In this document: positions 1 to 64,000 of the stretch, piece after piece
Layout: each line of letters starts with the position of its first letter
How positions within the stretch are numbered: position 1 is the first letter of the stretch
NCBI GenBank assembly: GCA_016220085.1
Contig: JACRIN010000038.1
Coordinates: forward strand, 62,001-126,000
Length of the DNA stretch: 64,000 nt
Reading direction: 5' to 3'
Origin: Planctomycetota bacterium
GTDB lineage: Bacteria; Planctomycetota; UBA1135; GCA-002686595
Notes under the pieces: model-generated
What the model saw: only the letters and a program-made list of their open reading frames with translations
What the model was told of the DNA's origin: nothing
Database searches by the model: none
Program-made: the position numbers and the translations under genes

Positions 1-1
1 G

Positions 2-646
2 CACGGCACCGGCGGAATCGTCTCCGACGAGAAGGACGCGCACGAAGGCACCGTCTATGTCAGCGGCAGCAAGTTCGTCGGGAGCACCAAGGTCGCGCTG
101 CGGATGACCGGCGGCACCGCCGCGTTCTCGAGCTGCAGCTTCGCGCAACAGGTCAGCATCCAAGGCGTGCCGCGCTCCGAGAAAGCGCCGAGTCAACTCG
201 AGTTCGGCATGCAGGGCTGCAAAGGCGACAAGGAGGGCGTGTTCGGCGGCCTGCGCGTCGTCGGGATCAAAGAGGCGAACCTCGCGTTCAACGACCTCGC
301 CGGGACGGAGTGTCTGTTCTCCGACGTCGAGAAGCTCAAGCTCTACGGCAACAACGTGCGCGCCGAGCGCTGCGAGTTCGCGCAAACGAAGGCCGGCCGT
401 TTCGGCGGCACCGACATCGAGGCGGACGACTTTCGCGCGAAGCGCATCGTGCTCACCGCGCCGCCGAAACCCGGAGCGCCCGAGCGCGTCAAGTTCACGA
501 GCTGCTGGTTCGGCGGCGGCACCGACGCGAAAACGATCCGCGCCGAGCTCTTCGAGGACGCCGGCACCGACCCGAAGATCGGCGCGGTCGCCGAGCTGCA
601 GAAGGTGGTCGCGACGCCGGTGGGCATGGGCGGCGGGGCGCGGTGA
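2..646 (+). CDS. Partial right-handed beta-helix-like protein (3' end)
   Basis: The frame is open from base 2 to the stop at 644-646, so the gene begins outside the window; the first internal ATG is at 104 but the frame before it is also protein-like. The visible 214 residues are Gly- and Val-rich and show a recurring pattern of a short strand ending in an aromatic-Cys-x-Phe/Trp element (SSCSF, AERCEF, FTSCWF) roughly every 40-55 residues, as in right-handed parallel beta-helix proteins. No catalytic motif or signal is visible because the N-terminus is missing. It is probably an exported or surface protein, given its family look and the neighbours, but that is inference. A 15-bp tandem repeat starts at its stop codon. 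Confidence 0.6.
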   Translation, partial: HGTGGIVSDEKDAHEGTVYVSGSKFVGSTKVALRMTGGTAAFSSCSFAQQVSIQGVPRSEKAPSQLEFGMQGCKGDKEGVFGGLRVVGIKEANLAFNDLAGTECLFSDVEKLKLYGNNVRAERCEFAQTKAGRFGGTDIEADDFRAKRIVLTAPPKPGAPERVKFTSCWFGGGTDAKTIRAELFEDAGTDPKIGAVAELQKVVATPVGMGGGAR

Positions 647-795
647 GCTGCGGGGCGGAGAGCTGCGGTGCCGAGAGCTGTGGAGCGCAGCTCCATGGTG
701 CGGAGAGCTCTGGTGCTCAGAGTTCTGGTGCCGACCGATGCAGCGCTGAAGTCCACGGTGCCGCGCGCTCCGGTGCGATTCGAGTCGGTGCGGTC
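646..795. repeat. Degenerate 15-bp tandem repeat, about 10 units
   Basis: Ten consecutive 15-bp units run from the last base of the preceding stop codon, with a loose consensus agctcnggtgcngag. Units 1-3 and 5-6 are closest; units 7-10 are diverged. The period is a multiple of three, so each frame reads as a five-residue repeat (for example SCGAE on plus, xxxAL on minus), but no frame has a convincing start or known domain. It lies between two plus-strand genes. Confidence 0.75.
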
Positions 796-820
796 AGGCG
801 AGAGGCATTGAGGTGAGCGC

Positions 821-1201
821 GTGACCAGCGAACCCCCGTGGCTCGACGTCCCGGTGACGTTGAACGACACGCAGTTCCTGTGGCTGAACGCCGCGATGGA
901 GAGCGCGCGTCTGCCGTTGCGCTACACCGCGCTCGGCCCGGGCTCGAAGCGGCGCGCGAAGGTCGACTACGTCGTCCAGTTCCATCGCGACCACGCGCGC
1001 GCCTCGTGCCGTCTCTTCCGCGAGCTGATGAAGGTCCCCGACCCGTCGCAAGACACGCCGTTCACCGGCGCGTGCCCGGCGTGCGGCGCAGAGGCCGAGT
1101 CCGCCTGGGCGTGTCCGTCGTGCGGCCTGAGCTTCCGTTCAGGCACCGACGCGGACCACCCGCTGGTGCTGTTCCTCCGCGAGCACGGCGGCTACGACTG
1201 A
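821..1201 (+). CDS. Small zinc-ribbon protein
   Basis: This 126-aa protein starts at a GTG that follows an AGGTGAG-like ribosome site. The N-terminal 75 residues look globular and charged with no membrane segment. Residues about 84-102 hold two CxxC knuckles (CPACG and CPSCG, 14 residues apart), the layout of a one-zinc ribbon. The C-terminal 25 residues are acidic and hydrophobic. The family is not recognised; small ribbon proteins often bind nucleic acid or protein partners, but nothing here shows which. No operon partner is close: the next gene starts 150 bp downstream. Confidence rests on the CxxC pair and the start site. Confidence 0.6.
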   Translation: MTSEPPWLDVPVTLNDTQFLWLNAAMESARLPLRYTALGPGSKRRAKVDYVVQFHRDHARASCRLFRELMKVPDPSQDTPFTGACPACGAEAESAWACPSCGLSFRSGTDADHPLVLFLREHGGYD

Positions 1202-1351
1202 CGTTCGTTGCTGGATTGTGCCGGACGTCCTCCCGCGCGGCCGGTGGCGGTGTCGAGAGCTGACTTGGCGGGCGTCGCGAGCTCGTTCGCTCGGGCGTAA
1301 CCACGCCCGGAGCGACTCGTCGAGCGCGGCTTCGGAGTTTCGGGTGACGTC

Positions 1352-3415
1352 GTGGCGAGCCGGGTCAAGGTGCCGGTGGAGTACACCAGCGTGAACACGA
1401 GTCTTCGATCGGCGCGAGGTCGGCTGCTCGGTTCGCTCCTCGGGCTACCGCTGTTCGCGGCGATCGCGGGAGCGCGCGCGATCGGAGGCGAGCGCTACGC
1501 CGAGCGATTGGCCACCGCCTTTCGAGCGCTCGACGCCGACGAGCTCGATTCCGCGCACGCCGAGTTCGCTCGTTGCTTGGAGCTCAGGCCGCGCAACGCG
1601 AACTGTGCCTACACGCTTGCGTGCGTCGCGGCGAGACGCGCTCAGACCCGCGCGAGCCTCGACTGGTTGGCGAAGGCGGTCGAGTGGGGGTACGACGACG
1701 CCGACGTGGCGGAGTGGGACACCGTCTTCGCCACGCTCCGCGGCGAAACGAGTTTTCGCGTCGCCGTCGCGGCGATGCGATCCGCCGCGGCGCTTCGGCC
1801 GGATACGGGCACGCGCGTGTTGCTCCAACCCGTGCTCGAGCGGATTCCGAGCCGATCGGTGCATGAGCCGTGTGCGTCGGGCGATGGTGCTGTCGTCGTC
1901 GGCGCGTTCGAACTCGAGTCGACGGCTGGACGGCATTCGATCGCCGCGTTCGACACTCGCACGGGCGCGACTCTCGCCGACTTCGACCTACCGGAGAGCA
2001 CCGCGTCGCTTCAACTCGCGCGGGACCAGGGCGGCGACGTGCGCGTGTTCACCCTCGAGGGCGCGACGTTGCGCGCGCGCGATGCACTCACCGGACAGGT
2101 CGTCGGCGAATGGGCGTTCGGCGAGCTCGTCGCGACCGCGGACGACGCGCGCTACGCGTTCGATGTCGCGCCTGGCGCACGCGCCGCGTTGTTCGAGGGC
2201 AGTGACCGGCGCCGCGCGCTGGTGGAGCTGGAGTCGCGCAAGGTCCTTGCGCGGTTCGAAGGCTCCAGGCACCCGGGCCGCGCGACGAAGTGGAGCGACG
2301 ATGGCGCGTTGCTCGCGCTCGACGACGAGCCCGCCGCGGTGCGCGTTTACCGTGCGAGCACCGGCGCTCCGATCGGTGCGTCGATCCGCACGTCTGAACT
2401 GCCCGACGTCGTGGAGGCAATCGGCTTGTCGAACGACGGTGCTCTCGTTGCGTTGACCGGCGGAAACCGTGTGTACGTCTTCGACGCGTCGACGGGCGCG
2501 CGTGCACACGTGTTCGAGATCCAGTCGACATCCGACGGCCAACGTTCGTTCTGGGTCCAGTTCCAGCCAGGCGGGAAGGATCTCGTCGCGACGTTGAGCG
2601 CGAGCGGGACGATCGCGTGCTGGGACCTCGAGTCGGGCCTGTTGCGTTGGCAGACCGAAGAGCTCGGCGGCAACTGGAGCCGCCTACGCGCGAGCTACGA
2701 CACCAGCGGGACGCGCGTGTTCGTTTCGGGCATGCTCTACGGGCACGTGCTCACGGCGAACGAAGGCGCCGTCGCGACGGACCTCTTTACGTGGGGTCTT
2801 GCCTCGTTGGACCCGCTTTCGAAGCACGGCGGAGCGATCGCTTTGGACAAGCACGGGCTTGCGGTTCTGCAGGGCGAGCAGTTCGAGAGCGTCAGTCGCT
2901 TCTATCCTGCCGGCTTGCACGATTGGCTCGTCGTCACGGACGCGGACTACTGCACAGGCAACGGAGCTGCGCTGGAGGTCACGCAGGTCACCGTGCCGGG
3001 CCACACGCTTCCGCTGTCGTGCTACGCCGCGATCTGCTTCGATCCGAAGCGTGTGCGCGCCGCATTGAGCGGAGTTCCCGTTCGACCGAACCGCTTCCCG
3101 GCACCGCCGGTGCTCGCGCTCGTCGGCGATGCAACGCGCCGAGTCGCGGCGGACGCCGAGCGAGTCGAGTTCGAAGTCGACGTGCAGGACGCACGCGGGT
3201 TCCTCGGCTGCGAAGCCGAGCTCGACGGGTCGAACCTCGACGCGGAGCTCTCGCCGCTCTTCACTGAGCTCGGCGCGACACCGATCGTTCGGCGGTTGCG
3301 CATGTCGCTGGCACTTCCGCCCGCGCGGGGCGAGTTCGAACTACGGCTCTCTGCGGTAGGCGTCTCGGGAGTCTCGAGCCGACCCGTTCGCGTACGCATC
3401 GAACGCGCCCACTGA
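1352..3415 (+). CDS. Exported/membrane-anchored TPR plus beta-propeller protein
   Basis: The product is 687 aa from a GTG start. Residues about 25-45 form a hydrophobic segment (GSLLGLPLFAAIAGA) that could be a signal anchor. Residues 50-105 contain TPR-like helices with the typical Ala/Leu/Pro spacing (ELRPRNANCAYTLA). Residues 150-500 contain repeated blade-like units (strand, D-x-x-T/S-G, strand: FDTRTGA, RDALTGQ, YRASTGA, FDASTGA, WDLESG), which is a WD40/PQQ-type beta-propeller. The last 170 residues look like one or two beta-sandwich domains. No enzyme motif is visible. It could be a scaffold or sensor outside the cytoplasm. It converges with the ABC permease operon, 21 bp away. Confidence 0.75.
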   Translation: MASRVKVPVEYTSVNTSLRSARGRLLGSLLGLPLFAAIAGARAIGGERYAERLATAFRALDADELDSAHAEFARCLELRPRNANCAYTLACVAARRAQTRASLDWLAKAVEWGYDDADVAEWDTVFATLRGETSFRVAVAAMRSAAALRPDTGTRVLLQPVLERIPSRSVHEPCASGDGAVVVGAFELESTAGRHSIAAFDTRTGATLADFDLPESTASLQLARDQGGDVRVFTLEGATLRARDALTGQVVGEWAFGELVATADDARYAFDVAPGARAALFEGSDRRRALVELESRKVLARFEGSRHPGRATKWSDDGALLALDDEPAAVRVYRASTGAPIGASIRTSELPDVVEAIGLSNDGALVALTGGNRVYVFDASTGARAHVFEIQSTSDGQRSFWVQFQPGGKDLVATLSASGTIACWDLESGLLRWQTEELGGNWSRLRASYDTSGTRVFVSGMLYGHVLTANEGAVATDLFTWGLASLDPLSKHGGAIALDKHGLAVLQGEQFESVSRFYPAGLHDWLVVTDADYCTGNGAALEVTQVTVPGHTLPLSCYAAICFDPKRVRAALSGVPVRPNRFPAPPVLALVGDATRRVAADAERVEFEVDVQDARGFLGCEAELDGSNLDAELSPLFTELGATPIVRRLRMSLALPPARGEFELRLSAVGVSGVSSRPVRVRIERAH

Positions 3416-3436
3416 GAACGGCCCGAACCGCGACGC

Positions 3437-4300
3437 CTACTGCTTGATCGTGCCGAACGTCATCCCGCGCAGCAGGTGACGACGCACCAGCACCGTGAAG
3501 AGCACGATCGGCGCCACGAAGATCAGCGCGCCCGCCGCGATCTGAGGCCACGGCATGCCGGCGATGTTGCCTTGGAGTCCGGCGAAGTACGCGGGCACCG
3601 TCGTCGCGCCCGACGCGTTGAGCGTCATCGCGAAGCCGTACTCGTTCCACGCCGAGATCAGACAGAACACCGCGGTCACCGCCATGCCCGTGCGCGCTTC
3701 GGGCAGGATGATCTTGCGGAACGCGGCGAGGCGCGAGTAGCCGTCGACCAACGCCGCTTCCTCGAACGCGCGCGGGATCTCGTCGATGAAGCCTTTCATC
3801 AGCCACACCGACAGCGACAGGTTGAACACGGTGTAGAGCACGATCAACCCGAGGTGCGTGCCTTGCAGATCGAGCGTGCGAGACATGATCAGCACCGGCA
3901 CGACGACCGCGAGCGGCGGCATGAAGCGCGTCGACAGGATGAAGAAGAGCCAGTCCTTCTTGGCGCGGAACTCGAAACGCGAGAAGCCGTACGCGGCGGC
4001 GGTGCCGAGCGCGACCGCGGCGAGCGTGCTCGCGAGACCGATGATCAGGCTGTTGCCGAGATGCTCCAGAAAGCTCGCCTGCGCGCCCGCGTGCACTTGG
4101 CCGAGCTCGGCGTAGCTCTCCAACGTCGCGCCGAACGTCAACGCGCGCGGATCGTCGCTCGCTTCCAGCGTCGGCACGAAGTTCGGATGCAGCCGGATCG
4201 TGTCGTCGCGCGTCTTGAACGACGACAACGCCATCCACGCGAGCGGCAGCGTCGCCACCAGCAGGTAGAGGCCGATCACGAGCCTGCGGACCCAGTTCAC
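3437..4300 (-). CDS. Sugar ABC transporter permease, MalG type
   Basis: This 287-aa inner-membrane protein has six predicted hydrophobic segments and the cytoplasmic EAA loop near residues 185-205 (EEAALVDGYSRLAAFRKIIL then P), which docks on the ATPase. The N-terminus (VNWVRRLVIGLYLLVATLPL) is typical of the MalG/carbohydrate CUT1 subfamily. The GTG start overlaps the upstream permease stop by four bases (GTGA), so translation is coupled and the two form a heterodimer. No ATPase lies in the window; the nearest candidate binding protein is at 19109-20455. The substrate cannot be told from the sequence; the family imports oligosaccharides, polyols or glycerol phosphate. Confidence 0.92.
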   Translation of the reverse strand: MNWVRRLVIGLYLLVATLPLAWMALSSFKTRDDTIRLHPNFVPTLEASDDPRALTFGATLESYAELGQVHAGAQASFLEHLGNSLIIGLASTLAAVALGTAAAYGFSRFEFRAKKDWLFFILSTRFMPPLAVVVPVLIMSRTLDLQGTHLGLIVLYTVFNLSLSVWLMKGFIDEIPRAFEEAALVDGYSRLAAFRKIILPEARTGMAVTAVFCLISAWNEYGFAMTLNASGATTVPAYFAGLQGNIAGMPWPQIAAGALIFVAPIVLFTVLVRRHLLRGMTFGTIKQ

Positions 4301-5169
4301 GCGGGCCTCCGTTGCAAGCTCTCCATGTAGCGCGTGAACACCGTCGCCACCGCGATCACGATCACCAGCACCAGACACGCGAACGCGCTGCCCAGGCCGA
4401 GCTTCCCGTCGCGGAACGTCACCTGGTAGAGCAGCGTCGACAACGTCTGCGTGTTCTCGTCGTTCGGTCCGGTGATCGCCATCACGAGATCGAACTGCTT
4501 GAGCGCGTCGGTGGTGCGCAAGAGCACCGCGAGGCCCAAGAGCGGCGCGCACAACGGCAACGTGATCCGGCGGAACACGGTCCACGCGCTCGCGCGATCG
4601 ATCTCGGCTGCTTCGTAGATCGACGGCGGGATCGAATTCAGTCCCGCGAGCGCGATCAGCACCATGAACGGCGTCCACATCCACACGTCGATCAACAGCA
4701 TCGACACGAACTTCAGCCACCCCTCGGTCAGCCACTGCGGTTGGCCGAGCCCGAGCGCGCCGAGCGTCTGGTTCAGGATCCCGTAGTTGCCGTTCAAGAT
4801 CAGGTTCCAGAAGAGCCCCATCACCGCGGGCGACAGCATCATCGGGACGAGCAACGTCGTCATCACGACCGTCTTGCCCTCGAAGTCGCGCTTCAGCGCG
4901 AGCGCGACGCAGAAGCCGAGCACGAGCTCGAGCGAGACCGCGCACAGCACGAACAGCGCCGTCAGCCGCAGCGACTGCGCGAACTGCGGGTCGGAGAAGA
5001 CGCGCCCGAAGTTCACGCCGCCGACGCCGCGGGTCTCGCCGCCGACGAGCTGGGCGTTCGTGAAGCTCAGCGCGACGTTGTAGAAGAGCGGGAAGACGTT
5101 GAACGCGACCAGCAGGATCAACGTCGGGGCCACGAAGGCCCACTTCAGTCCGCGGCGCTCGCTCTGCAT
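4297..5169 (-). CDS. Sugar ABC transporter permease, MalF type
   Basis: This 290-aa inner-membrane permease has about six membrane spans and an EAA loop around residues 190-215 (YEAAEIDRASAWTVFRRITL then P). The frame is open further upstream, but the start at 5169 is chosen because a strong AGGTAGGAG ribosome site lies eight bases before that ATG; the longer frame would add 29 residues of poor quality. Its last codon overlaps the GTG of the MalG-type partner. The pair matches carbohydrate uptake transporters (CUT1), which normally have a binding lipoprotein and a MalK-type ATPase; neither is adjacent. It is transcribed away from the secreted protein at 5298. Confidence 0.92.
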   Translation of the reverse strand: MQSERRGLKWAFVAPTLILLVAFNVFPLFYNVALSFTNAQLVGGETRGVGGVNFGRVFSDPQFAQSLRLTALFVLCAVSLELVLGFCVALALKRDFEGKTVVMTTLLVPMMLSPAVMGLFWNLILNGNYGILNQTLGALGLGQPQWLTEGWLKFVSMLLIDVWMWTPFMVLIALAGLNSIPPSIYEAAEIDRASAWTVFRRITLPLCAPLLGLAVLLRTTDALKQFDLVMAITGPNDENTQTLSTLLYQVTFRDGKLGLGSAFACLVLVIVIAVATVFTRYMESLQRRPA

Positions 5170-5297
5170 CGGGCGTACTCCTACCTCGCGGAGGCGTACG
5201 TTGACCAGCGCACGTCGCGTCGGATTGTGGATTTCGGGAGGGAGGTCGACGATCACGTTCGATCCGCAGGCCTCTTCTTCGAAAGGCAGGTCCGCTC

Positions 5298-7064
5298 ATG
5301 CAAGCTCCTCGAACGTCTCCGATCGTCCGACGCACTGGGGTGCGTTCCGCGGGAATCGCGCTCGCTTCGTTCGCGAGCGCCTCGGTCGCCGCCGGCCAGG
5401 CCACGTGCCCGACGATCACGGCGTCGACCTCGTTCTCGGGCGGTCCGTCGAACTACCACAGCGGCCAGCCCTTTCTTTCGCCCGACGCACGCTGGCTGGT
5501 CTTCATCACCGGCGCGACCGACGTCGTCGCGGGCGATGCGAACGGTCCGATCTGGGACGTGGTGTTGATCGATCGGTCCACCGGCGCTCGATCGATCGCG
5601 ATGCGCAACGCGCTCGGCGTTCAACCCGACGGAGACGGCCTCTTTCCGCGCATCTCGGACGACGGGCGCTATGTCTCCTGCTTGTCACTCGCGACCAACT
5701 TGGTCATCGGCGACACCAACGGCACGTACGACTACTTCGTGCGCGATCTACAGACCGGCGTGGTCGAGCGCGCGACGGTCGGCGCGAGCGGTTCGGAGGC
5801 GTCGTACGTCTTCGCGGCCTCCATCTCTGGCAACGGTCGCGTCGTCGCGTTCACGTCGGACGATCCGACTCTGGTCCCGGGCGACAGCAACGGGCTCTTC
5901 GACGTGTTCGTGCGCGACCTCGATGCCGGGACCACGGTGCGCGTGCTCGGCGTCGGCGGAGTCGACCCGAACGACCAGACGCTCTACGTCGGGCCGATGT
6001 CGTTCGACGGCCGACACACGTCGTTCGGAACCGGCGCCTCGAACCTGGTCGCGTTCGACCCGTGCCCGACCGAAGACGTGTTCCTCTTCGATCGCACGAC
6101 CGGAGCGTGCGAGGCGCTCAGCGTCAACGCGCTCGGCGTGACCGTCGGCGGCACCGGCGAGTGGTTGGCGATGACACCTGACGCACGCTTCGTCGCGTTC
6201 CCGGGCGAGGACGCGTTGGTGTCGGGCGACGTCAACGGCCATTGGGACGTGGTCGTCCGCGACCGCGCCACCGGCACGAACGAGGTCGCGAGCGTCGGCA
6301 ACGGCGGCACGCCGGCGGATGCTTGGTCGGTCGAGCCCGTGATCTCGAACGACGGTCGATTCGTCGGGTTCACCTCGGCGGCCTCCAACCTGACCGCGAA
6401 CTCCCCGGCCGGGTTCAGCACCATCCACCTCTACCGGCGCGACCGGCTGCTCGGCACGACGGTCACCGTCGACGTCAGCTCGCAGGGCAAGTTGGCGAAG
6501 CTCGGCTCCGCGCAGCCGACGTGGTCCGGCGACGGAAGGACGATCGTGTTCACCAGCGGCGACATCGATCTTGCGCCGAACGCGGCACCGGGTTTCGGCA
6601 GCGTCTTCCTGCGCGATTGCACCGCAGCGGGCCCGGTCGTCTACTGCACGGCGAAGCAGAACAGCGCCGGTTGCACACCGACGTTGTCGTTCAGCGGAAC
6701 CCCGAGCGCGAGCGCCGGCAGCGGCTTCGAGGTGCGCGTCGATCAGGTGCTCAACCAGAAGGTCGGCATGCTCGTCTACAGCTTGCACGGACCGCGCGGC
6801 GTCCCGTTCGCCGGCGGACTGCTGTGCGTCGACGCGCCGATGTTGCGGGGCGCGGTGCAGACCAGCGGTGGCTCGGTGCCACCGGCGATCGATTGCAGCG
6901 GCAGCTACGTCGTCGACTTCAACGCGTTCGTCGCCTCGGGCGTGAACCCCGCGTTGCAGGCGGGCGAGCTCGTGTGGTGCCAGCAATGGAGCCGCGACCC
7001 GGGCTTCGCGCCGCCGCAAGACGTCGGGTTGAGCCAGGCGCTCTGGTTCCAGCTCGAGCCGTAG
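5298..7064 (+). CDS. Secreted WD40-like (PD40/TolB-type) beta-propeller protein
   Basis: The product is 588 aa with an N-terminal signal peptide ending near residue 33 (FASASVAAGQA). Residues 40-445 hold seven or eight repeats of the type 'SxDGRYVxFxSxATNLVxGDTNGxxDxFVRDL', the WD40-like PD40 propeller found in TolB and many secreted planctomycete proteins. Residues 450-588 form a separate domain opening with YCTAKQNSAGC; the same domain ends the protein at 10614-12809, so it may be a retention or secretion module. No catalytic residues are evident. The RBS is weak (AAAGG about 11 bases upstream). It is transcribed divergently from the ABC permeases with a shared 128-bp gap. Confidence 0.85.
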   Translation: MQAPRTSPIVRRTGVRSAGIALASFASASVAAGQATCPTITASTSFSGGPSNYHSGQPFLSPDARWLVFITGATDVVAGDANGPIWDVVLIDRSTGARSIAMRNALGVQPDGDGLFPRISDDGRYVSCLSLATNLVIGDTNGTYDYFVRDLQTGVVERATVGASGSEASYVFAASISGNGRVVAFTSDDPTLVPGDSNGLFDVFVRDLDAGTTVRVLGVGGVDPNDQTLYVGPMSFDGRHTSFGTGASNLVAFDPCPTEDVFLFDRTTGACEALSVNALGVTVGGTGEWLAMTPDARFVAFPGEDALVSGDVNGHWDVVVRDRATGTNEVASVGNGGTPADAWSVEPVISNDGRFVGFTSAASNLTANSPAGFSTIHLYRRDRLLGTTVTVDVSSQGKLAKLGSAQPTWSGDGRTIVFTSGDIDLAPNAAPGFGSVFLRDCTAAGPVVYCTAKQNSAGCTPTLSFSGTPSASAGSGFEVRVDQVLNQKVGMLVYSLHGPRGVPFAGGLLCVDAPMLRGAVQTSGGSVPPAIDCSGSYVVDFNAFVASGVNPALQAGELVWCQQWSRDPGFAPPQDVGLSQALWFQLEP

Positions 7065-7112
7065 CTCGCGGCTCGTCTCGCGGCGCGAGCTGCGAGACCC
7101 GCGGAGCTTCAA

Positions 7113-7136
7113 AGCCGCGCTCGCTCGGGCGCGGCT
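7113..7136. terminator. Hairpin between convergent genes
   Basis: A perfect 8-bp stem (AGCCGCGC/GCGCGGCT) with an 8-base loop sits between the stop at 7064 and the convergent stop at 7152. It is followed on the plus strand by CGTCGTTTCG and preceded by AAA, so it could serve both strands as a weak intrinsic terminator. Confidence 0.5.
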
Positions 7137-7151
7137 CGTCGTTTCGATCGG

Positions 7152-7790
7152 TCAGAGCCCGTAGCTCACCGAGCCGGTGCCCGGGATGTACACGTAGCCG
7201 GCGGAGTTGTCCGCGTTCGAGTTGCCGGCGCCGTAGCGCGAGCTCCAGTAGTTGTCGTTGCTCCCGCCGCCGCCGCCGCTCGCCGCGCCGGCCGCGAGGT
7301 TGCCGAGCGCTTGCTCGACGCCCTCGTGTCCGTAGTTGCCGAGCGCATCGATCCAGTAGCGGCCGGGCAGCACTTGGACGCCGAGCAGCCGCGAGACGAA
7401 CGCCCACTCGGCGACCGGGAGCTCGCGTCCGTTGACGACCACGCCGGTGTTCCCGTTGGACGCGTCGCGAGGCACCGCGCCAAGGTCGTGACCGGCGAGG
7501 AGGAACCCGCCGATGCCCTGACCGAGCACGCCGATCGCGCCCGAGCGGGAGTCGTACCAGTACGCGCCCGGCGGGAGCGCTTGCCCGTAGGTCTGTTGGA
7601 ACGCTGCGAGGTCGGCGGCGCTCTGCGCGTGCCCATTGATCGAGACCGCGGGGCTCGGAACCACGGGCGTGTTCGCGACCGAATCGGGCTCGTCGGCGGG
7701 CGCGAGCGTGAAGTCGCGGTCGGTGCTGGAGCAGGCGGCGAGCAGGGTGAGGCTGAGGGCGAGCGCGGGGAGCAGTCGGGTCGGTTGCAT
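7152..7790 (-). CDS. Hypothetical lipoprotein
   Basis: This 212-aa protein has a classic lipoprotein signal: MQPTRLLPALALSLTLLAAC with Cys20 as the lipidation site. The mature part repeats a short unit twice: a buried strand, 'LPPG.YWYD..SGAIG' (about 88-105) and 'LPGRYWIDALGNYG' (about 150-165), an arrangement like small beta domains in bacterial surface proteins. Near the C-terminus is a Gly/Ser/Asn-rich flexible stretch (GGGGGSNDN). A GGAG ribosome site lies about seven bases before the ATG. Function is unknown; it should sit in a lipid-anchored location. It is divergent from the propeller gene at 8204. Confidence 0.75.
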   Translation of the reverse strand: MQPTRLLPALALSLTLLAACSSTDRDFTLAPADEPDSVANTPVVPSPAVSINGHAQSAADLAAFQQTYGQALPPGAYWYDSRSGAIGVLGQGIGGFLLAGHDLGAVPRDASNGNTGVVVNGRELPVAEWAFVSRLLGVQVLPGRYWIDALGNYGHEGVEQALGNLAAGAASGGGGGSNDNYWSSRYGAGNSNADNSAGYVYIPGTGSVSYGL

Positions 7791-8203
7791 GGCGTTCTCC
7801 GTGGGGGTTCACGGGCTCGAAAGCGGCTCGCGCGCCCGCGCAACGCCAAAAAAGCCGGCGGTCGGGCGGTCTGACTGCCTCTCATCGCTGTGCCACGGGC
7901 GGGGCAAGTTCGTGCGCGGCAAGGCGTTGCACCCGAATCCGAGCCTCGCGGCGCGCGCTCCGAGAGCTGCGCCGCTCGTTGGCCGCCGTGGCGCGCCGTC
8001 GCCGCCGCCGTCGCGCCCCCGCACCGCCGCCGACGCTCCGCCGAGGCGCATCCTCGCCCCGGAGTCCGGAACCGACACCCTCCGCGCGAGCCCAGCGATG
8101 CGAGCCAGTCTCGTTGAACCACGGATCCCAAGAGGCGCGTATCGTGGACCGAGGGCCTGCGCCGCGGGCTCCGCCGGTCGTCCCCCTGTCCGAGGAGATT
8201 CCC
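7791..8203. other. Divergent intergenic region (413 bp)
   Basis: This gap separates two outward-reading genes and should contain both promoters. A TATCGT hexamer at 8140-8145 has a TTGAAC hexamer at 8114-8119, but the 20-bp spacing is longer than ideal. A GAGGAG ribosome site for the plus gene lies at 8192-8197. Otherwise the region is GC-rich with no coding signal I trust. Confidence 0.35.
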
Positions 8204-9934
8204 ATGCGCTTGCCCGCGCTCGCCGCCGTCGTGCTCTCCGTTCCCGCCGCCGCGCAGACCTCGTTGATCACCGTCGGCGCCGCCGGCGTGCCCGCGGACA
8301 ACGGCAGTCTCTATCCCGAGCTCTCCTTCGACGGACGTTTCATCGCGTACCAGAGCGGCGCGACCAATTTGGTGACGGGCGACACCAACGCGTTCGCCGA
8401 CGTCTTCCTCTGCGATCGGACGAGCGGCACGACCGTGCGCGTCAGCGTCGCTACCGGCGGAGGCGAGGGCGACGAGGGCGGGCTCGAGCCCGCGCTCTCC
8501 GGCGACGGACGGTTCGTCGCGTTCTTCAGCTCCTCGACCAACCTCGTGCCGAACGATCTGAACGGCGTGTACGACATCTTCGTGCACGACGCGGTGGTCG
8601 GCACGACCGAGCGCGTCAGCCTCGCGAGCTCCGGCGTCGAGGGCAACGGTGCGAGTCGCTATGCCGCGATCTCGGGCGACGGCCGTTGGGTCGCGTTCGA
8701 GAGCAAGGCGACGAACTTGGTCGCGGGGGACACGCTCGGTTGGCGCGATGTGTTCGTGCGCGACCGCGCCACCGGCACGCTGGTGCGCGCGAGCGTCGAC
8801 GCGCTCGGCAACGAAGCCGACGGAGAGAGCCTCGACGCCGCGATCTCGCCCGAAGGCCGGTGGGTGGCGTTCGAGAGCCTCGCGACCAACTTGGTCGCCG
8901 GCGACACCAACGGCGCGTCCGACATCTTCCTGAAGGATCTCCAGACCGGCGCGATCTCGCGCCTGAGCGTCTCCTCCCTCGGCATCGAGGGCAACGGCGC
9001 GAGCGTCGATCCCTCGATCACCAACAACGGCCGCTACGTCGCGTTCGGGAGTTCCGCGAGCAATCTGGTCGCGTTCGACACCAACGGATTCGACGACGTC
9101 TTCTACCGCGACGTGATCGCCGGCGTCACGCGCCGCGCGAGCGTGTCGAGCATCGGCAACGAAGCCGACGAGCACAGCCACGATCCGCAGTTCACGCCGG
9201 ACGGCACGCACGTCGCGTTCTACAGCGGAGGCACGAACCTCGACCACTACCTCCCGAACGTGTTCCTGCACGAGGTGATGACCTCGACCCTCGAGCGCAT
9301 CAGCATCGGCAGCGCCGGCCAGCAGGCGACGCAGGGCAGCTATTGGCCCGCGATCTCGGCCGATGCGCGGTGGGTGGCGTTCGACAGCTTCGACTCGAAC
9401 CTCGTGTTCGCGGACGCGAACGGCGTGCGCGACATCTTCGTGCGCGATCGCGCGAGCCCGTTCCTGCCGTTCTGCTTCGGCGACGCCGCGAGCGCGGTCG
9501 CCTGCCCGTGCGCGAACGCGGGCGACGACAAGCACGGCTGCGAGAACTCCGCGAGCTCCGGCGGCGCGACGCTGGAGGCGTTCGGCGATCCGAGCACCGA
9601 CACGGTGCGTCTGGTGACGACGCGCGAGCTCCCGAGCGCGCTCTCGTTCGTGATGCAGTCGCCGGGCACGCATGGCAACGCGCTGCCGTTCGGCGACGGG
9701 TTGCTGTGCCTCAGCGGCGGCTTGAAGCGGCTCTACGTGAAGAACGCGTCCGCCGGAAGCGTGTCGGTTCCCGCCGCGGGCGATCCGTCGCTCGCGACGC
9801 GCTCCGCCGCGCTCGGCGATCCGCTGACGCCGGGAACGACTCGCTTCTACCAGGTCTACTACCGCGATCCGTCGCCGACTCACTGCGGCAGCACGACGTT
9901 CAACCTGACCAACGCGGTGCGCATCGTTTGGTGA
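8204..9934 (+). CDS. Secreted WD40-like (PD40/TolB-type) beta-propeller protein
   Basis: The product is 576 aa. The start at 8204 is chosen over earlier in-frame codons because GAGGAG lies seven bases before it and the protein then begins with a signal peptide (MRLPALAAVVLSVPAAAQT). Residues 20-420 contain about eight copies of a roughly 47-residue blade with the core 'ISGDGRWVAFES.ATNLVAGDT' and a closing 'DIFVRDR', so this is a TolB-like propeller and a close relative of the protein at 5298. The last 150 residues begin with a Cys-rich CPCANAGDDKHGCENSA turn and form a different C-terminal domain from that of 5298. It is probably exported; no enzyme motif is seen. Confidence 0.88.
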   Translation: MRLPALAAVVLSVPAAAQTSLITVGAAGVPADNGSLYPELSFDGRFIAYQSGATNLVTGDTNAFADVFLCDRTSGTTVRVSVATGGGEGDEGGLEPALSGDGRFVAFFSSSTNLVPNDLNGVYDIFVHDAVVGTTERVSLASSGVEGNGASRYAAISGDGRWVAFESKATNLVAGDTLGWRDVFVRDRATGTLVRASVDALGNEADGESLDAAISPEGRWVAFESLATNLVAGDTNGASDIFLKDLQTGAISRLSVSSLGIEGNGASVDPSITNNGRYVAFGSSASNLVAFDTNGFDDVFYRDVIAGVTRRASVSSIGNEADEHSHDPQFTPDGTHVAFYSGGTNLDHYLPNVFLHEVMTSTLERISIGSAGQQATQGSYWPAISADARWVAFDSFDSNLVFADANGVRDIFVRDRASPFLPFCFGDAASAVACPCANAGDDKHGCENSASSGGATLEAFGDPSTDTVRLVTTRELPSALSFVMQSPGTHGNALPFGDGLLCLSGGLKRLYVKNASAGSVSVPAAGDPSLATRSAALGDPLTPGTTRFYQVYYRDPSPTHCGSTTFNLTNAVRIVW

Positions 9935-9987
9935 GCTCCCGCCGAGCCGCCGGAGGGCACTCGACGAGCTCCTGCGTCCGCGCGTCG

Positions 9988-10026
9988 AAAAAAGATCGGG
10001 ACCGCGCTCGTCGCGCAGTCCCGATC
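9988..10026 (-). terminator. Rho-independent terminator of the DUF3332-like gene
   Basis: A perfect 9-bp stem (GATCGGGAC at 9994-10002, GTCCCGATC at 10018-10026) with an inner CGCG/CGCG stem is followed, on the minus strand, by six Ts (A tract 9988-9993). It lies 22 bp past the minus-strand stop at 10049 and has the textbook form. Confidence 0.85.
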
Positions 10027-10048
10027 CGATTCGAGCGAGTGCGTCGGC

Positions 10049-10285
10049 TTACTTGCCTTCGCCCTTCCAGAACTCGATCGAGTTGAAGACGAGGATGTCG
10101 GCGAGGTAGCACACCCCGTAAACCGGGATGATGTTGAGGCCGAGGAAGATCGCCTCGTTGCCCCACTTGCTGTCGGTGGCCTTGCCGTTCCAGTCGTGCA
10201 GCTTGTTCCAGGTTTGGTTCGGGCCGTAGCAGGCGCCGCACAGGAGCGCGGCGGCGATCGCCAGGCCGGAGAGCTTCTTCTTCAT
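10049..10285 (-). CDS. DUF3332-like small lipoprotein
   Basis: This 78-aa protein begins MKKKLSGLAIAAALLCGAC, a lipoprotein signal with Cys19 as the likely lipidated residue. The mature part carries the features I associate with DUF3332: an NKLHDWNGKATDSKWGNEAI stretch, a hydrophobic IIPVYGVCYLADILV segment and a closing NSIEFWKG. The longer upstream frame was not used because this ATG has an AAAGGGA site nine bases before it and begins the signal. The family is of unknown function and predicted to be membrane-associated. It has its own terminator, so it is probably a single-gene transcript. Confidence 0.8.
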   Translation of the reverse strand: MKKKLSGLAIAAALLCGACYGPNQTWNKLHDWNGKATDSKWGNEAIFLGLNIIPVYGVCYLADILVFNSIEFWKGEGK

Positions 10286-10613
10286 GGTCGTCCCTTTGGA
10301 TTGCGTCTTGGTTGGGTCGCGGGAAACGTCCCGCAGACGTTCCGCGTAGATGTAGCGATTGCCGCGCGGTTCTTCCACGGGCGCGTGCACGTTCCGGTCG
10401 AGCGTCGAGGCGGACGGTCGGTCGCGTTGACGAGCGAGCCGGGCATTCAGGGCCGAAACGGCCGTCGCTCGACCGTTCGCGGCGGCCGGCGCGCCGCGCG
10501 TTCCTGAACCCCGGGCGCGCGCGGCGGTATGCGAAAGCTCGTCCGCTCGCTGCGCCACCCCGGCGCGGGAGCGTCGGCCGGCGGTGAACCCGCCCAACTT
10601 GGAGCTCGCACCG
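10286..10613. other. Divergent intergenic region (328 bp)
   Basis: The region lies between the DUF3332-like gene (minus) and the FG-GAP protein (plus) and should hold two promoters. I see no repeat, hairpin or coding signal of note; open frames here are GC-driven. A GGAG ribosome site for the plus gene occurs at 10601-10604. Confidence 0.3.
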
Positions 10614-12809
10614 ATGGACCCCGTCCCGACCGCGCTCGCGCCCACATTCGCGATTTCCTTGCCGAGCCGCTCGGCGTGTCTCTCGATCGCCCTCCTGGCG
10701 GGGGCGGCGCAGGCGCAGAGCTTCCAGCTCAACACCGCGCAGATCCCGCAGGGCGGGCCGGCGAACAATTCGTTCTCGGAGCACGTCGCGTTCGCGGACG
10801 TCGATCACGACGGTGACTTCGACGCGGCGTTCGCCGACGGCGGCGACTGCTGCAACGACCAGAGCCGACTCTGGCTCAACCAAGGCGCGGCGCAGGGCGG
10901 AACGCTCGGCTTCTTCGCCGATGCGACGACTACCCACTTCCCGCAAGTCGGCGCCGACAGCCGCGACATCGAGTTCGTCGACGTCGACAACGACTGGGAC
11001 GCGGACGTCTTCCTGAGCAACACGTCGCAGGTCTCCAACCAATCGAACCGTTGGTGGATCAACGTCGGCGGCACGCAGGGCGGGAGCACGGGCTTCTACC
11101 AGGACCAGACCGCGACGCGCTGGGTGAACGTCGGAGTCAACGACGGCGTGACGACGTTCTCGTCGGTGGCGTCGAGCATCGCGCTCGCCGGCGGCGGATT
11201 CATCGATTGGTCGTGCGACTCGAGCTTCGCGGACCTCGACAACGACGGCGACCTCGATCTCGTGCAGTCGACGTACGGTGTGCTCTCCGCGGGTTTGACG
11301 CCGTCGCGCATCTTCCTGAACGACGGGCAAGGGCTCTTCGAAGAATTCAACCCGAGCGGCTTCCAGTTGACCGGCACTTCGATGGCGAACGGCAGTCCGG
11401 GCCTGTGGTGCGAGGGCGTGCAGCAACAGGACACGACCGACACCACGGGACAGTTCTGCGACATCACCGAAGTCGCGGTCTCGCTCGATCTCGGTGATTT
11501 CGACGGCGACCTCGACGTCGACATCCTGCACGGCAACAAGTACGTCGCGCCGCGCACGTACCACAACCGGCTCGAGGAGAGCGGCGGCGTGCTCGGCTTC
11601 CGCGACGTCAGTCACGCGGTGATGCCGCCGGACTGGGCGCCGGGTGCGGGGAGCTACGAGCAGGAGCTCGGCGACTTCGACAACGACGACGACCTCGATC
11701 TGTACGGCGTCAACTGGGCCGACCTCTGCGACAGCACGTTCCGAAACGACGGCTCCGGCGTGTTCTCGCCGCCGGTCGCGATCGCGACGTCGTGCGGCCG
11801 CGACAACGAGATGGACTTCGTCGACTTCGACAACGACGGCGATCTCGACGCGTTGCTCGCGAACGATTCCGGCCAGGAGCGCGCGTACGCCAACCCGGGC
11901 GCCGCGGGCGGATACGCGTACGCGGCTGCGAGCGGCGTGCTCCCGGCGGACACGTCGAGCTCGCTCGGCCTCGATGCGTGCGACGTCGACCACGACGGCG
12001 ACTGGGACCTGTTCGTCGCGAACGACTTCGGCGTCGGCAACGCGTTCCTCGAGAACCTGACGCAGGTGCCGGACACGACGCCCGCGCGGCTCGCGCGGCT
12101 CGAACAGGCGCCCGATCGCGCGCCGAGCTCCTTCCCGACCGTCGTGCGCGTGCAGGTCTACGACAACGCGCCGTGGTACGCGACGGCGACGTACGTCACC
12201 GAGCTCGAGTACAGCCTCGACGGCGGCGCGTTCACCGCGGTGCCGATGCGGTTCAGCGGCGGCCAGATCTTCCGCGGCGAGCTCCCGGGCTCGCTCGTCG
12301 GCACGATCGCGTATCGCGCGAAGGCGATCGACCGCGGCGGCAACACCGGCACGTCGACGACGCTGAGCTTCGTCTCGCAACCGACGTGCACGGGCTCGAT
12401 CGCGGTCTACTGCACCGCGAAGACCAACAGCGTCGGCTGCACGCCGGCGATCGGCTCGACCGGCACGCCGAGCGCGAGCGCGAGCTCCGGCTTCGCGATC
12501 ACGTGCTCGAACTCGCGCGAAGCGAAGACCGGGATCCTCTTCTACGGCTCGCAATCGTTCGGCGCGACGTTCCAAGGCGGGCATCTCTGCGTCAAGCCGC
12601 CGACCAAGCGCACGCCGCCGCAGACTTCGCCCGGCTCCGGCCCGTGCGACGGCACGTACAGCTTCGACTTCAACGCGTACCTCGCGGGCGGCGGCGACCC
12701 GAACCTCGGGCAGGGCTCGACGGTCTACACGCAGTGGTGGATGCGCGACCCGCAGAGCCCGAGCACGACCGGCCTCTCCGCCGGACTGAGCTTCGTGCTG
12801 TGCCCCTGA
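10614..12809 (+). CDS. Secreted FG-GAP/VCBS-repeat protein with YCTAK C-terminal domain
   Basis: The product is 731 aa from the ATG at 10614, chosen over a GTG 30 bases earlier because GGAG lies nine bases before it. A signal sequence is followed by residues 45-480 with at least seven calcium-binding loops of the DxDxDGDxD type (DVDHDGDFD, DLDNDGDLD, DFDNDDDLD and others), so this is an FG-GAP/VCBS beta-propeller like integrin alpha heads. Residues 490-595 resemble an Ig/Fn3 sandwich. Residues 598-731 form the same YCTAKTNSVGC domain that ends the 5298 product. It is likely a secreted calcium-dependent surface protein; the ligand is unknown. Confidence 0.88.
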   Translation: MDPVPTALAPTFAISLPSRSACLSIALLAGAAQAQSFQLNTAQIPQGGPANNSFSEHVAFADVDHDGDFDAAFADGGDCCNDQSRLWLNQGAAQGGTLGFFADATTTHFPQVGADSRDIEFVDVDNDWDADVFLSNTSQVSNQSNRWWINVGGTQGGSTGFYQDQTATRWVNVGVNDGVTTFSSVASSIALAGGGFIDWSCDSSFADLDNDGDLDLVQSTYGVLSAGLTPSRIFLNDGQGLFEEFNPSGFQLTGTSMANGSPGLWCEGVQQQDTTDTTGQFCDITEVAVSLDLGDFDGDLDVDILHGNKYVAPRTYHNRLEESGGVLGFRDVSHAVMPPDWAPGAGSYEQELGDFDNDDDLDLYGVNWADLCDSTFRNDGSGVFSPPVAIATSCGRDNEMDFVDFDNDGDLDALLANDSGQERAYANPGAAGGYAYAAASGVLPADTSSSLGLDACDVDHDGDWDLFVANDFGVGNAFLENLTQVPDTTPARLARLEQAPDRAPSSFPTVVRVQVYDNAPWYATATYVTELEYSLDGGAFTAVPMRFSGGQIFRGELPGSLVGTIAYRAKAIDRGGNTGTSTTLSFVSQPTCTGSIAVYCTAKTNSVGCTPAIGSTGTPSASASSGFAITCSNSREAKTGILFYGSQSFGATFQGGHLCVKPPTKRTPPQTSPGSGPCDGTYSFDFNAYLAGGGDPNLGQGSTVYTQWWMRDPQSPSTTGLSAGLSFVLCP

Positions 12810-12816
12810 TATGGAC

Positions 12817-13163
12817 GGACCGGTCGAGCGCCGTTGAGGGCTTTCTGAGCTGAGTTGTGCGAGGATGGCTGCTCGAGGGAGCGGTCAGCCTCGTGTGCTC
12901 TCCGCCGAGTCGCGGAGCTAGCGCGCGCGAGGACCGCGAGCGTCCGAGCGCCTCGCGTCGGTCGAGCGTTCGACTCGGTTGGCCCGGTCGAGCGCCGGCG
13001 ACGGAATCGTGAGCTGAGTCGTGCGCGGCCGGCTGGCCGACGGAGCGGTCGGCCTCGTGCGCTCTCCGCCGAGTCGCGGAGAAAGCGCGCGCGAGGTCCG
13101 CGAGAGTCCGAGGGCTTCGCGTCGGTCGAGCGGTTCGACTCGGTCGGCCCGATCGAGCGCCGG
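12817..13163. repeat. 165-bp tandem direct repeat, 2.1 copies
   Basis: Copy A spans 12817-12980 and copy B 12981-13145, and the start of a third copy (GGCCCGATCGAGCGCCGG) follows from 13146. The copies agree at most positions, with mainly single-base changes and a one-base length difference. Because 165 is a multiple of three, all six frames stay open across both copies, which creates false ORFs. It sits just after the FG-GAP gene stop. Confidence 0.85.
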
Positions 13164-13265
13164 TGAACGAGTTCGGCCGTCGATCGCACGCGAGGGTTCC
13201 GGCGGCGGGTCGCGCGGACGGGGACGCGCCACGTCCGATGGAGAGCGGGGCGGCGCGAAGCACGC

Positions 13266-13302
13266 GCTCCCGCGCTGGACCGCTCGAGTCCGGCGCGGGA
13301 GC
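13266..13302 (-). terminator. Long perfect hairpin downstream of the minus-strand gene
   Basis: A 15-bp stem (13266-13280 with 13288-13302, one G-T pair) closes a 7-base loop. It lies 22 bp past the minus-strand stop at 13325. No T-tract follows on either strand, so termination may need Rho, or the hairpin may protect the mRNA 3' end. Confidence 0.55.
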
Positions 13303-13324
13303 TACGACGCGCGTCGTCAGCGCT

Positions 13325-14242
13325 TCAGTTCGTCGTGATCGAGACGAGCTCGGTGCGGTCGCCGCTCTCGGGGTTCAGCTCGAGCACCAAGCCGACGCCC
13401 GGCGCGTAGAACTTGTGCTCGACGTGCCCGGGCTCGAGCGGCGAGTAGTCCTCGGTCTGCAGGCAACCCACGAAGTCGCCCCACGGCACCGTGACGCTCG
13501 CCGAGAGCGACAGCACGCCTGCGACGTCTTCCGCCTCGCCGAGCAGGAACTCCTGCCGATACACCTCGCCGACGATCGGTGCCGCGAACATCACGATGCC
13601 CGGTTTCGCGCCGTCGATGCCCGCCGTCCACGAACCCGCGAGCCCGGCGAGCTCGCCGTTCTCGTACTCGACGGAAAACTCGCCGAAGTACCAGACGTTG
13701 CCGTCGATGTCTTCCGCGAACCAATCGAACGTGTCCTCGGTGACCACGCCGTCGACGTCGACGACGTCGTGCACGACGGCGCACTCGACGCCGAGGATCG
13801 TCTTGGTCGCGCTCGTCACCGTGTAGGTGATCGTCTCGAGCCCCTCATCGGTCGTCTTCTCGTACACCCACGTGGTGCCCGGCACGAGCGGCATCAAAGG
13901 GTTCGCGATCCCGAGGACGAACAGCGTCGGATCGATCGGCGGATCGTAGGCGCCGCCGCCGAGCGACTTGCAGAGCTCGAGTCGCGCGGAGTACTGCTCC
14001 TTGCATTCGTCGAGCGCTTCGTGGAGCGCTTCGACCGCGTCGTCGACGCAGGCTTCGCGCTCGTCGGCGTCGATCAAGTTGACGCACTTCGCGCGTTCGA
14101 GCCAGTAGGTCGCACTCGCCTCCTTCTTGCAGGCGGTGAGCGCGTGGCTCGCGGTCTTCTTGCAGATGTTCGACTTCTCGGGCATCGGCGCGGCGGCCGA
14201 CAGGATCGCGAGCGTGCTGCAGGTCAGGATCGGTACGTACAT
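13325..14242 (-). CDS. Secreted protein with Cys-rich helical N-terminus, unknown function
   Basis: This 305-aa protein starts at the ATG preceded by AAGGAG with eight-base spacing; the longer frame was rejected. It begins with a short signal-like segment (MYVPILTCSTLAILSAAA). Residues 25-95 are helical with evenly spaced cysteines (NICKK, TACKK, AKCVN, EACVD, DECKE, ELCKS), which suggests a disulphide-linked helical hairpin. Residues 110-305 form a beta-rich domain that opens with 'PLMPLVPGTTWVYE', a motif common in bacterial proteins that report on bound lipid or polysaccharide, though I cannot name the family. Hairpins and the 165-bp repeat follow it. It is probably exported. Confidence 0.75.
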   Translation of the reverse strand: MYVPILTCSTLAILSAAAPMPEKSNICKKTASHALTACKKEASATYWLERAKCVNLIDADEREACVDDAVEALHEALDECKEQYSARLELCKSLGGGAYDPPIDPTLFVLGIANPLMPLVPGTTWVYEKTTDEGLETITYTVTSATKTILGVECAVVHDVVDVDGVVTEDTFDWFAEDIDGNVWYFGEFSVEYENGELAGLAGSWTAGIDGAKPGIVMFAAPIVGEVYRQEFLLGEAEDVAGVLSLSASVTVPWGDFVGCLQTEDYSPLEPGHVEHKFYAPGVGLVLELNPESGDRTELVSITTN

Positions 14243-14618
14243 CGGTGTTGCTCCTTGTCGCTGTGTCTCTTCGGAACGAGCGCGTGCGTCGGAACGAATC
14301 CCCATCCGCCGACGCCGCGCGACCCACGAGATCTACTGCGCGCCGCGTTCCGCCGCGCGGTGCGTGCGTTACGCCGCGATGACCACTCGCGCGGACCGAC
14401 GCCGACGCGGGCCGGCCTTCCGTGCGGTCATCAGGGCGTAACCCGGCGCGCTCGGCCGTCCGTCGAGCACGCGTCGCGAGACGAGCGAGCGCGCACGCAG
14501 CGCGTGCGGGTCCGATCCACGGCGCGCGGTGCGCGATAATCGCTCCGTAATCGCTGCCACGCCGAGCGCGTGCGGCCCGCCGCGTCGGCGAGCGCCCGAT
14601 GTCGTACAGTTGAAGTGC
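14243..14618. other. Divergent intergenic region (376 bp)
   Basis: The region carries the promoters of the minus-strand Cys-rich protein and the plus-strand two-component operon. A GATAAT hexamer at 14534-14539 is a reasonable -10 box for the operon, and a second TANNNT (TACAGT, 14605-14610) lies eight bases before the regulator start codon. No other feature is seen. Confidence 0.35.
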
Positions 14619-15293
14619 ATGCGCATCCTGATCGTCGAGGACTCGGAGGCCTTGCGGGAGTCGTTGCGCGCGGGGCTCGCGCGCGAGGGCTTCGCCGTCG
14701 ATGCCGCCGGCGACGGCGAGGCCGGAGCGAGGCTCGCGCGCAACAACCCGTACGACGTGTTGGTGCTCGATTGGATGCTGCCGAAGCTCGACGGGCTCGG
14801 AGTGCTCCAGGCGCTGGAGTCGCTCGCCGAGCGGCCGCGCGTGCTCGTGTTGACCGCGCGCGATCGCGTCGAAGACCGCGTGCGCGGGCTCAACGCCGGC
14901 GCCGACGACTACTTGGTGAAGCCGTTCGCGTTCGAGGAGCTGCTCGCCCGCGTCCGCGCGCTCGTGCGACGCCGGTACGCCGAGTCGTCGTCGAGCGTCG
15001 AGATCGGTCCGCTCTCCGTCGACGTGGTCGCTCGGCGAGCGACGATCGCGAGCGCGGTGATCGACCTGACCGCGCGTGAGTTCGCGCTGCTCGAGTACCT
15101 CGCGCGTCGGCGCGGACACACGGTGACTCGCGAGGAGATCGAGGACCACATCTACGGCGTCACCAAGCTGCCTTCGAGCAACGCGGTCGATTCGGCGATC
15201 TGCATCCTGCGCGCGAAGTTGGGTCCGCAGGGCAAGGACCTGATCCACACGCGCCGCGGGCAGGGCTACGTCCTCGAAGAGCGCGCGCCGTGA
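14619..15293 (+). CDS. OmpR-family response regulator
   Basis: The product is 224 aa. Residues 1-115 are a receiver domain: acidic pocket E7-D8, phosphorylation site D51 (VLVLDWMLPKLDG), T79 and K101 (VKPF). Residues 125-222 are an OmpR/PhoB winged-helix DNA-binding domain with 'LTAREFALLEYLARRRGHTV' and 'RGQGYVL'. The ATG at 14619 is chosen because the domain begins there; there is no Shine-Dalgarno site, and a TACAGT box ends eight bases before it, so the mRNA may be leaderless. The stop overlaps the kinase start (GTGA). The QseB/PmrA-like layout suggests control of envelope functions. Confidence 0.93.
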   Translation: MRILIVEDSEALRESLRAGLAREGFAVDAAGDGEAGARLARNNPYDVLVLDWMLPKLDGLGVLQALESLAERPRVLVLTARDRVEDRVRGLNAGADDYLVKPFAFEELLARVRALVRRRYAESSSSVEIGPLSVDVVARRATIASAVIDLTAREFALLEYLARRRGHTVTREEIEDHIYGVTKLPSSNAVDSAICILRAKLGPQGKDLIHTRRGQGYVLEERAP

Positions 15294-16717
15294 GGTCGAT
15301 CCGGACGTATTTGCTCACGCGCTTGCTCGGCGGCGCGCTCGTGATCCTTTCGATCGCCGGCATCGCGGTGTACGTGGTCGTCGCGCGCTCGCTCGCGAAT
15401 CGTTTCGACGAAAACCTGCACGATCGCGTGCTCGGCTTCGCGTCCATCCTCTTCCAGACCGCGGACAGCCTCGAGTTCGAGTTCTCCGGCGAGCTGATGC
15501 CCGAGTACGAGCGCGCGACCGAGCCCGCCTTCTTCGAGCTGCGCGTCGTCGGCGGCGAAGTCCTCGAGCGCTCGGAGTCCTTGGCGGACGGCGCGCTCAC
15601 GGTGCTCGGGACTCCGAGCGAGCAGCCGACGCATTGGGACGCGCCTCTGCCCGATGGGCGCGACGGCCGGTACATCGCTCAGATCATCGAAGTCCACCAC
15701 GTCTTTCCCGAGGAGGGGCCCGGCAGGCCGACGGCGTCTCGCGTGCTGGTCGTGATCGCCCGAGGACGCGAGTCGTTGATCCGCGAGGAGCGCGTGCTGC
15801 TCGCTTGGTGCGCGGGCACGTGCGTGTTGCTCGGCGCGTTGATCGGGGTCGTCAGTTGGCGTTCGGTCGAGCGCGCGCTGGCACCCGCGCGCCGACTCGC
15901 GGCTGCGCTCGATGCGCTCGACGTCGATCGTTTGCCCGCTCGTTTGAGCGTCGGCGACGTGCCTCGCGAGCTCGCGCCGGTCGCCGAGAAGAGCGACGCG
16001 CTGATCCGTCGTGTCGACGCCGCATTGGCGCGCGAGCGCCGTGCGACCGCCGACATCGCGCACGAGTTGCGCACGCCGATCGCCGAGCTCGTCACCGTCG
16101 CCGAGGTCGCGCTGCGCGACGGCCGCGACCCCGAGAACTCCCGGCGCGCGCTCACGACCGCTCGTGACGTCGCGTGGCGGATGGGGCGGACGCTTTCCAC
16201 GTTGTTGCGCCTCGCGCGGCTCCAGGCGCACGCGGAGTCGTTCGAGAGCTCCGACGTCGAGCTCGCCGAGCTCGTCGACGAAGCGTTGCGGGCCGCGGAC
16301 GCGGGCTCGCGCCCGGCGACGATCGAGAGCGCGGTCGCCGGCTCGGCGCGCTTGCGCGGCGATCGTGACGCGCTGCGGATCGTGATCGGCAACGTGATCG
16401 GCAACGCGCTCCACTACACTCCGCGCGACGGCTGGGTGCGCTGCCGCGTCGACGGCGAGGGCTCCGTGAACGCCCTGATCGTCGAGAACGGGCCCGTCGA
16501 TCTGGCGCCCGAGGATCTGCGTTCCCTCGGAGAGCCTTTCTGGCGCAAGGACGGAGCGCGCAGCGATCGTGCGCGCACCGGACTTGGACTCGCGTTGTCC
16601 CGCGCGCTCTGCGATCGCAGCGGTCTCGCGCTCGAGTTCAGCCTGGACGGCTCCACCTTCCGCGTGCGGATCGTCCCGTCGGACGCGGCGCGTCAGGGCG
16701 CGCGCACGGCGCGTTGA
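15290..16717 (+). CDS. Membrane sensor histidine kinase
   Basis: This 475-aa partner of the regulator starts at a GTG that overlaps the regulator stop by four bases. There is a membrane helix at about 12-33, a periplasmic sensor domain of about 135 residues, a second helix at about 170-190, a HAMP-like linker, the HisKA dimerisation domain with the phospho-acceptor His in DIAHELRTPIAE (about residue 258), and a HATPase domain with N box (GNVIGNALHYTP) and G box (TGLGLALS). The periplasmic domain has no recognisable ligand family. Its last 25 bases overlap, antisense, the end of the convergent serine hydrolase gene. Confidence 0.93.
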   Translation: MRSIRTYLLTRLLGGALVILSIAGIAVYVVVARSLANRFDENLHDRVLGFASILFQTADSLEFEFSGELMPEYERATEPAFFELRVVGGEVLERSESLADGALTVLGTPSEQPTHWDAPLPDGRDGRYIAQIIEVHHVFPEEGPGRPTASRVLVVIARGRESLIREERVLLAWCAGTCVLLGALIGVVSWRSVERALAPARRLAAALDALDVDRLPARLSVGDVPRELAPVAEKSDALIRRVDAALARERRATADIAHELRTPIAELVTVAEVALRDGRDPENSRRALTTARDVAWRMGRTLSTLLRLARLQAHAESFESSDVELAELVDEALRAADAGSRPATIESAVAGSARLRGDRDALRIVIGNVIGNALHYTPRDGWVRCRVDGEGSVNALIVENGPVDLAPEDLRSLGEPFWRKDGARSDRARTGLGLALSRALCDRSGLALEFSLDGSTFRVRIVPSDAARQGARTAR

Positions 16718-18438
16718 TCGGCGCCGCCCTGGTGGAGGACGAGCGCGCGAGCCGCGCCGTGCTCGTCGCGCTCGAACGTCAACGTCGCGTCGACGGTCGG
16801 ATAGAAGAAGTCGTCGGGCGACGAGGGGAAGAGCTCGAACGCGGGCTGGCCGGTGAGGTCGGCGAGCAGGCGCTCGCCGTCGCGTCGCACGGCGAGCTCG
16901 ACGCCCGGCGCGAACACGTAGCGTCCGACCAGTCCGTCGAAGAGCTCGAACTCGATCTCGACCGGCCGCGGGCCCGCGCCGAGCTCGCGCTCGATGCGCG
17001 GCGCGGGATCGCGCGTCCCGTCGGTCTGCGTGACGACCAGACCGACGACCTTGCCGTCGGGATCGGCATCGAACTCGAGCTGGAAGCGGAACTCGTCGTT
17101 GAAGAAGCGGCCGGGCGCCTCGGCGAAGAGCTCGCGCAGGGGCTGGCCGGTGCGACGCATGAAGAGCCGGTCGCGATAGCGGCTGATCTCGCGCACGCTG
17201 CTCGCGTCGATCGCGTACACGCCGACGCAGCGCGCGAGCTCGCTCGCGGCGAGCGCGACCCCGGTGCGCACGTGCTGCACCGGGAAGCGCGGTTCGAGCG
17301 CATGGATCCCGAGGTCGTTCAAGTCGAACGTCGAGTTCGCGAGCACGACGACGCCGCGGCGCGCGATCGGATCGAAGCCGGCGAAGCTGTGGTAGCCGCC
17401 GGTGCCGCCGTCGTGCCAGAGGACGGTCGTGCCTTGGATCCCGGCGCCCCAATCTCCCCACGCGAGGCTCGCGCGCTTCTCGCCGTTCGCGCCGTAGGGG
17501 ATCGAACGCTCCTGCGCGCGCTTCAACGTCGGCGCGAGCGGCGTGTCGACGAGCTCTAGGTTCGCCGCGAGGAAGCGCAGCAGATCGTTGGCGGTCGAGC
17601 GCAGCGCGCCCGCGCCGGCGAAGGTCGGAAGCTCCCAGTTGGGGACGGGCTTCAACGCGTCGTCGTGACCCTGCGCGAGGCGCGCGCGTTGATCGGGAGA
17701 GAGCGTGATCGAGGTGCTCGCGAGCTTCAGCGGAGCGATCACTCGGTGCGTGACCAACACCTCGTAGTCGGAGCCGGCCGCGCGCGCGAGCGCGTGCCCG
17801 AGCAGGCCGAAGCCGACGTTGGAGTAGAGCTGCTCGGCGCCGACATCGCGCGCGAGCTCGCAAGTTCCAAGGAACGCGTAGAGCTGCTCGATCGTGTAGT
17901 CGGCGTACGGCCGCGCCGCGTCGCTCGGCGCGAAGTTGTCGGGCATGCGCGGGAGGCCGGAGGTGTGCGTCGCGAGCGACGCGAGCGTCAGCGTGCGACC
18001 GTTGCGCGACGGGACTTCCACGCCGTCGGGCAGGTGCTTCGCGACCGGATCGTCGAGCTTCACCTCGCCGGTGCGCGCGAGATCGGCGAGCACGATCCCG
18101 GTGAAGACCTTGGTGATCGAGCCGATCTCGAAGACGGTGTCGCCGTCGAGCGGTCGTCCGCCTTCTAGGCTCGCTTTGCCCGCCGTGACGATCGTCGTGC
18201 CGCGAGCGTCGACCACGCCGAGCACGATGCCGACGCCTCGCCGCTCTTGGACGACGCGCCGTTCGATCAGCGCCCGCAGCTCGTCGGTGCTCGGGTAGCG
18301 CCGCTCCGTCGTCGGAGCGTTCGTCGCCGTCGCCTGGGCCTGGGCCTGGGCCGGCGCTCGAATCGACGCGGGCTGCGCGCTCGCGGGCACCGCCGTCGCG
18401 ACGAGGAGCGTGAGTCGAAGCAGGGTGCGGGGAATCAT
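16693..18438 (-). CDS. Serine hydrolase of the beta-lactamase/PBP class C family
   Basis: The product is 581 aa with a signal peptide (MIPRTLLRLTLLVATAVPASAQ). Residues 45-370 form a beta-lactamase-type fold with the nucleophile motif SITK (S-x-x-K, about residue 106), the Tyr motif YSN (about residue 205) and the third motif HDGGTGG (about residue 343), which matches class C-like esterase/peptidase enzymes of the periplasm. The last 170 residues form a beta-rich domain often found after this fold. The substrate is unknown: cell-wall peptides, D-amino-acid peptides or esters are possible. The gene converges on the sensor kinase and overlaps its end by 25 bases. Confidence 0.9.
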   Translation of the reverse strand: MIPRTLLRLTLLVATAVPASAQPASIRAPAQAQAQATATNAPTTERRYPSTDELRALIERRVVQERRGVGIVLGVVDARGTTIVTAGKASLEGGRPLDGDTVFEIGSITKVFTGIVLADLARTGEVKLDDPVAKHLPDGVEVPSRNGRTLTLASLATHTSGLPRMPDNFAPSDAARPYADYTIEQLYAFLGTCELARDVGAEQLYSNVGFGLLGHALARAAGSDYEVLVTHRVIAPLKLASTSITLSPDQRARLAQGHDDALKPVPNWELPTFAGAGALRSTANDLLRFLAANLELVDTPLAPTLKRAQERSIPYGANGEKRASLAWGDWGAGIQGTTVLWHDGGTGGYHSFAGFDPIARRGVVVLANSTFDLNDLGIHALEPRFPVQHVRTGVALAASELARCVGVYAIDASSVREISRYRDRLFMRRTGQPLRELFAEAPGRFFNDEFRFQLEFDADPDGKVVGLVVTQTDGTRDPAPRIERELGAGPRPVEIEFELFDGLVGRYVFAPGVELAVRRDGERLLADLTGQPAFELFPSSPDDFFYPTVDATLTFERDEHGAARALVLHQGGADQRAVRAP

Positions 18439-18621
18439 GGGCTCGTCTCCACGTCGTGCTGGGGCTCGCGCTCGCGAGCGCGTCGCGACCGTCGATCGCG
18501 ATCGCGCGCCATTTCAGGGCACGCCGCACCGAATCGGAAGCGCGGAAGCGCCGATCCGGGCCCCGCGCGGGTACGTTGGAGCCGTCCGCCTCCGAAGTCA
18601 CCCCGAGCGCGCGGACCAAGC

Positions 18622-19101
18622 TTGAAGTCTCCTTTCCACCGCGAGCACAGCCGCGACGAGCCGCGCGCCGTCGTCGAGCTGTGGGGCGAGCGCGTCCGGT
18701 ACGCGTTCGATCGCGAGCTGGTCCGCGAGTTCGAGCTGCGCGAGCTCGTCGCCGTCGGCGAGCGCTGGTTCGCGCCGATGCACCTCGAGGACGAACACTA
18801 CCTCGTGTTGGTGTTGCCGGACGGCGGGTGGCTCCAACTCGGCGAGCTCACGCTCGGTCGAGAGCGGCTCGTGCGAGCGCTCGAAGCTCTGCACGGAACC
18901 CGGATCGAGTTCGAGTGCCTCGGGAGCGGTGACGACCAAGGCCGCATGCTGCTGCCCGAGCGCCTGAAAGGCCGCCCGCTGTTCCACGTCGAGCCGCTCG
19001 AGCGCGCGGGCTGGTGGGGCCGGGTGATCGACCGCTTCGACCCGCGGATCACGTGGCGGCTGACCGACGAGCTCGAGGCACTCGCGCGCGTCGATCGTTG
19101 A
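18622..19101 (+). CDS. Hypothetical cytoplasmic protein
   Basis: This 159-aa protein is most plausibly started at TTG 18622; the frame stays open further upstream but overlaps the promoter of the divergent hydrolase and loses protein character. The sequence is rich in E, R, L and W, without a signal or membrane helix (core: VVELWGERVRYAFDRELVRE, LVLVLPDGGWLQLGELTL). I do not recognise the family. It converges on the sugar-binding lipoprotein with a 7-bp gap. The start is uncertain because there is no ribosome site. Confidence 0.5.
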   Translation: MKSPFHREHSRDEPRAVVELWGERVRYAFDRELVREFELRELVAVGERWFAPMHLEDEHYLVLVLPDGGWLQLGELTLGRERLVRALEALHGTRIEFECLGSGDDQGRMLLPERLKGRPLFHVEPLERAGWWGRVIDRFDPRITWRLTDELEALARVDR

Positions 19102-19108
19102 CCCCGCG

Positions 19109-20455
19109 TCACTTCAAGAGGCCCGCCTCGCGCAGGATGCGTTCCTTCTCGTCGGCGAGCTTGTGCAGCGCTTCCAGCGTGTTCATCTGGCCGTCGACCG
19201 CCTGGCCGACGTACTTCTGCGTCACGTTCAAGAGCTCGTTGAACTGCGGGACGTTCCAGAAGTCGCGCATCGTGTCGATCGAGTCGGCGAACGGCGCGTT
19301 GTAAGGCGTCTTCGCGCGGAACTCCGGGCTCGCGAGGATCGCGGTGTTCGCGGTGAACCCTGCGGGCTTGGTGATCCACTTCTCTTGCGTCTCGCGCTTC
19401 AAGAACCACGCGATGAAGTCCTTGGCGAGCTGCTGCTGCTCCGCCGGGATGCGCGTCGAGATCGACAAGCCTTGCCCGCCGAGGCTCGCGATGCGCTTGC
19501 CGTCCTGCGACGGCACCGTGGCGAACCCGACCTTGTCCCCGAACTTCGCGTGGATGCCGGGGAAGAACGCGAAGTAGTTGAGCATCATCGCGGTCGAGCC
19601 GTTGGCGAACGCTTCGAGCGCTTCGCCGTAGTCGAGGTTCTCCGACTTCTTCGGCCCGAGCGCGATCAGAGCTTTGAACTTCTCGATCGCCGCGACGGTG
19701 CCCGGCGTGTCGAGAAAGCCTTTGACGCGGAACGAGCCTTCCTCGTGCCACATCCCGCCGTAGGCCCACAGCAAGTTCTGCAGGCCCATCGTCAACGCGT
19801 CGTACGCGCGGCCGGTGGTCATCACGCAGCCGTAGCGCTTCTCGTCGGGGCGGAAGAAGAAGCTCGCGACCTGCTCGAACTCGTCGAACGTCGTCGGCAC
19901 GGTGAGCTCGCGCCCGAACTGCGCCTTGAACGCCTCGCGCTCCTTCGGATCGTCGAACCAGTCCTTGCGGTAGCAGAGTCCGACCGCATCGGTCTCGCAC
20001 GGCGCGGCGAACCACTTGCCGCTGTTCTCCGGGTACTCGCAGAGGTACTTCGCGGCGCGTCCGTGGATCGACTTCAGGTCGACGACGGTCGGCAACCAAT
20101 CGGTGAGCTCCAGATAGCAGCCGCTCTCCGCGCCGCGGCCGATCCATTGGCTGTCGCCGATCACGATGTCGAACGCGGTGCGCGAGTTGCCGAACTCGAG
20201 GAAGACCTTGTCCTGGTAGCTCGACAACGGGATCTGCTGCACCTCGACCTTCACGCCGGTCGCTGCCTCGTACTCCTTGCCGAGCTCCTGCAGGCCGGCC
20301 GCGGGATCCCACTGGAACCACCAGAGCTTCAGCGCCTTCGCCGCGGTCGAGGAGGAGCTCGACGAGCCGTCGCCCGCGCCCTTCTCGTCCTTCGAGCAGG
20401 CGGTGAACGTGAGCGCGGCGAGTGCGACGAACAGCGAGACGAACGTGAGCTTCAT
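19109..20455 (-). CDS. Sugar ABC transporter substrate-binding lipoprotein
   Basis: This 448-aa protein has a lipoprotein signal (MKLTFVSLFVALAALTFTAC, lipid Cys20) followed by a Ser-rich linker. The body matches extracellular solute-binding protein family 1 (MalE/UgpB type): 'LWWFQWDPAAGLQELGKEYE' at the start, a central 'WFAAPCETDAVGLCYRKDWF' hinge region, and 'ASLGGQGLSISTRI' late. It would capture sugar outside the membrane and deliver it to CUT1 permeases. It is the last gene of a minus-strand operon after the Tm-1-like and TIM-barrel genes, and the only matching permeases in the window lie 14 kb away (3437-5169). Confidence 0.9.
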   Translation of the reverse strand: MKLTFVSLFVALAALTFTACSKDEKGAGDGSSSSSSTAAKALKLWWFQWDPAAGLQELGKEYEAATGVKVEVQQIPLSSYQDKVFLEFGNSRTAFDIVIGDSQWIGRGAESGCYLELTDWLPTVVDLKSIHGRAAKYLCEYPENSGKWFAAPCETDAVGLCYRKDWFDDPKEREAFKAQFGRELTVPTTFDEFEQVASFFFRPDEKRYGCVMTTGRAYDALTMGLQNLLWAYGGMWHEEGSFRVKGFLDTPGTVAAIEKFKALIALGPKKSENLDYGEALEAFANGSTAMMLNYFAFFPGIHAKFGDKVGFATVPSQDGKRIASLGGQGLSISTRIPAEQQQLAKDFIAWFLKRETQEKWITKPAGFTANTAILASPEFRAKTPYNAPFADSIDTMRDFWNVPQFNELLNVTQKYVGQAVDGQMNTLEALHKLADEKERILREAGLLK

Positions 20456-20467
20456 CGGGGGCTATCT

Positions 20468-21340
20468 CTACTTCTTCGACGACTTCGAGGTCTTGGCGGA
20501 ACGGCGACGGATCGCCTTGAACTTCTGCGTCTGGCCGAGGATCGCGCGCTCGGTCGGCAGGCGCTCCATCGAGCTCGCGCCGTAGAAACCGTCGACGCCG
20601 GTGCAGCGATCCATCACGTACTGCGCGTCCTCGGGCTCGGCGATCGGACCGCCGTGGCAGAGCACGAGCACGTCCTTGCGCGCCTTCTTCGCAACGGCGA
20701 CCATGCGCTCGATCTTCCTCACCGAATCGTCGAGCGTGAACACGGTGTGCGCGCCGATCGAGCCGCCGATCGTCGTGCCCATGTGCGCGACGACGATGTC
20801 GGCTCCGGCTTCGGTCATCCAACGCGTCTCCTCGTCGGTGAAGACGTAGGGCGTCGTCAGGAGGTCCATCTCGCGCGCGAGGCGCACGACTTCGACCTCT
20901 TGGCGATACGAGATGCCGGTCTCCTCCAGGTTCAAGCGCACGTTGCCGTCGAAGAGGCCGACGGTCGGGAAGTTCTGGATGCCCGCGAAGCCGAGCTCGA
21001 TCAGCTCCTTCAAGAAGAGCTTCGGGATCATGAACGGATCGGTGCCGCACACTCCGGCGAGCACCGGCGTGTGCTCGACGACCGGCAGTACCTCGAACGC
21101 CATCTCCTTGACGATCTGGTTCGCGTTGCCGTACGGCATCAAGCCCGACATCGAGCCGCGGCCCGCCATGCGATAGCGGCCCGAGTTGTAGATCACGATC
21201 AGATCGATGCCGCCCTTCTCCTCCCACTTCGCGGAGATGCCGGTGCCGGCGCCGCCGCCGATGATCGGTTCGCCGCGCTTCACTTGCGCGCGCAGTCGCT
21301 TCAGGATTCCGGTGCGGGAGTTGTCGAGCTTCGTGGTCAT
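20468..21340 (-). CDS. Phosphoenolpyruvate-hydrolase-like TIM-barrel protein
   Basis: The product is 290 aa. It resembles the PEP hydrolase/phosphonopyruvate-hydrolase-like TIM barrel family: '[20 protein letters not shown]' at the start, '[17 protein letters not shown]', '[11 protein letters not shown]' and '[12 protein letters not shown]', ending in a basic Lys/Ser tail. The ATG is chosen because it overlaps the upstream UPF0261 stop (ATGA). In plants the same two domains are fused in the Tm-1 resistance protein. The catalysed reaction is not established for this pair. It precedes the sugar-binding protein by 12 bp. Confidence 0.85.
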
Positions 21341-22674
21341 CGGTTCGTCGTCTTGGGTGCGTTGGCGGCGAGCATCGAGAGGAGCGCGTTCGCGAGCGCG
21401 TCGGCGAACGCCGGATCGTTGATGTGCAGGTCGAGCTCGAGCACGGGCACGGCGCCCGCGTTCGATCGGATCGCGTCGAAGAGCGCCTTGCGCGCCGTCG
21501 GATCGTCGAAGGACTGCCCGGCGCGGTCGAGCGCGGACACACCGCGCAGCGGCAGCACGATCCGCGCCGGTCCGCGCGAGCGCGCGACTTTCGAGCCGAG
21601 CTCGCGCCCGAGCGCCGCGTTCTCTTCCGGCGTCGTGCGCATCAGCGTCACGTTCGCGTTGTGGACGTGGAGCTTGCGGCCCGCGAACTTCGCCGGGACC
21701 GTGTCGCGCCCCCAGAAGTTGACCATGTCGAGCGCGCCGACCGACACGACTTGGGGGACGCCGAGCTCGGCCGCGGCGGTCAAGCGCGTCGGGCCGGCCG
21801 AGAGCACGCCGCCGACGAGCTCGTCGGCGAGCTCGGTCGTCGTCACGTCGAGCACGCCGGCGAGCATGCGATCGCGCACCAGCGACTCCAGCGTCTCGCC
21901 GCCGCTGCCGGTCGCGTGGAAGACAAGGACCTCGTAGCCGGCCCCTTCGAGCACCGCGCGTGCGCGTTCGACGCACGGTGTGGTCACGCCGAACATCGAT
22001 GCGGCGATCAGAGGCTTGTCGCGGGCGTCGCCGACATCGCGTGCGGGTGGCGCGGCGCCTGCGAGCGGCGTGGCGGACGCGTGGGTCGCGGCGGGCGGCC
22101 TGGTGTTCGTCGCGGACGTGGCGGACGTGGCCGAACCGCTCGGCTTCGCCGCGAGCTCGACCATCCCCGCCATCGCTTGCGCCGCGCGCTCGAACACCGA
22201 TCGGCTGATCCGGTTGATGCCGGACACGTCGACGATCGAGTTCAGCATGAAGATGTCCTTCGAGCCGACGAACGCGCGCACGTCGCCGGACGCGAGCGTG
22301 CTGATCATCAGCTTCGGCACGCCGATCGGCAGCACGCGCATCGCCGCGGTTCCGATCGTCGTGCCCGCGCCGCCGCCGACGCCGAGCACGCCGTCGAGTT
22401 CGCCCCGGGCGTGCGCGGCGAGCGCGAGCGCCGTCGCGCCGCGCGCCGCGGCGTTCACCGCCTCGCCGCGGTCGTTTTGGCGCTGCAGTTCGGCGAGCGT
22501 GGTGCCCGCAGCCTCGAAGACGCGCTCGCGCGGCACGTCGGCCTGCGCTTGCGGCTCGCCGATGCAGCTCGTGTCGACGAGCACGACCGGGACGCCGAGC
22601 GCGCGCAGCGCGGCGCGGAGGAACTCGGCCTCGCAGCCTTTGGTGTCGAGCGTCGCGAAGAGATGGACGGCCAT
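21337..22674 (-). CDS. Tm-1-like ATP-binding (UPF0261) protein
   Basis: This 445-aa protein starts [18 protein letters not shown], the hallmark of the UPF0261/Tm-1-like family, and carries the [15 protein letters not shown] nucleotide-binding stretch and '[12 protein letters not shown]'. The family pairs with a PEP-hydrolase-like TIM barrel, as here (four-base overlap with it). The protein has an Ala/Thr/Ser/Pro-rich insert of about 35 residues near residue 180-215 between the two halves of the fold, which I would not expect in a compact bacterial homologue. No transmembrane segment is seen. It is the first gene of the operon; its promoter region includes a 17-bp tandem repeat. Confidence 0.88.
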
Positions 22675-22714
22675 CGGGGCCGTGGAGGTTACGGCGACGG
22701 CCGCGCGGGCTCAA

Positions 22715-22918
22715 CTGCGGATGAGCACCTGATGGCGACGACTGCCGAGTGCCGACCACCGCGTGTTGAAGAACAACGCCCGATGCGGACGAGCGCCGGA
22801 TACCCACGAGTGCCCGATGCCAACGACCGGCACATGCCGACGAGCGCCCGATGCCGACGACTGCAGGATGTCGACGACTGCCACATGCCGCCGAACGTCG
22901 GATCGGTTCGACGCCCTT
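22715..22918. repeat. Degenerate 17-bp tandem repeat, about 12 units
   Basis: Between two divergent genes, units of 17 bp follow one another from 22715 to 22918. Units 22783-22799, 22834-22850, 22851-22867 and 22868-22884 are closest (core atgccgacgagcgcccg). Because 17 is not a multiple of three, coding is unlikely. It could be a multi-site DNA-binding array or a slippage tract. Confidence 0.8.
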
Positions 22919-23014
22919 GGGAGTCCGTTCGCGCCGCGGCTTCCGCTTTCGTTGCGCGCCGGACCCGCGCGCGCCACGACCGCGGTAGCCTGGAGCCCGA
23001 ACTCGTCGCTCCCG

Positions 23015-24529
23015 ATGGGCACCCGCGAACCGACTCACTACTCCGTCGCGCAACGCTGCAACTCCGAGCTCTCGGCGCGCGCGCTGCGCCTGGGCGCGGG
23101 CAGCGCGTTCCATCGGCCGACGCAGGTGTACTTGCAGCTCGCGTCCGCCTGCAATCTCTCGTGCACGATGTGCAGCGAGGCGAATCGACCAGAGGACGCG
23201 CGCCACGGCAAGGGGCTGCAGTCGTTCGCGCCGGAGCTCTTCGCCCGGCTCGAAGCCGAGGTCTTTCCGTGGTCGTCCGAGCTCTACTTCGGCGTCGGCG
23301 GCGAGCCGACGTTCTCCGAGCACTTCGTCGACTACACCGAACGCGCCGCGCGCGCAGGCCAGGAGATCCATCTGGTCACCAACGGCACGTTCCTCGAACG
23401 CGACGCCGTTGCTCGCGTGATCGCAGCGCACGTCGCGCACGTGCAGGTGTCGATCGACGCCGCGACGGCGGAGACGTACGAGCGCATTCGCGTCGGCTCG
23501 CGCTGGTCGCGGCTGCTCACCGGGCTCGAGCGGCTCGCCGAGCTGCGTCGCAACGCTCCCGCGGGGACCGCGTGCCGCTGGTCGCTGTGCTTCGTGCTGA
23601 TGCGCAGCAATGTCGACGAGCTCTCCGCGTTCGTCGAGCTCGCGCACCACCTCGGCGCCGACGCGGTGCACGCTCAACACGTGATCGCGATGACCGATGC
23701 GAGCGTTGGCGAGTCGTTGGTCCGCGAGCCGGAGCGGTACGACGCGATCCGCATGCGCGCCGCCGCACGGGCTCGCGAGCTCGGGATCGAGCTCGACGCG
23801 CCGCTTCCGTTCGGTCCGCCGCCCGACGAGGCGCGCCGAAATTCACCGCCCGCGCCGCGCGATCCCGACCTCGCGGGCCACGTCGTGCCATGTCGTTCGC
23901 CGAACCAGACCGCGGTGATCCTCTACGACGGCCGGGTCTACGCGTGCTGTCATCCGATGGCGCACCAAAAGATGCAGCTCGGCGATCTACGCGTGCAGAG
24001 CTTCGAGGATGTCTGGAACGGCCGCGCCGCGCGCAACCTGCGCGTCGGGATCAAGACCGGCGACGTACCGACGATCTGCCGCACGTGCTCGATCGTGCAC
24101 TCGCCGCCGCCGGTCGCGGAGGTCGCGGGCGAGCTCGAGACGAGCCCGGGGCTCGCCGAGCACTTCGGCGACCGCGACCTCGATCCGCTGCCGTCGAAGC
24201 GCTTGGCGGGCACGCGCATCGTCGACGGATACGTGCGCGACCTGCGTCGCCACGCCGACGCGCTCGCCGCGGAGCGCGACGGCCTCGTCGCTCACGTCGC
24301 GGCGCTCCAATGCGAGCGCGACGGTCTCGCGCGGCACGCGGCGAACCTGGAGAGCGATCGCGTGCACCACCTCGGTCACATCGCGAACCTCGAAGCCGCG
24401 CACGGGACGCTGCTCGCTCACGCGTGGCGACTGTCGAAGCGGCTCGAGCCCCGCGGTGTGGGCCATTTGCTGAAGAGCTGGCGACGTTTCGGCCGGAGCG
24501 AAGACGCGTCCGCGCCCGAGGAGACTTGA
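23015..24529 (+). CDS. Radical SAM/SPASM enzyme with coiled-coil tail
   Basis: This 504-aa protein begins at an ATG after the repeat region; earlier in-frame codons lie in the 17-bp repeat and were rejected. Residues about 40-260 are the radical SAM domain with its [4Fe-4S] motif CNLSCTMC. Residues about 290-365 are a SPASM domain for auxiliary clusters, with conserved Cys in [20 protein letters not shown] and CRTCS. Residues about 420-475 carry a 14-residue coiled-coil repeat built on H-x-A-N-L-E. Radical SAM/SPASM proteins modify peptides, sugars or other substrates. The adjacent genes encode a second, related radical SAM system. Confidence 0.88.
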
Positions 24530-24531
24530 CG

Positions 24532-25338
24532 ATGGACTCGCGACCGCGCGCGCCGACGCGCACCGACATCCCCGTGCTGTTGCGAGCTCGTCCGCGCGAG
24601 ATCTGGGTCGAGATGACCTCGAACTGCAACGCGCGTTGCATCTATTGCTGCGTCAGCCAGCCCGGCTACCAAGGCAAGGACCTCGCGCTGACGCCCGAGG
24701 AACTCGCGGCGATGCTCGCCCCGTATTCGCCGCCGGAGGTGCGGATCACCGGCCACGGCGAGACGACGATGCTGCCGCATTGGAAGAAGACCGCGCGCCT
24801 ATTGCTGCAGCAGGGCTTCGCGGTGACCACCAATTCGAACTTCGCGAAGGAGTTCAGCGACGAGGAGATCGACGTGCTCTCGCGTTTCCGCTCGCTGGAG
24901 ATCTCGTGCGACGTCGCGGACGCCGAGCTCTTGCCGCGCGTGCGCCGCGGCTGTCGCCTGGAGCGCATCGAAGCGAACCTCGCGCGCGTGATCGCGGCGT
25001 GCAAACGCGACTTCCGCGAGCTCCCGCACCTCAACATCAGCGCGACTCTGACCGATCTGACGATGCACGGCTTGCCGGACCTCGTCCGGTGGGCGAGCGC
25101 GCACGGCGCGCACGCGATGGAGGTCGTCAACCTGGAGCGCTATCCGGCTCCGCCGGGCGTCGTCGAGTGGAGGCATCCGTCGGAAGCGGATCCCGAGCGG
25201 ATGCTCGCGCTGATCGAGCGAGCGAGCGGCATCGCGAAGGAGCTCGGCTTCGTCTTCCGGGTCCAACAGGGCCTGATCGACGCGTGTTGGCTCGCGCTCG
25301 GCCGAGCGGGCGAGGCGCCGAAAGGAATCGCGCTGTGA
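24532..25338 (+). CDS. Radical SAM protein lacking its SPASM domain
   Basis: The product is 268 aa, starting two bases after the previous stop. Residues 20-40 carry the cluster motif CNARCIYC (with a further CC just after) and the rest is a complete radical SAM barrel (VRITGHGETTMLPHW, TTNSNF, SISATLTDL-like core). It ends without SPASM cysteines, because the following gene (25335) supplies a SPASM domain in another frame. The stop overlaps the next GTG by four bases. It is cytoplasmic, with no signal peptide. The substrate is unknown. Confidence 0.85.
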   Translation: MDSRPRAPTRTDIPVLLRARPREIWVEMTSNCNARCIYCCVSQPGYQGKDLALTPEELAAMLAPYSPPEVRITGHGETTMLPHWKKTARLLLQQGFAVTTNSNFAKEFSDEEIDVLSRFRSLEISCDVADAELLPRVRRGCRLERIEANLARVIAACKRDFRELPHLNISATLTDLTMHGLPDLVRWASAHGAHAMEVVNLERYPAPPGVVEWRHPSEADPERMLALIERASGIAKELGFVFRVQQGLIDACWLALGRAGEAPKGIAL

Positions 25339-25922
25339 CGAAGAAGACCTTTTGTCGCATTCCGGGCCCCGGCGAGACGCGCGCGTGCATCGATCCGTGG
25401 ATCTTCGTCTACGTGCGAGCGAACGGAGACGTCGACGCGTGCTGTCGCGGCGTCACGATCGGCAATCTGCGCGACAAGAGCCTCGAGGAGGTCGTCAACG
25501 GCGCCGAGGCGATCGAACTGCGCCGCCAGGTGCTCTCCGGCGAGCTCCCGCCCGGTTGCGTGCAGTGCGCGACCCGTCCGGTGACCACCGTGGAGAAGCT
25601 CGGCGCGATGGTCGAGCACTTGGTCTACGAGGCGGGCTTCGAGGAGCAAGAGGATCTTCGCCGACAGCTCCGCGAGCATTGCGAGGTGCGCTCGGACCTG
25701 CTGCGCGAGCGCGAGGCGCTCGGCGACCACGCGGCGACGCTGGAGAAGCTGCTCGCGGAAACGCGCGCGCACGCCGCGAACCTCGAACGCGAGCGCCCGC
25801 ATTTGACCGGCCACATCGCGAACCTCGAACGCGAGCGCGCCGCGCTCGCCGCCGAGCCGACACGCCGCGGCGGGCTGCCCAGGCTCCTCGGACTCCTGCG
25901 CGGCTGGATCGGCCGGCGCTGA
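25335..25922 (+). CDS. Stand-alone SPASM-domain protein with coiled-coil tail
   Basis: This 195-aa protein starts at a GTG overlapping the upstream radical SAM stop, with an AAAGGA ribosome site at 25321-25326 (eight-base spacing), so its start is genuine and not a read-through artefact. The first 85 residues are SPASM-like: CRIPGPGETRACIDPWIFVY, 'GDVDACCRGVTIGNLRDKS' and 'CVQCATRP' supply the cluster-binding Cys. Residues 130-175 repeat a 14-residue unit (HAATLE, HAANLE, HIANLE), the same tail as the 23015 product. It likely works as a subunit with the 24532 radical SAM protein. It converges on a HEAT-like gene 7 bp away. Confidence 0.85.
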   Translation: MTKKTFCRIPGPGETRACIDPWIFVYVRANGDVDACCRGVTIGNLRDKSLEEVVNGAEAIELRRQVLSGELPPGCVQCATRPVTTVEKLGAMVEHLVYEAGFEEQEDLRRQLREHCEVRSDLLREREALGDHAATLEKLLAETRAHAANLERERPHLTGHIANLERERAALAAEPTRRGGLPRLLGLLRGWIGRR

Positions 25923-25929
25923 CGACGGG

Positions 25930-26697
25930 TCAGCGGTCGCGCCGCGAGAGGATCTCCGCGGCCCAAGCGCGCACTTCCTCGGACGGGTCCGTGGCGCTCG
26001 CGCGCTCCAGCGCCGCGATCACCGCGGGTTCGCCGAGATGGTGTTGGAGCGTGTCGGCGGCTTGTGCGCGCACGACGGCGCTCTCGTCGCGATCGAGCAC
26101 GCGCAGGAGCAACGGCACGTGCTCGGGTCGCGTGCGGTCGAGCGCGACGAAGCACAGGTTCCGGCGCACATCGGCGACGGGTTCGAACTCGACGAGCGCG
26201 AGCAACGTGTCCGCGATCTCCGGAGTGCGCGCGGTATCGGTGCCGTTCATGAGGTCGATGTCGAACAGCCGACGGGCCGCCGTGGCTCGGTCCGCCGTCG
26301 CGCGGCGCGGATCGAGGGCCAGCGCGCGCAGCGCGTCGATCGCCGCCGTGTCGCGGCCACCGAGCGGACCCTGAGAAGCCCAAGCCGACGGATCGGCCGA
26401 AGCCACCGACTCGGGCGCGCGCGATCCTGACTCCGCTTTCGCCTCCGCATCGACGACCGGCCTTCGCGACTCGAGTTCGACGAGCGCGCCGCGGAGCGCT
26501 TCGACGTTCGCTTCGAGCCGGGTGACGCGTGCGATCAGCGCGTCGAACGCAGCGTCGGCCTCATCCGCGGTCGCGGAGGTGAGCATTGCCGTGCCGAGCT
26601 CGACCGGGTGCGCTCCCGGCTTGCTTCGAAGCGCCCAGAACACGACAGCGAAGCCGCAGACGAGCGATGCACACAGCGCGAGCCGACGATTGGACAT
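25930..26697 (-). CDS. Membrane-anchored HEAT-repeat protein
   Basis: This 255-aa protein has an N-terminal membrane segment (about 5-24, CASLVCGFAVVFWAL), a coiled-coil region (about 45-80, ALIARVTRLEANVEALRGAL), an Ala/Glu/Ser-rich linker and then, from residue 115, HEAT/PBS-lyase-like helical pairs ('ADVRRNLCFVALDR', 'ESAVVRAQAADTLQHHLGEP', 'SEEVRAWAAEIL'). It is probably a protein-binding scaffold on the membrane, but the partner is unknown. The ATG at 26697 is preferred to the GTG one codon earlier because GGGAG lies seven bases before it. Confidence 0.75.
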   Translation of the reverse strand: MSNRRLALCASLVCGFAVVFWALRSKPGAHPVELGTAMLTSATADEADAAFDALIARVTRLEANVEALRGALVELESRRPVVDAEAKAESGSRAPESVASADPSAWASQGPLGGRDTAAIDALRALALDPRRATADRATAARRLFDIDLMNGTDTARTPEIADTLLALVEFEPVADVRRNLCFVALDRTRPEHVPLLLRVLDRDESAVVRAQAADTLQHHLGEPAVIAALERASATDPSEEVRAWAAEILSRRDR

Positions 26698-27001
26698 CAC
26701 GAGCTCCCAGCAACCGTTCTACACGCATCCGACGAGCGTGCCAGCGCCGATCTTCGCGCCGTGGCCGGTGGCGAGCGGCCTGGCAGCTCGTACGGCTCCG
26801 GAGCGTATGCGCGACGGGCCGACCGTCGTGGCATCGGGTGATCGCCTCGAGCATGAAGGCAGCGCGGGCGAAAGCAGCCGAGGTGCGACGTCGGCTCGCG
26901 CCGCGACGGCGGAGGCGGCGACCGCGTGCTCGTCTCGCGCTGAAACCGGCGGGCTTCGCGCTGGCTCCGCCCCGCGGCGGGGTCGTAGCATCGCGCTCAT
27001 C
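26698..27001. promoter_or_regulatory. Divergent intergenic region with candidate promoter (304 bp)
   Basis: This gap holds promoters for a minus-strand HEAT protein and the plus-strand ThuA giant protein. On the plus side a TAGCAT box (26986-26991) ends ten bases before the ATG at 27002, and there is no Shine-Dalgarno site. Nothing else stands out. Confidence 0.3.
26986..26991 (+). promoter_or_regulatory. TAGCAT -10-like box near a leaderless start
   Basis: The hexamer lies ten bases upstream of the ThuA gene ATG and fits TANNNT; no ribosome site lies between them. No clear -35 box is seen. Confidence 0.3.
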
Positions 27002-30000
27002 ATGAGCCGAAGCCTGCGCCGTCTGTTCCTCGTCCTGTTCGCGCTCGTCCTCGTCGCACCCGCCGTGCTCGCGCAGGCCCAGCAGCCCCTGCGGATCTTC
27101 CTGCGCGGCGGGCCGAAGACGCACGGGCCGAGCGAGCACGAGCACACGCTCTGGATCCAAGAGTGGACGCGCCTGCTTTCGCAGCGTGGAGCGAAGGTCA
27201 GCGGCGCGCCGCGCTTTCCGACGCCGGCGGAGCTCGAGCGCACCGATGTGTTGGTGATGTACGCGGCCGAGGGCGGCTCGATCCATGGCGACGAGCGTGC
27301 GACGCTCGAGAAGTTCCTCGCGCGCGGCGGCGGGCTGGTCGTGTTGCACGACGCGCTCTGCGGCGACGACCCGCAGTGGTGGAAGACGGTGATCGGCGGC
27401 GCGTGGGAGCACGGCGCCGCGAAGTGGTGGAACGGCGACGTCGGCGTCTACGTGCAGGACTTCGACCATCCGATCACGCGCGGCGCGTCCAACTTCATCT
27501 TCGAGGACGAGATCTACTACGAGCTGCACATGGCCGACGACGCGCACGTGCTCGCCGCGAGCATGCACACCGTCTTCGACATCGAGCCGCAGATGTGGAC
27601 GGTCGAGAAGCCGACGTACCGCGCGTTCGTCGCGGTCCAAGGGCACCTCTGGAAGTCCTTCGAGCACCCGGCGTGGCGCACGATGGTCTTGCGCGGCATC
27701 GCGTGGGCCGCGAAGCGCGATCCGGACCTCTTCACCGACGGCGCGGAGCGCGGGGCGCTCGCGTATCCGCCGGGCGGGCCGATCCAGCCGGAGCTCGCGA
27801 TGCGCAAGCTCGAGGTCGATCCCGAGTTCCAGCTCTCGTTGGTCGCCGCCGAGCCGCTGGTCGTCAAGCCGATCTCGCTCGACTGGGACGCGCGCGGTCG
27901 CATGTGGGTCGCGATGACGCCCGGTTATCCCGACAAGGCGCAGTTCTCGCGCGTGCCGCCGCGCGATCGCATCGACGTGCTCGAGGACGCGAACGGCGAC
28001 GGCTCGATGGACCACGCGACGACGTTCGTCGACGGGCTCGATCTCGTCACGAGCTTCGTGCTGCACGAGAACGGCGTGATCGCGAGCGCGTCGCCCGACC
28101 TCTGGTGGCTCGGCGACACCGACGGTGACGGCAAGTGCGACGAGAAGAAGCAGCTCTTCACCGGCTTCGGCTACGGCGACACGCACGCGGTCGTCTCGAA
28201 CCTGCGCTGGGGCCTCGACGGTTGGATCTACGCGACGCAGGGCTACTCCGGCGGCGCGAGCGACGTCTGGAGCGGCGAGGACTACGGCAAGCGGCGTTTC
28301 GGCCGGATCGGCAACGGGCTTTTCCGCTTCAAGCCCGACGGCAGCGCGATGGAGATGGTGTCGAGCTACGGCTCGAACACGTGGGGCCTCGACTTCGATT
28401 GGGACGGCGAGCTCTTCTTCACCATGGCCAACGGCTCGCACGTGCGGCACGTCGTCGTGCCGGAGCGCGCGCTCGCCGGCGGGCGGCTCGAAGGCGTCGA
28501 GACGTGGATCGACGTCGCCGATCACGATCGCGTCAAGCCGCTCTTCCGCGCCGAGCTCGCGCCCTACGTGCAGATCGACTTCGTCGGCGGCTTCACCGGC
28601 GCATCCGGTTGCTGTCTCTACACCGGCGGCGCTTGGCCGTCGAAGTACGACGGCGCGCACGTCGTCTGCGAGCCGACGGTCAACCTGGTGCACCTCGATC
28701 AACTGCGACGCGAAGGGGCGACGTATCGCGCATCGAAGGAGAAGGGCAAGGAGGAAAGCGAGCTGCTCGCCGGTTCCGACCTGTGGTTCCGTCCGATCCA
28801 TGCGCGCGTCGGGCCCGACGGAGCGCTCTACGTGCTCGACTTCTACAACCAAGCGTGCGTGCACAACGACACGCGCGGGCCGAAGCACGGGCCGACCAAT
28901 GCGGCGTTGCGCGCCGACCGCGACCACAAGCACGGGCGGATCTGGCGCGTGCAGCACCGCGACGCGCGCAAGGTGCGGCCGCCGGAGCTCACGGGCCTGG
29001 CGCCCGAGGATCTCGTCGATTCGCTGCAGAGCACCAACCGTTGGGTGCGACTCACCGCGCACCGCGCGATGGTCGACGACCCGGAGTTCCGCGCGAAGAC
29101 CGAGCTCGAACGCCTGCTGAAGACCGGCAAGTCGCCCGCGGCGCGCTTGCACGCGCTGTGGGCGCTCGCCGAGCGCGGTGCGCCGCACCTCGAGCTCGTC
29201 AAGGACGCCGACGCGGCGCTGCGGCGCAACGCGTTGCTCGCCGCGCTCGAGTACCCGAGCGGCGCGACGATTCCGTGGCAGACCGCGATCTACGACAAGG
29301 ATCGACGCGTCGCCCTGGTCGCGATCGAAGCGGCGGCGCGCGCCTCGGGCTCGGCGCCGTATCTCGTCGACCTGTTCTCGACGCTCGACGATCCGTGGTC
29401 GCGCTCGGAGATCGTCGCGGCGGTTTCGCGCGACCCCGAGGCGGTCCTCGCCGCGTCGCTCGCGTCGCCGAAGCGCGCGGAGCTCGGCCCGATCGTCTCG
29501 GCGGTCGGCGGCTCGGTCGGGCGCTCGCGCGACGTGCGGGAGCTCGAAAAGGTCGTCGCGCGGCTCGCCGAGAGCTCGCGCGGCGCGCAGGGGACGGGCT
29601 CGCTCGCCGGAGTGCTGCTTTTCGGCCTGGCGCGCACGTGGAAGGACGACGCGACCTTCCGCGCGAGCGACGAACTGCTCGCGAGCTTCGCCAAGCTCGC
29701 CGCGTCGCCGAACGCCGAGGACGCGGTCGCAGCGCTGCCGTTCGCGGTGCGCTGGAACCGCGACGCGGTGCTCGACCCGGCGATCGAATCAGCGAGCGCG
29801 CGGCTGGCGCAGGCGCTCGACACCGTCGACGCGACCGCCGAGCAGCGCGAGCGCTACCTGCGCTTGCTCTTCGCGATCCCGGCGCGGCGCGCGGAGGCCG
29901 TCGCCGCGGCCGAGAAGCTCTTCGCGCCGAGCGAATCACCCGCGTTGCGCGAGGTCGCGATCGAGGAGCTCGGTCGCGCCGGCGACGACGCGTCGGGCGC

Positions 30001-31948
30001 GGCGTTGGTGCGCGCGTTGCCGGTGGTCGGCGGCGCGGCGCGCGAGCAAGCGCTCAGCGGCATCGTCTCTCGCACCGGCTCGGCCCGCGCGCTGCTCGCG
30101 GCGATCGAAGCGGGCGCGCTGACGCCGCAAGAGCTCGGGCCGCGCGGCGTCGACGCGCTGCGCTCGCACCCGGACGCGGCGACGGCGGAGCTCGCGAAGG
30201 AGCTCTTCGCTCGCCTCGGCGGCGCTGCGGCGAAGAAGATCGGGCAGTTGCTCGCCGAGCTCGAGCCCGTCGTGCTGTCGCCGGGCGACGTCGCGAACGG
30301 CAAGACGGTGTTCGAGGCGTACTGCGCGAGCTGCCACGTCTTCCGCGGCCAAGGCGGCAAGGTCGGACCGGACCTGACCGGCATGGGCACGCACGGCGCG
30401 AAGGAGCTCCTGCCGGTCGTGCTCGATCCCAATCGCACGGTCGAAGCCGCGTACGTCGAGTACATCGCGGTCACCGACGACGAGCGCATCTTCACCGGCG
30501 TGCTCGTGCGCGACACCGCGGAGTCGATCGTGCTGCGCAGCGCGACGGGCGACGTCGAAGTCGAGCGCGGCGAGCTCGCGTCGCTGAAGTCGAGCGGCCG
30601 TTCGCCGATGCCGTCGGGCTTCGAATCGCTCGGCGGCCCGGCGCTGCGCGACTTGTTCGCGTACCTCGGCTCGGGCTACGAGGGCTTCCGCACGCTCGAT
30701 CTGCGCTCGGTGGTCAACGCGTCGACGCGCCTTGGCATGTACGATTCGCGCTACGACCCCAATCCCTTCGAGTTCGTGAAGTGGGGCGTGCAGGAGATCG
30801 GCGGCGTGCCGTTCGACGTGCTCGATCCCGCGAACGCCAGCCGGCGCAACGTCTTGGTGCTGAAGGGCGGCGCCGGCGGTCCGGACTGGCAGTGCCATCG
30901 CTACGAGCAGAAAGTGGAGCTCCCGCTCGGCTATCCGGTCGCCAAGGTGCACGTGCTCGGCGGCATCGCCGGTTGGGGCTTCCCGTACCACGACGGCGTC
31001 GCGCCGATCGCGAAGTGGACGTGGGAGTATTCCGACGGCTTCACCGAGGAGGTCGTGCTCCAGGACGGCGTCGAGTTCGCCGATTGGATCGGCCAACGCG
31101 ACGTGCCGGGCTCGAAGTTCTGGGCGGGCGTCGTGCGCGACGACAGCGCGGGGCAAGCGCGCACGTTCGTACTCGCGCCGAAGCGCGACGCGCCGGTCGC
31201 GAGCATCACGATCGAGAGCTTCGACAACGATCGCGCGCCGACGTGGGTCGCGCTGACCGCGGAACTCCCGGGCGCGAGGGTCGCGACGTCGACGGCGCCG
31301 GTCGCCGCGGTCGCGGTCGAGGAGCTCTTGGTCGGCGGCGGCTCGAGCCACGACTTCGCGCGCTGGTACGGAGAGACCGACGTCGCGGTGCTCGTCGCCG
31401 GCGGCGCGAAGTCGATTCGCTACACCGAAGGCGCGTACGAGCTCGCCGGCGGCCTCGAAAAGGCGGAGCTGCTGCTGCTCTCGACCAACCAACCGATCGC
31501 GCCCGACGCGCGCACCGCGCTCGAGAGCTTCGCGGCGAACGGCGGCGGGCTGGTGCTCCTGCACCCCGCGACGTGGTTCAACTGGGACGATTGGCCGGCG
31601 TACAACCGCGACTTCGTCGGCGGCGGCGCGCGCGGCCACGAGGAGTACGGCGAGTTCGAGGTGCGCGTGGTCGATCCGTCGAGCCCGCTCGCCGCCGGCG
31701 TGCAGCCTACGTTCCGCGTCAAGGACGAGCTCTATCAGTTCCAACGCGATCCGACCGGCGCCGACATCCACGTCGTCGCGGTCGGGCGTTCGCTGAAGAC
31801 CGGCAAGGAGTATCCGGTGGTGTGGACGGTCGCGCGCGCGAGCGGCCGGACCGCGTGCATCACGCTCGGCCACGACGGCGCGGCGCACGACGATCCGAAC
31901 TATCGGAAGCTCTTGGTCAACGCGCGGACGCACGCGCTCGGCCGCTGA
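27002..31948 (+). CDS. Giant exported cytochrome protein: ThuA - PVC propeller - HEAT - haem c - ThuA
   Basis: This 1648-aa protein has a signal peptide (1-25, ALVLVAPAVLAQ). Residues 28-240 are a ThuA-like domain (LFLRGG.., GLVVLHDAL, HPAW). Residues 269-654 are a PVC-type NHL/glucose-dehydrogenase-like beta-propeller with 'LDWDARGRMWVAM' and 'LRWGLDGWIYATQG'. Residues 660-1095 are a HEAT-like helical array. C1108-A-S-C-H1112 is a class I c-type haem site followed by 'GPDLTGMG'. Residues 1245-1430 are a beta-rich domain. Residues 1437-1648 are a second ThuA-like domain (VGGGSSHDF.W). ThuA acts on 3-keto sugars, so the protein may couple cell-surface sugar oxidation to electron transfer. It is followed by a cupin gene 9 bp on. 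Confidence 0.88.
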   Translation: MSRSLRRLFLVLFALVLVAPAVLAQAQQPLRIFLRGGPKTHGPSEHEHTLWIQEWTRLLSQRGAKVSGAPRFPTPAELERTDVLVMYAAEGGSIHGDERATLEKFLARGGGLVVLHDALCGDDPQWWKTVIGGAWEHGAAKWWNGDVGVYVQDFDHPITRGASNFIFEDEIYYELHMADDAHVLAASMHTVFDIEPQMWTVEKPTYRAFVAVQGHLWKSFEHPAWRTMVLRGIAWAAKRDPDLFTDGAERGALAYPPGGPIQPELAMRKLEVDPEFQLSLVAAEPLVVKPISLDWDARGRMWVAMTPGYPDKAQFSRVPPRDRIDVLEDANGDGSMDHATTFVDGLDLVTSFVLHENGVIASASPDLWWLGDTDGDGKCDEKKQLFTGFGYGDTHAVVSNLRWGLDGWIYATQGYSGGASDVWSGEDYGKRRFGRIGNGLFRFKPDGSAMEMVSSYGSNTWGLDFDWDGELFFTMANGSHVRHVVVPERALAGGRLEGVETWIDVADHDRVKPLFRAELAPYVQIDFVGGFTGASGCCLYTGGAWPSKYDGAHVVCEPTVNLVHLDQLRREGATYRASKEKGKEESELLAGSDLWFRPIHARVGPDGALYVLDFYNQACVHNDTRGPKHGPTNAALRADRDHKHGRIWRVQHRDARKVRPPELTGLAPEDLVDSLQSTNRWVRLTAHRAMVDDPEFRAKTELERLLKTGKSPAARLHALWALAERGAPHLELVKDADAALRRNALLAALEYPSGATIPWQTAIYDKDRRVALVAIEAAARASGSAPYLVDLFSTLDDPWSRSEIVAAVSRDPEAVLAASLASPKRAELGPIVSAVGGSVGRSRDVRELEKVVARLAESSRGAQGTGSLAGVLLFGLARTWKDDATFRASDELLASFAKLAASPNAEDAVAALPFAVRWNRDAVLDPAIESASARLAQALDTVDATAEQRERYLRLLFAIPARRAEAVAAAEKLFAPSESPALREVAIEELGRAGDDASGAALVRALPVVGGAAREQALSGIVSRTGSARALLAAIEAGALTPQELGPRGVDALRSHPDAATAELAKELFARLGGAAAKKIGQLLAELEPVVLSPGDVANGKTVFEAYCASCHVFRGQGGKVGPDLTGMGTHGAKELLPVVLDPNRTVEAAYVEYIAVTDDERIFTGVLVRDTAESIVLRSATGDVEVERGELASLKSSGRSPMPSGFESLGGPALRDLFAYLGSGYEGFRTLDLRSVVNASTRLGMYDSRYDPNPFEFVKWGVQEIGGVPFDVLDPANASRRNVLVLKGGAGGPDWQCHRYEQKVELPLGYPVAKVHVLGGIAGWGFPYHDGVAPIAKWTWEYSDGFTEEVVLQDGVEFADWIGQRDVPGSKFWAGVVRDDSAGQARTFVLAPKRDAPVASITIESFDNDRAPTWVALTAELPGARVATSTAPVAAVAVEELLVGGGSSHDFARWYGETDVAVLVAGGAKSIRYTEGAYELAGGLEKAELLLLSTNQPIAPDARTALESFAANGGGLVLLHPATWFNWDDWPAYNRDFVGGGARGHEEYGEFEVRVVDPSSPLAAGVQPTFRVKDELYQFQRDPTGADIHVVAVGRSLKTGKEYPVVWTVARASGRTACITLGHDGAAHDDPNYRKLLVNARTHALGR

Positions 31949-31957
31949 GGTCGCGCG

Positions 31958-32371
31958 ATGTGCGAGCACCATTTCCTGCGCTTCGTCACCTCCGCCGAGG
32001 CCGAGGTCGAAGTCCTGCCGTGGGGGCCGCACGAGTGGCTCGCGCGCGCGGGGCTGACGGACTCGAAGCTCCTGCAGCTCGTGCGCGTCAAGATGCCGCC
32101 CGGCAAAGCGCACGCGTTCCATCGCCATCCGTGCATGGAGGAGCTCCTCTATTACGTCGAGGGCCGCGCCGAGCAGTGGGTGGGCACCGAGAAGCGCATC
32201 CTGAAGGCCGGCGACGTCGCGCACGTGCCGATGAACGAGGTCCACGGCACCTACAACGTCTTCGACGAGCCGGTGACGTTCCTCGCGGTGCTCTCGCCCG
32301 CGGTGATCGACGGTCCCGCGCTGATCGACGTGTCGCAGGACGAGCCGTGGCGCTCGATCCGAGGCGGCTGA
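31958..32371 (+). CDS. Cupin-domain protein
   Basis: This 137-aa small beta-barrel has the metal-binding cupin signatures: first motif HAFHRHPCMEELLYYVEG (three potential ligands, H-x-H...E) and second motif 'NEVHGTYN'. It starts at an ATG after GAGG and is the second gene of an operon with the giant ThuA protein. Cupins act as dioxygenases, isomerases or binding proteins; this short form is often a sugar isomerase or a stabiliser. No signal peptide is seen, so it is cytoplasmic unless exported in complex. The operon suggests a role in the same sugar pathway. Confidence 0.8.
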   Translation: MCEHHFLRFVTSAEAEVEVLPWGPHEWLARAGLTDSKLLQLVRVKMPPGKAHAFHRHPCMEELLYYVEGRAEQWVGTEKRILKAGDVAHVPMNEVHGTYNVFDEPVTFLAVLSPAVIDGPALIDVSQDEPWRSIRGG

Positions 32372-32558
32372 GGGCTCCGCCGACCGCTCGCCGACTCCGA
32401 CGAGCTCGTGATTCGTCGAAAAAGCTCCACACGATTCGCGAGCGCGTCTCTAGGCTCGTCCAGAGTCCCGAGCGTCGGCTCGAGAATCGTCGCTTGCAGC
32501 GATTCGATCCGACGGCTGGCGCTCATACCCCAAGCACCGGTTTCACGAGGAGATAGAG

Positions 32559-35500
32559 ATGACCTCTCGCAAGAGATGGCCCGTCGTCGCCGTTCGCGCG
32601 ACGCAATGGGCAATGTCGGCTGGTCTCGCAACGATCCTGGGCACGACGGCTTTCGCGCAGGACGTGCGCGTCGCCGTCCAAGACGCATACGGCTTCCTGC
32701 TGCCGAATGCATCGGTTCGCTGGCAGGCTCAGGGCGGTTCCTGGGTCAAGGCCGAGCACGAAGGCGACGGCACCGCGACGCTCCACGGCGCCGCGAACAA
32801 GCTGTTGCTCGACGTCGAGCATCCGTATTACGGCCATCGTCAACTCGAAGTGTCGGTGCCCGGCGACGATCACGGCGTGCTCGTCGTCAGTCTCGACTCG
32901 CAGAGCACGCAGGCGAAGTTCAAGAGCTCGCGCATGCTCGTCGTGCCGACCGGCGCGACCGCGAATGCGGGCAATGGAGTCAGTTGCTCGACCGGCGTCG
33001 GATGCCAATTGCCCGATCAGTTGGGCCACGGCGGTTCCGGCACGCTCGCCGCGACCAGCGACTTGAATCCGGCAGCGGGCTTCCGCGTCGCCGAATCGGT
33101 GAGCACCACCTCGGCCGGCAGCATCGGCTCGGTGTGCTGGTGGGGCATCTACTTCAACTTCGGCTCGGGCACCGATTGCGGTCCGGGGCCGGGCGATCAG
33201 TTCTCGGTCACGTACTACAACGACGACGCCGGCGGCACGGTGCCGGGTTCGGTGCGCGCCGGTCCGTTCTCGGTGAGCGCCGTCAAGTCGGCGACCGGCA
33301 ACGTGGTCTGCGCGGGCACGACGTGCATCGCGGAGTGGCAATTCGAAGCGTCGCACGCGCCGGTCGCGGTCGGCGCCGGCGAATGCGTCTGGGTCGAGAT
33401 CGTGAACAACACGCAGACGGGGAGCTGCTTCTGGCTCTGGAGCGCGGCGCCCGGCGGCGATGGCCGCTGCGCGCAAGCGACCGGAGCGAGCTACGCGGCG
33501 ACCGACTACGACGTCGCGCTCTGCGTCGACGTCGCGATCGCGCCGGACGGTTGCGGAGCTCCGCCGCCGCCCGCGAACGACGCGTGCATCGATGCGATCA
33601 CGATCGGCGGCACCGGTAGCTTCGCCTACGACAACACCGCGGCGACCACCGACGGTCCCGGACACGTCGAGTGCAACTTCTCGAGCCAGACCGGCATCGA
33701 CCGCGACCTGTGGTGGTGCTGGACGGCGCCGGCCAGCGGCGACTACGAGATCGCGACGTGCTCCCTGACCGGAACCGACAGCAAGCTCGCCGTCTACGAC
33801 GGTTGTGGTTGCCCGGTCGGCGCTCCGATCGCGTGCAACGACGACTCGTGCGGCTTGCAATCCTCGCTGACGGTCACCGCGGTCGCCGGTCAGAGCTACA
33901 TGCTCCGCGTCGGCGTGTTCCCCGGCGCGGCGGGTGGTTCGGGCGGGTTCTCGATCACGAGCTTCGCGATCCCGACCAACGACCTCTGCGCCGATGCGAT
34001 CCCGGTCGCGGTGCCGTCGGTGACGACGGGCACGACCGACTTCGCGACGACCGACACGAACGCTCCGACGTGCATCGTCGGGCCGACGTCGCCGGGCGTG
34101 TGGTACTCGATCGTCGGCACGGGCAACGTGCTCACCGCCGATCTCTGCGACGGCGCGGCGACGTTCGACACCAAGTTGACCGTTTACTGCGGCGGCTGCG
34201 CGAGCCTGACCTGCATCGACGGCAACGACGACTCGTGCGGCCTGCAATCGAGCGTCACGTGGTGTTCGCAGCTCGGCGGCGTGTACCTGATCCTGGTTCA
34301 CGGCTTCGGCGGCGAGTCCGGTCCCTTCGACCTGACGATCACCGACACGGGCGTCGGTTGCACCGCGACGCAGAACTGCGCGCCGGTCGGCGCGTGCTGC
34401 GTCGGCTCGGGTTGCATGCTCGTCGACGCCGCGGCTTGCGCGGCGCTCGGCGGTCAGTTCCAGGGCGCGGGCACGGATTGCGGCACGGTGCAGTACACCG
34501 CGTCGACGTGCACGCAGCAGTGGGAGGACATCTCGCTCGTCGGCACCCAGCTCTTCCTCGGTGACGACGACGGCGTGTTCATCCCGCTGACGTTCCCGTT
34601 CAGCTTCCACGGCGTTGCGCAGACGCAAGTGGGCATCGGCTCGAACGGTTACCTGAGCTTCGGCACCGTGCTCGACGCTTTCTCGAACCAAGCGCTGCCG
34701 GACGCGAACGACCCGAACGACGTGATCGCGCCGTTCTGGGACGATCTCGATCCGACGGCGGGTGGAGCGATCTACTACAACTTCAGCGGGACGGTTCCGA
34801 ACCGTGCGCTCGTCGTGTCGTGGATCGGCGTGCCGCAGTTCAACACCGGCGACTCGAACACGTTCCAAGCGATCCTGTTCGAGAACTCGAGCCGCATCAG
34901 CTTCCGCTACCTCGGCACCACGCCGGAAGCGTTCGCTGGTGACTACACGGTCGGCGTCGAGAACGCGACGGGCTCGGCCGCGACCAGCGTTCCGGGCTCG
35001 ACCCTGAGCGCGGGCCTGTGCCTGTCGTTCGATCCGGACACGGCGGCGAGCGATTGCCCGGCCAACGCTTCGATCGACATCACGCCGGGCTCCTGCCCGA
35101 ATCCGTTCAACCCGGATTCGCGCGGCGCTCTGCTGGTGTCGCTCGCGGGCACGCCGGTGCTCGACGTGACCAACGTCGACTTCGCGACGCTGTACCTGGT
35201 TCGCACGGACCGCGTCGGCGTCGCGGTGGCGCCGTACCTCGGGCCTCCGGGACCGCACTCGATGTTCGAGGACCGCTCGACGCCGTTCTACGGACCGGCG
35301 ACGCACTGCCACGCGGCGGGCGCCGACGGATCGCTCGACGTGTCGCTCTACTTCCGCGCCGTGGACGTGGTCGACGCTTTCGAGCTCGACACCGTTGCGT
35401 TCGGCACGCAAGTGCCGGTGATGTTGACCGGCCGCACGCTCGACGGGCGTTGGTTCCAGGGTGAGGATTCGCTCACGCTGGTGCCGCCGCCGACGTCGAT

Positions 35501-35798
35501 CAACCTGCGCGTGCACTCGAGCGTGCCCGACACGTTCATCGAGGTCAGCCCGAGCGATCTCATCACCGACGGCGACGGTTGGGCGCCGTTCGAGCGCTGG
35601 TTCCAGGCCGGCACGTCGGTCACCCTGACGGCGACGCCGGACCCGCTCGCGAAGTTCGTCGGCTGGCGCGTCAACGGCCAGTTCCAGTCGGGGAGCTCGA
35701 CGATCCAAGTCGACCTCTCGCAGACGACCGACGTGTGGGCGCTCTACGTCTTGCCGCGCTCGTCGGGCTCGACGATGGGCGGCGTGAAGTTCCAGTAG
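32559..35798 (+). CDS. Large secreted multidomain adhesin-like protein
   Basis: This 1079-aa protein has an excellent GGAG ribosome site and a signal peptide (1-34, TTAFAQ). Its parts are: residues 35-115, a carboxypeptidase-regulatory-like sandwich; residues 340-460 and 473-600, two related domains (starting NDAC and NDLC) resembling pre-peptidase C-terminal sandwiches, each with conserved Cys and a shared 'NDDSCGLQSS' turn; residues 605-650, a Cys-rich knot; residues 656-790, a nidogen-like domain ('SNGYLSFGT', 'IAPFWDDLDP'); from 836, an 'IDITPGSCPNPFNP' motif typical of exported planctomycete proteins; residues 1020-1070, an InlB-like repeat. It probably binds surfaces or matrix and is disulphide-rich. 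Confidence 0.85.
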   Translation: MTSRKRWPVVAVRATQWAMSAGLATILGTTAFAQDVRVAVQDAYGFLLPNASVRWQAQGGSWVKAEHEGDGTATLHGAANKLLLDVEHPYYGHRQLEVSVPGDDHGVLVVSLDSQSTQAKFKSSRMLVVPTGATANAGNGVSCSTGVGCQLPDQLGHGGSGTLAATSDLNPAAGFRVAESVSTTSAGSIGSVCWWGIYFNFGSGTDCGPGPGDQFSVTYYNDDAGGTVPGSVRAGPFSVSAVKSATGNVVCAGTTCIAEWQFEASHAPVAVGAGECVWVEIVNNTQTGSCFWLWSAAPGGDGRCAQATGASYAATDYDVALCVDVAIAPDGCGAPPPPANDACIDAITIGGTGSFAYDNTAATTDGPGHVECNFSSQTGIDRDLWWCWTAPASGDYEIATCSLTGTDSKLAVYDGCGCPVGAPIACNDDSCGLQSSLTVTAVAGQSYMLRVGVFPGAAGGSGGFSITSFAIPTNDLCADAIPVAVPSVTTGTTDFATTDTNAPTCIVGPTSPGVWYSIVGTGNVLTADLCDGAATFDTKLTVYCGGCASLTCIDGNDDSCGLQSSVTWCSQLGGVYLILVHGFGGESGPFDLTITDTGVGCTATQNCAPVGACCVGSGCMLVDAAACAALGGQFQGAGTDCGTVQYTASTCTQQWEDISLVGTQLFLGDDDGVFIPLTFPFSFHGVAQTQVGIGSNGYLSFGTVLDAFSNQALPDANDPNDVIAPFWDDLDPTAGGAIYYNFSGTVPNRALVVSWIGVPQFNTGDSNTFQAILFENSSRISFRYLGTTPEAFAGDYTVGVENATGSAATSVPGSTLSAGLCLSFDPDTAASDCPANASIDITPGSCPNPFNPDSRGALLVSLAGTPVLDVTNVDFATLYLVRTDRVGVAVAPYLGPPGPHSMFEDRSTPFYGPATHCHAAGADGSLDVSLYFRAVDVVDAFELDTVAFGTQVPVMLTGRTLDGRWFQGEDSLTLVPPPTSINLRVHSSVPDTFIEVSPSDLITDGDGWAPFERWFQAGTSVTLTATPDPLAKFVGWRVNGQFQSGSSTIQVDLSQTTDVWALYVLPRSSGSTMGGVKFQ

Positions 35799-35821
35799 CA
35801 CGCGCTTCGAGACAGCGACAC

Positions 35822-35863
35822 CTCCGCCGCGCGCACCCCGCGCGGCGGGGGTTCTTCGTTTTC
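35822..35863 (+). terminator. Rho-independent terminator of the secreted protein
   Basis: A perfect 10-bp GC stem (CCGCCGCGCG/CGCGCGGCGG, 5-base loop), extended by a G-T and a C-G pair, is followed by GTTCTTCGTTTTC. It lies 24 bp after the stop at 35798. Confidence 0.9.
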
Positions 35864-35925
35864 GGCGCCGCAGTCGCTCGGCGCTCGGTCCCGTACCGTG
35901 GCGCGCGCGCGTCGCCGTGCCGCGC

Positions 35926-36345
35926 TCACTCGCCGATGATCTTGACGAGCACGCGCTTCTCGCGACGGCCGTCGAACTCGGCGTAGAAGACCTGTTCCCA
36001 CGGACCGAAGTCGAGCTTGCCCTCGGTGACCGCGAGCACGACGCCGCGGCCGAGGATCTCGCGCTTCAGGTGCGCGTCGCCGTTGTCCTCGCCCGTCTTG
36101 TTGTGGTCGTAGGCGGACGTGGGCTCGTGCGGCGCGAGCTTCTCGAGCCAGCGCTCGTAGTCGCGATGCAGCCCGCGCTCGTCGTCGTTGACGAACACGC
36201 TCGCGGTGATGTGCATCGCGTTGACGGCGCAGAGGCCCTCCTGGATGCCGCTCGCGGCGAGCGCGGCTTCGATCTCGCCGGTGATGTTGACGAACCCGCG
36301 GCGGGTAGGGAGCTCGAAGACGAGCTCCTTGCGGTAACTCTTCAT
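35926..36345 (-). CDS. yjbQ: YjbQ/UPF0047 family protein
   Basis: The product is 139 aa, the usual length for this family. The signatures are present: '[11 protein letters not shown]', '[20 protein letters not shown]', '[20 protein letters not shown]', and '[19 protein letters not shown]' at the end. YjbQ proteins have weak thiamine-phosphate synthase activity, and Glu and His in the conserved core bind metal. It is cytoplasmic. The ATG has no ribosome site, but TATCGT ends seven bases upstream (36353-36358, minus), so a leaderless transcript is possible. A degenerate copy of its 5' end and upstream flank lies at 38943-39029. Confidence 0.9.
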
Positions 36346-36352
36346 TGCGCCG

Positions 36353-36358
36353 ACGATA
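36353..36358 (-). promoter_or_regulatory. TATCGT -10-like box for yjbQ
   Basis: The hexamer lies seven bases before the yjbQ ATG on the minus strand, with no ribosome site between, so the mRNA may start at or next to the start codon. The corresponding position in the 38943 copy is damaged (TCATCGT). Confidence 0.3.
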
Positions 36359-36475
36359 GCCGACGGCTCCGATGACGTGCATTCCCGGCGAACCGACACC
36401 GCGCCGGCCGTGGCCGCCCGCCACCGAACTTTCGCGGCCTTCGGCGGGTCGCCCGGTCGGCTCGTTCGCGCGCGG

Positions 36476-37720
36476 CTAGCCGCGGCGCACGACGAGCCGC
36501 TCCAGCGCGCGGAAGGCGATCGCCGGGCGCCACGTGAGGTTCGGCTCGACGCGCTGCCAACGCCGACCGCGTCGCGCGATGGCTTCCAACGCCACCGCGG
36601 CCTCCATCCGCGCGAGCGGCGCGCCGAGACAGAAGTGACGGCCGCCGCCGAAGGCCAGGTGCTCGCCGGGCTTCCGCTCGAGGTCGAGACGCTCGGGCTC
36701 CGCGAAGACCTCGGGGTCGCGGTTCGCCGAGCCGAGGCCCAGGTCGACCTGTTGCCCCGGAACGAGCCGTCGACCGCCGAGCTCCACTTCGCTCTTCACG
36801 ACTCGCGCCGTGAACTGCACGGGGCTTTCGTAGCGAAGGCACTCCTCGATGATCGCGTGTCGCGCGCTCGGGACCGCGGCGAGCCGCTCGAAGCACTCGG
36901 GCTTCGCGAGCAGGCAGGCGACGACGAAGCCGATCACCGAAGTCGTCGTCTCGTGACCAGCGCCGACCAGCAGGATGCAGTTCGAGATGATCTCGTGCTC
37001 ATCGAGCCCCTGCTCGCCGCCGGATGCGGCGAGCAGTTGCGACAGGAGATCGCCGCGCGGCTCGCGTCGCCGGCGCTCGAGCGCGAGCCCGACCACGCCC
37101 GTGAGCTCGCGCGCGGCGAGCTCGGCGCGCTCGAGCGCGGCCGGAGTCGGTTCGGCGTCGATCGCCACGGCGAGAGCCAACGACCACGCGCGCAGCATCC
37201 GCAGGTCGACGCCGTCGAGCCCGATGAGCTCGGCGATCATGCGCAACGAGAGCGTGCATGCGAAGTCCTCGACGACGTCGAAGTCGGCGCGCGTCTCGAG
37301 CTCGTCGAGCACCGTTTCGACGAGTGTCTGTGCGCGGGTGCGCAAGCGCGCGACCTCGGACGGCGTGAACGCTCGCGCGACCGGATTGCGCATGCGATCG
37401 TGCTCGGGATGGTCGCGAAAGATCATCCAACTCGAGATCAGTGCGCTGAGCGCGGGGAACGGGCGCGGCGCCGATGCCGGTGCGGTAGCTCCGGCGGGAG
37501 GAGCGACCTGACGTCCGAAGGCGGAGTCGGTCAGCGCGCGACTCACGTCCGCGTGACGGAAGAGCACCCAGCGTCCGCCGCCGTTTCGTCCGGAGCGCCA
37601 ATGCACGGGGTCTTGTTCGCGGAAGCGTCGGTAGATCGCGTAGCGGTCCCGCGCGAACTCCGCGCTGGTCGGCTCGAACATCATCTCGGACTCGGTCCCG
37701 GGAGCGCTCGGCGTCGTCAT
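36476..37720 (-). CDS. Cytochrome P450
   Basis: The product is 414 aa, a normal length for a soluble bacterial P450. Landmarks are present: the I-helix oxygen-activation motif GAGHETTTS (about residue 245), the ExxR motif in EECLRYES (about residue 285), and the haem-ligand loop [17 protein letters not shown] (about residue 355) with Cys as iron ligand. The start ATG overlaps the preceding SDR stop (ATGA), and GAGGAA is a plausible ribosome site. P450s oxidise steroids, terpenoids, fatty acids or xenobiotics. The coupled SDR suggests oxidation of the alcohol it makes. No ferredoxin gene is adjacent. Confidence 0.94.
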
Positions 37721-38556
37721 GTTCGTCGTTCCTCGGCCTGGGGCTTGGTGCGGGTCGCAGGATCGCGCGCGTCGACCACGTCGAGCGCGCGAGTTCGGAT
37801 CGGCCCCTCCCAATCCGTGTGGGTGCGGATCCAGAAGCGGTCTTCGCGAATCGCTGCGAGCGTTCGTTGCGCGACGACGCTCGGCGCCATGCCGTGCTCG
37901 AGCGCCTGCCGATGCGCGGCGTCGACGCGCGCGCGCGGAGCTCCCGGCGCCGCGCCGGCCGAAGCGTCGGCCATGCGCGTGCGGACGAAGCCCGGGCAAA
38001 GCACCGACACGCCGATCGGGGCGCGGCGCAGCGCGAGCTCGTGCCGCAGCGTCTCCGACAGCGACACGACGGCGTGCTTCGTCGCCTTGTACGCGCCGAG
38101 CCCCGGTTCCGAGATCAAGCCCGCGATCGAGGCCGTGTTGACGACGTGCGCTTCGACACCTTGCTCGAGCAGTCGCGGCACGAACGCCCGGATGCCGTGC
38201 ACGACACCCCAGAGGTTCACACCGATCATCCACTCCCACTCCGCGAGGGACGACTCCCAAAGCGGCGCGTCGCTCGCGACGCCGGCGTTGTTGCACACGA
38301 CGTGAACGGCGCCGAACGTCTCCCAAGCGCGGCCGGCGAGCTGCTCGACGTCCGCCGCGCGCGCAACGTCCGTGCGCACGGCGAGCACGTCACCGCCTGC
38401 GCGGCGCAAGCCTTCGGCGGACTCAGCGAGCCGCGATTCATCGACGTCCGCGAGCACGACGCGCGCACCGGCTTCGACGAAGGCCGTTGCGAGCGCGTGG
38501 CCGATGCCGCTCGCCGCACCCGTGACTACACAGGTTTTTTCACGCAGCTCATTCAT
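37717..38556 (-). CDS. Short-chain dehydrogenase/reductase
   Basis: The product is 279 aa. It has the SDR Rossmann features: TGAASGIGHA (NAD(P) site, about residues 12-21), D59/V60 acidic pocket after 'RTDVA', NNAGV, the catalytic Ser in 'NTASIAG', and YKATK (Y-x-x-x-K). The C-terminal region is longer than in minimal SDRs. The ATG is chosen because it begins the canonical fold; the extended upstream frame was rejected. It is translationally coupled to the P450 (four-base overlap), so the two likely act in one pathway, with the SDR oxidising or reducing a hydroxyl. Confidence 0.93.
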   Translation of the reverse strand: MNELREKTCVVTGAASGIGHALATAFVEAGARVVLADVDESRLAESAEGLRRAGGDVLAVRTDVARAADVEQLAGRAWETFGAVHVVCNNAGVASDAPLWESSLAEWEWMIGVNLWGVVHGIRAFVPRLLEQGVEAHVVNTASIAGLISEPGLGAYKATKHAVVSLSETLRHELALRRAPIGVSVLCPGFVRTRMADASAGAAPGAPRARVDAAHRQALEHGMAPSVVAQRTLAAIREDRFWIRTHTDWEGPIRTRALDVVDARDPATRTKPQAEERRT

Positions 38557-38942
38557 GCGTCGCGCCCATCCGAATCGCCACACATCGCCGTCGAATCGTA
38601 GCGGTGCGGACCTCGGTGACCCGGTCGATTCGCGGCGAAGTCCTACGGCGGACCGACGTATCGAGTGGTTGGCCGGTGGTGAGCTCGGCTGCAGATCGGC
38701 GTGGTCGAGACCCGCGCGCGTGGACAGCGGCGCTGCGACTCGCGGCGTCGCTGTTCGCGATGAGTCGACAGCGGGCGCGGGGTCGGCGGTCGAGCCGCGG
38801 CGCCGGGCACGCGGGCCGGCGGAAGCTGACGGGCGCGGAACGGTGAGGGTCCCGCGCGTCGCCGGTGCATCGCCTGCGCGTGGTCAGGTGGCGTAGGAGG
38901 TCGAGGTCGCGAGCGGTGTACCGGGATGCCAGTCGTGGTCGG
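38557..38942. other. Intergenic region upstream of the SDR gene
   Basis: This stretch contains the SDR/P450 operon promoter (a possible TACGAT box on the minus strand) and otherwise only GC-driven open frames. No gene or repeat is supported. The distal part may contain further decayed sequence of the yjbQ copy that begins at about 38893. Confidence 0.3.
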
Positions 38943-39029
38943 GGAGCTCGGAGAGAAGCTCCTTGCGAGGACTCTCGATCGCGCAGACGATGACCGACGG
39001 CTCCCATCGTGCGGATTCCCTTCGAACCG
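38943..39029 (-). pseudogene. Degenerate copy of the yjbQ 5' end and its upstream flank
   Basis: Bases 38943-39000 align without gaps to 36309-36366 (46 of 58 identical by hand count), and the upstream part continues with one small gap to about 39029. The equivalent of the yjbQ start codon is GAT on plus (ATC on minus), so translation is lost and codons are frameshifted after it. The fragment ends inside the first codons of the next gene. This looks like a duplicated and decayed gene start. Confidence 0.6.
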
Positions 39030-39815
39030 ACGCAGCACGGACCGATCGAGCGGCTCCCGCTCGACTCCACGCGCCGCCTGCTCGCGCTGTGGGCGCTCGG
39101 CGGCGCGTTCGCGGGCGGCGTGCTCGACTTCGCGTTCTGCGTGCCGCTCTGCGTGTTCCTCGGCGGCGCGTTCGCGTACCCGGTGTTCGCGCTTGCGACC
39201 GACCGCACGCGGCCTCGATTCGCGGCGCCGCCGGCGACCGAAGCCCGATGGCGGACGCTCGTGCGCGCGCCGTTGGTCGCCGGCGAAGCTCGCGTCGCGC
39301 TCTACTTCGTCCTGCTGGCGCCGAGCACTTGGCTCGCGTACATGCTCGGCCGCGCGTCGACGCATCGGCCGAGCAACTGGTTCCGCGACGACGATCCGCT
39401 GCAGCTCGCGATCTTGCTCACGCTCGGGCTGCTCACGGTGCTGACGCCGCGGCTCTTCTGCCGTTTCGCTCCGGCGGTGCAACGGCCGGACATTCTCTAC
39501 TTCGTGATGCTCGGCCCGAGCTTGGTCGTCGTCGCGTTCGTCGTCAGTCGTTTCGCCTCGTTGCGCGCGCTCGATCCGGAGTGGCTCTGCGCCCAGGTGA
39601 CGCAGCAGGGGCGGCTGACGCGCGGGCACGACGAGCTACTCGCGTTGGCGCTCGCGTGCGGCCTGGTCGTGGTCATGCACGTGCCGGAGATGTTCCGCGG
39701 TGTGCGCGAGCTCCGGTCGCCGCGCGCGCCGAAGCTCGACGCTCCGACGTCGGGTGCGCCGGCATCGGGCCCGTCGGTGCCGAGCTTCGACGAGACGCGG
39801 CATGTCCACCCCTGA
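39009..39815 (+). CDS. Integral membrane protein, paralogue A
   Basis: This 268-aa protein from a GTG start has about five hydrophobic segments. A loop carries the motif WFRDDDPLQLA (about residue 120), which recurs as WFADDDPMQLA in the next gene; the last helix and its flanking 'MHVPEMFRGVRELR' match 'VNVPRVVRRRRELV' there. So the two are paralogues of an unrecognised membrane family. Its start lies in the sequence that also forms the degraded yjbQ upstream region, so its promoter or N-terminus may come from that duplication. It overlaps the next gene by 14 bp. Confidence 0.75.
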   Translation: MRIPFEPTQHGPIERLPLDSTRRLLALWALGGAFAGGVLDFAFCVPLCVFLGGAFAYPVFALATDRTRPRFAAPPATEARWRTLVRAPLVAGEARVALYFVLLAPSTWLAYMLGRASTHRPSNWFRDDDPLQLAILLTLGLLTVLTPRLFCRFAPAVQRPDILYFVMLGPSLVVVAFVVSRFASLRALDPEWLCAQVTQQGRLTRGHDELLALALACGLVVVMHVPEMFRGVRELRSPRAPKLDAPTSGAPASGPSVPSFDETRHVHP

Positions 39816-40662
39816 CGCCGACGGAGCGAAGTTCGCGCGCATCTGGACCGCGCTCGCGGCGAGCGTGCGAGCCGTGCTCTTGCTCGGGCTCTTCGCCGGC
39901 CTCGTCGGCGTGTGGACTTTCGGGCCGGCCGAGGAGGAGCACGCGATGGACAGCTTCGCGATCCTGCTGTTCTGCCTCTCGCCGCTGTTGATCTGGATCA
40001 CGGTCGAGCCCGAGCCGCCTGCGTCCAAGCTGGTCCGTCCGTTCGCGCGGTGCGCGCTCGGATGGCGCTTCCCCTTCCTCGCGGGCGGCGCGAGCGGCGT
40101 GGTGCTCTTCGTCCTCTTCTTCGCGGTCGCGGTCGGAGGGTACGTGCTTTGGCTGCGCTTCGTCTCCGACCAACGCTGTTGGTTCGCGGACGACGACCCG
40201 ATGCAGCTCGCGATGGGGGCGATGTACGCGAGCGTCTACGTGCTGCTGCCCGTCGGCCTGCTCGCGCCGCTTTGGCGTCGACCGTGGACGATCCCGCTCG
40301 CGTACCTGGCGGCGGTGGTGGTCGCGTACTACCTGCTGCCCGGGCTCTTCCCCGTCGGCGGCAACCATGCCGACCGCTTCAGCGAGCTCGGCAATCCGTT
40401 GCACATGATCGGCATGGCGAGCGGGCGCGACGGGAGCATCGTGCACTACGCGCGCGCGGACTTCGCGTTGCTCTGCGCGCTCGCGGCGCTCGGTGTGCTC
40501 GTCAACGTGCCGCGCGTGGTGCGGCGTCGGCGCGAGCTCGTGCGTGCGGCGGCGGGCGCGGCACCGGCGGACTCGGCGGACCGGGCGGACCGGGCGGACC
40601 GGGCGGAGCACGCCGACACTCGAACGCAAGGCTTGCCTGGGACGGAGCAGGCGGCTCGCTAG
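39802..40662 (+). CDS. Integral membrane protein, paralogue B
   Basis: This 286-aa protein starts at an ATG 14 bp before the preceding stop, so it is coupled to paralogue A. It has about six hydrophobic segments and the WFADDDPMQLA motif. The C-terminus has a short Ala-Asp-Arg repeat (DRADRADRAEHAD) caused by a 9-bp GC-rich tandem repeat. Function is unknown; the acidic DDDP loop facing one side of the membrane might bind metal. A longer upstream frame exists but starts inside the neighbour. Confidence 0.7.
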   Translation: MSTPDADGAKFARIWTALAASVRAVLLLGLFAGLVGVWTFGPAEEEHAMDSFAILLFCLSPLLIWITVEPEPPASKLVRPFARCALGWRFPFLAGGASGVVLFVLFFAVAVGGYVLWLRFVSDQRCWFADDDPMQLAMGAMYASVYVLLPVGLLAPLWRRPWTIPLAYLAAVVVAYYLLPGLFPVGGNHADRFSELGNPLHMIGMASGRDGSIVHYARADFALLCALAALGVLVNVPRVVRRRRELVRAAAGAAPADSADRADRADRAEHADTRTQGLPGTEQAAR

Positions 40663-40687
40663 ACTGCGCGCGGAGGTGCTCGGAACC

Positions 40688-41221
40688 ATGCGCACGTTGC
40701 TTTCGCTCGCTCTCGGTGGGATCGCGTTGCTCGCGAGTTGCTCGAGCACGTCTTCGGGAACCGCGGCGGCCCCCGCGACGGTCGTGACGCCGATCGCCGA
40801 GCTCGCGCCCTTCGCGCCGCTCGTCGGCGGCACCTGGGTCGCCGCGTTCAACGCCGAAGTGCGCGACGAGCAACGCTACGAGTGGGTCTACGGCGGAAAG
40901 TTCCTGCGCAACGAGCACTGGGTGAAGACCAAGGACGACAAGGTCGCGTACGAAGGCGAGACGATCTACGCGTTCGACTCGCGCGAGAAGACGCTCGTGT
41001 GGTGGTACTGGAACGCGACCGGCGGGTACATCGCGGGCACCGGCGAGTGGAACGGTGCGACCGCTGAATTCGTCGGCGAGAACCACGCCGGACCCGATCA
41101 GACCGAGCGCGTGCGCTCGCGCCTCGAACTCGGAGCCGCCGACTTCACCGCGACCGGTTGGTTCTGGACGAAAGGCGAGTGGGTCGAGCAAGGCACGCGC
41201 ACGTATCGCCGCGTGAAGTGA
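40688..41221 (+). CDS. Lipoprotein with lipocalin-like/DUF1579-like beta barrel
   Basis: This 177-aa protein has a lipoprotein signal (MRTLLSLALGGIALLASC). Residues 38-177 form a small antiparallel beta protein: 'FAPLVGGTWVAAF', 'YEWVYGGKFLRNEHWV', 'YAFDSREKTLVWWYWNATGG' and a C-terminal 'WFWTKGEWVEQGTRTYRR'. This alternation of aromatic strands resembles small lipocalin-like or DUF1579-like barrels. GGAGG at 40671-40675 is a plausible ribosome site. It likely sits lipid-anchored outside the cytoplasm. Its stop is 3 bp from the convergent TIGR00300 gene. Confidence 0.75.
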   Translation: MRTLLSLALGGIALLASCSSTSSGTAAAPATVVTPIAELAPFAPLVGGTWVAAFNAEVRDEQRYEWVYGGKFLRNEHWVKTKDDKVAYEGETIYAFDSREKTLVWWYWNATGGYIAGTGEWNGATAEFVGENHAGPDQTERVRSRLELGAADFTATGWFWTKGEWVEQGTRTYRRVK

Positions 41222-41224
41222 CCG

Positions 41225-42433
41225 TCAGCGCGCGTCGAGCTCGTTCGCGAGGCGCTCGAGGAAGTAGCCGACGTCGGTGACCAGCCCGATGGCTTGCGTG
41301 GTGCCGCGATTGCCGAGTTTGGTCGGCAGCGCTTCCGTCATGTCGACCGCGACAGTGCGCACGCGCGCCGCCAGCAGATTGCCGACCGCGATCGAGTGCA
41401 GCGCGCTCGCGAGCATCAGGCACACGCCGACGTTCTTCAGCTCCGCCGCGTAGGCCTCTTGCGCCTTCAGGACATCGGTGATCACGTCCGCGAGCGGTCC
41501 GTCGTCGCGGATCGAGCCCGCGAGCACGAACGGGACGTCCTTCTTCACGAGCTCGTGCATCACGCCGGTCTTCACGAGGTTCGTGTCGACCGCGCGGCGG
41601 ATCCCGCCCGCGCGGTTGACGGCGTTGATCGCCCACAGGTGGTTGCGCGAGCCGCCTTCGACGGCGCGACCGCTCATCTGGCAGACGCCGAGGCTCGTCC
41701 GCAGCAGGCTCTTCTCGAGATCGTGCGCGGCGAACGCGTTGCCGGAGAGCACGACGTCGACCCAACCCGCGCGCACGAGCTGGATCAACGCCGCGTCGCC
41801 TCCCGAGTGCACGATCGCCGGCCCGAGCACGAACGCGATGCGCTCGCCGCGAGCGCGCGCCTCGCGCATCGCGCGCGCCGCGGCCGCGACGACGACGTGC
41901 TTGTTGACCTCCATCGAGATGTCGTTCGACATGAAGCCGAACGCGCCTTTGCCGCGAGCACGTTCCAGTGGCTTGACCCGGATGCCGGCGCCGCGCAGAG
42001 CGACGGGTTCGCCTTGCTTGACGAGCCGCTGCTTGACGCACACTGGCGCGCCGTCGCGCAGCACCAACGCGCAGTCCATCTTCTGCTCGCTCGCGGCCAG
42101 CCACTTGCCGTCGAGCCGCACGTAGGTGTCGAAATTGGACGTGGAGTAGAACTCGTCGGGCACGATGCCGTCGCGCTCGGCGGGCGCGAACGTCGCGTCC
42201 TTCACGACGCTCGACGCGCCGAGGTAGGAGAGCTGCTCCAGGATCCGGTCGAGCGCGTCCGGATCCTTCGCGCGAACGGCGAGCTCTGCGGTCGACGTCT
42301 CCTCGCTGGTCTTGCCGACGGTGCAGCGGAGCACTTCGAATTCGCCGCCGCCCTCGACGATGCGCGCGAACGCGCGACGGAGGATGTCGGAGTCGATGAT
42401 GTGGCCTTCGAGCGTGACGACTTCTTGCACCAT
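41225..42433 (-). CDS. TIGR00300/LOR-SDH family protein (ornithine cyclodeaminase-like)
   Basis: The product is 402 aa. It matches the TIGR00300 family, whose C-terminal part is the LOR/SDH fold used by the archaeal ornithine cyclodeaminase and by AgrE-type arginine enzymes in cyanobacteria. Signatures are 'VTLEGHIIDSDIL', 'EVLRCTVGKTSEETSTAEL', 'FAPAERDGIVPDEFYSTSNF', 'FVLGPAIVHSGGDAAL' and 'GNAFAAHDLEKSLL'. The start ATG is chosen because AGGAGAACCCC precedes it; the longer frame lacks similarity. It may convert ornithine to proline. No partner genes for arginine use are adjacent. Confidence 0.85.
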   Translation of the reverse strand: MVQEVVTLEGHIIDSDILRRAFARIVEGGGEFEVLRCTVGKTSEETSTAELAVRAKDPDALDRILEQLSYLGASSVVKDATFAPAERDGIVPDEFYSTSNFDTYVRLDGKWLAASEQKMDCALVLRDGAPVCVKQRLVKQGEPVALRGAGIRVKPLERARGKGAFGFMSNDISMEVNKHVVVAAAARAMREARARGERIAFVLGPAIVHSGGDAALIQLVRAGWVDVVLSGNAFAAHDLEKSLLRTSLGVCQMSGRAVEGGSRNHLWAINAVNRAGGIRRAVDTNLVKTGVMHELVKKDVPFVLAGSIRDDGPLADVITDVLKAQEAYAAELKNVGVCLMLASALHSIAVGNLLAARVRTVAVDMTEALPTKLGNRGTTQAIGLVTDVGYFLERLANELDAR

Positions 42434-42600
42434 GGGGTTCTCCTGCGCTCGTTGTAACGCCTGGACGCCGGCGCTCCGAGCCGCAGCCGGATCGGTCGCG
42501 CGTCGAGCGCCGTTCGGCGACGACCGAGTCGCGCGCGACCCCCGCCGGGATCGTGCGCGCCTCGGTACGACTCCGTAGTCGCTCGGAGCGGCGAGCCTGC

Positions 42601-42606
42601 TAACCT
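42601..42606 (+). promoter_or_regulatory. TAACCT -10-like box next to a leaderless GTG start
   Basis: The hexamer ends eight bases before the GTG at 42615 and no ribosome site is present, so transcription may start at or near the start codon. A convincing -35 box is not visible. Confidence 0.35.
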
Positions 42607-42614
42607 CTCGCCCC

Positions 42615-43814
42615 GTGCAGGATCTGATCATCGTCGGCGGCGGCATCGGCGGCGCGAGCCTCGCGTTCCACGCGGCGCGCGCCGGAGCCCGCGTGCTCGT
42701 GCTCGAGAAGGATTCGGAGCCCGGCGGCTGTCTCTGCACCGCGCGGACCGACGCGGGCTTCTGGTACGAGCTCGGCGCGCACACTTGCTACAACTCGTAC
42801 GGCGCGTTCCTGGAGCTGCTCGAAGGTTGCGAGCTCATGGGCGAGCTGCAGCCGCGCGCGAAGCCGGTCCTGCGCTTCCTCGACGATGGCCGCGTGTTGC
42901 CCGGCAAGAACCTCGGGCTGCTGGCGTCTCAGTTCTCGAAGCTCGAGCTCTTCGCGTCGATCCCGCGCTGGTTCGGCGGCAGCCAAGAGGGCCAGACCGT
43001 GCGTTCGTACTACTCGCGCTTCGTCGGCGCGAAGAACTACGAGCGCGTGCTCGGTCCGATGCTCTCCGCGGTGCCCTCGCAGACCGCCGACGACTTCCCG
43101 GCGGACATGCTGTTCAAGAAGCGCGAGCGTCGCAAGGACGTGCTGCGCAGCTTCACGTTGAAGCGCGGCCTGCAGACCGCGGTCGAGCGCGCGCTCGCGC
43201 GTCCCGGCGTCACGCTGCGCACCAACGCGGCCGCCAAGGGCGTCGAGCGCTCGTCGCGCGGCTTCGTCGTCGTGCTCGAATCGGGCGAGCGGCTCGAAGC
43301 GGCGAAGCTCGCGCTCGCGCTGCCGCCCCAGGCCGCCGCGAAACTGCTCGGAGGCGTCGCGCCCGAAGTCGCGGCTCTCGCGGCGCAATTGAAGGAGGCC
43401 GAGCTCGACACGCTCGGCTTCGCGGTGCGCGCGGAGCGCGTGCACGTGCCGACCGCGACCTTCTTGATCCCGCTGAAGGATCAGTTCCACTCGATCGTGA
43501 CGCGCGACGTCGTGCCCGATCCGACGTGGCGCGGCTTCGCGATGCACTTCCGGCCCGGCCTCGCGCGCGAGGCGCGCGTGCGCCGCGCGTGCGAGGTCCT
43601 CGGGCTCTCTCCGAGCGACCTCGAAGCCGTGCGCGAGCGCCGCGTGCGCCTGCCGTCGCCGGTGCTCGGTCACGCGGACACCGTGCGCGCGCTCGACGCT
43701 CGCCTCGCGAAACTTCCGCTCGCCCTGACCGGCAATTGGTTCGGCGGCCTGGCGATCGAAGACTGCGTGTTGCGCTCGCGCGCGGAGTGGCAGCGGCTCG
43801 CCACCCTCGGCTGA
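42615..43814 (+). CDS. FAD-dependent oxidoreductase (protoporphyrinogen-oxidase/amine-oxidase-like)
   Basis: This 399-aa protein begins at GTG with the dinucleotide-binding motif GGGIGGASLAFHAARAG followed by 'LEKDSEPGGCLCTA', the pattern of NAD(P)-binding FAD oxidases (HemY/PPOX and amine-oxidase type). The rest has 'ELGAHTCYNSYGAF', 'RFVGAKNYERVLGPMLSAVP', and a C-terminal 'NWFGGLAIEDCVLRSRAEW' that completes the FAD site. It could oxidise a porphyrinogen, amine or carotenoid-type substrate; the family alone does not decide. A -10-like TAACCT lies eight bases before the start and no ribosome site is seen. Confidence 0.85.
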   Translation: MQDLIIVGGGIGGASLAFHAARAGARVLVLEKDSEPGGCLCTARTDAGFWYELGAHTCYNSYGAFLELLEGCELMGELQPRAKPVLRFLDDGRVLPGKNLGLLASQFSKLELFASIPRWFGGSQEGQTVRSYYSRFVGAKNYERVLGPMLSAVPSQTADDFPADMLFKKRERRKDVLRSFTLKRGLQTAVERALARPGVTLRTNAAAKGVERSSRGFVVVLESGERLEAAKLALALPPQAAAKLLGGVAPEVAALAAQLKEAELDTLGFAVRAERVHVPTATFLIPLKDQFHSIVTRDVVPDPTWRGFAMHFRPGLAREARVRRACEVLGLSPSDLEAVRERRVRLPSPVLGHADTVRALDARLAKLPLALTGNWFGGLAIEDCVLRSRAEWQRLATLG

Positions 43815-43817
43815 CGT

Positions 43818-43940
43818 TCAGCCGAGATCGAACAGGAGCGCCTCGAGCGGCTCGGTCGCCGTCAAGAGGAGCGTCCCCGCGTCTTCGCGTCCTCGCGACC
43901 GATGTCCTCAGTGCTCGGCGCTCGCCGCTCGCGCCGTCGG
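43818..43940 (-). pseudogene. Degenerate 3'-end copy of the pirin gene
   Basis: On the minus strand this reads EDAGTLLLTATEPLEALLFD then LG and stop, against EDAGKLVVTATEPLEALLFD plus LG and stop at the end of the intact pirin (44812 on). About 80 bp align closely (roughly four-fifths identical); similarity fades toward the HEPN stop at 43941. It lies just past the HEPN/MNT pair, in the same orientation as the intact gene. Confidence 0.75.
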
Positions 43941-44357
43941 TCAACCCGGCGCGACATCGCTCGGCAGTCGATCGAGGATCGCGCGATACAACCTCTGCGC
44001 GAGCGTCAGCGCTTCCGTCGCCTCCGCCTTCGATGGCGCTGCCCACTCGCCCGGATAGCGGTGCTTCCACGCGTACTGACTCAACACGAGCGCGGCCTGG
44101 AGCGGTTCGCGCAACGTCGGATCGAGCGCCAACGACGGCTCGGCGATCTCGATCAAGTGGTGAGTCTTGCGGAAGGTCAGCCCGTGCCACGTCAGCCACG
44201 CCTTGATCACTTTCTCGGCGGCTTGCTGCGCGTGATACGTCGCCGTCGCAGGGAGCGAGCGGCGCGCGTGGGGACACAGCTCGCTCGCGGAGAGGTCCTC
44301 GTCGGCCTTCGCGAGCCAGGCGCGGGTTTCCTGGACGACCAGCGGATCAGGCGGCAT
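43941..44357 (-). CDS. HEPN-domain toxin-like protein of a HEPN/MNT pair
   Basis: The product is 138 aa. It is all-helical, with 'AWLAKADEDLSASEL' and 'YHAQQAAEKVIKAWLTWHG', the helices of HEPN domains, plus 'RKTHHLIEI' and a C-terminal 'WKHRYPGEW'. A clear Rx4-6H ribonuclease motif is not visible, so nuclease activity cannot be asserted; the RYP element is typical of HEPN partners of minimal nucleotidyltransferases. It overlaps the MNT gene by 11 bp, with the nucleotidyltransferase first. The pair is a type VII-like toxin-antitoxin or AMPylation module. It lies between two copies of the pirin 3' end. Confidence 0.85.
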   Translation of the reverse strand: MPPDPLVVQETRAWLAKADEDLSASELCPHARRSLPATATYHAQQAAEKVIKAWLTWHGLTFRKTHHLIEIAEPSLALDPTLREPLQAALVLSQYAWKHRYPGEWAAPSKAEATEALTLAQRLYRAILDRLPSDVAPG

Positions 44358-44682
44358 ACAGCAGCGCGCCTTCGCGTAAGACCGTCGCCGGCAACGACGA
44401 CGGCACGCGCGCGGCCTTCGCGTCGAACGTGGAGCTCGTCGTCACGACGACGTCCGCGCCGCGGCGCAGGCCGAGCTGATTTCGGTAGAAGAGCCCGCAG
44501 TCGCGCCGATCGACGTCGGCGCTGTCCGGCACCAACACGACCAAGTCGTAGTCGCTGTCGGCTCCGGCGTCCGCGCGGGCGCGCGAGCCGAAGAGGTAGA
44601 TCCGCTCCGGCCCGTAGCATTCGACCAGCCGACGAACGATCGCGGCGAGATCCGGATCGCGCGCGACGAGGTCGGAGAGCAT
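44347..44682 (-). CDS. Minimal nucleotidyltransferase (MntA-type antitoxin)
   Basis: This 111-aa protein carries the nucleotidyltransferase motif GSRARADAGADSDYD (G32-S33, ten residues, D44-x-D46), which matches the GSx10DxD signature of MntA-like antitoxins that add AMP to HEPN toxins. Upstream helix 'PERIYLFG' and strand 'YDLVVLVP' fit the fold. A third acidic residue in 'GADVVVTT' could complete the site. The start lacks a ribosome site; a TAGACT box (44689-44694) ends six bases upstream. It is followed directly by the HEPN gene with an overlap. Confidence 0.88.
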   Translation of the reverse strand: MLSDLVARDPDLAAIVRRLVECYGPERIYLFGSRARADAGADSDYDLVVLVPDSADVDRRDCGLFYRNQLGLRRGADVVVTTSSTFDAKAARVPSSLPATVLREGALLYAA

Positions 44683-44688
44683 GGCCCC

Positions 44689-44694
44689 AGTCTA
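44689..44694 (-). promoter_or_regulatory. TAGACT -10-like box for the MNT/HEPN pair
   Basis: TAGACT then GGGGCC then ATG: the spacing suggests a transcript that begins at or beside the start codon. No ribosome site is present. Confidence 0.35.
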
Positions 44695-44811
44695 CCGATT
44701 CACCGGCGCGGTCCGACCCAAGTCGAACCGAGCGAGCGGCGTTTCCCCGGCGACGCCGAGGCTCCGCGGCCGCACGCGCTGCCAACCGGAGCGCCAACGG
44801 CGCCTCGCGGG

Positions 44812-45630
44812 TCAGCCGAGGTCGAAGAGCAGCGCTTCGAGCGGCTCGGTCGCCGTGACGACGAGCTTGCCCGCATCTTCGGTGCTCGCGCCGTCGCCGG
44901 CGGAGAGCGCGGTGCCGTTCAGCGTCGCCTTGCCGCGGATCAGTTGCAGCCAGGCGCCGCGGCCGGGAGCGAGCTCGTGCTCGCTCGTTTCGCCCGCGGC
45001 GAGCCGCAGGCGGTAGACCGATGCGTCCTGGTGGATCGTCGCGCTCGCATCGCGGCCGTCGCGCGAGATCAGGAGTACCTTGCGCGCGTCGGCGTGCTCC
45101 GGCGTCGGCTTCCATTCGGTGTAGCTCGGCGCGAGCCCCTCGATCGCGGGCTCGATCCAGATCTGCAGGAAGTGGAGCCCGAGGTCGCGCTTGGGATTGA
45201 ACTCGCTGTGCGTCACGCCGCGGCCGGCGCTCATCAACTGGATCTCGCCGGGCGCGAGCACGCGGCCGTTGCCCAGGCTGTCCTTGTGCTGCAGCTCGCC
45301 TTCGAGCACGTAGGAGAAGATCTCCATGTCGCGGTGCGGGTGCGTCGGAAATCCGGAGCCCGGCGTCACGCGGTCCTCGTTGATCACGCGCAGCGAGCGA
45401 AAGCCCATGTGCTCGCGATCGAAGTAGTCGGCGAAGCTGAACGTGTGGTGGCTGTCGAGCCAGCCGTGCCGGCCGCGGCCTCGTTCGGCGGACTTGCGGA
45501 CGCGGATCTTCGGTGCGGGAGCGGTCGGGGTCATCGTGGGAGTCTCCAAGGGGCGCAGCGCCGCGCACGCCGCGACGCCGGCGAGCAGCGTGCGGCGTGA
45601 GAGCGTTGCGCTTCGGGATTCGTCGTTCAT
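44812..45630 (-). CDS. Pirin-family cupin with a possible twin-arginine signal
   Basis: This 272-aa pirin domain has the metal-binding motif 'THPHRDMEIFSYVLEG' (HxH...E) and 'GRGVTHSEFNP', plus the usual N-terminal 'GWLDSHHTFSFADYFDREHM'. From the ATG at 45630 the protein begins MNDESRSATLSRRTLLAGVA, which looks like a Tat signal (SRRTLLAG) and predicts export. An alternative ATG at 45534 has a better ribosome site (GGAG, nine bases) and would give a cytoplasmic 240-aa pirin. Pirins act as quercetinase-like or regulatory proteins. A second copy of its 3' end lies at 43818, beyond the HEPN/MNT cassette. Confidence 0.85.
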   Translation of the reverse strand: MNDESRSATLSRRTLLAGVAACAALRPLETPTMTPTAPAPKIRVRKSAERGRGRHGWLDSHHTFSFADYFDREHMGFRSLRVINEDRVTPGSGFPTHPHRDMEIFSYVLEGELQHKDSLGNGRVLAPGEIQLMSAGRGVTHSEFNPKRDLGLHFLQIWIEPAIEGLAPSYTEWKPTPEHADARKVLLISRDGRDASATIHQDASVYRLRLAAGETSEHELAPGRGAWLQLIRGKATLNGTALSAGDGASTEDAGKLVVTATEPLEALLFDLG

Positions 45631-45891
45631 CGTTCTGGGTCGCCCCAAGCTAGGCCGGAGCCCGCGCGAGCTCCATTGCTTCTTGCTTCCGGAGGTCAGG
45701 CCGCTCGGTCCAGAGGTCGGACCTTGGCGCGTGCTCGACTGCGCGCGCTCGCCGAACCGGGGGCGCAAGGTGAGGGACTTCCGGGTGCATGCTTCGCCTT
45801 CCAGGTCCGGACCTCCGCGAATCCGCGACCGAGCGGTACTTCGCGAACGGGATCGCCGATGATGCTCGGCAGTCCGGACGAGGAGCTCTCG

Positions 45892-46950
45892 ATGACGTCG
45901 CTGATCCGTCGCTGTGGTTGGTTGTTGCCGCTCGCGTTGCTGTCGGGCTTGCTCTGGGCCGCGAATCGCGGTTCGTCGAGCACGGAGATGACGCGCGCGG
46001 CGCTCGCGCTGCGCGAAGCGCTCGACGAGGGTCAGCTCGCGAAGCTCGACTTCCCGTTCGGCGACGCGTATCGCCGCGACTGGCATTTCGTGCCGCGCGA
46101 GCGGCGCGGGCTCGCGCTCGCCGACATGGATCTCGAGCAGCGCGGGTGGCTACGCCGGCTGCTCGCGACCGCGCTTTCGCAGCACGGCCTCGCGCGCGTC
46201 GACGGCATCGTCGAGCTCGAAGGCTTGCTGCGCGAGCTCGAATCGACGCCGGGGCGGCCCGCGCTCGGCCGCGATCCCGAGCGCTACGTCGTCGCGCTCT
46301 TCGGGCCGCCGAGCGACAAGGAGCCGTGGGCGTGGCGTTACGAGGGCCATCATCTCTCGCTGTCCTTCACGTCGATCGACGGTCGCGTCGCGGTCACGCC
46401 GTTCTTCCTCGGCTCGAATCCGGCGCGAGTGCAGAGCGGCCCGACCACCGGCAAGCGCGTGCTCGGCGAGGAGGAAGACGCGGCGCGCGCCTTCGTGCTC
46501 TCGCTCGACGAGGAGCAGAAGCGCAGCGCGTGTCCCGCCGACGCGGTGCCGGCCGACGTCTTGCTCGGGCCCGATCGCCGCGCGAGCTTCCAGAAACCCG
46601 CGGGCATCCCGGCGCTTGCGTTGAGCGACGGCCAGCGCGCCGCGTTGCTCGGGCTGGTCGAACTCTACTCGCGCAACCTGGAGAGCGAGCTCGCGAGCGC
46701 CGTGCTCGAACGCGTGCGCGAAGAGGATCCCGACACGTGGTGCTTCCTCTGGCTCGGCGGCACCGAGGAAGGCCAAGGGCACTACTGGCGCGTGCAGTCG
46801 AAGCGCCTCGCGATCGAGCTCGACAACACGCAGAACGACGCGAACCACGTGCACACGCTCTGGCGCGACTTCGCGAACGACTTCGGCGAGGACGACCTCG
46901 CGCGCCACTACGCCGCGGAGCACGCGGGCAGGTCGGACTCCGACGAGTGA
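45892..46950 (+). CDS. DUF3500-family exported protein
   Basis: This 352-aa protein starts at an ATG after AGGAG; the longer frame before it is not protein-like. A signal-type segment (7-25, RCGWLLPLALLSGLLWAANR) is followed by a domain with the DUF3500 marks: 'WRYEGHHLSLSFTSIDGRVAVTP' region, 'FFLGSNPARV' and 'EEEDAARAFVLSLDEEQK', ending in 'HVHTLWRDFANDFGEDDLARHY'. The family occurs in exported proteins of unknown role. It is a single gene with a small hairpin past its stop and convergent selW-Dabb genes beyond. Confidence 0.78.
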   Translation: MTSLIRRCGWLLPLALLSGLLWAANRGSSSTEMTRAALALREALDEGQLAKLDFPFGDAYRRDWHFVPRERRGLALADMDLEQRGWLRRLLATALSQHGLARVDGIVELEGLLRELESTPGRPALGRDPERYVVALFGPPSDKEPWAWRYEGHHLSLSFTSIDGRVAVTPFFLGSNPARVQSGPTTGKRVLGEEEDAARAFVLSLDEEQKRSACPADAVPADVLLGPDRRASFQKPAGIPALALSDGQRAALLGLVELYSRNLESELASAVLERVREEDPDTWCFLWLGGTEEGQGHYWRVQSKRLAIELDNTQNDANHVHTLWRDFANDFGEDDLARHYAAEHAGRSDSDE

Positions 46951-46960
46951 TCGTCCGGAG

Positions 46961-46975
46961 CACGCGTCGCGCGTG
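46961..46975. terminator. Short hairpin after the DUF3500 gene
   Basis: CACGCG-TCG-CGCGTG gives a 6-bp stem with a 3-base loop, ten bases past the stop at 46950. There is no T-tract, so the call is weak. Confidence 0.3.
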
Positions 46976-47083
46976 TCCCGTCGCTCCTACCGATCAGACC
47001 GCGCGACGCCGCCGCGGTTGCACGGCGAACGCAAGTTCCTCGCGAGGCGGACGATCCGCGTGCCGTCGGCGCGGCGCCGAACG

Positions 47084-47332
47084 TCAGCCGAGGCGCTTCG
47101 CGATCGCCGCCACGATCTCGTCTTCGTCGGGCCAGCCGCCGCCGAAGAACTTCGCGAGGAAGCCTTCGTCCTTCGAAGCGACGAGCTCGCCGTCGGCGAG
47201 CACGTCGAACTGCCCCGAACGTCCTTGTTCGAACTCGACGTCGAGGTCGAGCTCGTCCTTGATCGTCGCGGCGAGACTCGCCGCGCGATTGCGGTAGCCT
47301 CAGGCCTGGCAGAAGATGATCTTGAGGTGCAT
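47084..47332 (-). CDS. selW: SelW/Rdx-like selenoprotein with in-frame UGA (Sec11)
   Basis: From the ATG at 47332 the frame reads MHLKIIFCQA, then TGA (47302-47300), then GYRNRAASLAATIKDEL and a complete short domain ending 'EDEIVAAIAKRLG' and a true stop at 47084; 82 residues with selenocysteine at position 11. C8-Q-A-U11 is the CxxU redox motif in the first strand-loop of SelW/SelT/SelH (Rdx) proteins, and 'FDVLADGELVASKDEGFLAK' and 'WPDEDEI' fit the rest of the thioredoxin-like fold. A hairpin right after the UGA is a plausible bacterial SECIS. An 83-codon sequence that is fully alignable on both sides of one TGA argues against decay. It follows the Dabb gene by 7 bp. Confidence 0.85.
47264..47302 (-). 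promoter_or_regulatory. Bacterial SECIS-like hairpin following the UGA codon
   Basis: On the minus strand, 21 bases after the UGA, CGCGGCGA pairs with TCGCCGCG (47285-47278 with 47274-47267), leaving a GUC loop; a bulged base and two more pairs extend it. The loop-to-UGA distance and a G at the start of the apical loop match bacterial SECIS rules recognised by SelB. Confidence 0.7.
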
Positions 47333-47339
47333 CGCGCGC

Positions 47340-47642
47340 TCAGAAGTCGAAAGCGACCACGCCGTCTAGCCCGCCGTCGAGGATCTTCAGCACTGCCGCC
47401 TTCACCTTGTCGTGCTCCGGATGGAAGAGGTAGAGGTCGCGCTCCTTCGCGTTCGTGAACGTCATCACGAAGCCGAAGTTGAAGCCCTTGTTCAAGCCTT
47501 CGGGCGAGGTGTAAGGACCCCACGCGTAGGACTTCAGGCCCTTGACGTGCTTCTTCATGCTGCCGATCGCCGCGAACGTCTTGTCGATCGTCGCCTTCGA
47601 CGTGCGCGGCTTGATGCGCAGCAAAACCATGTGGTGGATCAT
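47340..47642 (-). CDS. Stress-responsive A/B barrel (Dabb) domain protein
   Basis: The product is 100 aa and a complete Dabb fold: 'MIHHMVLLRIKP' at the start, 'GSMKKHVKGLKSYAWGPY', 'GFNFGFVMTFTNAKERDLYL', 'HPEHDKVKAAVLKIL', and a final 'DGVVAFDF'. Dabb domains dimerise and occur in small oxygenases and stress proteins. The ATG at 47642 begins the domain. It is the first gene of a short operon with the selenoprotein, 7 bp apart. The role is unproven; the pairing with a redox selenoprotein hints at oxidative-stress function. Confidence 0.88.
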   Translation of the reverse strand: MIHHMVLLRIKPRTSKATIDKTFAAIGSMKKHVKGLKSYAWGPYTSPEGLNKGFNFGFVMTFTNAKERDLYLFHPEHDKVKAAVLKILDGGLDGVVAFDF

Positions 47643-47834
47643 CGCGCGGAGTCCTCGTTGGAAGAGCGCGCGATCGTAAACGTGCGCACCGGAGCCTGCC
47701 AAGCGCGTGCTCTCCCGAATCGCGTGGGGACCGCGGATTCGAGCTTCACCCGCGCGCGGTCGTCGCCGACTTCGGAGCGCTCCACGCAACGTCGCGAGCC
47801 GACGGGGGTGAAGCCTGGCTCCGTGCCCCAATCG

Positions 47835-49649
47835 TCAGTGCCAGAGCGATCCCGTTCCGTTGCACTCGAGGCACGTGGTGTACGTGTCGCCCCACCAGTG
47901 GCCGTTGATGAAGTGGCCGCGTTCGCGGATCAGGACCCCGTGGCCGCCGCAGCGTCCGCACGGCGAGTCGGGGATCGGGTCGCTGTAGTAGACGTCGTCG
48001 TCCTCGTCGGCGGAGTACGTGGAGACGCTCGCCGACAGCTCGTAGGCGCGCCGGTCGTTCACACGTGCTTGCACGACGTCGATCGCGCTGTCGTCGCCGT
48101 TGTTCGAGGCGAGGTTCGCCCAAGCGATCGCTTCGTCGAGGTTCGTGAAGTCGGTGCCGGAGCGCACGAGGAGTTTCGCGAGCTCGACCTGCGCCGCGAC
48201 CACGCCGTACTCCGCCGCCTTGCGGTAGTAGGGGAGCGCCGCGCCGGGATCGGGCGCGTACGTGCGCCGGCCGATCACGGTCACCGTGTCGCCGCCGGTG
48301 GCCAGCAAGCGCGCGAGCCGCAGGTGCGCATCGGTGACGTCTTGCGCGCTCGCCAGCCCGAGCCAGTGGCTCGCCGCGGCGAAATCGCGCCGCAGGATCT
48401 CGGTCTGACTGAAGCATATGCCGAGGTCGAGCTGCGCTTGGGCGTTGCCGCCCCGCGCGCGCTCGAAGTCGGGCTCGAGCGCCAGCATCGACTTCGCGTT
48501 CGCGTCGCCCCGATCGGCGGCGGCGCGGTAGCACTTCACCGCTTCGGCGTGCGACTCGCGCGTGTAGCCGCCGAGATCGTCGAACATCAGGCCGTACTCG
48601 TAGAGCGCCGGCGCGTAACCGAGGTTCGCCGCGCGCAAGCAGTCCTTCATCGCGCGGTCGGCGTCCTTCTCGGTGCCGATGCCCTCCGCCCAACAGTGCG
48701 CGGTCGCGAGCAGCGCCTTCGGATCGTCCTGCGCGGCGGCGAGCAGCATGTTCCGAAAGCCCATCCACGAATCGACGGACTCGCCGAGCCCCTCGAAGTA
48801 GACGGTCGCCATGTAGCGCTGGCCGCGGGCTTCCGCGCGCTCGTACTCGGCGCGCAGCGTTTGGTCGATCGCGTCGAACGCCTCGCGCGACTCCGGATTC
48901 GACTGCGCGGCCGCTTTCCAGAACCAGCGCGCCGCGTCGATCGGGTCCGCTTCCATCCCGAAGCCCGAGTTCGCGTAGATGCCGAGGTAGTGCTCCGCCT
49001 CCGCGTCGCCTTGCGTCGCGGCGGCGTGCATCCAATGCACCGCTTGCCCCCGATCCGTCTCGCCGCCCCAGCCGTTCGCGTACATCAACGCGAGCTTCTT
49101 CTGGCCGACCGCGTCACCGGCGAACGCGGCCTCGCGCATCCAATGCAGCGCCTCGGTGTAGTCCTGCGCGACGCCCTCGCCGGTGAAGTAGAGCCCGCCG
49201 AGGTTGGTCTGCGCGTCGGCGACTCCCTTCTCGGCGGCGCCACGCCAGAGCTCGGCCGCGCGCGCGAGATCGCGTTCGACGCCTCGGCCGAAGTAGTAGA
49301 GGATGCCGAGGTTCGAGCTCGACACCGGATCGCCGTGCGCCGCCCCGAGCGCGAACCACTTCGCGGCCGCCGCGTGGTCGACCGCGATGCCTTGGCCGTG
49401 GTAGTGCATCTCGCCGAGCCGCTTGCAGGCCGGCGCGTAGCCGAGGTCGGCCGACTGCGCATAGAGCTCGACCGCGCCCGCTTGGTTCGATTGGGACTCG
49501 AGCGTCTGTCCGCGGGCGAACAGCGAAGCGCCGGTGACCTCGGGGATCGAGCTCTCGTCGTCCGAGTACGAGTCGCCGCCGGTCGAAGCGCAGGCGCAGG
49601 CGAGGAGAGTGAGGAGCAGTCCCAGGAGGTTCAGTCGATCGAGTCGCAT
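47835..49649 (-). CDS. Sel1-repeat lipoprotein with DnaJ-like C-terminal zinc knuckles
   Basis: The product is 604 aa from the ATG at 49649 (an ATG five codons earlier is possible). The signal (MRLDRLNLLGLLLTLLAC) gives lipid Cys. Residues 45-500 are about ten Sel1-like repeats of 36 residues with the pattern 'A..LGxxYxxGxGVxxDxxxAxxWxxxAAxxG' (e.g. HYHGQGIAVDHAAAAKWFAL). Residues 545-600 hold two CxxCxGxG knuckles, CGRCGGHG and CLECNGTG, as in the DnaJ Cys-rich zinc domain. Sel1 repeats bind proteins and often act in envelope quality control; zinc knuckles on such a lipoprotein are unusual. No operon partner is near. Confidence 0.85.
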   Translation of the reverse strand: MRLDRLNLLGLLLTLLACACASTGGDSYSDDESSIPEVTGASLFARGQTLESQSNQAGAVELYAQSADLGYAPACKRLGEMHYHGQGIAVDHAAAAKWFALGAAHGDPVSSSNLGILYYFGRGVERDLARAAELWRGAAEKGVADAQTNLGGLYFTGEGVAQDYTEALHWMREAAFAGDAVGQKKLALMYANGWGGETDRGQAVHWMHAAATQGDAEAEHYLGIYANSGFGMEADPIDAARWFWKAAAQSNPESREAFDAIDQTLRAEYERAEARGQRYMATVYFEGLGESVDSWMGFRNMLLAAAQDDPKALLATAHCWAEGIGTEKDADRAMKDCLRAANLGYAPALYEYGLMFDDLGGYTRESHAEAVKCYRAAADRGDANAKSMLALEPDFERARGGNAQAQLDLGICFSQTEILRRDFAAASHWLGLASAQDVTDAHLRLARLLATGGDTVTVIGRRTYAPDPGAALPYYRKAAEYGVVAAQVELAKLLVRSGTDFTNLDEAIAWANLASNNGDDSAIDVVQARVNDRRAYELSASVSTYSADEDDDVYYSDPIPDSPCGRCGGHGVLIRERGHFINGHWWGDTYTTCLECNGTGSLWH

Positions 49650-49828
49650 CCCCTCAGGATGCATGCGGAAGCGCAGCGTGGCAATCCGCTCGCGCTACGC
49701 ACGTCGGAATCCCGCGTCGCGCCTCGGAATCGTTTTCCGAGCCCGTCCGTCCCCGGTCGACGAGGGGATGCCTCGCGCTCGTCGCTCCCGAGCATTGACG
49801 AGCACGGCGGTCGAGCGAGACTGGGGCG

Positions 49829-50788
49829 ATGCTGCGTCGTTCGCCGGTCGTCGCACTCGTGTGCGCGCTTGCCATCGGCTGTTCGCCGCTCGAAGAGACG
49901 GCGGAGGGGTTTCGGCTGACCGAGGGCGATTCGTTCGTCGTGCCGAAAGGCGAGCGGTGGGAGGTCGACACGCTCGGCCTCGAGTCCGATTCGGTCGCAG
50001 CCGTCCTGCTAAAGGTCGACGGCGCGACGTGGCTCACGCTCTGGCCAGTGCGCGACGGTCGGCGCGTCGAACTCGCGAAGCGCATCCGCGTGCTCGGCGA
50101 CACGTCGATCGAGGTGGTCGGCGGCGACGCGAACGCGGCGGACGTCTACTGCCTCCTGCGCCGCGCGCCCGAGACTGCGCCGGGTAGCGGCACCCGTGCG
50201 ACCGCAGTCGCGGCGAGCGCGCTACCGGAGGAGTCGCCGCTGCTGACGCGCGTCGCGCGCGCCGACACCGGCGAGTTCGCGCGGGCGAGCGCCTGGTTCA
50301 CCTCCGGTACCGGCTACGCTGACGTCGGGCCAGTGCGTGACGTCGTGCTGTGGGCGTTCTGGGACGACGGGCTCGTCGTCTTCCGCACCGAACCGAGCGC
50401 CGCGAGCGGCGAGTACGAGGTCGGTCGCGTGTCGACCGCGCGCGTCGAGGAGCTCAGGAAGAGCTGGCGAGCGTTCGTGCTCTCGCCGCCGTCGGGATCG
50501 CTCGGCATCTTCGGGTTCCACTCCACCATCCACCACATCGCCGTGCGCGACGACCTTCAGTTGCTCGAGACACGGAGCGATCGAGCGATGTGGCGCGAGT
50601 GGATCACGAGCGACCGTCGTCCCCACGAGTTCGAGCGCGATCCCGAAGCCGCGCTCTCCGAGCTCCACGCCGACGTCTACGACGCTGCCCGCGAAGGTGT
50701 CGCCTGCGAGCTTCCGACGTTGACGCTCGACGGCTCGGGGCGCCCCGCGTTCGACGACGGCGAGCCCGTGATCCGAGCGAAACGATGA
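49829..50788 (+). CDS. Hypothetical lipoprotein, first gene of a coupled operon
   Basis: This 319-aa protein has a lipoprotein signal (MLRRSPVVALVCALAIGC). The mature part is a mix of beta segments and an acidic helix; no family is recognised. A middle stretch (VVLWAFWDDGLVVFRTEP) resembles the core of small signal-binding domains. The ATG has no ribosome site; GAGACT ends six bases before it, which resembles the TANNNT boxes elsewhere. Its stop overlaps the next start (ATGA). The following three genes continue the chain of overlaps, so they form one transcript of unknown function. Confidence 0.65.
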   Translation: MLRRSPVVALVCALAIGCSPLEETAEGFRLTEGDSFVVPKGERWEVDTLGLESDSVAAVLLKVDGATWLTLWPVRDGRRVELAKRIRVLGDTSIEVVGGDANAADVYCLLRRAPETAPGSGTRATAVAASALPEESPLLTRVARADTGEFARASAWFTSGTGYADVGPVRDVVLWAFWDDGLVVFRTEPSAASGEYEVGRVSTARVEELRKSWRAFVLSPPSGSLGIFGFHSTIHHIAVRDDLQLLETRSDRAMWREWITSDRRPHEFERDPEAALSELHADVYDAAREGVACELPTLTLDGSGRPAFDDGEPVIRAKR

Positions 50789-51495
50789 GTCGGGTCGGCA
50801 CCGATCTGGTATCCGGCGGTTTCTACGTGACGCGCGGCGTCGAGCCGGGAGCCTCGTTCGACTCCGCGTCGCTGCCGCGCGAGATCCTTTCGCTCAGCCC
50901 CTGCGTGGCCGCGTTCCTTCCGGACATCTGGGCGTTCGAATGGGCGAGCAACCCGGTCGTGGAAGGTGAAGCGTCGCTCCGCGCGTTCGGCTTGCCGTTG
51001 GAGTTGCGGTCGACGATCGAGCAGCGTGTTCGGGAAGCGCACGCGCGCAGGCGACTCGGCTGGGCGTCGGTGTGGTACGACCGCGATGCGGCTCGGGAGT
51101 TCGTCGAGTCGCTCGGGCCGAACGGGGAGAGCTTGGTCGTGATCGAGCTCGCGGTGCCGGGCGAGTTCGTCGAGAAGTTGTTCGAAGAGCTCACGCCGAG
51201 CGCGGGGCAGTCGATCCCAGGCCTCCTCGAACGACTCCGTCGTCGCTCTGCGCCCGATTCGACCGGCGTCGATCTCGGGTGGGAGTTGCTCGCGGCCGAG
51301 TACGGCTGCCACTTGCACTCGTGGGCGTGCAACGGGCTGATCGCGCGAGCGGAAGCAGAGCTCGGTATCCGGACAGGCGCGCACGGGCTCCTTCGAACCG
51401 AAGCCGACGCGCGCGCAGTTTGCGCTTGGATCGACGCGAACGAGCTCGGCGAACCGTTGCCGTGGTTCCCCGGCCTCGCGAGGCGAATCGAGTGA
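50785..51495 (+). CDS. Hypothetical protein, second gene of a coupled operon
   Basis: This 236-aa protein starts at an ATG overlapping the upstream stop. It has no signal or membrane segment and no known domain; it contains 'GWASVWYDRDAAREFVESL', 'LVVIELAVPGEFVEKLFEEL' and 'WFPGLARRIE'. Its stop overlaps the next GTG (GTGA). It may act with the lipoprotein before it and the membrane protein two genes on, but that is inference from linkage only. It is probably cytoplasmic or exported in complex with its neighbours. Confidence 0.6.
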   Translation: MSRVGTDLVSGGFYVTRGVEPGASFDSASLPREILSLSPCVAAFLPDIWAFEWASNPVVEGEASLRAFGLPLELRSTIEQRVREAHARRRLGWASVWYDRDAAREFVESLGPNGESLVVIELAVPGEFVEKLFEELTPSAGQSIPGLLERLRRRSAPDSTGVDLGWELLAAEYGCHLHSWACNGLIARAEAELGIRTGAHGLLRTEADARAVCAWIDANELGEPLPWFPGLARRIE

Positions 51496-51662
51496 GCGCG
51501 CTCGACCACCACCGGGACGCCGCGGTACTGGCTGCCGTGCGGGCCCGCTTCGCATGTGCAGTGCCGCCAACCGCTTCGTGGGTCGCACCCGACCCGCATT
51601 CGCCCACCGCGCTCCGGCAATGCGCGCGAATCACTGACCGCTGCGGAGACGATGCGCCGTGA
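51492..51662 (+). CDS. Small 56-aa protein, third gene of a coupled operon
   Basis: Codons run GTG at 51492 to TGA at 51660-51662. Both ends form four-base overlaps: GTGA with the gene before and GTGA with the gene after. The product (MSALDHHRDAAVLAAVRARF at its start) has no signal. The exact fit at both junctions, matching the pattern of the operon, supports translation of this small ORF, which would otherwise be ignored. Function is unknown. Confidence 0.55.
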   Translation: MSALDHHRDAAVLAAVRARFACAVPPTASWVAPDPHSPTALRQCARITDRCGDDAP

Positions 51663-52471
51663 CCGTCATCGTGGCCTTCGTGATGCTCTGCCTGGGCCTG
51701 ATCTTGGTCTCCACAGCCCAACCGGAATCCGAGTTCGCCGAATGGCTGATCACGTTGGCACCGTTCGGGATCTTCTGCGGCGTCGTGATTGCCGGCGAGA
51801 TGCTGCGTGGCGGCCGACTGGGCGCCGGTGGTCCGAGCGAGACGATGAGCGACGTCGAGCGAGCGCGAACCGAGCATGGGAGCCGCACTCACTTGATGAA
51901 CCCGCTCAGCTGGTCGAGCCGCATCTGGTTCGAATGCGCGCGAGACGTGCTCCTGTACTTGGCAGGATTCGCTGTGATCATCGGGCTGGGAGCGCTCTTG
52001 GTCGTTTGGATCGAGCCGGAGTCGAAGGTCGTCGCAGGCGCGCTCGCGCTAGCGCCCATGGTGGTCCTCTACGTCGTCGCGAGCGTGCGCGGTCGGAGGT
52101 ACGACGCCCGAATGCGTGCCGAGCGCGGGCCGTGCACTTGGGAGGCGTTCGAGCAGGAGTTCGCCGGCTCCGGCTATCCGCGAGAAGCGGTGCGCGCGGC
52201 GTACGAGTACATGGCGCCGTACGTCGACTTCGCGATTCGTCGCTCGGACGATCTGTGGAAGACGTTGAACCTGGACGACGAGGACCTGTTTTGGGATCTC
52301 GAGGAGCGTTGTGCGAAGCTCGGTTGTTCGGACTTTTCGGCGTACCACGAGTTCACGACCAGCAGCACCGTCGACGGATACGTCTCTCTCCTGGCGCGTG
52401 TCATGCAGGACTACCCGCCGAAGATCGCTTGCGATCCCAGTTCCTCGACCGACGCCGTCCGCCCGAGCTGA
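51659..52471 (+). CDS. Membrane protein, fourth gene of a coupled operon
   Basis: This 270-aa protein starts at a GTG that overlaps the small ORF stop. There are four hydrophobic segments: 1-20, about 32-48, 92-115 and 122-140, followed by a soluble C-terminal domain of about 130 residues with 'WEAFEQEFAGSGYPREAVRA' and 'LDDEDLFWDLEERCAKLG'. No family is recognised. It is the last gene of the four-gene chain. The operon may encode an envelope complex; this is suggested only by the lipoprotein and membrane protein at its ends. Confidence 0.6.
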   Translation: MTVIVAFVMLCLGLILVSTAQPESEFAEWLITLAPFGIFCGVVIAGEMLRGGRLGAGGPSETMSDVERARTEHGSRTHLMNPLSWSSRIWFECARDVLLYLAGFAVIIGLGALLVVWIEPESKVVAGALALAPMVVLYVVASVRGRRYDARMRAERGPCTWEAFEQEFAGSGYPREAVRAAYEYMAPYVDFAIRRSDDLWKTLNLDDEDLFWDLEERCAKLGCSDFSAYHEFTTSSTVDGYVSLLARVMQDYPPKIACDPSSSTDAVRPS

Positions 52472-52582
52472 GGCAGACCCGCGGCGCGCGAAGCTGCGCG
52501 GTTCGCTCGCGCATCGCGGCGGAAACGAACGACCGCCGAGCCCGTGGCGCTCGGCGGCCACGTCGGGCGCCCCGGGACCGCG

Positions 52583-55500
52583 TCAGTCGAGCGTCAGCTC
52601 GAAGTTGCGGAAGCGGACCTCGGTCGCTTCGCCCGAGTGCACTTGCAGCGCGACAATGCCCGAGAGGGCGCCGTCCGGATCGTCGAGGTCGACGCAAGGC
52701 TTGCCGTTGAGCCACGTCTTCACGCGGTGGCCGCGCGCCTCGATCTCGTAGCGGTTCCAGCCGTCCTTGACGACGTGCGCTTCGCCGCTCTTGTCCCACA
52801 AGAGCGCGCGGCCGCCTTCCTCGTAGAGCTTGCCCCACCAACCCGGGCCGATGTCCGCTTGGTAGCCCTTCACTTCGCCGCCGACGCCACCACCTTCGGC
52901 GCCGCCAGCGCCGAGCGGCTCGGTCCGGAACTGCACGCCGCTGTTGCCTTCGTCGTTCACCAGGCGCACCTCGAGCGCGAGCTTGAAGTCCGTGAGCTCG
53001 AAGTCGGAGAGCAGGAACGTGTTGTGGTCGAGGCCCGACGTCTTGCCGACGAGCTCGCCGTTCTCGACGCTCCACACGCCCGGTTCGCCGCTCCAATTCG
53101 CGAGCGTCGCACCGTCGAAGAAGAGCTTCGCGTTCGCCGGCGTCGCGAGCAGGCGCGTCTGGCCGGGGCTCGCGAGGTACGCGACGAGATCGACGACCTC
53201 GTCGGGCGTCAGCGGATCGAGCAGACCCTCGGGCATCGTCGAGTTCTCGGTCAGCTTCAGCGTCTCGATCTCGTCGTGCGCGAGGTTCAACACGTCGTTC
53301 TCGGTCGCGAGCACGACGCCGTCCGCGTCGTTCTTCTTGACGATGCCGGTCAGGATCTGGCCGGTCGCGAGCTCGACGATCGTCGCTTGGTACTCCTTGC
53401 CGACGACCGCGCTCGGATCGACGACGTTGGAGAGCAAGTAGTCGAGATCCGCGCGGTTCGAGCCGGTCAAGTCGGGCGCGAGCGTGCCGCCGCCGCCGAA
53501 GAGCGTGTGGCACTGCTGGCACGTGCGCGAGAACACTTCGCGGCCGCGCGGCTTCGACGCGCTCGCCAGCTTCTCGCTCGAGATCAGGCCCTTCAGCTCC
53601 TCGATGCGCTTCTTCTTCTCCTCGGGCGTGTCGCGCACGAGCCCGAAGTCGCGCGCGACCAGCTCGTCGACGCTCGCGTCCTTCAGGTTGCGCAGGTTCT
53701 GCAGCACGAACGCGCCGAGGTCCGCGCGCGGGAGCTCGCCGCGGCCGAGCGCGCCGAAGAGCTCCAACGCCCAGCTCGCCCGCGACGACAGCGTGTTGAG
53801 CGCGTCACGCTTCTCCGCCTGGTCGAGCGTCGCGTAGCGAGCGAGCACCGCTTTCGCCGTCGCCGGGTCGTCGTAGGTCGAGAGCGCCTTCAGCGCGCGC
53901 CCGCGTAACCCATCGTCGTCGAGCAGGCGGATCAGATGGGGGGCGAGTTCGCGGTCCTTCGCGCCAAGCAGCGCGTCGAACGCCTTCTCGCGTTGCGCGC
54001 GCGGCGCCGATGCGTCGGAGAGCACGCCGCGCAGCGCGCCGAACGCCGTCGAGTCCCCGTACGCGACCGCGATCGCGAGCGCGCGGTCGCGCACCGCCGG
54101 ATCGGAGTCCGCCGCGAGCTCGGCGTAGAGCGCGGGCCAGTTTTTCGGCACCACGAGGCCGCGTTTGACGCGCAGGACCTCGGAGAGCTCGGCGATCATC
54201 ACGGTGCGTTGCTCGCGATCGGTGCGGCGCGCGATCGCGGCGACCAGCTCGTCCTGGCACGCAGGTTCGTTCGCCGCGCGACGGACGACGAAGTTCGCGA
54301 TCAGCGGGATCGCGCTCTTCTCGGCGAGCGCGAGCGCGCGCTTCGGATCGGCGGGGACCAAGGGCTCGATGCCGTACCAGAGCATCAGGGGCAAATTGTG
54401 GTCGCTCGCGTCCTCGCCGTGGCGCACGAGCGCGTCCGCGATCGCCCAGCGGTCGTAGAGCCGCATGCGTTGCAGCGCGGACGCGAGGTAGAGGCGCACC
54501 ACCGGCGATTTCGTCCTGCGCGCGAGCGCCGTGAGCTCGTTGACCACCCACGCGGGCGCGTCGTGGTCCTCCAGCAGGAATTGGATCGCGAACGCGACGA
54601 CGTACTCGTGCGGGCTCGCGAGTTGGGCCGCGGCGAGCTTCTCCGACAGCGCGCCGCTCGCGTGCAGCGCCCACAGCGCGCGCAGCTTGCGCCGCGGATC
54701 GGGATTGCGCTCGAGGATGCCGCGCAGCGCGCCTTCGACTTTCGGCCCCGCCTTGCGCTCGGCGAGCAGCAAGCGCGCTTGACGCACGTACCAGTCGTTC
54801 TCGGAGAGCGCGAGCTCGGCGAGCGCGGCGTCCGAGAGCTTGCGAAGGTCGACCTTCTTCGCGGAACGCTTGCCGAAGCTCGCGCGGTAGAGGCGGCCGT
54901 TGGTGCGGTCCCAGCGCTCGACCTCGGTCCAGTGGCACGCTTGCTTGTCGGACCAGTCGCTGAAATACACCGCGCCGTCGGGGCCGGAGCGGACCGTGAT
55001 CCCGCGGAACCACGCGTCGTTCGCGAGCACGAAATCGTCGCGGTGCGTTCCGACGAAGCCCGACCCGGAGCGCACGAGCCCGTCGTTGTTCAGACGGTTC
55101 CCGTGGATGTTGCTCATGAAGATCGTGTTGCGGTACTCCTTCGGCAGCGCGTCGCCGAGGTACACCAGCGCGCCGCAGTGCGCGTGGCCGCCGCCGGCCG
55201 AGCCCGAGCGATTGTTGCCGCCGTGCGGGCTCGAGCCGAGGTAGTGGCGGTGGTCGGCGATCGTCTTGATGTCGTCGAAGACGTACGGATCGAAGTGCGC
55301 GCCGGCCTGACGCTCGTAGCGCGCGCCTTGCACGACGTGATAGAGGTGCGGGATCACGCACGCGGTGATGAACGCTTGCCCGTCGTCGTCGAAATCGACG
55401 CCCCACGGATTCGACGTGCCCCACGCGAAGACCTCGAAGCGCTTCTCGGTCGGGTGATAGCGCCACACGCCGGCGTTCAGCGGCACGCGCTCTTCCCTCG

Positions 55501-58324
55501 GCGTGCCCGGAGCGCCGACCAACGCGTCGGTGAACACGCCGTGACAACCGTACAGCCAACCGTCGGGGCCCCAGTTGAACGCGTTGAGCGTCTCGTGCGT
55601 GTCCTCGTAGCCGAAGCCGTCGAGCACGACCTCGGGCGCGGAGTCCGGAATCAGGTCGTCGTCGCGATCGGGCACGAAGTAGAGGTACGGCGCCGCGCCG
55701 ATCCACACGCCGCCGTGGCCGACCTCGAGGCCGCTCGCGAGGTTCAGGTGCTCGATGAAGATCGTGCGCTTCTCGAACGTGCCGTCGCCGTCGACGTCCT
55801 CGAACACCAGGATGTCGTCCTTGCCTTGGCCTTCGGGTCGGCGCTCGGGGTAGCTGAACGCTTCGAGCACCCACAGGCGCCCCTTCGCGTCGAATGTGAA
55901 CGCGATCGGCTGTTGGAGGTCGGGTTCGCCGGCGACGAGCTCGATCGTGAACCCCGGCGGCGCGGTCATCGCGGCCGCGGCGGCGCGCGCGTCCATCCCG
56001 GAGTGGACGATCGCGTCCGGCACCAGCAGCTCGGGCACGTCCGCGGCCCGAGTGAACGTCGGTTTCGTCGCATGCAGACGGAAGTCGTCGAAGTTCAAGT
56101 GGCCCCAGCCGCCGGTCGCGTCGTCGACGAGGCGCAGGTAGAGCGTCTTGCCCTGCTCGGCGGTGAGGTCGACGACGACGCGCTGCATCGACTCGTAGTT
56201 CGCCGCCGACGTGCGGAAGACGACTTGTTCGTCGCTCGCGCGCACGAGCTCGACGCGCTCGTCGTGGAACGCGCCGCCGCCGATCAGGAAGCTCGCCCAA
56301 GAGGTCGACGCGACGAACGGCTTCGAGCGCAGCGAGCCGCGCCGTCCGTCGCCGTGCTTCTCGTAGCCGCCGATCCAGAACTTGCCTTGGTGCAGGCTCT
56401 TCTCGCGGCCGCGCGCGCTCGCAGCGTCGCCTTCGATCGGTTGATCGGCGAACGCGTCGCCGTCGCTCTCCCAGTCGCGTAGGTCGCCGGTCTCGAAGTC
56501 GGTGTTGACCGGCTTGCCGTCGGGGCCCTGCGGCAGCGAGCCCGCGTCCTCGGCCGCGTTCGCGTCGACGGCGCTCGCGAGGCGGCTGAGCTCGTCGTCG
56601 AGCCGCACCCAGTTCTCGTCGTCGCCCGCGCGTGGGCCGCGTGCGCCGTCGCCCGTGCGAGAGCCGAGCGCGCTGTCTCTCGGGCGCTCGCCGGGCGCGC
56701 TGTCGCCGTCGCGCGAGCCGGGCGCGAGGCCGTTCGCGCGCTGCTGGAGCTCGCGATCGAGCGTCGTCCACTCGCCGTCGTCCGGACCGCCCGCCGCGGC
56801 GACGCGGCGCCGGCCGTCGCTCGGTTCGGCGCGAGCTCCGGCGTTTTCGAGCGTCGCGAGCTTCTGCAGCAGCCAATCGCGCGAAGTCACGGTCGTCCCG
56901 TCGCCGAGCTTGATGAGGTACGGCTCGCCGGTGAGCGACGACTTCGACGCGCAGCGCTCGATGAAGTCGCGCGCGGTGCGGACCTCGACCGCGTCGCGCC
57001 ACTTCGAGCGCAGGTGCTCGGCGGCTTCCTTCGCGGCGTGCTCGTCGCCGTTGCGGACGAAAGTCGCGCCGGACTTCTCGATCGCCGCGAGCAGTTGCTC
57101 GATCTTCTGCGGCTCGGTCAGCGCCGTCTTCGGCGCTTTCTGCCGCGCGACGAACGTGCCCTTCTTGTTGCCGACGACCACGTCCGGCTTGCCGTCGCCG
57201 CTGACATCGCCGGCGACTACCTGCACGCCGACGCCGATGTCCTCGCTGATCAGGTGCGGGGTGAAGCGCGCCTCGCCTTTCGCCGGCCTCGAAAGCCCGA
57301 ACCAATACAGCCACGCCTTCGAGCGCTCGCCGTCCGGATCGCCGTGGAGCCCGTGCGACCACCAACGCTTGCCGGTGACGATGTCTTGGAGCCCGTCGCC
57401 GTCGACGTCGACGAGATCGAGCGCGTGCACCTCGCCGAACTGGACGCCATCGAGCGTCACCTCGGGCTTCGAGCTCAGGATCTCGCGCACGACGAAGTCC
57501 GTCGCGCCTTCCTTCTTCGTCTGCTGCCACCACACGAGCCCGTAGTGGTGCGCGGCCATCGCCGTGATCACATCGTTCCATCCGTCGCCGTCGACGTCGT
57601 GCACGAGCATCTGCGCGCCGCCGTACTGGTCGCTGAACGGGAACGCGTGGAACGTCCAATCCGGATCGCCGGCGAGCGCCGCGGGTTGCTCGAACCAACC
57701 GTTCGCGAGCAACACGTCCGCGCGCCGATCGCCGTTCAGATCGCCGACGCCCAGACCGTGGGTGAAGCGCTGCAGGCCGAGATCGCCCGACAGCGTGCGC
57801 CACTTCCACGGCGCTTTCGGATCGTGCGCGTCGGGCTCCGCCCAACCGAGGCGACCCGCGGTGTGGCAGACGAGCTCCGGCTCGCCGTCGCCGGTCAAGT
57901 CGGTGAACGTCGGCGATTCGTTGTCGGTGTGCTCGATGACGAGGTGCTTCGCCCAGCGCTCGTTCTTGCCCTCCGGATTGCGGTACCAGTGCGTCGCTTC
58001 GCCCGGGAAGCCGACGACGAGCACGTCGAGCCAGCCATCGCCGTCGAAGTCGCGCGTGAACGCGAAGAAGTTGTCCGAGTAGCCCGCGGGGTCGAAAGGC
58101 TTCGGCTCGTAGAGCTCGCGCTTCTCGGCGAAGTCGGGGCCGCGATACCAGAACGGGCCGCTGACGACGTCGAGCTTGCCGTCCTTGTCGAGGTCGGCGA
58201 ACGTCGCGCCCTCGCCGAAGAAGGTGGTGGAGAGCTCGAGCCTCTCGAACGTGACGTCGCCGGCATGAACGGCGCCGACGAGTCCGGTCACGCAAGCGAG
58301 CCAAGCGAAACGAGCGATCAGCAC
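52583..58324 (-). CDS. Giant exported cytochrome protein: FG-GAP - PVC propeller - HEAT - haem c - 3-keto-glycoside hydrolase
   Basis: The product is 1913 aa from a GTG with a perfect AGGAGG site. It has a signal peptide (1-22). Residues 25-388 are an FG-GAP/VCBS propeller (DLDKDGKLD, DVDGDGLQD). Residues 492-600 are a low-complexity linker. Residues 605-765 are a jellyroll carbohydrate-binding-like module. Residues 783-1151 are a PVC-type NHL propeller ('FDAKGRLWVLEAF'), and 1155-1565 a HEAT array. CQQCH near 1601 is a c-type haem site with 'APDLTGSNRADLDYLLSNVV' after it. Residues 1735-1913 are a 3-keto-glycoside hydrolase (DUF1080) domain. It may oxidise and cleave keto-sugars outside the membrane, as in the ThuA giant protein. 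Confidence 0.9.
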   Translation of the reverse strand: MLIARFAWLACVTGLVGAVHAGDVTFERLELSTTFFGEGATFADLDKDGKLDVVSGPFWYRGPDFAEKRELYEPKPFDPAGYSDNFFAFTRDFDGDGWLDVLVVGFPGEATHWYRNPEGKNERWAKHLVIEHTDNESPTFTDLTGDGEPELVCHTAGRLGWAEPDAHDPKAPWKWRTLSGDLGLQRFTHGLGVGDLNGDRRADVLLANGWFEQPAALAGDPDWTFHAFPFSDQYGGAQMLVHDVDGDGWNDVITAMAAHHYGLVWWQQTKKEGATDFVVREILSSKPEVTLDGVQFGEVHALDLVDVDGDGLQDIVTGKRWWSHGLHGDPDGERSKAWLYWFGLSRPAKGEARFTPHLISEDIGVGVQVVAGDVSGDGKPDVVVGNKKGTFVARQKAPKTALTEPQKIEQLLAAIEKSGATFVRNGDEHAAKEAAEHLRSKWRDAVEVRTARDFIERCASKSSLTGEPYLIKLGDGTTVTSRDWLLQKLATLENAGARAEPSDGRRRVAAAGGPDDGEWTTLDRELQQRANGLAPGSRDGDSAPGERPRDSALGSRTGDGARGPRAGDDENWVRLDDELSRLASAVDANAAEDAGSLPQGPDGKPVNTDFETGDLRDWESDGDAFADQPIEGDAASARGREKSLHQGKFWIGGYEKHGDGRRGSLRSKPFVASTSWASFLIGGGAFHDERVELVRASDEQVVFRTSAANYESMQRVVVDLTAEQGKTLYLRLVDDATGGWGHLNFDDFRLHATKPTFTRAADVPELLVPDAIVHSGMDARAAAAAMTAPPGFTIELVAGEPDLQQPIAFTFDAKGRLWVLEAFSYPERRPEGQGKDDILVFEDVDGDGTFEKRTIFIEHLNLASGLEVGHGGVWIGAAPYLYFVPDRDDDLIPDSAPEVVLDGFGYEDTHETLNAFNWGPDGWLYGCHGVFTDALVGAPGTPREERVPLNAGVWRYHPTEKRFEVFAWGTSNPWGVDFDDDGQAFITACVIPHLYHVVQGARYERQAGAHFDPYVFDDIKTIADHRHYLGSSPHGGNNRSGSAGGGHAHCGALVYLGDALPKEYRNTIFMSNIHGNRLNNDGLVRSGSGFVGTHRDDFVLANDAWFRGITVRSGPDGAVYFSDWSDKQACHWTEVERWDRTNGRLYRASFGKRSAKKVDLRKLSDAALAELALSENDWYVRQARLLLAERKAGPKVEGALRGILERNPDPRRKLRALWALHASGALSEKLAAAQLASPHEYVVAFAIQFLLEDHDAPAWVVNELTALARRTKSPVVRLYLASALQRMRLYDRWAIADALVRHGEDASDHNLPLMLWYGIEPLVPADPKRALALAEKSAIPLIANFVVRRAANEPACQDELVAAIARRTDREQRTVMIAELSEVLRVKRGLVVPKNWPALYAELAADSDPAVRDRALAIAVAYGDSTAFGALRGVLSDASAPRAQREKAFDALLGAKDRELAPHLIRLLDDDGLRGRALKALSTYDDPATAKAVLARYATLDQAEKRDALNTLSSRASWALELFGALGRGELPRADLGAFVLQNLRNLKDASVDELVARDFGLVRDTPEEKKKRIEELKGLISSEKLASASKPRGREVFSRTCQQCHTLFGGGGTLAPDLTGSNRADLDYLLSNVVDPSAVVGKEYQATIVELATGQILTGIVKKNDADGVVLATENDVLNLAHDEIETLKLTENSTMPEGLLDPLTPDEVVDLVAYLASPGQTRLLATPANAKLFFDGATLANWSGEPGVWSVENGELVGKTSGLDHNTFLLSDFELTDFKLALEVRLVNDEGNSGVQFRTEPLGAGGAEGGGVGGEVKGYQADIGPGWWGKLYEEGGRALLWDKSGEAHVVKDGWNRYEIEARGHRVKTWLNGKPCVDLDDPDGALSGIVALQVHSGEATEVRFRNFELTLD

Positions 58325-58609
58325 AGCGGCCTCCTTCGGGTGTGGGGTCGCGATTGTAAGGAGCGGCGCCGCCGGCACTACCGCCGGCGCGCGTTCCCCG
58401 AACGCGATCGGCCCGCGTTCCGCGAGCGCGCTCGCCGCGCGATCCCAAAGCGAGGCCACCCCGCGTCGCGCGGACGTCACCGCCGCGCGGAGCGCGGATG
58501 CAACTCGGCGCGAAAACGCCCTCGCCCGCTCGCACTGCTGCGCCTTGACTCCCGAAGCGCGCTCCGGCATGAAAGGGGCCCCGCGAGGCCCCATCCCCGC
58601 GCGCACGGA
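58325..58609. other. Divergent intergenic region (285 bp)
   Basis: This gap holds promoters for the giant cytochrome gene (minus) and the coiled-coil gene (plus). A GGGGCC/GGCCCC hairpin (near 58575-58592) lies about 20 bp before the plus gene. Nothing else is evident. Confidence 0.3.
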
Positions 58610-59419
58610 GTGAGCGACCCCAAAGCAGACCTGAACCAAGCGCTGGTGAGCGCGCTGCGCGAGATGGGCGAGTCCGCGACGCCCGAGGAGCTCCGCGCGA
58701 AGGGCGTCAACCGCGTGCGGCGCGTCAGCCGCGAAATGGTCTCGAAGCTGATCGAGAAGGCGGTCAATCGCACGCTGATGGAGCGCACGATCGGCGTGCC
58801 CGATCGCGAGCTGCGTGCGCTCGTGCAGCGCGCCCACGACGAGTTCAATCGCATCGTCGGCCACCAGGACGAGATCGATCGCACGCGCCTTCAAATCGGC
58901 GAGCAGCGCACGGCGTTGAAGGAGGAGCTCGGCCGCATCCGCGACGAACTCGCCGAACGCCGTCAGTTCGTCGAGCAACAGAAGTCGCGCGAGCGGACGC
59001 TGATCGAGCAGGAGGAGAACGAGATGCTCGCCGCGGCGATCCGCGAGTCCTTCGCGCGGCTCGACACGTTGCCCGCGGAGGTTCGGCGGCTGGAGCGCGA
59101 GGTGATCGTCGAGGCGCTCGGTGCGTTGGAGGTCGCGCGGACCAGCGCGCTCGACTTCGGCCGTTCGGAGTCCGGCGTGCGGATCCAGGAGCTCGAACGC
59201 CGCATCGCGAAGCTCGTGCAGTCGCTGGAGGCGACCGAGCAAGCGCTCAAGCGCGTCGCGAAGTACCAGCAGGGCGACGCGGGGCTCGAGTCGATCTACC
59301 GCACCGTGCAGGGGCTCGACGGCGGGGATCCGGACGCCGAAGCGAAGAAGGAGCTGATGCGGTCGATCTTCGAGAAGAACCTGGAGCTCCATCTGCGCCA
59401 GAAGGCCGCCGCTCCCTGA
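58610..59419 (+). CDS. Long coiled-coil protein
   Basis: This 269-aa protein starts at GTG 58610. Residues 1-55 form a helical N-terminal domain ('GESATPEELRAKGVNRVRRV') and residues 65-200 are predicted long coiled coils rich in E, R, Q and L ('ELGRIRDELAERRQFVEQQK'). The family is not recognised. It is cytoplasmic, without a signal or membrane helix, and could form a filament or bundle or regulate an unseen partner. Its neighbours are secreted proteins, which gives no hint. Confidence 0.65.
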   Translation: MSDPKADLNQALVSALREMGESATPEELRAKGVNRVRRVSREMVSKLIEKAVNRTLMERTIGVPDRELRALVQRAHDEFNRIVGHQDEIDRTRLQIGEQRTALKEELGRIRDELAERRQFVEQQKSRERTLIEQEENEMLAAAIRESFARLDTLPAEVRRLEREVIVEALGALEVARTSALDFGRSESGVRIQELERRIAKLVQSLEATEQALKRVAKYQQGDAGLESIYRTVQGLDGGDPDAEAKKELMRSIFEKNLELHLRQKAAAP

Positions 59420-59752
59420 CGCGAGCGTCGGGTCTCGCGCGTCTCGCGGGTCCCGGACTCTCAACGGGGTGTCATCCGGCCGGCGCGCGCGATGCGTGCT
59501 AGGCTTGCGAGGTGACTCGCGAGGCCCCGGAAATCGCCGCCCAATGCGGCCGAATTCGGCCCCGTGCAGCCCAATGCAGCAGCGACGTGCACCAAGAGCT
59601 CGCGGCGCCTCGCGGCCGCCACACCGGAGCTCGCGAGCGGACGGCGTCCGCCCGAACGGATTCGGAGCGCCCGATCGGCGCGTAGTCGACGGCGAGCGAC
59701 ACTCTAGGAACTCGAAGAGCGGCGAGACGAGACAGCGACAGGATCGGTTGCG
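59420..59752. other. Intergenic region with palindrome and short repeats (333 bp)
   Basis: The region separates the coiled-coil gene from the di-haem lipoprotein. It contains a 14-bp perfect palindrome (59548-59561) flanked by an 11-bp direct repeat gcccaatgc(g/a)g at 59539-59549 and 59569-59579. A TAGGCT hexamer near 59500 could be a -10 box. No gene is supported. Confidence 0.4.
59548..59561. promoter_or_regulatory. GGCCGAATTCGGCC palindrome, possible operator
   Basis: A perfect 14-bp palindrome within a pair of 11-bp direct repeats lies about 190 bp upstream of the gene at 59753. Such symmetry fits a dimeric regulator site, but could be chance in GC-rich DNA. Confidence 0.3.
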
Positions 59753-62700
59753 ATGAGCAGGCAGCGAACGGGCGGCGGTTGGGGGTTCGCTTTGATTTCG
59801 GCGCTCGCTTTCGGCGCGGCGGCGTGCGGCGGCGGAGGCGGAGACGGCGGGTCGGCGCCCGCGGCGCACACCAAGGTTCCGTTCGACGACCAACGCGACC
59901 GCTGCGTGCACTGGGACGTCCATCCGCTCGAGCCGCTGGTGGTCTCGAAGGAGCTCGGCGGCGCGCGGCTCTTCGCGCTGAACCAACCGGGCGCCAGGCT
60001 CGCGTCTTTCGATCCGGCGACGCTCGTGCGCGACTTCGAGCTGCCGATCGGGCCCGGCGCCGTGTCGCTCGCCGAGCGGCCCGGGACGCAGGAGGTTTGG
60101 ATCAGCGACCGCGTCACCTCGTCGGTGACCGTCGTCGACCGCGCGAAGCTCGCGATCGTCGCGACGATCCGCGTCGGCGCGGGACCGCACGGGCTCGCGT
60201 TCTCGGCGAACGGAGATCGCTGCTACGTCGCGTGCGCCGACGTCAACCGGGTCGAAGTGCTCGATCCGACGACGTACTCGGTCGTGAAGCGCCTCGACGT
60301 GCCGGTCAAGGAGCCGCGCGCGCTCGTGTGCGTCGGCGGAGTCGTCTGGGTCGCGCCGCTGCTCTCCGGCAACGGCACCGCGCCGGTCGGCGCGAGCGCG
60401 AGCGGCAAGGGCGTCGACTCGATCGTCGCGATCGGCCACGCACCGCTGCCCGACCGCGACCTGATCGCGATCCCGGTCACCGGCGATCCGCTGCTCGACG
60501 AGGTCGATCTCGCGCGCACGGTCACCGGCCTCGGCAGCGTGCTCTTCAACTTGCACGCGCGGCCCGGCACGAGCGAGCTCTGGATCCCGAACACCGACGC
60601 GCTCAACACGGCGCACAAGGGCCAGAAGAATTTCGTCGCGGGCCAGGTCGTCTCGAACCGCGTGACGATCGTCGACACCGCGGGGCTCGCCGCGCCGCGC
60701 GTCGTCGATCTCGACTTGCTCGCGCCCGCCGGCGTGCGCTGCGCGCAGCCGACCGGCCTCGCGTTCGATCCGGTGCGGCCGCGCGTCTACGTCTGCGGCT
60801 ACGGCAGCGACGCGGTCGCGGTGCTCGATCTCTCCGGGCCCGCGCCGACGTGGGCGGGCTCGATCGCGTTGCCGAACAAGCAGGTGTATCCGAAGTTCAC
60901 CGGGCCGCGGACGTGCACCGTCGACGCGACCGGCCAGTTCCTCTTCGTCTTCAACAAGGGCGACAACTCGCTCTCGCGCGTGGCGCTCGCGTCGTTGCCG
61001 ACCGGCCCGAACTTCGCGTTCACGGCGTCGAGCCCGGTGACGCTCGGCTTCGAGCCGACGTCGGGCGAGGAGCGCCAAGGCCGCAACCACTTCATCAACG
61101 CGCGCAACTCGAAGTCGCTAACCACGTCGTGCGCTTCGTGCCACGTCGACGGACACACCGACGGACTCCTGTGGGAGCTCTCGGACTTCCTCGATCCGGA
61201 GGGCACGCCCGACGACGCGCTCGCGTTCCCGTTGGACGAGAAGGGTCCGTTGGTGACGTCGAGCACGCGCCGCCAAGCCGAGACCGCGCCGTTCCACTGG
61301 CGCGGCGAGAAGCGCAGGCTGGTCGAGTTCAACGCGACGTTCGTCGCGCTGATGGAGCGCCACGTCAACGGCGTCGCGAAGGACCTCGGGCCCGATTTCC
61401 GCTATCTCGAGCACTACATCAAGCGTCTCGCGATCCCCGCGAACCCGCGCCAACAGCTCGATCGTTCGCTGACGCCGCTGGAGCAGCGCGGCGCCGACGT
61501 GTTCGCGCAGAAGCGCGTGTTCGGCGACGCGACGTGCGCGAGCTGCCACGCGCTGCCGCTCGGCACCGGCGGCGAGATCACCGCGAGCCACGTCGCGGGC
61601 GTCTTTGCGCAGGCCGATGTCGCGCAGTTGCGCGGCGTCGCCGATCGCCTGACGCCGAAGCTCGACCTCGGCGGCGCGTTCGGCGTGCGCACCGAGCTCG
61701 GCGCGGGTCTCACGCACGGCGGCGCGTACGCGGGGTTGCGCGAGCTCCTGCTCGCGCCGCACCCGACCCAGGAGGGCGCGCAGACCTTCGACCTATCGAA
61801 GAGCGAAGCCGACGCGCTGGTCGCGTTCCTCTCCGCGTTCGATACAGGCCTCGCTCCGTCGACCGCGTACCAGGCGACCGCGACGCCGCAGAACCTCGCG
61901 ACGTTCCGCGCGACGCACCTCGACTTCCTCTTGGCGCAAGCCGAGCTCGGGCACTGCGACCTGATCTTCCGCGACGGCCTCGCGCAGTTCGGCGCGGCGA
62001 CCGCGTCGGTGTCGGGGCTCTACGATCGCGAGCTGCACGCGTTCCGCACCGCGCGCGAAGCCGACGCGCCGCTCTCGGCCGACGCGGTGCTCGCGCGCGT
62101 CGCGCAAGGTCGGCCGATCACGTTCCTCGGCGTGCCCGGCTTGATGGGACGGCCGATGGCGATCGACCGCGACCTGGACGGGCTCTTCGACCTCGACGAG
62201 CTCGACCGCGGCACCGATCCCGAAGAGCTCGACACCGACCTCGATCAGTTCCCCGACGGCTACGAGGTGAAGTGGGGTCTCGACCCGCTGGTCCAAGACG
62301 CGTCGTCGCCGGACACCGACGCGCCGGGCTTCGTCGCCGCGCCGACGGTGATCTACACGACCACCAACACGATCAAGTTCGAGTTCGAGACCGACGAGGT
62401 CTGCCGCGTCCAGATCTCCTACAACGGCGGCATCCCGGTGCAGCGCCTGCCGCTGCAGAACGACTTCGACTTCGAGTTCTCGGTGGTGCTGAACGAGCTC
62501 GAGCCCGCGACGTTCTACGCGATCGACTTCGAGCTCAAGGACCCCGCCGGCAACGTCGCGCACGTGCCGTACCAGCTCACGACCAAGCCGCGCGCGTTCG
62601 GCGAACCGCGGTTCGTCGACGCGCTGACGCTCGCGGTCGTGCCCGGCGGCGGCGGAGAGCTGCTGACCGCCGACGTCGCGCTCCGCACCGGCTCGGTCCA

Positions 62701-62956
62701 GGCCGCGGCCGGCGTCCCGGTGACGCTCGCGGTCTATCTGCGGGCGAACGACGGAGCGCTCTCGACGCTCGCGGACGCGGTCGGTGCGTCGACCGGCGCC
62801 GACGGGCACGCGCTGGTGCAGTTCGCGCTGCCGCCGCAGGGTCCGGCGAACCCCGGGGAGCTCTTCGCGGTCGTCCGCTCGGTCGCTCCGCCGGCCGGCG
62901 CGCCGGTCTACTTCGCCGCGCTGAACCGCAAGAACTTCGCGTCGATCGCCTGGTAG
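59753..62956 (+). CDS. Lipoprotein with YVTN propeller and two c-type haem sites
   Basis: The product is 1067 aa with a lipoprotein signal (LISALAFGAAAC, lipid Cys 25). Residues 45-440 are a YVTN/NHL-type beta-propeller ('GAGPHGLAFSANGDRCYVAC'). CASCH at about 459 and again at about 594 are two c-type haem sites, with a di-haem peroxidase-like (MauG) module between and around them. Residues 804-845 are a thrombospondin-type-3 calcium repeat ('DRDLDGLFDLDE'), followed by an Fn3-like sandwich (865-955) and a C-terminal beta domain. It is expected at the cell surface and may take electrons from an oxidised substrate. The next gene is a paralogue. Confidence 0.9.
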   Translation: MSRQRTGGGWGFALISALAFGAAACGGGGGDGGSAPAAHTKVPFDDQRDRCVHWDVHPLEPLVVSKELGGARLFALNQPGARLASFDPATLVRDFELPIGPGAVSLAERPGTQEVWISDRVTSSVTVVDRAKLAIVATIRVGAGPHGLAFSANGDRCYVACADVNRVEVLDPTTYSVVKRLDVPVKEPRALVCVGGVVWVAPLLSGNGTAPVGASASGKGVDSIVAIGHAPLPDRDLIAIPVTGDPLLDEVDLARTVTGLGSVLFNLHARPGTSELWIPNTDALNTAHKGQKNFVAGQVVSNRVTIVDTAGLAAPRVVDLDLLAPAGVRCAQPTGLAFDPVRPRVYVCGYGSDAVAVLDLSGPAPTWAGSIALPNKQVYPKFTGPRTCTVDATGQFLFVFNKGDNSLSRVALASLPTGPNFAFTASSPVTLGFEPTSGEERQGRNHFINARNSKSLTTSCASCHVDGHTDGLLWELSDFLDPEGTPDDALAFPLDEKGPLVTSSTRRQAETAPFHWRGEKRRLVEFNATFVALMERHVNGVAKDLGPDFRYLEHYIKRLAIPANPRQQLDRSLTPLEQRGADVFAQKRVFGDATCASCHALPLGTGGEITASHVAGVFAQADVAQLRGVADRLTPKLDLGGAFGVRTELGAGLTHGGAYAGLRELLLAPHPTQEGAQTFDLSKSEADALVAFLSAFDTGLAPSTAYQATATPQNLATFRATHLDFLLAQAELGHCDLIFRDGLAQFGAATASVSGLYDRELHAFRTAREADAPLSADAVLARVAQGRPITFLGVPGLMGRPMAIDRDLDGLFDLDELDRGTDPEELDTDLDQFPDGYEVKWGLDPLVQDASSPDTDAPGFVAAPTVIYTTTNTIKFEFETDEVCRVQISYNGGIPVQRLPLQNDFDFEFSVVLNELEPATFYAIDFELKDPAGNVAHVPYQLTTKPRAFGEPRFVDALTLAVVPGGGGELLTADVALRTGSVQAAAGVPVTLAVYLRANDGALSTLADAVGASTGADGHALVQFALPPQGPANPGELFAVVRSVAPPAGAPVYFAALNRKNFASIAW

Positions 62957-63157
62957 CCGCGTCGGCGTCACCGCGGGCGGTGCGTGGGGCGCGACCGCGC
63001 TCACGGGCGGTGCGTAGGGACTGCGCGCGCCAGCGGCGAGCGTAGGACGCTGCTATCTTTAGCGGGGTCGAGCTCATTCCTTTGCGCCCGACACGGAACC
63101 TCTCGCGGTCGGTGTCTGCACCGTCCTTCCCCCGCATCGCCCCCCGAGCCGCACACC

Positions 63158-64000
63158 ATGTGGTCGCTTCTCCTGCTGAGCCTCGCCGCGCAGTCCTCGA
63201 CGATCCAGACGTCCGGTGCCGCCCAGGCGCCCGCGCGCGAGTCGCTCTTGGCCTACGACGATCTTTCCGACCGGTGCGTGCACTGGGACGCGCACCTGAT
63301 CCAGCCGTTGACGCTCGCGTCCGGCGGGTTCCGGCTGTTCGCGCTCAACCAGCCCGGTAGTCGGCTCGTGATCTTCGACCCGGCGACGCTCGCGAAGAAC
63401 GCCGAGATCCCGCTCGGCCCCGGCGCGGTCTCCGTGATCGAGCGCGGCGGCACGAACGAGCTCTGGATCACCGACTGCGTCACGTCGTCGGTCACGATCG
63501 TCGACCTCGCCGCGCTGACGATCACGCGCTCGCTCCGAGTCGGCGCCGAGCCGCACGGCATCGTGTTCACGCCGAACGGCGACCGCGCGTACGTCGCGTG
63601 CTCCGCGGCGCGCACGATCGACGTGATCTCGACCGCGACGTACCAAGTCGTCGCGAGCATTCCGATTCCGGTGCGCGAGCCGCGCGCGCTCGTCCACGCC
63701 GACGGCAAGGCCTGGGTGGTGCCGCTGGTCTCCGGCAACGACACGGCGCCGATGGGCACCGGCACCGCGAACGGCCAGGTGCAGAACATCACGTCGGTGG
63801 AGAAGCTCTCGTCGCTCGGTCTGCCGTCGTTGCCCGACCGCGATCTGCTCGCGATCGCGACCCAGATCGACCCTGCGCAGGACTACTGGCTCTCGTCCGA
63901 GACGCGCACCGGGCTCGGCACCACGCTGCTCAACCTCCACGTGCGTCCGGGCACGACCGAGCTCTGGATCCCGAACACCGACGCGCTGAACAGCCAATCG
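63158..64000 (+). CDS. Partial YVTN-propeller paralogue of the di-haem protein (cut by window end)
   Basis: The first 281 residues are visible, from the ATG at 63158, with no stop before the window edge. A short signal-like start (MWSLLLLSLAAQ) is followed by a domain closely parallel to the 59753 product: 'DRCVHWDAHLIQPL' against DRCVHWDVHPLEPL, 'GPGAVSVIERG' and 'RVGAEPHGIVFTPNGDRAYV'. So it is a tandem duplicate, and haem sites are expected beyond the window. A TATCTT hexamer near 63055 is a candidate -10 box about 100 bases upstream. Confidence 0.85.
   Translation, partial: MWSLLLLSLAAQSSTIQTSGAAQAPARESLLAYDDLSDRCVHWDAHLIQPLTLASGGFRLFALNQPGSRLVIFDPATLAKNAEIPLGPGAVSVIERGGTNELWITDCVTSSVTIVDLAALTITRSLRVGAEPHGIVFTPNGDRAYVACSAARTIDVISTATYQVVASIPIPVREPRALVHADGKAWVVPLVSGNDTAPMGTGTANGQVQNITSVEKLSSLGLPSLPDRDLLAIATQIDPAQDYWLSSETRTGLGTTLLNLHVRPGTTELWIPNTDALNSQS

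Follow-up and report, generated by a model that had tools for sequence, protein, structure and literature searches.

A predicted SelW-like selenoprotein gene with a conserved in-frame UGA and a covarying SECIS hairpin in a Planctomycetota genome

SelW-like selenoproteins with a CxxU motif and a bacterial SECIS have been on record since 2005, and neither the family nor its mechanism is new. They formed the most abundant selenoprotein family in a survey of the Sargasso Sea, with 48 genes, and that survey called their function unclear, inferring a redox role from the CXXU motif (Zhang, Fomenko and Gladyshev 2005; PMC1088965). A 2026 review gives the family as CxxU, PF10262 (PMC13188914). Delivery of selenocysteinyl-tRNA-Sec by SelB bound to an mRNA hairpin is the established bacterial mechanism (PMC1794560), and Planctomycetes having selenocysteine (Sec) genes have already been described (PMC4807772).

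Here we report a gene, in a 64,000-nucleotide stretch of a Planctomycetota genome (the window), that very probably encodes a SelW-like (Rdx family) selenoprotein with a UGA read as Sec, a reading supported by the family match, the Sec machinery of the genome, the UGA found in every relative read in a first set and a covarying SECIS. Like bacterial SelW-like proteins (PF10262; PMC1088965), its predicted product of about 80 residues has CxxU in the N-terminal beta-alpha loop of an Rdx fold and a bacterial SECIS straight after the UGA, but it carries a roughly seven-residue insertion before the WPD/RFP motif that is common to a Planctomycetota clade. Mammalian SELENOW (mouse SelW, 2npb) shares the fold and CxxU (Foldseek TM 0.67, 28% identity), whereas the SECIS of the eukaryotic gene sits in the 3' UTR and that of the window gene within the coding region, immediately downstream of the UGA. 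The best structural matches are the SelW-related bacterial structures 2fa8, 2oka, 2obk, 2ojl, 2p0g and 3dex, which share the fold but only 15-26% identity with the window product, and which, unlike the window gene with its UGA, we take to be Cys forms.

Both strands were read, and the frame lies on the minus strand (47332-47084), where 10 sense codons, TGA, 71 sense codons and a TGA terminator follow one another (Table 1). The predicted product is MHLKIIFCQAUGYRNRAASLAATIKDELDLDVEFEQGRSGQFDVLADGELVASKDEGFLAKFFGGGWPDEDEIVAAIAKRLG, with the redox motif C8-x-x-U11. The initial annotation had given these coordinates and codon counts exactly, had placed C-x-x-U at the redox motif, as we also find, and had correctly put the gene 7 bp from a Dabb gene (gap 47333-47339); it left the strand unstated, and a plus-strand reading of 47084-47332 is meaningless. 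The Dabb and selW-like genes are probably co-transcribed. Their adjacency is retained in two congeners and was not seen in relatives more distant than the genus; because it holds within the genus only, the Dabb neighbour says little about function, and we dropped the pairing as a functional clue.

Table 1. Positions in the window of the selW-like gene, its predicted functional elements and the neighbouring gene.
Feature	Position	Strand	Basis
Predicted selW-like selenoprotein gene	47084..47332	minus	82 aa + TGA stop, from translation
In-frame UGA, codon 11, predicted to be read as selenocysteine	47300..47302	minus	same codon is UGA in relatives
Cys8, putative resolving partner in CxxU	47309..47311	minus	invariant, protein alignment
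Bacterial SECIS hairpin	47267..47285	minus	8-bp stem, apical loop GUC, covariation
Ser19 codon AGT, its G-U opening the apical loop	47276..47278	minus	xGT in 31/31 relatives
Long-form insertion region, before the WPD motif	47135..47167	minus	alignment; low-confidence stretch of the AlphaFold model
Dabb (stress-responsive A/B barrel) gene, directly upstream of the selW-like gene	47340..47642	minus	Pfam PF07876, 72.3 bits

The SelW/Rdx-like identity first proposed from the letters alone is borne out by protein profiles and by the predicted structure, for both of which Cys was substituted for Sec at position 11. The product scores 43.6 bits against Pfam Rdx (PF10262), where the cut-off is 22.6, and 37.2 bits against NCBIfam TIGR02174 CXXU_selWTH, where it is 34.2; with the narrower Campylobacter equivalog NF041051 it reaches 52.2 bits, under that model's cut-off of 88. 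An AlphaFold model built from an alignment of 15 relatives (mean pLDDT 87.7) has the order beta-alpha-beta-beta-beta-alpha, and the alignment and model place CxxU between strand 1 (E3-7) and helix 1 (H14-28). Foldseek's 23 best matches, at E <= 0.001, comprise SelW-related structures from bacteria together with mouse SelW and MIEN1, a human relative of SelW, and the SelW structures are matched with probability 1.00 and TM 0.67-0.83; 2ojl, 3dex, 2fa8, 2oka, 2p0g and mouse SelW 2npb are among them. In this model the product adopts the thioredoxin-like SelW fold.

Relatives were found by genome searches in 24 of 61 related genomes, together with 12 loci in public genome contigs, and span records of Planctomycetota, Actinomycetota, Myxococcota and Pseudomonadota. 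Every one of the 31 first-set relatives that could be read by motif has UGA at codon 11 or at the position aligned with it (31/31), with Cys three residues before the UGA and a frame running well beyond it, and no homologue among those read ends at the TGA. Four more loci with one internal TGA each (L053, L054, L056 and L059) were missed by the motif reader and stand outside the 31. Across a phylum-wide set, 34 of the 37 copies read have UGA at this codon, which aligns with the Cys/Sec of SelW, and the other residue seen there is Cys, in three paralogues. The coding sequence past the UGA is under purifying selection: three comparisons within the genus, involving two congeners, give dN/dS of about 0.19, 0.20 and 0.25.

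The UGA form and the Sec machinery also tend to occur together. An Rdx match is present in 85 of 199 genomes sampled across the phylum, and 84 of these 85 hold a copy having one internal TGA. selA was detected in 76 of the 84 genomes with a UGA copy versus 60 of the 115 others (Fisher p = 5e-9, from hand-transcribed lists and a test that ignores shared ancestry). The eight genomes that have a UGA copy and lack a selA match over the cut-off are probably incomplete drafts, and the sole genome with the Cys form only (G064) has no selA match.

The hairpin that follows the UGA satisfies the published description of a bacterial SECIS. The limits given are a loop of 3-9 nt, a stem of 4-16 bp, a spacing of 16-37 nt from the UGA and an MFE of <= -7.5 kcal/mol, with G at loop position 1 or 2 and frequently a G or U after it (PMC13188914, 2026 review). 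The window hairpin has a loop of 3 nt with G at position 1 and then U, a stem of 8 bp, a loop start 22 nt after the UGA and a folding energy of -19.7 kcal/mol for 40 nt. Among 30 distinct sequences, standard pairs fill 92.5% of pair cells, double-sided changes occupy 35 cells versus 14.0 +/- 2.3 in shuffles, and the covariation score is 0.436 versus 0.157 +/- 0.021, a value reached in none of 500 shuffles; slid registers pair only 28-52%. The G-containing apical loop and its distance, as the initial annotation had described them, are those of a conserved SECIS. That annotation had relied in part on the hairpin's shape, which does not discriminate by itself here: of 956 TGA triplets on both strands of the GC-rich window, 46 (about 5%) precede a perfect stem of 8 bp or more whose loop contains G, and 15 of the 46 also sit within an open frame. 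Because so many TGAs carry such hairpins, shape alone is weak evidence, and the proof rests on the conservation of UGA, frame and hairpin in relatives. A shape scan over all TGAs of the window was rejected as a discriminator for its many false positives, the stability of the hairpin against shuffles was z -2.1 for 40 nt and not significant over a wide stretch (z -0.64), and Rfam searches of the window and of the gene returned nothing real.

The SECIS also constrains codon use in the gene that it lies in. The loop G-U does not vary among the 31 relatives, and the codon that holds it is always AGT, GGT or CGT (Ser, Gly or Arg), although in the window AGT makes up 2.6% of Ser codons and GGT 9.7% of Gly codons. 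The hairpin forces a rare serine codon, and the relatives show clearly how a SECIS can override codon choice within a reading frame. In the Cys-type paralogue that this genome also carries, the codon corresponding to AGT of the Sec form is GCG (Ala), and there is no GU loop. Some UGA copies of the phylum-wide set deviate from the loop GU, for example L073, L075 and L097.

The window's own genome, a draft of 5.55 Mb in 111 contigs, encodes selA (481 bits), selB (308 bits), selD (319 bits) and tRNA-Sec (72.9 bits, anticodon UCA), the four components whose absence, the initial annotation held, would have told against a selenoprotein. The selD gene (L020:1501-2475) itself carries an in-frame UGA at the classical position (VYAACAGUAGK, motif CAGU), as does an fdhA-like gene for a formate dehydrogenase alpha subunit (L105:1501-3369; SCNRTUHAPSV, classical SCNRTU position). 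Because all four components were found and selD and FdhA also contain UGA, the Sec system is complete, with at least three predicted clients.

These observations bear on other ways of reading the locus. A short leader peptide, or an internal start, would fit the 10-codon open reading frame that terminates at the UGA; however, those 10 residues supply a conserved fold with its first beta strand and with half of its CxxU motif, and the first ATG, GTG or TTG past the UGA is the GTG at Val44, a start at which would cost more than half of the protein, making this explanation highly unlikely. Less likely still is a pseudogene, a SelW-like Cys gene whose codon 11 was hit by a nonsense mutation or misread in sequencing. 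The draft state of the genome (86% complete) and the presence of a Cys-type Rdx paralogue in it speak for such an origin, but two congeners with 86% and 76% identity have UGA at the same codon, as do all relatives read, the position is never UAA or UAG, and dN/dS is about 0.2 past the UGA; the frame conservation on which the annotation had relied holds. Conservation of the UGA and covariation in the hairpin refute the pseudogene.

That the frame reads through the UGA could also reflect a genome-wide reassignment of UGA to a sense codon (a Trp or Gly code) instead of Sec. Yet TGA is the commonest stop in the window, ending 22 of its 26 genes and the selW-like gene itself, and because it is the usual stop we conclude that the UGA is recoded locally and not reassigned. 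The presence of tRNA-Sec, selA and selB, and the alignment of the codon-11 residue with the Cys/Sec of SelW, also speak against reassignment, which we consider the least likely of the explanations weighed.

If the gene is a SelW-like selenoprotein, as we conclude, SelB bound to the mRNA hairpin just past codon 11 would deliver selenocysteinyl-tRNA-Sec to the UGA, which would thereby be read as Sec instead of as a stop. The 82-residue product would fold as SelW, with Cys8-x-x-Sec11 in the active-site loop. Cys8 and Sec11 most likely form a reversible selenenylsulfide, as the CxxU motif and the fold suggest, and the product most likely serves as a small redox protein of the thiol/selenol type. 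Computation establishes the reading frame, the homology, the conservation of the UGA, the covariation of the SECIS and the presence of the Sec machinery; we infer that Sec is actually inserted, and likewise the redox chemistry, the partner and the physiological role.

Two points are new, if modest: a long form that is monophyletic, and the presence in this genome of a short paralogue with Cys. The long form exceeds the short form by about seven residues, which lie before the WPD motif, and makes up one clade of 18 rows in the tree (support 98/86), delimited by eye, as automatic labels wrongly gave L077, L091, L097 and L100 as long and L075 as short and their counts were left unused. In the phylum sample, eight further genomes encode both forms, long and short. 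The short paralogue of the window's genome (G000 contig C37:187344-187553; L084, L001) encodes CxxC, and both selW-bearing congeners (G001 and G002) also have a non-UGA paralogue. Because this Cys paralogue groups with a Sec-encoding relative, at a support of 97/75 that is not full, its sequence suggests a Sec-to-Cys conversion in an organism still using Sec; in organisms that use Sec, Cys homologues of SelW-like proteins had been reported as few or absent (PMC1794560, 2006). A tentative reading, which we think rather unlikely as a whole, is that long-form proteins make up a separate SelW subfamily of Planctomycetota whose extra loop might bring a redox partner unlike that of canonical short SelW, the long form being kept as Sec and the short one turned to Cys in the window's genus.

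Ordinary gene callers truncate or miss selenoprotein genes of this kind. Planctomycetota are scarcely mentioned in the selenoprotein surveys consulted, and about four in ten of the 199 sampled genomes have a UGA-containing SelW-like gene; these results are useful for annotation and for selenium ecology, and unsurprising to specialists. Additionally, selA is near-universal in the order of the window's organism, where 59 of 61 genomes have it, and exceeds its cut-off in 135 of the 199 Planctomycetota genomes (about two thirds), which is commoner than the literature consulted suggests. Elsewhere in the window, the minus strand encodes a protein with a LOR/SDH conserved region and ArgZ-like C-terminal domains (41228-42697) and a HEPN domain gene beside a small nucleotidyltransferase (MNT) gene (43941-44682), the arrangement of HEPN/MNT toxin-antitoxin pairs, which is also found in a congener contig (L024).
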